DNA from: a virus
IMG/VR virus record: IMGVR_UViG_3300042934_000706
Coordinates: 1 to 24,937 of that record
Length of the DNA stretch: 24,937 nt
Strand: one strand, 5' to 3'
A program made the position numbers and the translations under genes. This document shows positions 1 to 24,937 of this stretch, piece after piece (position 1 is the first letter of the stretch; each line of letters begins with the position of its first letter). The notes below the pieces were generated by a model that saw only the letters and a program-made list of their open reading frames with translations, made no database searches and was not told where the DNA came from.

Positions 1-2
1 TG

Positions 3-1034
3 TCTCAAGTCAGTTCGGCAGATGATCTGCAAAGCGATGCGAACGCTCTTGATCTGATCAACTCCATTCTCAAGACGCTTGATCGGCTGAAAGTAACGGT
101 CTCTGATGTCATACCGGAACAGATTCTCAAAACCTATTTTGGTGGTGTAGACGAGGGAACAAAGCGGCTCATTGAAGCAGGGCTTGAGATCAAGAAAGCA
201 TCCGCACTGACGAAAGATGGCAAGGTACGGAAAGAGTTTCAGTCGTCGGTGCATCTCGAAGCGGTGCAGAACATTGTAGAGGACACCATGATGGACTTGC
301 AAGCGGCGATTCGAACGGCACAGAAGAGTGCGAAGATGAGTATTGACGGCACTCTGAAAGCTGTCAAGAAGGATATTGCAAATGGCTTAATCGTAGGCGA
401 TCCACGCAAGGTTATACAAGCGCGGGTCGCTAAATCATTTTCGGATAATGGGTTGACCTCGTTCGTTACTAGCGATGATAAGCGATTACCGCTGGATTTT
501 TATTCGCAAACAGTCGTTCGAACGAAGATGAGGACAGCGAACACAACCGGGGCGGTAAATCGGTATCTTGAAAATGATGTAAATCTGGTCAAGGTTGACA
601 AACACAGTCCAACTTGCCATGTATGTGCGCCGTACCAAGGAAAAGTTTTCTGTCCGGATGGTAGTGATGAGCGATTTCCAACTGGTCCACTCAGTCCATA
701 CCATCCGAACTGTCGCCATGTAGTCGCTCCGTATGTCTCTTACTTTCATTCAGACAGTGAGATTCAATCCGAGTTGAACAAATGGAAAGGTTTCGAATCT
801 GGTAAAGACGTTCGCTCCGCTTCTCAGAAAAAGGCATATGAGAAAGAGCAAGAGATTCGCAGAATTGCGAATCAAGAAAAAAAACAGTTTGCTAGGTGGC
901 AAATGGTGCTGGGCAAGGATGCTCCCAAGACAATAGGCGGATTCAGACGAATGAAACGGCAAAACACAGCCCATTTTCAGGAACTTCAGAGCGAATACCG
1001 CAGCATCATGCAGGGGATATCCCGGAAAGGATAA
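3..1034 (+). CDS. Phage minor capsid protein 2 (5'-truncated by window edge)
   Basis: The reading frame is open from base 3 with no start required inside the window, so the gene begins upstream; a GTG at 249 is internal and has no ribosome binding site. About 343 residues are visible. The C-terminal part has a metal-binding-like pattern, TCHVCAPYQGKVF followed by SPYHPNCRHVVAPY, which is the hallmark of the phage minor capsid/head morphogenesis family Phage_min_cap2, related to SPP1 gp7 and Mu gpF. These proteins sit at the portal vertex inside the head and are encoded just after the portal gene. The last 70 residues are lysine- and arginine-rich and probably helical. The family call rests on this motif and on position directly before the scaffold and capsid genes. 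Confidence 0.85.
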   Translation, partial: SQVSSADDLQSDANALDLINSILKTLDRLKVTVSDVIPEQILKTYFGGVDEGTKRLIEAGLEIKKASALTKDGKVRKEFQSSVHLEAVQNIVEDTMMDLQAAIRTAQKSAKMSIDGTLKAVKKDIANGLIVGDPRKVIQARVAKSFSDNGLTSFVTSDDKRLPLDFYSQTVVRTKMRTANTTGAVNRYLENDVNLVKVDKHSPTCHVCAPYQGKVFCPDGSDERFPTGPLSPYHPNCRHVVAPYVSYFHSDSEIQSELNKWKGFESGKDVRSASQKKAYEKEQEIRRIANQEKKQFARWQMVLGKDAPKTIGGFRRMKRQNTAHFQELQSEYRSIMQGISRKG

Positions 1035-1105
1035 GGTGATCTTTTCATATCTCGTCTGAGTCCGCGATAAGGGTTTGATTGTATAGATTAAGGAGGTTGC
1101 AAATT

Positions 1106-1339
1106 ATGAGACACATTGAAAAGGCTCAAAAAAGCAATTATTTACTGGTCCGATTTGCCGCAAATTATCTATGGTTTTGGATCGCTAGTTTCGGATTTAT
1201 GAGAGGACATAGCAAATTGTTCATCATAAAAGGATGCTTGAATAAGAGTATTCCATTTTGCATTATCATGGAACGTTGGCGCCGAATTGAAAATAAAGAA
1301 TTAGCTTATGCGATGATGGATAGAACAATTGAAATATGA
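1106..1339 (+). CDS. Small hypothetical protein between minor capsid and scaffold genes
   Basis: A 77-residue ORF. I chose the ATG at 1106 because it is preceded by AAGGAGG at 1090-1096 with a suitable gap; an in-frame start at 1079 lies upstream of that site. The product is basic with a hydrophobic stretch near residues 12-26 (LLVRFAANYLWFWIASFGF) and two cysteines. I do not recognise a family. The codon use is more AT-rich than in the flanking head genes and the gene is set off by about 70 bases upstream and 109 bases downstream, unlike the tight packing elsewhere in the head module. This suggests an added (moron-like) gene, but the function is unknown. Confidence 0.5.
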   Translation: MRHIEKAQKSNYLLVRFAANYLWFWIASFGFMRGHSKLFIIKGCLNKSIPFCIIMERWRRIENKELAYAMMDRTIEI

Positions 1340-1448
1340 ATCAGAGTGCTAAGTTAGGCTTATTTATTTTGTCTTTTTTCCATGACCGCAGACGTTAAAG
1401 AACAATCGTGAGAATGGTACCTGCAACCTAGAGCAGAGGAGGATATAC
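1340..1448 (+). other. Intergenic gap before scaffold gene
   Basis: I see no gene and no convincing hairpin terminator in these 109 bases. They end with the ribosome binding site AGAGGAGG of the scaffold gene. The gap is unusual within an otherwise tightly packed head operon. Confidence 0.5.
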
Positions 1449-2237
1449 ATGTTTACAAAACTGAAACTATGGATCTCGCTGATCGTTGCTTTGCTATTTC
1501 AAAAGAGGGTACCTACTGCCCAACAAGTAGAGAATGAATTGCCGTACAAATTGAATCTCCAGTACTTTGCTAGCGAGGACGGAGACGACAACGAGGACGG
1601 CGATGATGATGACGATCAGGATGATCAAGACGGTGACGACGAGGATGATGATGAGGACCAGGACGAGGAACAAACACTTGAGCAGATGATCAAAGATGAT
1701 CCAAAGCTGAAAAAACAGTTCAATCAGTTGTTTAAGAACAAGTTCGACAAGCGTCTGAAGGGTGTCGATCTGAAGAAAGCGAAGGAACTTCTCGCCAAAG
1801 AGCAGAAGGACCAGGACGACAAGAAAGACGAAGGAACCGACGAGGACGATGCTAAAACCGCTAAGCTGCAGCTTAAACTGGACCGGAAAGCGAAACGGCT
1901 ATCTGTTAAGGAATACGCCGCTGATAATGGTCAGAATCCGAAACTCGTTGCTCGGCTCATTGATCTCGACAAACTCGAACTGAATCAAGACGGTGAAGTG
2001 GATCCGGACGATCTCGAAGATGCATTTGACGCGCTGGAAGACGAGTTCCCGGATCTTTTTGCTGCAGGCGATGAAGACGAGGAAGACGATGACGATGCCG
2101 AAGATGAGAAGTCAAAGCACAAGAAAAAGAGCTCATCGTACAAACCTGGTTCCCGTCAAAAAGGAAACAAGAAGCTGAAACACGATCCATACGAATCCGG
2201 TAAGGCACGTGCACTTGCTCGTCACAAGAAAGAATGA
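1449..2237 (+). CDS. Phage scaffolding protein
   Basis: 262 residues, very acidic and charged. Residues about 42-75 are almost only Asp/Glu, followed by a helical Lys/Glu/Leu-rich region (residues about 75-190), a second acidic run (about 205-222) and a very basic C-terminus. Acid- and base-rich, coiled helical proteins between the minor capsid and major capsid genes are scaffolds, which guide procapsid assembly and leave or are degraded before DNA packaging; the basic tail would be the capsid-binding end. The short motif LNLQYFA at residues 35-41 is the usual first segment of many Firmicutes phage scaffolds. Here it follows an extra 34 residues with a hydrophobic stretch (KLWISLIVALLF). The ATG at 1449 has a strong AGAGGAGG site, so the extension looks translated. 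Confidence 0.75.
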   Translation: MFTKLKLWISLIVALLFQKRVPTAQQVENELPYKLNLQYFASEDGDDNEDGDDDDDQDDQDGDDEDDDEDQDEEQTLEQMIKDDPKLKKQFNQLFKNKFDKRLKGVDLKKAKELLAKEQKDQDDKKDEGTDEDDAKTAKLQLKLDRKAKRLSVKEYAADNGQNPKLVARLIDLDKLELNQDGEVDPDDLEDAFDALEDEFPDLFAAGDEDEEDDDDAEDEKSKHKKKSSSYKPGSRQKGNKKLKHDPYESGKARALARHKKE

Positions 2238-2249
2238 AGGTGATCACAG

Positions 2250-2540
2250 TTGGCTGATCCTAAATTCACATTGCCGTCTGGCGTGACGAACGCAAAGAGT
2301 CCGAAGTATTCAGTCGGTTCTAGCGTCACGCTGACAGCAAACCATATGCCCGGCATGACTGGCAAGACAGTAAAGGTTCTTGCAGCTGTGACCGGGACAT
2401 TTTATATCGTCAGTTTGGATGGCGAAGCACACAAATGGATGTCTGAAGGTGAAATGAAGAAAGCTGACGGCAAAACACTTACCGGAGCAGCTGCAGGTAA
2501 AGCACGTGCAGAGGCAAGACACGGAAAAATGAAGATGTGA
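2250..2540 (+). CDS. Small head-module protein with DUF1541-like fold
   Basis: 96 residues from a TTG start preceded by GAAGGTGAT at 2236-2244. The segment from residue 19 on (KYSVGSSVTLTANHMPGMTG, then HKWMSEGEMKKA) resembles the DUF1541/YdhK pattern, in which a basic strand, an H-x-PGM loop and a terminal HKW motif form a small beta-domain. DUF1541 proteins are normally cell-surface or copper-associated, so the resemblance in a capsid operon is unexpected. The C-terminus is Ala/Lys-rich. It sits between scaffold and decoration-like genes with short gaps, so it is co-expressed with the head genes and may be a virion or assembly protein. The family link is my recollection of the motif, not a search. 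Confidence 0.5.
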   Translation: MADPKFTLPSGVTNAKSPKYSVGSSVTLTANHMPGMTGKTVKVLAAVTGTFYIVSLDGEAHKWMSEGEMKKADGKTLTGAAAGKARAEARHGKMKM

Positions 2541-2553
2541 GGAGGAATAATTC

Positions 2554-2916
2554 ATGAACTTACAACCACGATTTGACACGATTTATGGTCAAAAAGAATT
2601 TATGCGTAACACGCAGGGCATGGAAGTTAAGACAGGCGGCGCAACACTGTCGGCTGCGGATTTTACCGCAGGAGATTATGTAAAGGCGGGTACAGCAGTC
2701 TTTAAGGATGTCGATGGTCTCTATCATAAGGTAGTCGCTGAAACACCTGCTACAATGACTGGCGCAGGTCTGACTATGCATGACGTTAAAATCTATGCAG
2801 GTCAGAACCCAATCGTTGGTATTCTAGCGGCTGGTCACCCACTGGAATCCAAATGCACAGGCGTGACTGCGAACTTCAAGACTGCATCCGCTGGCCGCAT
2901 TGTATTCGATATCTAA
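2554..2916 (+). CDS. Head decoration-like structural protein
   Basis: 120 residues, ATG at 2554 with GAGGAGG at 2539-2545. It is directly upstream of the major capsid gene, the place where decoration (lambda gpD-like) or capsid stabilising proteins are encoded. The composition (Gly, Ala, Thr and Val rich, with a central AGDYVKAGTAVFKDVDG segment and a terminal GRIVFDI) fits a small beta-rich protein like the head decoration family. Decoration proteins trim the outside of the expanded capsid. There is no catalytic motif. The call rests on gene position, size and composition, so it is less certain than the capsid call. Confidence 0.55.
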   Translation: MNLQPRFDTIYGQKEFMRNTQGMEVKTGGATLSAADFTAGDYVKAGTAVFKDVDGLYHKVVAETPATMTGAGLTMHDVKIYAGQNPIVGILAAGHPLESKCTGVTANFKTASAGRIVFDI

Positions 2917-2942
2917 TTTTAAATTATTAGGAGGAATGAGAA

Positions 2943-3935
2943 ATGCCATTACATCTTGATGAATTTCAACAACCGGAATTCGAAGGCTATGTTGAAAACG
3001 TACCACCGGCAAGAGTTTACCTATTGAGACGCTTCTTGCCGCAAAAACCGACGAGCGACATTGATTTCACTTACAACATCATCACAGGAAAGTACGCACA
3101 GGCCGCGTCAATCACTGGATTCAGTGCATCGGCGCCACTCCGCGATACGAAGGAACTGCAGAAAGCTTATGCTTCTGTTGCGAAGATCCAGCATATGTTC
3201 CGTCTGGACGAACGGCAGATTTTGAAGTTCAACGCGCCACGAAGCGATGAAGAAAAACGCCAGGCTGTTGATTACGTTTACGAAAACACTGACGGTCTTA
3301 TCGCTGGCGTGGACGATGTGGAAGAATTTCTGCGCGCTCAAGCGCTTTATCATGGCATTCTACAATATGACGACACAGTAAACGACGTTCATATTCATGT
3401 TGATTTTGGTGTGCCGGCAGAAAATAAATTGACCGCAACAACACCTTGGAGCGCTGTTTCCACAGCAACACCGCTCGATGATATCACTGCAGCAGTCAAC
3501 CAGTTTAAAACACAGAACCAGCGCAAAAAACCCGTAGTAATGCACCTGACTAGCGTAACTGAAGCGCTGATGCTCAAGAATGATCAAATCAAGTATCAGG
3601 TCTATGGCAACCCGACAGACAAACGACTGCTGACAAAACAAGACCTTGCCAATGTGTTCTCATCACTTGGCTTGCCACCTTATGAAATCAATGACGATGT
3701 TCTGAACCTCTACGGAACAGGCGATGAAGCACTGCTCGAAGATAACAAATTCGTACTTCTTGGCGAAAACTTGGGCAACACAATGATCGGACCGACGGCA
3801 GAAAAGAACTTCCAATCTGGAAAGTTTGTGAAGCCGAAGATTGAGGACGATCCACCACAGGAATCCGTTCGTGTCGGTGAAACAGCGTTTCCGGCGCTGC
3901 AGAAACCACAGTCTATCGTCACTATGGGCGTTTGA
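2943..3935 (+). CDS. Major capsid protein, E family (HK97 fold)
   Basis: 330 residues, ATG at 2943 preceded by AGGAGGAATGAGAA. Length and sequence pattern agree with the phage major capsid protein E family (lambda gpE-like): an N-terminal arm, a segment with PTSDIDFTYNIITG, a helix with RSDEEKRQAVDYVYE, a middle beta-region containing DVHIHVDFGVP, and a C-terminal domain with MHLTSVTEALMLKND. The protein forms the icosahedral shell around the DNA and is expected to be the most abundant virion protein. Upstream are scaffold and decoration-like genes, downstream the head-completion genes. I see no N-terminal cleavage motif and no protease gene in the visible head module; a protease could be upstream of the window. 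Confidence 0.85.
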   Translation: MPLHLDEFQQPEFEGYVENVPPARVYLLRRFLPQKPTSDIDFTYNIITGKYAQAASITGFSASAPLRDTKELQKAYASVAKIQHMFRLDERQILKFNAPRSDEEKRQAVDYVYENTDGLIAGVDDVEEFLRAQALYHGILQYDDTVNDVHIHVDFGVPAENKLTATTPWSAVSTATPLDDITAAVNQFKTQNQRKKPVVMHLTSVTEALMLKNDQIKYQVYGNPTDKRLLTKQDLANVFSSLGLPPYEINDDVLNLYGTGDEALLEDNKFVLLGENLGNTMIGPTAEKNFQSGKFVKPKIEDDPPQESVRVGETAFPALQKPQSIVTMGV

Positions 3936-3964
3936 TTCTGAATAAAAATTGAGGAGTGATTCGA

Positions 3965-4267
3965 TTGCCACTTTATTTTGCTAAAGGTTACCTTGTCGAT
4001 CATGGCAAGATTGTTAAACCAGATGAAACTATTTTTCTTGAAAAAGTACAGGCGGACAAGCTTGAGGATAAGGTTAAAGCGGCTGTGGTCGCTGATCTTT
4101 CCAAGCTTAAGCTCGCTGACCTGCAGGTAATTGCCAAGGCTGGTAGCATTGCTTACTCGGGATTGAGTAAAGACCAGCTAGTTGCAAAGCTGACTGGAAC
4201 TGAAGCGCCAGCTGAAGAAGAACAAACACCTGAAAAGCCGGCAGACACTGAAGAACCAAAAGCCTGA
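3965..4267 (+). CDS. HeH/Rho-N-like small phage protein
   Basis: 100 residues. I place the start at the TTG at 3965 because GAGGAG (3951-3956) lies at a suitable distance; the GTG at 3956 overlaps that site and cannot use it. The first 40 residues (MPLYFAKGYLVDHGKIVKPD) form a small beta-region, then LSKLKLADLQVIAKAGSIAY followed by SGLSKDQLVAKL gives a helix-extended loop-helix (HeH/SAP/Rho N-terminal) motif; the C-terminus is a Glu/Pro-rich tail. Such proteins are often found between the capsid and connector genes of Firmicutes siphoviruses. Their exact role is not settled; the motif can bind nucleic acid. Confidence 0.6.
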   Translation: MPLYFAKGYLVDHGKIVKPDETIFLEKVQADKLEDKVKAAVVADLSKLKLADLQVIAKAGSIAYSGLSKDQLVAKLTGTEAPAEEEQTPEKPADTEEPKA

Positions 4268-4284
4268 CGAAAGCAGGTGATTAC

Positions 4285-4643
4285 ATGGATTTTAATTCCG
4301 TGGACCAGTATTTAAACAGGATGCACTTTGCTGAGCTGTATAAGGCACTCGAACAGGACGGCAAAGAATCAATCATCTTTGAAGCTACTGAACTACTGAA
4401 AGATAAGTTCAGAGAATCGCTTCTAACCGATCGAATTGTCGCTCTGCAGGTCAATTACATGCTCGAAGGTGAGACGAGGAATATGAGAAACTGCGCCGGC
4501 ATGGGATCACTGGACTGTCTGCCAAAGATGTTTCGGTCAGCTTTGGTGAACAGAACGGCACAGCAACCGCGTATTCGCCAATATGCCCTGATGTGCAGTC
4601 TCTGATTGGTAAGAACCGCGCAAGCGTAGGTGAGCTGATATGA
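4285..4643 (+). pseudogene. Head-tail connector protein, with -1 frameshift at about 4471-4475
   Basis: The ATG at 4285 with AGCAGGTGATT upstream opens a frame whose first 62 residues (YLNRMHFAELYKAL, then RIVALQVNYMLEGE) match phage head-tail connector proteins. The frame then runs to a TGA at 4603-4605 through residues that do not fit the family. One base back, the frame from 4473 reads DEEYEKLRRHGITGLSAKDV and SVSFGEQNG, ending IGKNRASVGELI, the expected continuation, with TGA at 4641-4643. That stop overlaps the ATG (4640) of the next gene as ATGA, so it is the natural end. A missing G (GAGGACGAG read as GAGACGAG) explains everything. I see no slippery heptamer at the site. The connector closes the portal, so the lesion would matter unless it is a sequencing error. 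Confidence 0.75.
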
Positions 4644-4993
4644 AGCCACCTATGCCAAAGCTAGCTGATGGAGTATTGACGCTAAAACAGCCGCAGGTGG
4701 ATGAGAACGGCGAGCCAATGACTGATGATTACGGTAATCCATTAACAGTGGATCTGCCTATCAAACAGGCTCGCATTCGGAAGTCTACGAAGTTCATCCA
4801 AGCACGAGACGGTCAGCAGCATAAATGTGTTCTTGAGATTGATTTTCCAACCGACGTCGCTATTAGCGAGGGCGACGGTACCGAATACCATCCAACAGGT
4901 GCCGCATTGCAGAAGGGGAAGATCATTGCGGTGAGTGAGACTTTGAATCTCGCGGGGAACCGCGTTTATTTTCGGACGGCTTATGTCGAGTGA
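4640..4993 (+). CDS. Putative minor capsid/head closure protein
   Basis: 117 residues; ATG at 4640 overlaps the stop of the restored connector frame (ATGA), with GTAGGTGAG as ribosome binding site. The central part has ENGEPMTDDYGNPLTVDLPI, then a beta-rich region ending NLAGNRVYFRTAYVE. This matches the size, place and general pattern of the Minor_capsid_1 type head-closure (stopper) proteins of SPP1-like phages, which seal the portal after packaging and provide the docking face for the tail. The gene ends inside the next one (ATG at 4983), so translation is probably coupled. Assignment is by position and pattern. Confidence 0.6.
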   Translation: MKPPMPKLADGVLTLKQPQVDENGEPMTDDYGNPLTVDLPIKQARIRKSTKFIQARDGQQHKCVLEIDFPTDVAISEGDGTEYHPTGAALQKGKIIAVSETLNLAGNRVYFRTAYVE

Positions 4994-5471
4994 CGATTTT
5001 AATATCAAGTGGGATGGACTTGATAAACTCATTAAGACATTTGACGCGATGGAAGAATCGCTCAAAAGAAACCTTATCAGCGAGTATGCAAAATATGGGC
5101 TGCTTGTTGAAGAAGGGGCAAAGGCACTCGCTCCTCACGATACTGGTGATCTTGAAGCCAGTATCACTGCGGAAAAGGTGTCGTTCCATGGAAATTCTGT
5201 AGAAACGGCCGTTGGTTCAAAATCCAAATACGCTCTACGACGACACGAAGAACCCTATCGGAAAGGACATTTTCCTAAACACGACAATGGTTCTAAGTTC
5301 CCTGATTTTTATGCTGATGGTCGTGGGCAGATCACACGGAGCAAGCCTAACTGGCGCGGGCAAGTACCGGGGCGCAAGTATCTACAGAACGCGATCAACG
5401 CCACGGATAAGGACTATCACGAGACAAATGAACGTGTTTTAAAGAAGACTCTGGGAGGTGGAACGCTTTGA
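4983..5471 (+). CDS. HK97 gp10-like tail completion protein
   Basis: 162 residues, ATG at 4983 overlapping the previous gene by 11 bases. The N-terminal helices (LDKLIKTFDAMEESLKRNL) are followed by a long helix, then APHDTGDLEASITAEKV, the DTGxLxxSI signature of the HK97-gp10/minor capsid 2 family. The C-terminal half has GRKYLQNAINATDKDY, the usual 'P-x-R-x-hydrophobic' end domain. These proteins join the tail terminator to the head and set the head-tail interface. The next gene starts inside its stop codon (TTG at 5468). Confidence 0.8.
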   Translation: MSSDDFNIKWDGLDKLIKTFDAMEESLKRNLISEYAKYGLLVEEGAKALAPHDTGDLEASITAEKVSFHGNSVETAVGSKSKYALRRHEEPYRKGHFPKHDNGSKFPDFYADGRGQITRSKPNWRGQVPGRKYLQNAINATDKDYHETNERVLKKTLGGGTL

Positions 5472-5875
5472 TCCAGAGTTTTTTAATGCAACAAAGTAAG
5501 TTGATTTTGCCTGTACTCACTTGGTCAATTGACAATTACACAGCCGCGGATAATACCGGAACCGTGTATTCAGAAAGCAGTGGATCGCCGGATCTTTATG
5601 ATCTGAACTTTCACCGGCCGGAGTACATGGTGTTCATACGGTCGTCAGATTGGGCACTCGCGGAGCATGCAGCACGGCAAATGTTTGAGCATTTTCATAA
5701 GATGCACGATCAGCCGATTACAATCAGCAAGACGATTAAGGGACAAACAATCACAAAAAACTATTATCTTTATCTATTACAATCCCTAAGCGAACCACTG
5801 CGGGTCGGCGTTGATGATGCCGGCCTGATGCAGTGGTCTGTTAATTTTAGGGCAACTTTAAGGGAGGTTTCATAA
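5468..5875 (+). CDS. Minor capsid 3-like tail terminator protein
   Basis: 135 residues from a TTG at 5468 that overlaps the preceding TGA, with GGGAGGTGG at 5454-5462. The sequence (DLYDLNFHRPEYMVFIRSSD, then helix HAARQMFEHFHK and the strand SVNFRATLREVS) fits the Minor_capsid_3 family, whose members sit directly before the major tail protein gene and act like the tail terminator that caps the tail tube. Its stop codon is followed at once by the ATG of the tail tube fragment. Confidence 0.65.
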   Translation: MIQSFLMQQSKLILPVLTWSIDNYTAADNTGTVYSESSGSPDLYDLNFHRPEYMVFIRSSDWALAEHAARQMFEHFHKMHDQPITISKTIKGQTITKNYYLYLLQSLSEPLRVGVDDAGLMQWSVNFRATLREVS

Positions 5876-6067
5876 ATGGCAGACACAGAAAGCATTCCGT
5901 TTGGCCCTGCAACAGTCACAGTCGGAGAGGGCGTAGATGCCATCACTTTTGATGGTCAAAGCTACATGCAAGCAGAAGGCGGTCAACTGCAACTGACACC
6001 GCAGTGGTCAGATATCACGACTATTTGTCGAAACCTAATCCTATGTAAAAATATGGATTGGGGATAA
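5876..6067 (+). pseudogene. 5' fragment of the major tail (tube) protein gene
   Basis: 63 codons with a strong GGGAGG site and an ATG that touches the previous stop. Residues 1-46 (SIPFGPATVTVGEGVDAITF, then YMQAEGGQLQLTPQWSDIT) look like the start of a phage major tail protein, in the exact slot where the tube gene belongs: after minor capsid 3 and before the tail chaperones. A normal tube protein has roughly 130-200 or more residues. After SDIT the frame turns into TICRNLILCKNMDWG and stops. The remainder is not found elsewhere in the window; instead an AT-rich unrelated gene follows. I infer that an insertion or replacement removed the 3' part of the gene. Loss of the tube protein would prevent tail assembly. 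Confidence 0.65.
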
Positions 6068-6071
6068 ACAA

Positions 6072-6791
6072 ATGCTTAGCGGAAGAGAAGTAATAGAGCT
6101 GCATCACCGATTAGAATCTTGTGAAGGCACAAGAGTTACCAAAAAGATCGATGCCATTAGAATGTCATATGAAGTCTTTCGCAAGAATTATCAGAGAATC
6201 AACGTTCTGCTAGAACGCTACAGATCAGATACCGATTTTGCGTTACAACTCATAGAAGATACTGTTTCAAAAAATGATTTCTTCACAAGGATTACAACAG
6301 ATCTCCATAACTTTCTTGCTTCAGTAAAAACGTTGGTTGATCATACAAGAGTAATTATCAGAGAAGAGTATTCTGAAACCGATTTTGGAAATGAATGTGA
6401 AGAACGGAAGAACCAAACATTTATTGGTAACAATTTAGTTTCTTTTGTGCAGAATCTTAGGAACTTTGCTCTTCATAAAAAGTTGCCTATAACCGGTGCG
6501 AGAATGACTTTTTCAGCAGATGAATCTCCATCACAAGACATAAATTTACCAATTAATGAATTGATTGATTGGGATGGTTGGAACACACCTTCACAAACCT
6601 TTATAGAACAATCAGGCAATGCAATTATTTTGAAGGATATATTGGATGAATATGTAAGAATTAGTCATGATTTTTATCACTGGTTTTTCCAAAGACAATT
6701 GCAGTTTCATAACGAGGCTCTCGAAGAGTTGGACGAAATCAATTCAGCCCTTGAAAGTAACAGGCAAGACTACCTGAGAAGAATTAATTGA
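6072..6791 (+). CDS. HEPN-like protein with R-x4-H motif inserted in tail tube gene
   Basis: 239 residues; ATG at 6072, weak GGGGAT site 9 bases upstream. The product is mostly helical. It contains VSFVQNLRNFALHKKLPI, with Arg130 and His135 in the R-x4-H arrangement that marks HEPN ribonucleases of toxin and anti-phage systems. Long N-terminal helices (residues about 8-105) and a helical C-terminus surround it. The gene is clearly more AT-rich than its neighbours and lies where the 3' part of the tail tube gene should be, ending just before the terminator at 6829-6850. No viral structural role is suggested by the sequence. I infer a horizontally acquired accessory or defence gene. The motif is short and could be coincidental, so the function remains a hypothesis. 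Confidence 0.5.
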   Translation: MLSGREVIELHHRLESCEGTRVTKKIDAIRMSYEVFRKNYQRINVLLERYRSDTDFALQLIEDTVSKNDFFTRITTDLHNFLASVKTLVDHTRVIIREEYSETDFGNECEERKNQTFIGNNLVSFVQNLRNFALHKKLPITGARMTFSADESPSQDINLPINELIDWDGWNTPSQTFIEQSGNAIILKDILDEYVRISHDFYHWFFQRQLQFHNEALEELDEINSALESNRQDYLRRIN

Positions 6792-6828
6792 ATATCAATA
6801 AGAGCCTTTGATTGGCTGTTTTTCTTTT

Positions 6829-6854
6829 GGACTCCTCGGAGTCCTTTTCTTTTT
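6829..6854 (+). terminator. Rho-independent terminator before tail chaperone genes
   Basis: GGACTC, a CTCG tetraloop, then GAGTCC, followed by a T-rich run (TTTTCTTTTT). In related phages a hairpin here separates the highly expressed tail tube gene from the tail chaperones, so this one is probably the original terminator of the tube gene. A weaker AGCC/GGCT hairpin with a T-run lies just upstream at 6803-6825. Confidence 0.75.
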
Positions 6855-6882
6855 ATTATTTAATATCATGGAGGTAAATTTC

Positions 6883-7395
6883 ATGTCCACAACTATTCAA
6901 TTGAAAATTAAAGATGACCAGGGAAATACCAAGGTCGAAAATCACGAAATCGAAGAAATTAGGCTTGATCAATATATCGGAATGATGAGAGTAGTCAACG
7001 ATATCTTAAAGGAATTAAAGGGCAACGAAGGACTGCTTGATTTGCTGAACTATGTCGGCGCCGGTGATGATGAAGCTCCAACTAAAGAATTGGATCAAGC
7101 CTTTGTTGTTAATATCATCAATTCTTTTGATGCGCTTGCTGTGCGCATGCCCGAAAAAGCGATCAATCTGCTTAGCGTAGTCAGTGGAATCAAGTCAGAA
7201 GCACTCAATAAGCAGACCATGAGCACAATTATGGACGTGTACGACGCGGTGATTAGCGAAAACGACATCGAGAAGCTGATGAATCGAGCAAAAAAGTCCT
7301 TGGCGCTGACCAAAAGCAAGATCAAACTGAAAGCCTTCGTAAGCAAGCTGGCTCCAGCGCCGAAGGAAACCGTGTCAGAAACGACACAAGCCTAA
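6883..7395 (+). CDS. Tail assembly chaperone (gpG-like)
   Basis: 170 residues. I chose the ATG at 6883 because ATGGAGGTAAATTTC precedes it; a longer frame from 6808 would run through the terminator hairpin and is unlikely. The product is acidic and helical, with an N-terminal beta-region (TTIQLKIKDDQG) and a Lys-rich C-terminal helix. Its place between the tail tube and the tape measure identifies it as the first tail assembly chaperone, equivalent to lambda gpG, which coats the tape measure protein while the tube polymerises. It is expected to be made in excess over the frameshifted GT product. Confidence 0.75.
   Translation: MSTTIQLKIKDDQGNTKVENHEIEEIRLDQYIGMMRVVNDILKELKGNEGLLDLLNYVGAGDDEAPTKELDQAFVVNIINSFDALAVRMPEKAINLLSVVSGIKSEALNKQTMSTIMDVYDAVISENDIEKLMNRAKKSLALTKSKIKLKAFVSKLAPAPKETVSETTQA
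7290..7296 (+). promoter_or_regulatory. Slippery site A AAA AAG for programmed -1 frameshift
   Basis: In the gpG reading frame the codons are GCA AAA AAG, so the heptamer A AAA AAG is in the correct zero-frame phase. From here the -1 frame is open without a stop to 7730. Tail chaperone pairs of long-tailed phages use exactly this arrangement to make a G-T fusion. I did not identify a clear downstream stimulatory structure. Confidence 0.65.
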
Positions 7396-7730
7396 AAGAA
7401 GCGATTATTTACAGATTGGCTCCATTACTTGGTGGACGATCAGAAGTCCTGATCACTCCGATGGTGGAGCTTTTTATGTACCTTGAACTGGAAATGACGA
7501 AAGACAAAGCAAGCGCCCGTGAGCACGAATACGAGCGTTATTTTGCGTTCATTTCTCAATGTATGGCTTCGCCTTATGCGGATCCGGACAAGCGAGAAGA
7601 ATTCCGGCAATCGTTAATGCCGCGTGATGCTGACAATCATCCAAAGATCGAACAGAAATGGAACTTTGAACTGCTCAAAAAGCTGAAATCCAAACAGAAA
7701 GGAGGGGGAAAACCACATGGCAACAGTTGA
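7296..7730 (+). CDS. Tail assembly chaperone T extension (gpGT fusion part)
   Basis: This is the -1 frame read after the slippery site; it continues past the gpG stop at 7393-7395. It has no ATG at its beginning (only a TTG at 7416 with no ribosome binding site), which argues for expression by frameshifting. The fusion would have about 282 residues: 138 of gpG and 144 of T. The T part holds EAIIYRLAPLLGG, a helical HEYERYFAFISQCMASPYAD and a basic C-terminus. In lambda the T domain links the chaperone complex to the major tail protein. Its end overlaps the tape measure start at 7717. Confidence 0.7.
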   Translation, partial: VLGADQKQDQTESLRKQAGSSAEGNRVRNDTSLKEAIIYRLAPLLGGRSEVLITPMVELFMYLELEMTKDKASAREHEYERYFAFISQCMASPYADPDKREEFRQSLMPRDADNHPKIEQKWNFELLKKLKSKQKGGGKPHGNS

Positions 7731-10700
7731 AGAACTTCGTGCTGATTTTACAGCCACATTCGGAAGCATGACAGCCGGTATTCGGACAATCCGGCAGGCT
7801 TTGCAAGGCATTGGGCAATCCAGTGAAGAAGCGTCTCAGAAGTCTAATCGTGCCTTTAAAACCTTGGGGAGTACATTGGATAATCTTCAAACTGAGTTGA
7901 AAAAAACTGGCAAGCAGAATGAGTTTAAAGATCTGAATACTTCCATCGAAAAGGCTCAGAAGGAACTCAAAGAGACTGGACAAGTCAGCGAGCAATCGAT
8001 GAAGCAGTTGCAGACAGCTGTTCAGCAATCCAAAACAAAGCTAGGAACTTTAGGGGATGATGGCAAGAAGAATATGCAGCAGTTCGCGCCGATCTTGGAG
8101 AAGGTTGATAAACAGCTTCAACAGTTGGGCGTAAAAAACGGTCTCGATCAATTGACGGAAGATCAAAAGAAAGCTGAACTGCAAACGAAAAAGTTGTCCG
8201 AAGTCGTCGATGATCAAACCAAAAAGTTGTCCGAAGTCGTCGATGATCAAACCAAAAAGTTGGAAGACGAGAACAACCGATATAAAGACCTGTCCGCGGG
8301 TATCCTGGGGGCGGGTAGCAAGTCTCAACAGTTACGCGAGAAGTCTGAACATCTTACAAATGTGATGAAGATTCAGGCTGAAACGGTCGATGTCTTGAAG
8401 CGGAAATATAACGATTCTGTATCCGCTGTTGGGAAAAATGCTGACGAGACAAAGCGACTAGAAAGCGCATTGAATCATGCTTCTGATAGCATGAAAAACA
8501 CGGAGAATGATTTAAAACAGACTAACGCAACAATCTCTGCTCAGTCCACTCTTTGGGGCCGTATGAATACACGATTAGGCGATGCAAAACAAAGATTTCA
8601 AAGCCTTGAAGACTCCGGCAGCACAGTGGCAAGGACATTCGGAATTGCAACTGCAGTCATTGGCGGAGGACTTGGGCTGACCGTTAAAAAGGCAGCTGAT
8701 TTTGAACAAGCGATGTCCAATGCTAAATCTGTTATGGATCCGGCTGATGTGAAAAAATATAGTAGTGCTCTTGAACAATTGGCAATTACAGCCGGAAGCA
8801 AAACGGTATATAGTGCCACAGAAGCAGCGGAAGCTATCGGCGAACTTCAGAAAGCTGGCGTTTCTACTTCCCAAATTATGCATGGCGCACTATATGGCTC
8901 CTTAAACCTTGCCACTGCTGGTGAACTTGACCTGAAAGACGCTGCAGAAATTGCATCAACCGCACTGAATGCATTCAAAAAAGACAATTTAAGTGTTGCA
9001 AAAGCGGCGGATATTTTATCTGGTGCGGCTAACGCCAGTGCAACAGACGTTGGAGAATTAAAGTTCTCTCTTTCAATGGTATCTGGTGTCGCTTCGTTAG
9101 CTGGAATGTCCTTTAAAGATACCGCAACGGCACTTGCCGTGTTTGCTCAGCACTCAATGAAGGGCAGCGATGCCGGTACATCATTAAAAACGATGCTCTT
9201 AAATATGCATCCTCAAACACAAGCGGCAGCCAATGAGTTCGAACGATTGGGCTTGCTGACATTTGATGCGTCTCAAGCAATGACGCTTTTACGTGCGCAT
9301 GGAATCAAGCCACTTTCTGATGACCAGGATAGGCTTATGAGTCAAATCACTCAATTATCCGTGAAGATGTCGGGGGCAAAGGAAGGTACAAAAGCGCAGG
9401 AGAAAGCATTCAAGGATTTAACAATGCAATCTGGTGCGCTTCATTCTGCTTTTTATGACCAGCATGGTGACCTAAAAAATCTCGATGACATCGCTCAACT
9501 TCTTACCACTCACATGAAGGGTATGACTTCAGAGCAGCTGACAAATTCTTTCAAGACAATGTTTGGTGGAGACGCCATTCGCGGTGCTGGATATTTATTT
9601 CAAGAGGGCGCTAAAGGTGTCGATAAGATGGCGGCCAGCATGGATAAGATTAAAGCTGCTGATGTCGCAAAGCAAAAGATGGATAACTTCAAGGGAGTAT
9701 TGGAACAGTTAAGGGGCTCCTTGGAAACGGCTAGCATTACCATTGGAGAGAAAATGTTGCCTGCTTTGCGCGCGTTAACGAGTATTGTTCAAAAAGCGGT
9801 TGATTGGTTTAATTCACTTCCTGAGCCAGTTCAGCATTTTATCGCAATCGGTGCCGGATTAACTGCGGCTCTTCTAGGTGTAGTTGCAGCAATGGGATTT
9901 GTTGCGATGGGTATTGGTGGAGCAATAAAAGCAATTAAAGCATTTATTGATCTTATGATTAGATTTAGAGTTCAGGCTGCACTTGGGAGTAAATCAGCTA
10001 AAACCTTTGGTGCAAGTGCTGCGGTTGCAGGAAAGGAAATGGACACGGCCGGCGGTAAGATGTCCGGTGCAGGTGGAAAGATTAAAGGCTTGCATGGAAT
10101 TCTTGGACTTGCTGGCGGAGCTTTAATGATGTTTGGTGGTAAGTGGGGCATGATTTCGGGAATAGTTATGAATTTCTTACCTGAAATTATGAATGTTGGT
10201 AAGGGCATTCTTTCATTTGCTCGTGTGGCACTTACTGGCGGAGCGGCAGCAGAAGGACTGGCAGGCGGCCTTGGTGGTACAGCGACTATACTCGAAATAC
10301 TCGGTGGGCCGATCGGTTGGATTATTCTAGGCGTCACCACTTTGGCAACAGCTTTTTATCTTGCTTACAAGAACATCAAGCCATTCCACGATTGGGTTGA
10401 CAGGACGGCATCATCTCTAAAAGACGGTTTTGTGGGCGCGGTAAACAAAGTCAAAGATTTCTTTCAGCCGATGATCAAAACGACTATTGAGTGGGGTAAA
10501 AGCGTTGATAAAGCAACGCAAACTGCTCTCAATGGATACGTCAAACTGTCAGATCAAGCACAAAGGAAGCTTGAAGAACTTGTGATCACCGGTAAAAAGG
10601 TTGGGAAACAAGATGTTGCCAACCTAGTTAAGCCATACAAGCAAATGGCTGATCAGATCATTGGACATTTTGAACGTATGGACAAACAATCTGAGAATGC

Positions 10701-12582
10701 ACTGGCGGCTCTAAGGAAAGCGAACAAGAAAGAATACGAGCAAATCAAGAAAGATGCTCAATCAGGTACTGAAAAGAAAGAAAAAGCCGTCCGTGCTATT
10801 GAAGGACAAATTGAAAATATCTATAAAGATGCAGCTAATAATCATCGTTCAATCACAGCAGATGAGCAGGATAAGATTAATAAACTGCAGTCGAAAATGA
10901 ATACCTACGCCGTGCAGTCTATGACTAGATCGCAAAAACAACAGGAAATTATCCTTGGCAAATTAAGAGATCATGCAAGCAACCTTTCTGCAGATCAGGC
11001 AGCAGCTGTTGTTCGGAACGCCAAGAAACAAGAAGAACAGACGATAAGCCATGCGAACAGCCAGTATAAAGGCGTGGTAAAAAGTGCAAATAGCCAGTAT
11101 AAGAGTGCCAAGAAGTGGGCGGATCAACAGTATTATGCATTGCATAACATTTCAAAAGATCAGTACGATGCTGTAGTCGGTTCCGCGAGAGATCAACGGG
11201 ATAGCACAATCAGCGCCGCTAAGAAGCAGCGTGATAAAGTGGTTGATCATGCCAAAAGCATGCAGTCGAACGTTGTTAAGCAAGCCAAGAAACAGGCGCA
11301 TGGTCATGTAGATCAAGTTAACTGGGAAACTGGCAAGGTGCTTAGCAAATGGGATGAATTCGCTATCGGACTTTCTTTTGTTGTAAACGACATCTCCGGT
11401 TTCTTTAATAAGATGTTTTCGAAGATTGGATTAAAAAGCCTAAAGATTCCAACGTGGAAGCCAGCTGGTTATGCAAAGGGAACAAAAGGTACGCAGAAAG
11501 ATGAAATCGCGCTCACTGGTGAGGAAGGGTTTGAACTCGCGCATTCGCCAGGCGCTGGCATTTATACGGTCGGTGCAAGGGGTCCGGAAATGCGGTACCT
11601 CCCGAAAGGCACATCAATTCTGCCACACGGTAAATCAGTTGACCTACTCAGCGCTCTTGACATTAAAGGCTATGCTTCCGGTGTCGGTGATTTCTTCTCC
11701 GGTCTGTGGGATAAGGTTAAAGGCGGCGTGTCCTGGGCATCTGACATGGTTTTCTCTGCTCCTAAGAAATTGGTTAACTGGGTTTCTGACAAGGTTGGTT
11801 TAGGAGACTTTCAAAAGAGTTTATCTGATTGGCCAACAATTAACGGGTTGTCTGTTCAACTGCCGAAGAACATGTTTAAGGGGATAATCGATAAGCTAAA
11901 AGATTTCGGATCGTCAGCAGATCCACCGGGTTCCGGAGTTGAACGTTGGCGTACATCCGTTATTCGAGCCCTTGCAATGAACGGATTAAGTACAAGCGGT
12001 TCAATGGTCAACAAAGTGCTGCGGCAAATGCAGACTGAATCAGGCGGAAATCCGAAAGCTGTTCAGCATGGCTATACGGATATCAACACGATCAAAGGTG
12101 ATATTGCCAAAGGCTTGATGCAGACCATTTCAGCAACGTTCAATGCTTATAAGTTTCCTGGTCATGGGAACATATTCAATGGTTTCGACAACCTGTTAGC
12201 TGCATTAAATTACGCAAAGAATCGCTACGGATCATCGCTGTCAGCACTTGGCAAAGGTCATGGTTATGCAAACGGTGGATGGAACTTCATGCATACTCTT
12301 GCAGAGATTTCAGAGGGGGATAAAGCCGAAGTGATCCTGCCGGTTGAGAACAAAAATCGGACGCTTGACTTAATGGCTCAGGTGCTAAGCACTTATGGAG
12401 TTAAGGGAACTTCAACCGTTGAATCGAGTAATGATAATTCAAAATATCAGCTGAGCGTTCTCGAACTGCTGCAGAAAATTGCTGACAGCAACGGCAAGGA
12501 CATTTTTATCGATGGTCAGAAGATCACCGATTATATCGCTCATCAACTTTCTTTCAATGCTAGGCGAAAGAAGGCGTTTTAA
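7717..12582 (+). CDS. Tail tape measure protein with lytic transglycosylase-like domain
   Basis: 1621 residues, ATG at 7717 preceded by AAAGGAGGGGG. The N-terminal third is coiled-coil, with an exact 11-residue tandem duplication (KKLSEVVDDQT) at residues 158-179. Residues about 325-550 are the phage minor tail/tape measure core (FEQAMSNAKSVM, AIGELQKAGVS). Around 700-900 come hydrophobic, Gly-rich segments likely to insert in the host membrane; 950-1200 is again helical and Gln/Lys/Ala-rich. Residues about 1406-1515 look like a soluble lytic transglycosylase-type domain with QMQTESGGN (candidate catalytic Glu1441), LMQTISATF and Y-rich end, which would cut peptidoglycan during DNA entry. With about 0.15 nm per residue the tail would be near 240 nm. 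The gene abuts Dit with no gap. Confidence 0.9.
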   Translation: MATVEELRADFTATFGSMTAGIRTIRQALQGIGQSSEEASQKSNRAFKTLGSTLDNLQTELKKTGKQNEFKDLNTSIEKAQKELKETGQVSEQSMKQLQTAVQQSKTKLGTLGDDGKKNMQQFAPILEKVDKQLQQLGVKNGLDQLTEDQKKAELQTKKLSEVVDDQTKKLSEVVDDQTKKLEDENNRYKDLSAGILGAGSKSQQLREKSEHLTNVMKIQAETVDVLKRKYNDSVSAVGKNADETKRLESALNHASDSMKNTENDLKQTNATISAQSTLWGRMNTRLGDAKQRFQSLEDSGSTVARTFGIATAVIGGGLGLTVKKAADFEQAMSNAKSVMDPADVKKYSSALEQLAITAGSKTVYSATEAAEAIGELQKAGVSTSQIMHGALYGSLNLATAGELDLKDAAEIASTALNAFKKDNLSVAKAADILSGAANASATDVGELKFSLSMVSGVASLAGMSFKDTATALAVFAQHSMKGSDAGTSLKTMLLNMHPQTQAAANEFERLGLLTFDASQAMTLLRAHGIKPLSDDQDRLMSQITQLSVKMSGAKEGTKAQEKAFKDLTMQSGALHSAFYDQHGDLKNLDDIAQLLTTHMKGMTSEQLTNSFKTMFGGDAIRGAGYLFQEGAKGVDKMAASMDKIKAADVAKQKMDNFKGVLEQLRGSLETASITIGEKMLPALRALTSIVQKAVDWFNSLPEPVQHFIAIGAGLTAALLGVVAAMGFVAMGIGGAIKAIKAFIDLMIRFRVQAALGSKSAKTFGASAAVAGKEMDTAGGKMSGAGGKIKGLHGILGLAGGALMMFGGKWGMISGIVMNFLPEIMNVGKGILSFARVALTGGAAAEGLAGGLGGTATILEILGGPIGWIILGVTTLATAFYLAYKNIKPFHDWVDRTASSLKDGFVGAVNKVKDFFQPMIKTTIEWGKSVDKATQTALNGYVKLSDQAQRKLEELVITGKKVGKQDVANLVKPYKQMADQIIGHFERMDKQSENALAALRKANKKEYEQIKKDAQSGTEKKEKAVRAIEGQIENIYKDAANNHRSITADEQDKINKLQSKMNTYAVQSMTRSQKQQEIILGKLRDHASNLSADQAAAVVRNAKKQEEQTISHANSQYKGVVKSANSQYKSAKKWADQQYYALHNISKDQYDAVVGSARDQRDSTISAAKKQRDKVVDHAKSMQSNVVKQAKKQAHGHVDQVNWETGKVLSKWDEFAIGLSFVVNDISGFFNKMFSKIGLKSLKIPTWKPAGYAKGTKGTQKDEIALTGEEGFELAHSPGAGIYTVGARGPEMRYLPKGTSILPHGKSVDLLSALDIKGYASGVGDFFSGLWDKVKGGVSWASDMVFSAPKKLVNWVSDKVGLGDFQKSLSDWPTINGLSVQLPKNMFKGIIDKLKDFGSSADPPGSGVERWRTSVIRALAMNGLSTSGSMVNKVLRQMQTESGGNPKAVQHGYTDINTIKGDIAKGLMQTISATFNAYKFPGHGNIFNGFDNLLAALNYAKNRYGSSLSALGKGHGYANGGWNFMHTLAEISEGDKAEVILPVENKNRTLDLMAQVLSTYGVKGTSTVESSNDNSKYQLSVLELLQKIADSNGKDIFIDGQKITDYIAHQLSFNARRKKAF
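8188..8262 (+). repeat. 33-bp in-frame tandem repeat in tape measure gene
   Basis: Two identical 33-bp units (8188-8220 and 8221-8253) are followed by the first 9 bases of a third. Each unit encodes KKLSEVVDDQT. Base-perfect identity suggests a recent duplication. The reading frame is kept. Confidence 0.9.
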
Positions 12583-13302
12583 ATGGAAACATATTTTACG
12601 TTTGATGGGATTCGATCAATTGACAAAGGGTTGCGTATTCAAACCATACCGCAAATGACTGGAGCTGATCGAGATGTAACCTTTCAATCGGTTCCGGGAC
12701 GAAAAAACGGTGACTTGATTTTGGATAACGACCGCTTCACAAATTATAACCAGGAATATGATTGTTGGGCGGATCCGGTAGACGGTCAGTCGTTATTTGA
12801 TCTCGCCCGAGATGTTCAATCATGGCTTCAAATCCCTGTTACTTACAAGAAACTGATTGATAGCCGCGATCCTAATTACTATCGAGAAGCAGTTTGCGTG
12901 ACGAATATGGCTTTAGCACCGACCTTAATTAATTTTGGTCAAGCTAAGGTCATTTTTAATTGCAAACCATTCCGCCGTCGCATTGATGGTGATACAGTAC
13001 GACCATTTACAGCATCAGGAATATTAACAAATCCCGAACAATGGGAATCTGAACCATACATTAAGATCACAGGTAGCGGCGACATCAAATTAAGAATAAA
13101 CGATCAGGAAATCGTGCTCACAGGTGTAAGTGATTATATAGAGATCGATTCTGAGATGCAATCCTGTTTTAAAGGGATTGTTTTGCAAAACAGCCATTAC
13201 AGGTCAGATTTCTGGCCATTTTTAAATGTTGGTGATAATCAAATTTCGTGGACAGGAAACGTTTCTAAAGTCGAAATCAAACCGAGGTGGAGAACGCTAT
13301 GA
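12583..13302 (+). CDS. Distal tail protein (Dit), siphovirus tail component
   Basis: 239 residues, ATG directly after the tape measure stop. The pattern (ETYFTFDGIRSIDKGLRI, VPGRKNGDLI, then IFNCKPFRRRIDGD and a C-terminal beta-domain) matches the Sipho_tail family of distal tail proteins, whose hexamers form the hub joining tail tube to baseplate. The motif PGRxGDL and the CKPF-R turn are typical of the family. Length is close to the usual 240-260 residues, so it carries no large inserted carbohydrate-binding domain. Its TGA overlaps the ATG of the next gene (ATGA at 13299-13302), suggesting translational coupling and balanced production of the tail tip proteins. Confidence 0.85.
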   Translation: METYFTFDGIRSIDKGLRIQTIPQMTGADRDVTFQSVPGRKNGDLILDNDRFTNYNQEYDCWADPVDGQSLFDLARDVQSWLQIPVTYKKLIDSRDPNYYREAVCVTNMALAPTLINFGQAKVIFNCKPFRRRIDGDTVRPFTASGILTNPEQWESEPYIKITGSGDIKLRINDQEIVLTGVSDYIEIDSEMQSCFKGIVLQNSHYRSDFWPFLNVGDNQISWTGNVSKVEIKPRWRTL

Positions 13303-16300
13303 CACCGATACTTTATGCTGCAAACGAAACACAATTTAATAGTATGGGCATTGGTGCGCTGGCGGATGCCATCTCGGCGCATGCGACTGAGGAGCGGAAC
13401 GGAGCGTTTGAACTGGAATTTGGCTATCCGGTTGACGGCCCGCTTTTTAATGAGCTGCAGAAAGATCGCATTGTAAAGGTGAAAGCCAACGATGACGCCA
13501 ACATGGATCTGCAGCTGTTCCGGATCTACTATATTAGCAAGCCGATCAACGGGCAGTGCCAGTATAAAGCTGAACATGTCAGCTACGAGTTGGGGAAGAA
13601 CCCGATCACGAGCGTCAATGTGACCGGTACCGCACAGCAATTTATGAATGCGGTGCTTGCAAATACACTATTCCCACACCGATTCACAGCGATCTCAGAC
13701 GATCCAGCCACTTCGAGCAGTAGCTTAATTCGTGTCTCGGCACGTGAAGCATTTGGAGGTACAACCGGCAGCTTGATCCAAATATGGGGCGGAGAGCTGA
13801 CCTTTGATAATTGGCTGATCCGTCACTCACTCAATCGCGGTACCGATACCGGAATCATTGTCGGCTATGGCAAAAATCTAACTGATCTCAATCAGGAAGA
13901 AGCCATAGACACAACGTATACAAGCATCTATCCATACGCCACGATCCAGGTACCGACTGGTGAAGGCGAAGATGCCTCGACTACTGATCAAGTGATCGAG
14001 TTGCCTGAGAAATACGTCAATAGTCAGTATGTTGGTAACTATGCTTACGACCGCTGCCTGCCGGTGGACTTGAGCGGCGATGATGTGACGGATGAAGCGT
14101 CTTTGCGTGCGAAGGCGCAGCAGTACATTACCAGCAATGACATTGGCAAACCTACTGTTAATCTGACTGTCAGCTTCATCAACCTGTGGCAGACGGAAGA
14201 GTACACGAGCATCGCTCCATTGGAGCACATCAATCTGTGCGATTATGTCACGGTACGATTTAAAAAGCTTGGTGTGGACGTTAAGGCAAAGGTTATCAAG
14301 ACGGATTATGACGTGCTCGCTGAACGATATCTAAGCGTTGAGTTAGGCGATCCGAAGTCTAATCTTGCAGACGACATCAACGGAATGCAAACCACCATCG
14401 CCGATGTGTCCGCAACCGCAAATCAAGCTGCCAAAATATCCGGCTATGCGCTCACGCAAGCAAACGGCAAGAACAGGAACTTCTACTCTGAAACTTTTCC
14501 CACTGAGGGTATGATCAAGAACGATATCCTGTTTATGAAAGTAAACGGCCAATATCTTAAGAAATACCATTATGACGGCATACAGTGGGTGCTTGATGTT
14601 AGTGCTGACGCTAACGATGCTTTAGAAGCCGCCAATCAGGCAATGGAGTCAGCTAACGGCAAAACCAAAGTATTTAGGCAAGCTGCCGAACCCACTGGAG
14701 AACTACAGGATAATTATATTTGGTTTAGGGATAACCCAGATGGCACTATTACTCAGTTTACCTATAAAAACGGCGAGTGGTCTGACCCACAATTGGCAGG
14801 CGTCAAAGCCGCGCAGGATCAAGCCAATACCGCAGTAGCCACAGCAGACGCGGCGAGCGCGCAAGCATCTAATGCGCTTAATACTGCTAACAGTGCGTCA
14901 GGTCAAGCGGCAACGGCGATTAATACAGCTAATGCTGCCAATAGTGCTGCTATTACGGCTCAACAGACGGCAGGAGACGCGGCGGCGCAGGCATCGAATG
15001 CTTGGAATAATGCTCAGACGGCGATCGGTAACGCACAGAGTGCGCTGGACGCGTATAACAATATGCAGATCGGCGGGTTAAACTTACTTCCTAATAGTGC
15101 ATTTATCAAGGACGATGGATGGAGTGCGACAGGAAATCATTCGGCAACAATAGATTCCGAAATCTATCAGACAAGGAAATGCTTGCACCTTGTATCTTCC
15201 GGTGTTGGCGGGGGCTACCCAGGACACGTAGAAGTTAATTATAGCGGTGGAAACTACGCAGATAATGATTCGTTCGTCTTATCTTTTTATGCAAAATCAT
15301 TAAGCGGAAATGTTTCATTTCATGCGGAACTATGGGGCAGTCGAGGAGCGGAAAATTTTGTTTTGACAGGTGAATGGCAGAAGTTTACTGTGCACTTAAT
15401 GTTTAATGCAGCTTCTACAATGCAGATACTTTATTTTTGGCTAAATGGAGCGGGTGAATGCTTAATTAATTCACCGAAATTATCAACGGGGGATAAAATA
15501 ACCGACTGGTCCTCTGCCCCCGAAGATGTCCAAGTCCAGATTGACAACATCAATGGCACACTCACGCAGAAGGTTAGTCAAGACCAATTCGACACGCTTG
15601 CAGGTACGGTATCAAGCCAAGCGACTGCAATCACGCAGAATCAGCAAGACATTGGATTGAAAGCGAATAAGGACTACGTGGACGCGATTAATCAAACGGT
15701 GCAGAGCCACAGTACAGCAATCAGCGAAAACGCGCAGACTATCGAATTGAAGGCTGACAGTTCAACTGTCAATACACTCACCGGTCGTGTCTCGACTGCC
15801 GAAGCTACGTTAACTACACAGGCGAATCAGATCGCGGCGCGAATTACAAGCCAAGATGCAGACGCCAAGTATGCGACACAGACGGCGCTGACGGCGACAA
15901 GCACGAGTTTGACGAGTAGTATTAGTGCTGTTCAAACTAATCTTAATAATTTACAAATAGGGGTAAGAAACCTATTGCTAAACAGCGGATTCTCAGAAAA
16001 TACATCAACTTGGGCAGGAAGTCATGGAAGTTCAATCTCGCTTGGAACAAGTTCCGATTCTCCATACACATCACGGCCTGATTTAAATCATGGAATATTA
16101 AAGATTGTTCAGCTATTAGGTCAGCAATATGCTTATATGTCGCAAAATTTATCAGTTACAGCGGGTCGTAAATATGTTATTTCAGGTTATGTTTACGCAG
16201 GTTCATCTGTACCGAGTGGAGTTCTAAGAGTTGGGATTTATGAGACAAGTGGTGGATCTTGGACACTAGGACGAATAACAACTATTGAAACAAGAGATTC

Positions 16301-17996
16301 TTGGACGTATTTTACCTATACGTTCACACCTTCTGTAAGTTCAATCATTTTTGTTACAGGTGTTGGGGGAACTAGTACTAGTATTTCAAATACAATTTAT
16401 TTGGAATTACCAAAACTAGAAGTTGGGGACAAAGCCACATCTTGGCAACCAGCTCCAGAAGACCTAGCAACCTCTGTGCAATTTTCACAATTAAACCAAA
16501 CTGTTGCTAATATCAGCACAACCGTTTCGCAAAAGGTCGATCAGTCGACGTATAACACGTACGTTTCTCAGACTGCGACAACCTTGTCCGCAAAGCTTAA
16601 TTCGAGCACCGCGGCATCAACGTATGCCACTCAAACGAGTCTTACGGCGACATCAAGTAGTTTGCAGACAAACATAAATGCAAAGGTCGATACGACTACT
16701 TACAACAGTAAGATCAGCCAATTGAGTAGCGATATTAATCTGCGTGTATCTAAAAACGATGTCGTTAATCAGATCAATGTCAGCACGGAATCCATTCTGA
16801 TTGCCGGCAACAAGGTGCACATTACTGGTCAAACGACAATCGACAGTGCAGTGATCACAAACGCCATGATCGCATCAATTGACATTGGTAAGGCGACAAC
16901 GGGAACATTGGATGCAAACCGTATCGGTGCAAAGTCGGTGACTGTAGATAAGTTAGATGTCGCAAATCTCGCGGCCATAAGTGCGAACCTTGGAAGCGTC
17001 ACTTCAGGCGTGGCTAACTCAATCACGGTCAATGCATCAACTATCAATGGTACCAATATCTATGGCTCGTGGTTCCAAGTCAACAATGTGCCAAACAATG
17101 GCGGGGGCTACGATACTGTCACTCTTGGTGATAAGACCGCGGATATGAACGCTGCCATCTATGTGCAGCGTCAGAGCACTGTTAACCCAAGTACAACAGC
17201 CATCGACAGCTACGGAATGACTTGGTATAAATACGGATTAGGGCAAACAGGTCATGATGTGTCACCATACGCTTTCTATAAAGATTATGTTGAAATTCGA
17301 AGCTATGCTGCCGAAGACGGAAACATTGAAGTTAAAACTGCAATAAACGCAAGACGAATTTCAATGTGGTATGGAGATATGGCAGAAGAGAATCGAAGAA
17401 TTACAATAGATGCCAAAGCTTCAGAAATAGATGCTGGTGTTATGAAAGCGAACTTTTTTGAATCATGGAATGATATTGATGCCCATTATTCGATGTCCGC
17501 AAACCAATTCTTGTTTATTAATGATGGAGGGCGAGATACAGGATTAAGCTGGATTACAGACGGCGAATTTAGTTTGATATCCAACACTCAGGAACGCATT
17601 GCTATTAAACAGGGTGATGTGATTATCAATCCCCATTTAACAGTTAACGGTAACGCCGCGGCGAATGAGTGGAATATTAATTCATTACTCGAACTCAAAA
17701 CTGACATCAATGCATATAGTGGTAGCGCCTTATCCGTGATTAATAGCACGGATATTTATTTTTATAAATACAAGTCAGACACAGAAACAGAGCATGTCGG
17801 GCCAATCATCGGGGACGGATACAACCTTCCCGATATTTTTTTATCTTCGGACAAAAAGGGCACCGATGACCACTCGGCAATTTTTACGACGATGCAAGCG
17901 GTCAAAGAATTATCTGTTATGCACCAGCAAGACATTTTAAAAATCGCAGAATTGGAAACAAGAATATCTGAACTAGAAAAAGGAGCTGCAGCATAA
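13299..17996 (+). CDS. Tail-associated lysin/receptor-binding protein, mosaic, with S74-like chaperone end
   Basis: 1565 residues; the ATG at 13299 overlaps the Dit stop and follows GAGGTGGAG. Residues about 1-350 form the prophage tail endopeptidase/hub domain (FELEFGYPVDGPLFNELQ, KAEHVSYEL). Residues about 385-495 hold two related short modules (NFYSETFPTEGMIKNDILF; VFRQAAEPTGELQDNYIWF) that repeat as small beta-domains. An Ala-rich coiled coil leads to two carbohydrate-binding-like modules, about 590-740 (GLNLLPNSAF) and 886-1052 (VRNLLLNSGF), with coiled-coil linkers between. After a beta-helix-like part the C-terminus (about 1455-1565) resembles the intramolecular chaperone/peptidase S74: Ser1462 and Lys1467 (SLLELK) keep the Ser-x4-Lys spacing of the autocleavage dyad, then ALSVINSTDIY. 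It would bind host surface sugars. Confidence 0.8.
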   Translation: MTPILYAANETQFNSMGIGALADAISAHATEERNGAFELEFGYPVDGPLFNELQKDRIVKVKANDDANMDLQLFRIYYISKPINGQCQYKAEHVSYELGKNPITSVNVTGTAQQFMNAVLANTLFPHRFTAISDDPATSSSSLIRVSAREAFGGTTGSLIQIWGGELTFDNWLIRHSLNRGTDTGIIVGYGKNLTDLNQEEAIDTTYTSIYPYATIQVPTGEGEDASTTDQVIELPEKYVNSQYVGNYAYDRCLPVDLSGDDVTDEASLRAKAQQYITSNDIGKPTVNLTVSFINLWQTEEYTSIAPLEHINLCDYVTVRFKKLGVDVKAKVIKTDYDVLAERYLSVELGDPKSNLADDINGMQTTIADVSATANQAAKISGYALTQANGKNRNFYSETFPTEGMIKNDILFMKVNGQYLKKYHYDGIQWVLDVSADANDALEAANQAMESANGKTKVFRQAAEPTGELQDNYIWFRDNPDGTITQFTYKNGEWSDPQLAGVKAAQDQANTAVATADAASAQASNALNTANSASGQAATAINTANAANSAAITAQQTAGDAAAQASNAWNNAQTAIGNAQSALDAYNNMQIGGLNLLPNSAFIKDDGWSATGNHSATIDSEIYQTRKCLHLVSSGVGGGYPGHVEVNYSGGNYADNDSFVLSFYAKSLSGNVSFHAELWGSRGAENFVLTGEWQKFTVHLMFNAASTMQILYFWLNGAGECLINSPKLSTGDKITDWSSAPEDVQVQIDNINGTLTQKVSQDQFDTLAGTVSSQATAITQNQQDIGLKANKDYVDAINQTVQSHSTAISENAQTIELKADSSTVNTLTGRVSTAEATLTTQANQIAARITSQDADAKYATQTALTATSTSLTSSISAVQTNLNNLQIGVRNLLLNSGFSENTSTWAGSHGSSISLGTSSDSPYTSRPDLNHGILKIVQLLGQQYAYMSQNLSVTAGRKYVISGYVYAGSSVPSGVLRVGIYETSGGSWTLGRITTIETRDSWTYFTYTFTPSVSSIIFVTGVGGTSTSISNTIYLELPKLEVGDKATSWQPAPEDLATSVQFSQLNQTVANISTTVSQKVDQSTYNTYVSQTATTLSAKLNSSTAASTYATQTSLTATSSSLQTNINAKVDTTTYNSKISQLSSDINLRVSKNDVVNQINVSTESILIAGNKVHITGQTTIDSAVITNAMIASIDIGKATTGTLDANRIGAKSVTVDKLDVANLAAISANLGSVTSGVANSITVNASTINGTNIYGSWFQVNNVPNNGGGYDTVTLGDKTADMNAAIYVQRQSTVNPSTTAIDSYGMTWYKYGLGQTGHDVSPYAFYKDYVEIRSYAAEDGNIEVKTAINARRISMWYGDMAEENRRITIDAKASEIDAGVMKANFFESWNDIDAHYSMSANQFLFINDGGRDTGLSWITDGEFSLISNTQERIAIKQGDVIINPHLTVNGNAAANEWNINSLLELKTDINAYSGSALSVINSTDIYFYKYKSDTETEHVGPIIGDGYNLPDIFLSSDKKGTDDHSAIFTTMQAVKELSVMHQQDILKIAELETRISELEKGAAA

Positions 17997-18436
17997 TGGA
18001 AATCAAAATTGAAAATCAGAAACTGGCACCGGCAATCAATCTTTTATACTCACTATCTTTGAAAGGGCAGCAGTCGCGGCACCGGACAAAGTTTATCAAG
18101 TTGCTTCAGGACAAGCTGACCGACTTCCTTGATGGTGAGAAGGACATGCGAAAGGAGGAATGCCATCTTGACGAAAAAGGCGAGCCAAAGACATACCAAA
18201 ATAATGGACAAGTACTGCTTGACGTGAAGGATATGGAACATTTTCAGAAGGCTCGAAAGGAGCTTTACGAAGAAACACGAGTGATTGATGGTGGCGACAA
18301 TCAAGTTATGCTTCAAACGGTGAAAAAGGTGCTTGAGGATTGCGATAAAGAGCTGTCTGGGCAGGAAGCGGACATTTACGATTATTTATGTGAAGCGTTT
18401 GAAAAAGCTGAGAAGAAGAAAGAGAGCGCCAAGTAA
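17996..18436 (+). CDS. DUF1617 family phage protein
   Basis: 146 residues, ATG at 17996 overlapping the previous TAA, ribosome binding site AAAAGGAG about 10 bases upstream. The N-terminus (MEIKIENQKLAPAINLLYSL, then SLKGQQSRHRTKFIKLLQDK) fits the DUF1617 family found right after tail-tip genes in Lactobacillales and Listeria phages. The product is charged and helical. Function is unknown; co-translation with the receptor-binding gene suggests a tail or baseplate-related role. The stop codon is inside the loop of the terminator at 18425-18447. Confidence 0.75.
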   Translation: MEIKIENQKLAPAINLLYSLSLKGQQSRHRTKFIKLLQDKLTDFLDGEKDMRKEECHLDEKGEPKTYQNNGQVLLDVKDMEHFQKARKELYEETRVIDGGDNQVMLQTVKKVLEDCDKELSGQEADIYDYLCEAFEKAEKKKESAK

Positions 18437-18447
18437 GGCGCTTTTTT
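18425..18447 (+). terminator. Rho-independent terminator overlapping DUF1617 stop
   Basis: AGCGCC, loop AAGTAA (containing the TAA stop), GGCGCT, then a run of six T. A compact hairpin typical of the end of a tail operon; the downstream small gene would then depend on read-through or another promoter. Confidence 0.8.
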
Positions 18448-18474
18448 AATACAAAATTTTAGGAGGAATCACTC

Positions 18475-18699
18475 ATGAACTATCAATTTACAGGACTTAA
18501 CGCACAATACGACGCACAACGCAACATCACAGGTTTTCTGCTCCAATTCAACGGCAGAAATGACACCACTGGTGAATATTTAAACGGCAGCGTAAAGATT
18601 ACAATGGAGCAATTTACAGCGGCAGGTGGCAATGTGGAGCAGATTAATGCGCTGATTGCACCGGCATTGCAAGCGATGGTAGGGACGACACAAGTGTAA
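18475..18699 (+). CDS. Small conserved phage protein after tail module
   Basis: 74 residues, ATG at 18475 with AGGAGGAATCACTC upstream. The sequence begins MNYQFTGLNAQYDAQRNITG and continues with a beta-rich centre (FLLQFNGRNDTTGEYLNGSV) and a helical end with QINALIAPALQAMV. Similar short proteins follow the DUF1617 gene in Firmicutes siphoviruses, but I do not recognise a named function. Composition agrees with the structural genes, so I regard it as original phage content. Confidence 0.6.
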   Translation: MNYQFTGLNAQYDAQRNITGFLLQFNGRNDTTGEYLNGSVKITMEQFTAAGGNVEQINALIAPALQAMVGTTQV

Positions 18700-18732
18700 A
18701 AATTTTTGAAAAGTGTTTACGAATGAAACGTT

Positions 18733-18762
18733 TTGAAATAATTCTTGATATATTCATTTAAT
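18733..18762 (+). promoter_or_regulatory. Candidate promoter for the AT-rich membrane gene
   Basis: TTGAAA at 18733-18738 and TTTAAT at 18757-18762 are separated by 18 bases and lie about 30 bases before the ATG at 18792. Together with the AT-rich gene and the terminator upstream this fits an independently expressed moron. Alternative pairings exist in this AT-rich stretch. Confidence 0.35.
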
Positions 18763-18791
18763 TCACCGACAAATAACATAGAGGTGATTAG

Positions 18792-19517
18792 ATGGATGTA
18801 TCAATTATAGAAAATTTCGATCAAGTATTAAGTATTATTTCAATAATTGGAACTTTATTGTTGGTATTTGAAAGCTTAATAAACAGTTTTGACGCAACTG
18901 AAGTTGAAAAGAAGCTAATGACAAATTCGAAACGTCTTTCAATTTTTGCGACAAAGATCTTGACGCTATCTATTATCCTATCGATTGTGGTTGTAATTCA
19001 AGCATCTTCAGATGGGAAAATGTCAAATGATAACAGGATCAATATTGCTTCGTTTTTAGCATTAACGCTTTTAATATTCATGGTTTACTTTGTCATTATG
19101 GGCATTTTTAAATTTTATATATCAATGTACGCGGTGCGGTATAATTTTCTCATTGACATGTCAGAACATGGAAAATGGTATTTAAGGAGAAGAATAAATA
19201 AAAAACAATTATTACTAATGATTGATAACCGCCATCTCGTAATTAATTATGAGGATATTAACAAGAAGCCTATAACAATGGAAAAAATTCCATACTCAAT
19301 AAGATATAAAAATATTAACAAATGGAGTATAAAAAATACTATGATTTCATTGGCTCTTTTTCTTTTAATGTTTATAATTGGGGCTATTGTGTTATTTTTT
19401 GTGAAAAATCCAATTTATGCAGTTTCTTATTTCACTTTAGCAGTCTTATTTCTTGCTTTTTCGGTTTTCATTATTACGATAAAATTATTAATTAAAAGAG
19501 AAAAATCTTATAAATGA
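18792..19517 (+). CDS. Multi-pass membrane protein, accessory (moron-like)
   Basis: 241 residues, ATG at 18792 with AGAGGTGATT before it. Five likely membrane helices: residues about 10-30, 50-70, 85-110, 183-205 and 212-235, with a positively charged soluble loop (about 115-180) between the third and fourth. I recognise no family. It is strongly AT-rich compared with the tail and lysis genes around it and has its own candidate promoter, so it is probably acquired cargo. Membrane proteins of this kind in late prophage regions can exclude superinfecting phages or modify the cell, but nothing in the sequence shows which. It could also belong to the lysis cassette given that the holin gene follows 21 bases later. 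Confidence 0.6.
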   Translation: MDVSIIENFDQVLSIISIIGTLLLVFESLINSFDATEVEKKLMTNSKRLSIFATKILTLSIILSIVVVIQASSDGKMSNDNRINIASFLALTLLIFMVYFVIMGIFKFYISMYAVRYNFLIDMSEHGKWYLRRRINKKQLLLMIDNRHLVINYEDINKKPITMEKIPYSIRYKNINKWSIKNTMISLALFLLMFIIGAIVLFFVKNPIYAVSYFTLAVLFLAFSVFIITIKLLIKREKSYK

Positions 19518-19610
19518 AATTACAATAGGTACGAATGAATGATGGACCAGCAATGGTCTTTTTATTTTGCCAAAGAGGGGGAGGTAATGCCCCATGAAGG
19601 GAGTCTTTTG

Positions 19611-20027
19611 ATGCAACGCAATACAGATACATTATGGACAGCAGTACTCGGCGGCGCCTATTCGGCAGCCGCTTTTTTAATGGGCGGATTGGATAACCTA
19701 GTCGTTGCCTTCGGCGTGATGATGGGTACCGATTACGTGAGTGGGGTTATGGCCGCTTATTACATGCGCACCGTTTCTTCGTATGTGGCATATCGTGGTC
19801 TGATGAAAAAATCCGGCATGATTATGGCCGTGGTCGTGGCGCACATGCTCGACATGGCAACTGGATCCGGCACGTTTATGCGGAATGCGATGCTGATGTT
19901 CCTCATTGGTACGGAGGGAATAAGCTTTACCGAGAACCTGGGGCATATGGGCGTACCTTTGCCCCAGAAGATTTCCGAGGCATTTACACAGCTTCGGGGA
20001 GAAAAGAAGGGAGAGAAGAAACAGTGA
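19611..20027 (+). CDS. Holin, Phage_holin_4 (TcdE-like) family
   Basis: 138 residues from the ATG at 19611, which has AAGGGAG seven bases upstream and gives the usual family length. In-frame upstream starts exist at 19587 (after GAGGGGGAGG) and 19539 (no good site). Membrane segments lie near residues 9-26, 27-47 and 64-82. The motif GTDYVSGVMAAYY followed by SGMIMAVVVAHMLD and FLIGTEGISFTENLGHMGVP is characteristic of Phage_holin_4 proteins. The holin permeabilises the membrane at the time of lysis. The C-terminus is Lys-rich. Its TGA overlaps the GTG of the endolysin (20024), a coupled holin-lysin pair. Two closely spaced starts could give holin and antiholin forms. Confidence 0.8.
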   Translation: MQRNTDTLWTAVLGGAYSAAAFLMGGLDNLVVAFGVMMGTDYVSGVMAAYYMRTVSSYVAYRGLMKKSGMIMAVVVAHMLDMATGSGTFMRNAMLMFLIGTEGISFTENLGHMGVPLPQKISEAFTQLRGEKKGEKKQ

Positions 20028-21319
20028 AGAAAATCAATTATCTTGTGGCGCTGGTGCTGACCGTAGCATTGGCGCTTTCTTTTTGCCTGCCAGCGAATGC
20101 GGATACGCCGGACAAAGATTTTGTCGATGTCAGCCATTGGAATCAGGAAGGTGGTCTGCCACTGTCTTTTTATCAAACAATCAAAGCAGGTGGATACAAA
20201 GCGGCTGTTGTTAAAGTTTCGGATGCGTCCAATTATCTCGATCACACAGCTAGTGTCAATATTGCCAATGCCCACGCTGCAGGTCTGAAGGTGCATGCGT
20301 ACCACTTCGCTCGGCTAACTTCTACTGCAGATGCGAAAGCGGAGGCAGAGTGGTTTGCGGCATGCCTGAAAAACGTTGGCTTTAAGTCCAACTATGGCAT
20401 GGCCGTTGCTGATGTGGAGCTGGCTACCGCAAGCAAGAGTGCGCTGACTAGTTACACGAATACATTTTTGCAGGCTATGCACGATAAGGGCTATCAGGTG
20501 GATCTCTACACCGGATCCAGTTTTTACAAATCACATCTGGACGCAGACAAGCTGAGCGTAAAAGATCCATGGCTTGCCCGCTACAATAATGGGTCTGCAC
20601 AGCCGTCTTGGCATAACGGTAAAAAGGGCGCTTGGCAGTGGACAAGCTCTGAGAAGATCAACGGTCGCAACTTTGATGTCAGCCAAGATTTCGCCGGCAA
20701 GTACACAGTCGGTGCAAGCAGCTCTGTAGGACAGATCAAATCTATCAGTCTTGTAAACTACTTTAAGTCCAAGGGTCATCCATGGTCTTATTCCGCCCGC
20801 GAGAAGCTAGCTAAGCAGTACGGCATCACTAATTACGCCGGCACTGCTGCTCAAAACCTTGCTCTTGTTGCAAAACTTAAGTCCGGCGTCAAGCCGGCTA
20901 AACAGCCGGTTATCAAACAGCGGAATGCAGCACAGTATCTACCTAAGAAGACGAAAATGATTACAACAAAGAAGACCGTTTACCTGTACCGATCCATAAA
21001 CTTTGCCAACAAATACCGCGTCGCTAAGTTTAAAAAGGGCGCCGTCTTTACGATCACAGGTAACAAATTGTCAGCTGGTCGCACACTTCGATTTAAGACA
21101 AAGAGTGTTTTCTATATCACCGCCAACAAAAACTTCGTGAAGGTTTATGCAGCGGCGAAAAAGGCGGCAACGAAAGCAACCAAAAAACCTTATGTCGTTA
21201 AAAAAGGCGATTCGCTGTGGAGCATTGCACACGCGAAGAAAACGACTGTGAATAAGCTAAAAAGTGTAAACAAGCTTCACTCGGATCTCATTTTCCCGGG
21301 TCAAAAACTTAAATATTGA
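20024..21319 (+). CDS. Endolysin: secreted GH25 muramidase with LysM
   Basis: 431 residues from GTG at 20024 (site AAGGGAGAGAAG). Residues 1-26 are a classic signal peptide (MKKINYLVALVLTVALALSF, cleavage after ANA), so the enzyme can be exported by Sec without a holin. Residues about 30-230 form a glycoside hydrolase family 25 lysozyme: VDVSHWN (Asp35), the DVE pair at 130-132, YTGSSFY and the terminal DFDVS-like NFDVSQDF. Residues about 305-376 are a DUF5776-like cell-wall domain (YLPKKTKMITTKKTVYLYRS). Residues about 388-431 are a LysM peptidoglycan-binding domain (VVKKGDSLWSIAH, LIFPGQKLKY). It cleaves the glycan strand between MurNAc and GlcNAc. A stop codon is followed after 13 bases by the next gene. 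Confidence 0.9.
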   Translation: MKKINYLVALVLTVALALSFCLPANADTPDKDFVDVSHWNQEGGLPLSFYQTIKAGGYKAAVVKVSDASNYLDHTASVNIANAHAAGLKVHAYHFARLTSTADAKAEAEWFAACLKNVGFKSNYGMAVADVELATASKSALTSYTNTFLQAMHDKGYQVDLYTGSSFYKSHLDADKLSVKDPWLARYNNGSAQPSWHNGKKGAWQWTSSEKINGRNFDVSQDFAGKYTVGASSSVGQIKSISLVNYFKSKGHPWSYSAREKLAKQYGITNYAGTAAQNLALVAKLKSGVKPAKQPVIKQRNAAQYLPKKTKMITTKKTVYLYRSINFANKYRVAKFKKGAVFTITGNKLSAGRTLRFKTKSVFYITANKNFVKVYAAAKKAATKATKKPYVVKKGDSLWSIAHAKKTTVNKLKSVNKLHSDLIFPGQKLKY

Positions 21320-21332
21320 AAGGATGATCATT

Positions 21333-21722
21333 GTGCAGGATTTAGGAGTACAAGTTTTATCAGCAGTTTTATCTATATTGGTGGCAGGAGTTGGCGTTTT
21401 GGTCACAGCATTCGTGCCAAAGATTAAAGATGCAGTGGACAAACACCTCGGTGCATCGCAGGCGAACATTGCCAACAAGGTTATTGATGGACTGGGTTCC
21501 ATTGCTCAAACAGTCGTTGCTGACTTTAATCAGCGTGTGGTTGCTGATGCTAAATCAAAAGGAGTTTTCACGGCAGAACTCGCTGCAAGTGTTAAAGAGG
21601 ACGCGGTTAAAGCTGTTATCACTCAAGCGCCGGAATTAATTGCTCTCGGCAAGTCTGCGATCGGTGACATTGAGGCACTAATTCCGCAGCTGATTGAACA
21701 GGCTGTGCTTAAAGCGAAATAA
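21333..21722 (+). CDS. LL-H-type holin (Phage_holin_6_1)
   Basis: 129 residues. I chose GTG at 21333 because the GAAAGGAT site (21318-21325) would overlap the ATG at 21324. The N-terminus (DLGVQVLSAVLSILVAGVGV) is one membrane helix, followed by a long amphipathic helical region (AVDKHLGASQANIANKVIDG) and an acidic-basic end with VKEDAVKAVITQAPELIALG. This is the layout of the phage LL-H holin family. It is encoded just after the lysin, so the cassette holds two holin-like proteins of different families. One may act as holin and the other as a modulator. Confidence 0.75.
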   Translation: MQDLGVQVLSAVLSILVAGVGVLVTAFVPKIKDAVDKHLGASQANIANKVIDGLGSIAQTVVADFNQRVVADAKSKGVFTAELAASVKEDAVKAVITQAPELIALGKSAIGDIEALIPQLIEQAVLKAK

Positions 21723-21735
21723 CATAAGTTTTACA

Positions 21736-21750
21736 CCCGGCATTGCCGGG
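21736..21750 (+). terminator. CCCGGC/GCCGGG hairpin after lysis genes
   Basis: A 6-bp GC stem with an ATT loop lies 13 bases behind the LL-H holin stop. There is no T-run, so it may be a weak or factor-assisted terminator. Confidence 0.4.
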
Positions 21751-21762
21751 ATACATAAAATA

Positions 21763-21791
21763 TTACGCATATTAGCCGATATAACTATAAA
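21763..21791 (+). promoter_or_regulatory. Candidate promoter for membrane protein gene 21818
   Basis: TTACGC at 21763-21768 and TATAAA at 21786-21791 have 17 bases between them. The -35 match is poor, the -10 is good, and it lies 27 bases before the GTG start. It follows the hairpin after the lysis genes, at the beginning of the AT-rich region. Confidence 0.3.
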
Positions 21792-21817
21792 ATCAGTTGT
21801 GTTAGGGAGTATAGGAC

Positions 21818-22582
21818 GTGGACAAAATCATTTCTGTTTTATTATCTATTTTAACCTTGTTTTCGTTTGGTACAGGTATTGTTTCTAATGTCATTTTCTT
21901 ACCCGATAAAAATGAACTCGATAAAATATTATCCACCAGGCAAAAGAATATACAGGACAACATTTTTATAACAATCATATTAGCTGTATGTTTGTCATTA
22001 GTTACTATTGTATTGGGAGTAGGATTAAGTGAATTTCTTGTGCTTCCAAAGAAGGTATATAAGCTTATTGTATCAATAATATTTATACTTATTTTAATAT
22101 CTGTAATCTATTTTCTTTTTAAATGTAATAACAAAAATAATAAATCAGAATTCAAATCTGATAATTGGATTATTTTTTACTATATCTCAGTAATTTTATT
22201 TTTGATTTCTATTTCTTCATCTATATCAGTACAAACTAATAAATTGGCTTGGCAGATGTTTATAACGATTTGGGTAATTAACATCTTTTTTTGCTTTTTT
22301 TTCATGTTCTTTTTTGTAATATTATCAAGTATTTACAGAAAAAATATTAATCGCTCTATTTACAAAATGAAACGTATTGAGGAAGTTGACAAACAACTTA
22401 AGCGACTTGTATTTGTATACTCAATTGATGATAATCGTCAAGCATTAACATTTCGTCGATGCTTAAATGATGATGGAAAATTAAAACAATCTCCATATTT
22501 TATTTATTATATCAAAGAAAATATTCTAATCCGATATGATAAAACGATTGATCAAACGGACACAAAAAAATTAAGTCAATAA
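21818..22582 (+). CDS. AT-rich multi-pass membrane protein, unknown
   Basis: 254 residues from GTG at 21818, with AGGGAGT seven bases upstream. Five likely membrane helices: about residues 4-27, 49-73, 82-102, 118-140 and 146-172. The last 80 residues are soluble and basic (SIYRKNINRSIYKMKRIEE, then DNRQALTFRRCLNDDG and YYIKENILIRYDK). I do not recognise the family. It lies after the lysis cassette, in the zone where temperate phages of Gram-positives carry lysogenic-conversion genes, and is much more AT-rich than the structural genes. A role in superinfection exclusion or cell-surface change is possible but not shown. It resembles the protein at 18792 in its membrane layout only. Confidence 0.6.
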   Translation: MDKIISVLLSILTLFSFGTGIVSNVIFLPDKNELDKILSTRQKNIQDNIFITIILAVCLSLVTIVLGVGLSEFLVLPKKVYKLIVSIIFILILISVIYFLFKCNNKNNKSEFKSDNWIIFYYISVILFLISISSSISVQTNKLAWQMFITIWVINIFFCFFFMFFFVILSSIYRKNINRSIYKMKRIEEVDKQLKRLVFVYSIDDNRQALTFRRCLNDDGKLKQSPYFIYYIKENILIRYDKTIDQTDTKKLSQ

Positions 22583-22597
22583 AGAAATTATCATTAA

Positions 22598-22732
22598 GCC
22601 CTTAACAATTACGGCTATGCATGGGCACATAATGGAGTTAATAAAATAAACCGTTATGGTGACACATATAGTGAACTAAATGAAACATCTTTAGTACAAC
22701 CGAAATATACATGCGTACTGGTGCAGAAATAA
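22598..22732 (+). pseudogene. Coding relic (45 codons, no start)
   Basis: The frame between a TAA at 22595 and a TAA at 22730-22732 reads ALNNYGYAWAHNGVNKINRY and then GDTYSELNETSLVQPKYTC, ending VLVQK. It has no start codon, no ribosome binding site and protein-like composition (Tyr, Asn, Trp), which suggests the last part of a lost surface or lysin-like gene. I do not recognise the family; it may still be chance. Confidence 0.35.
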
Positions 22733-22823
22733 TTAGTTCATTTCAGCAACAAAAATGTGTCTCAAAAAAGAACGCTTTTCTCGTACAGATAATGTGTTCT
22801 CCTTTTCAAAATGCGTTTAGTAA

Positions 22824-22849
22824 TGTATCATATATACAGAGATGATACA
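22824..22849 (+). promoter_or_regulatory. Operator-like dyad with extended -10 promoter upstream of TAC operon
   Basis: TGTATCAT (22824-22831) and its exact reverse complement ATGATACA (22842-22849) flank a 10-base spacer. The right arm overlaps TGATACAAT (22843-22851), which reads as an extended -10 (TG-n-TACAAT); the -35 region is weak, as expected for that promoter class. The start of transcription would be about 50 bases before the toxin-like gene. A dimeric repressor bound here would cover the -10. Toxin-antitoxin complexes often repress their own promoter in this way. Confidence 0.5.
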
Positions 22850-22914
22850 ATGCTGTTGATGGATTCCTAATTAACTTGCTTAATTCTAAAGATACGGTAT
22901 AGGGTAGAGGTCAC

Positions 22915-23568
22915 ATGAGTGATAAAATAGATATTCATGCATATCATGGAACATATTCTTCTGCAGCGCAGGATATTGTGAAAAACAATTTTACCATCTC
23001 CACAAGGGATGATAATTGGCTTGGTCAAGGAGTTTATTTCTATAGAGAAGATCCTGAACAGGCATTAACATGGGCTGTTGTTAAGATAAAGCAAAATAAT
23101 GCGTTAGGATCGCTTTTAGGGGAAAGTGCGCAAGTTATTAAGACAATTATTCAAATTGATGAAAACTGTTTTTTAAATATAGATACTCGATCCGGATTTT
23201 TTAAATTTCAAGATCATTTCTTTAGTGTTAAATCCCAAATTCCTGCGTTAAAGGTTAAAAGCAATGGGAGTGAAGGAAAGAAAAAAATCAGGTGCTTTGT
23301 GATGGATTTGTTGCCTGAGGATATCAAAGTCATTCAAAACAGTTTTCATGTTCAGTCAAAGAGGGTATTAAAATATTTGGAAGATGATTTGGATATATGT
23401 TTATTTGGAACTCAAATCTGTGTGCGCGATATTAATTTATTGGATAAGAGTACATTTACAATGACCAAGTCAAGAAAAATATTTAATAATCAAATGGTCG
23501 TTAGCAGGAGAAAACCAATAAAGAATAAATTAATAAAATTTGGTGAAACTGCTAAAGGAGGACGATAA
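22915..23568 (+). CDS. ADP-ribosyltransferase-like toxin of a TAC (CmdTAC-like) operon
   Basis: 217 residues, ATG at 22915 with AGAGG a few bases upstream. The N-terminus has HAYHGTYSSAAQDIV (His11), then DDNWLGQGVYFYREDPEQA (Tyr41) and LTWA. YHGT followed some 25 residues later by W-G-x-G-V-Y-F is the core of PARP-like (H-Y-x type) ADP-ribosyltransferases, including DUF3990-like proteins; the His and Tyr bind NAD. I cannot place the third catalytic residue with certainty. The C-terminus is strongly basic (SRRKPIKNKLIKF), which would suit an RNA or nucleic-acid target. The gene is followed after two bases by a small acidic gene and then a SecB-like gene. In CmdTAC systems of Gram-negatives the toxin is an mRNA ADP-ribosyltransferase, so I infer the same arrangement here. 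Confidence 0.7.
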   Translation: MSDKIDIHAYHGTYSSAAQDIVKNNFTISTRDDNWLGQGVYFYREDPEQALTWAVVKIKQNNALGSLLGESAQVIKTIIQIDENCFLNIDTRSGFFKFQDHFFSVKSQIPALKVKSNGSEGKKKIRCFVMDLLPEDIKVIQNSFHVQSKRVLKYLEDDLDICLFGTQICVRDINLLDKSTFTMTKSRKIFNNQMVVSRRKPIKNKLIKFGETAKGGR

Positions 23569-23570
23569 TC

Positions 23571-23837
23571 ATGACTAAAGTGATACCAAATGCAAAAATT
23601 CTTGAAGTCGCAGAGCGTTACGGAATCCAAGTTGACTTTGATGGAAAACCGGGTTTTTTCATTGATGATCAAGAGGTTACCTTTGATGATCTTTTTGATG
23701 ATTTTTTTAACACTACTGTAGAAGATGAGATACAAGTTGATTTTAAACTTAAAAAGTCTCAAACAAACATTCATGTAAATGACGCGGCGATAAATATGGA
23801 TCGTCAGCAGAGCATTTTACTTGCTGGAGCTGCTTAA
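23571..23837 (+). CDS. Small acidic protein, candidate antitoxin of TAC operon
   Basis: 88 residues, ATG at 23571 with a strong AAAGGAGG (23554-23561) located inside the end of the toxin-like gene. The centre is very acidic (DDQEVTFDDLFDDFFNTTVE), opposite in charge to the basic C-terminus of the toxin-like protein. The last 20 residues (NDAAINMDRQQSILLAGAA) are less charged and end in a hydrophobic patch, which could serve as the chaperone-addiction segment that a SecB-like protein recognises. I do not see a helix-turn-helix, so if it represses the operon it does so through another fold or not at all. Identity as antitoxin is inferred from size, charge and position. Confidence 0.6.
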   Translation: MTKVIPNAKILEVAERYGIQVDFDGKPGFFIDDQEVTFDDLFDDFFNTTVEDEIQVDFKLKKSQTNIHVNDAAINMDRQQSILLAGAA

Positions 23838-23838
23838 T

Positions 23839-24285
23839 ATGGATTTTAAACTTTCGTTTGATGATTATCATGTAATTGAAACAGTATATAAAAGGGTGCC
23901 GAATAATGATTTCCAAGAATCAATTAGCCCTCAATTTAATGTTAGAATAAAGTATGCTGACAAGAATTATTCAAAAGCATCTATTTTGTTGACGATTGAA
24001 CTTGGAGACAAGGCTTTAAAACAAAACTCTGTCTATGTTAAGGCAAAAATTATGGGTATATTTTCTTTAGAAGTTAATACACAAGAAGTAGAGGAAGATA
24101 TAAATTCATTTTATAAAATTAATGCGTTAGCTATTCTTTATCCTTATATAAGGTCATTAGTATCGGATCTTACTGGTAAAGGAAACGAAGCACCATTAAT
24201 TTTACCCCCGATGAATATAATTCAAATGGTAGAGGATAAAGAATTGGTAGAGGAAAAAGTAGATCCTCAAATTACCAAGGTGTGA
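23839..24285 (+). CDS. SecB-like chaperone of TAC operon
   Basis: 148 residues, ATG at 23839 one base after the preceding stop, with GGAG nine bases upstream; a TTG at 23821 would overlap the antitoxin gene and is less likely. The N-terminal half is beta-rich (FNVRIKYADKNYSKASILLT). The C-terminal half holds SFYKINALAILYPYIRSLVS then DLTGKGNEAPLILPPMNIIQ, which corresponds to the SecB pattern in which a helix with a 'LFPYAR-x2-I' core is followed by a loop and 'P-x-L-x-L-x-P-x-N'. SecB proteins are tetrameric holdases of about 150 residues, matching this length. Gram-positives lack the classical export SecB, so a phage-linked copy beside a toxin-like gene points to a TAC chaperone that stabilises the antitoxin. 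Confidence 0.8.
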   Translation: MDFKLSFDDYHVIETVYKRVPNNDFQESISPQFNVRIKYADKNYSKASILLTIELGDKALKQNSVYVKAKIMGIFSLEVNTQEVEEDINSFYKINALAILYPYIRSLVSDLTGKGNEAPLILPPMNIIQMVEDKELVEEKVDPQITKV

Positions 24286-24313
24286 TCTCAGTATTATTCA
24301 GGGATTTTTTTAT

Positions 24314-24361
24314 ACAAAATGAAAACATCGCCATGTAAAAATGGCGATGTTTTCATTTTGT
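24314..24361. terminator. Perfect 21-bp stem bidirectional terminator
   Basis: 24314-24334 and 24341-24361 are exact reverse complements (21 bases each) with the loop GTAAAA. The GC-richer core ACATCGCCAT is flanked by an A-rich left arm and a T-rich right arm, so it works as a U-tracted terminator on either strand. It lies between the TAC operon and the convergent gene at 24372-24632. Confidence 0.9.
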
Positions 24362-24371
24362 GACAATTACA

Positions 24372-24632
24372 TCAAAGCGTATTGTTTTTCTTGCCGGCAG
24401 ATCCGAACTCTTTCCAGAGACCGCGTCTTTTCTTCGATGCGAGTAATTCCTGCTTAATCTCCGAATCGTGGCAAATGTAGACTGATTCGGTAAATTTGTT
24501 CAAATAACCTACGTATTCAAATACAAGGAACCACTGATCGGCAGTATCACAAATAACTTCATCCAGTTCCCAGTCTGTAAACCAATCTTCATCCAAGATT
24601 CGACTAACAGTAATCAATTTATTTCTAAGCAT
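24372..24632 (-). CDS. Hypothetical protein, convergent to prophage genes
   Basis: 86 residues on the minus strand, ATG at 24632-24630 with TAGGAGG as ribosome binding site (24648-24642 on the plus strand). The product is acidic in the first half (DEDWFTDWELDEVICDTADQ) with many aromatic residues and basic at the C-terminus. I do not recognise a family. Orientation opposite to all other genes, position between the terminator and the attachment-like sequences, and its own regulated-looking leader suggest an accessory lysogenic gene at the prophage end, though it could also be host DNA. The operon relation is none: transcription runs leftward into the shared terminator. Confidence 0.6.
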   Translation of the reverse strand: MLRNKLITVSRILDEDWFTDWELDEVICDTADQWFLVFEYVGYLNKFTESVYICHDSEIKQELLASKKRRGLWKEFGSAGKKNNTL

Positions 24633-24641
24633 AAGAAATCG

Positions 24642-24664
24642 CCTCCTATATTTTAAGTAGGAGG
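24642..24664 (-). promoter_or_regulatory. RBS-masking hairpin in the leader of gene 24372
   Basis: On the minus-strand transcript CCTCCTA precedes TAGGAGG with a 9-base loop. TAGGAGG is the ribosome binding site of the 24632 start and CCTCCTA is a perfect anti-SD, so the leader can fold to hide the site. Confidence 0.55.
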
Positions 24665-24849
24665 TGAGTATAAAATGTGGTGAGAAAGTAGCAAAAAATC
24701 TTCATTTTGTATTTTAAAAGCTGACATTTACTTGCATCATCAAAGTTAAAAACTCAATAAAGACGAAGATAGTTGCATTAGATTCCATCCACTTTTATGG
24801 TGGGAATCAGCGGAAAATATGGGCGGCATGATGTGATAAAGTCTTGAAC

Positions 24850-24866
24850 CCCTTGTATATCAAGGG
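24850..24866. other. Candidate attachment-site dyad
   Basis: CCCTTG, TATAT, CAAGGG: an inverted pair with a 5-base centre, the form of a tyrosine-integrase core site. It sits past the last accessory gene, where attR is expected. No duplicate core is visible because the other end is outside the window. Confidence 0.3.
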
Positions 24867-24889
24867 TTACAGGGAATTTTCAAGATCCC

Positions 24890-24907
24890 ATGTGCCATTT
24901 ATGTGCC
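24890..24907. repeat. ATGTGCC direct repeats, 11-bp phase
   Basis: ATGTGCC occurs at 24890-24896 and at 24901-24907, i.e. once per helical turn, 24 bases right of the dyad. Such short direct repeats are typical of integrase arm-type binding sites. Confidence 0.35.
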
Positions 24908-24937
24908 GTAAATTGAATTTTTTACAAAAATTAGAGG

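Follow-up and report, generated by a model that had tools for sequence, protein, structure and literature searches.

The head-to-tail connector gene of a viral genome is divided between two reading frames, which raises the question of whether the gene has been broken by a real mutation, misread during sequencing or assembly, or organized for ribosomal recoding. The stretch analyzed here, referred to as the window, is the whole virus record IMGVR_UViG_3300042934_000706 (G000; 24,937 bases). An initial annotation of this DNA had proposed a single-base frameshift in the connector gene, caused by a missing G, and had found no heptamer suitable for programmed slippage. Searches with the window returned no distant DNA match in the phages collection, no plasmid match and no Rfam match, and neither an integrase nor an attachment site was found in it.

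One protein in two reading frames

The gene (4285–4643) lies between the capsid and stopper genes, and its single protein is spread over two frames, with residues 1–63 up to 4473 and the remainder in the -1 frame. The first half matches positions 3–65 of the 122-position phrog_10959 profile (E = 2.1e-13) and the second half matches the adjoining positions 66–109 (E = 5.8e-8), which, together with the unsplit homologues described below, bears out the initial view that the two frames carry consecutive parts of a single protein. The translations agree with that view in detail: the 63 zero-frame residues end in YMLEGE, the -1 frame translation from 4473 begins DEEYEKLRRHGITGLSAKDV, and its terminal TGA (4641–4643) overlaps the ATG of the next gene (4640–4642) as ATGA. 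Another TGA of the -1 frame, at 4470–4472, lies directly 5' of the second half. The zero frame remains open past the break, giving 106 residues in all, of which the last 43 are unrelated to the family. There is no homopolymer of at least five bases anywhere in the gene. Coordinates of the adaptor and of neighboring features are collected in Table 1.

Table 1. Positions in the window of the adaptor gene, its break and related features of the morphogenesis module.
Feature	Position	Strand	Remarks
Adaptor gene, zero frame	4285–4605	+	63 homologous residues (4285–4473), then 43 out-of-frame residues
Adaptor second half, -1 frame	4473–4643	+	No ATG or TTG start; TGA overlaps stopper ATG
Site of one-base deletion relative to intact homologues	4471–4475	+	DNA alignment; same in L015
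Head-to-tail stopper homologue (phrog_20034), intact	4640–4993	+	Named by gene order relative to 055SW001
HK97 gp10-like tail completion protein, intact	4983–5471	+	Family match
Tail terminator (PF12691), intact	5468–5875	+	Family match
Tail-tube gene cut to 63 residues	5876–6067	+	About 50 homologous residues left of about 190
Low-GC segment replacing 3' part of tube gene	6019–6848	+	GC 0.354; unrelated to relatives
AAAAAAG slip site in tail assembly chaperone gene (6880–7395 / 7416–7730)	7290–7296	+	Also in L045, L042, L016

Intact homologues and a second record of the phage

A search of viral contigs with the family alignment yields 24 loci, all of which were translated. The adaptor is open in one frame through the break point in 23 of them, and the sole split copy (L053) comes from a further record of this phage, L015 (IMGVR_UViG_3300042923_000141; 14,661 bases). 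In the window the conserved C-terminus is not part of a single open reading frame with the rest of the protein, being split from it at 4471–4475. Alignment with intact homologues, a check proposed in the initial annotation, leaves the window gene one base short near this position and, with homologues annotated as head-to-tail adaptors, supports a single-base frameshift in a head-tail connector gene. The missing G is a different matter: the residue at the break in the closest homologues differs from the one that had been assumed, more than one placement of the deletion fits, and the identity of the lost base cannot be fixed. In its current form the gene appears to be a phrog_10959 pseudogene and no longer a working member of that family.

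In genome_contigs a single relative was found, a locus of Sporolactobacillus terrae DSM 11697 (L016), where the adaptor is in one frame; this locus (8,357 bases) has the same sequence as L019 of record 2711768088, and the two are not independent. Across 15 genomes belonging to the S. terrae genus, the adaptor family occurs in one, S. terrae itself, again in one frame. A Sporolactobacillus-like host is suggested for the phage. Two relatives have irregularities of their own. The minor head gene of the S. terrae prophage is split in two frames by four extra bases (L016, ∼1020–1035), and record 2711768088 is identical at this split, so that a broken structural gene is also present in a relative. 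The adaptor of Bacillus phage PM1 (L023, 3501–3854) has an unusual C-terminus compared with the VGRLI-like end of most relatives, possibly reflecting a frameshift near the gene end.

From base 4123 to its end, L015 is 100% identical to window positions 1–10539 (10,539 bases) and carries the same deletion; the two are separately bounded contigs of one phage that may share reads or a study and so may not be independent. Identity over this length lowers the likelihood of a one-off error in assembly. The remaining form of this explanation, in which the phage possesses the base and both records took over the same wrong call from reads or chemistry that they share, is unlikely. Although the two records have a 10.5 kb identical stretch in common and possibly come from one study, two separately bounded contigs concur, and the lack of homopolymers noted above also argues against a miscall.

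Identity and predicted fold of the adaptor

Homologues are matched in 11 phage records, and six Bacillus phage records annotate them as head-to-tail adaptor; PHROGs lists the family, phrog_10959, as "unknown function". The window adaptor belongs to the same sequence family as gp18 of Bacillus phage 055SW001 (MN176229) and its relatives, and identity to the intact homologue from locus L005 is 35% over 92% of the latter. Gene order in 055SW001 is also that of the window: scaffold, decoration, capsid, a small gene, adaptor, stopper, tail protein, terminator, tube, chaperone and tape measure. The two genomes differ in that the adaptor and tube genes of 055SW001 are intact, whereas in the window the former is split by one base and the latter truncated.

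An AlphaFold2 model was prepared for the intact L005 homologue from an alignment of 21 sequences. Mean pLDDT is 68; residues 1–63 are confidently predicted and helical, and residues 64–96 score below 50. A Foldseek search with this model gives no significant match, and a sequence search of solved structures likewise gives none, its best hit (E = 0.31) being an unrelated protein. When the best 84 chains are re-aligned, portal-adaptor, head-to-tail interface, portal, neck and connector entries take the top five places (Z 7.6–4.7). The top chain is the T1 portal-adaptor (Z 7.6, rmsd 7.5, 92 aligned, with a model that is poorly predicted at 64–96), and SPP1 gp15 is also among the 84 (Z 4.0, rmsd 5.9, 83 aligned). 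According to PMC6316719, gp15 occupies in the gp6/gp15/gp16 connector of SPP1 the same gene-order place as the window adaptor, which also has a predicted helical core; the likeness consists of gene order and a weak fold match, with no significant sequence match. Gene order, homologue annotation and the weak fold match together point to a head-to-tail adaptor like SPP1 gp15.

The location of the break within this fold bears on whether this lineage could simply have a shorter adaptor, with the 106-residue product of the zero frame being functional. Its helical core (residues 1–63) would be complete, and no part of the model is better predicted, but residues E65, R72, G74, I100 and V104 (L005 numbering), which are invariant, and a near-invariant C-terminal motif all fall in the second half. 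As described in PMC9701221, SPP1 gp15 binds the portal mainly through its C-terminus, its hairpin faces gp16, and replacement of five C-terminal residues abolishes stable portal binding. A functional short adaptor is thus extremely improbable.

Programmed frameshifting and re-initiation

Recoding, in which a -1 ribosomal shift at the break yields full-length adaptor and the gene is functional, would account for the purifying selection acting on the -1 frame, and weak in-phase tetramer sites do exist downstream of the break, for example at 4485 and 4539. The TGA at 4470–4472, however, confines any slip to that point or later, and no strict in-phase X_XXY_YYZ heptamer is present in the usable overlap at 4440–4606; within this interval the initial statement that no slip heptamer exists is correct. 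An in-phase TTTAAAC at 4311 was excluded as a slip site, being upstream of that stop. By contrast, a conserved AAAAAAG, found also in three relatives, lies in the gene for the tail assembly chaperone in this genome and serves as a positive control for programmed -1 frameshifting. Nor is the two-frame layout conserved: none of the other 23 adaptor loci has it, and the finding that had been named in advance as favoring slippage, a two-frame organization in homologues, is absent from all of them. Programmed slippage was rejected on these two grounds, and recoding at the adaptor is highly improbable. Re-initiation of the second half was rejected as well, since the -1 frame offers neither ATG nor TTG; its candidate starts are weak codons and a GTG that comes late, at 4593.

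Selection on the second half

Comparison of the second half with that of L003 reveals 11 differences, 10 of which are at third codon positions of the -1 frame; under equal rates, the binomial chance of at least 10 of 11 third-position differences is 1.3e-4. The corresponding dN is 0.012 against a dS of 0.28. The second half would therefore seem to have been under selection while most of the divergence accumulated; the deletion would be recent because the differences are almost all silent. These figures are equally expected if the deletion is an error or if the protein is still made, and they do not discriminate among these cases; apparent maintenance of the second half is compatible with a shared miscall. 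The other head and tail genes that were compared are all open and under purifying selection.

A second break, in the tail-tube gene

This genome also has a broken tail-tube gene, a break that is new here, having been absent from the initial annotation, and that provides a context for the adaptor deletion. With the 188-position phrog_2175 profile, the sole match in G000 and in G002 spans positions 2–50, whereas G003, G004, G005 and G007 are matched almost fully. A tube open reading frame of 183–208 residues is found in 20 of the 24 loci. Of the remaining four, L053 is truncated (same phage), L004 is cut by the contig end, and L066 and L067 give no match, other open reading frames occupying the tube position in L066. 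Neither record contains a second full copy of the adaptor or the tube.

The segment that replaces the 3' part of the tube gene differs in composition from the preceding module (GC 0.354 in ∼6019–6848 versus 0.468 in 1356–6018) and contains an open reading frame of 239 residues (6072–6791) and a terminator-like hairpin (6829–6844). Among viral contigs this frame is found only in that of L015; it has no match in the phages collection, and the 15 genomes from the S. terrae genus lack it. Its one weak PHROG match, phrog_12680, is of unassigned function. A low-GC stretch of ∼295 bases (0.353) at 1061–1355, between the minor head and scaffold genes, has no counterpart in the relatives compared. Neither of these low-GC segments showed transposon ends; direct repeats are limited to short two-copy ones in 5900–6950, with none in 1000–1460. 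The tape measure gene has a 33-base tandem repeat of 2.5 copies at 8182–8262.

A large replacement in the tube gene is inexplicable by base-calling and weighs further against a shared sequencing error at the adaptor, even though the module genes other than the tube are open, as such an error would lead one to expect.

Defence-like and other cargo

A three-gene operon at 22915–24285 resembles PD-T4-9 and CmdTAC, two names that we take to denote one system. It encodes a PARP-like protein (PADLOC PD-T4-9_A, E = 3.6e-4), a small middle protein and a SecB-like protein (PD-T4-9_C, E = 4e-18; Pfam SecB), and is likely, from these matches, to be toxin-antitoxin-chaperone defence cargo. CmdTAC is described in PMC11618068, and both terms occur in PMC9519451. 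Two very low-GC open reading frames with no confident family match, at 18792–19517 (GC 0.27) and 21818–22582 (GC 0.25), are probably further cargo. The low-GC cargo of the element includes the CmdTAC-like operon.

Discussion

The divided adaptor gene is best explained, with a probability of roughly 0.78, by a real and recent deletion of one base in a decaying prophage. The adaptor gene of this siphophage or prophage would thereby be inactivated: translation would yield 63 correct residues, corresponding to the predicted helical core, followed by 43 out-of-frame residues, and would terminate at 4605. With SPP1 gp15 as the model, this product would be missing the stopper-facing hairpin and the portal-plugging C-terminus, and heads could presumably not be joined to tails. 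On this analogy the adaptor has probably lost its function.

Particle genes have been lost, as is characteristic of a defective prophage, in that adaptor and tail tube are both broken, and because both breaks are in one genome a defective prophage is the simplest account. The element is most likely of this kind, with morphogenesis genes released from selection and with integration that we infer. Because all other compared module genes are open, the decay would be young; it is seen in two genes only. According to PMC7744054, incomplete (cryptic) prophages preferentially lose genes for replication, packaging and particle release, whereas in the window most structural genes are still open and two are broken. 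That the element has abandoned tailed particles, the prophage becoming a resident defence island or obtaining tails from a related intact prophage, is improbable; capsid, packaging and lysis genes are kept, as is the CmdTAC-like defence operon.

Understood as a recent deletion in a decaying prophage, the divided gene represents ordinary gene decay and is mainly of use for annotation, locating the break within the adaptor family. The adaptor frameshift should not be taken as recoding, even though the chaperone gene in this window does have a real site of the programmed type, and a larger second break, in the tail-tube gene, is established for the same phage.
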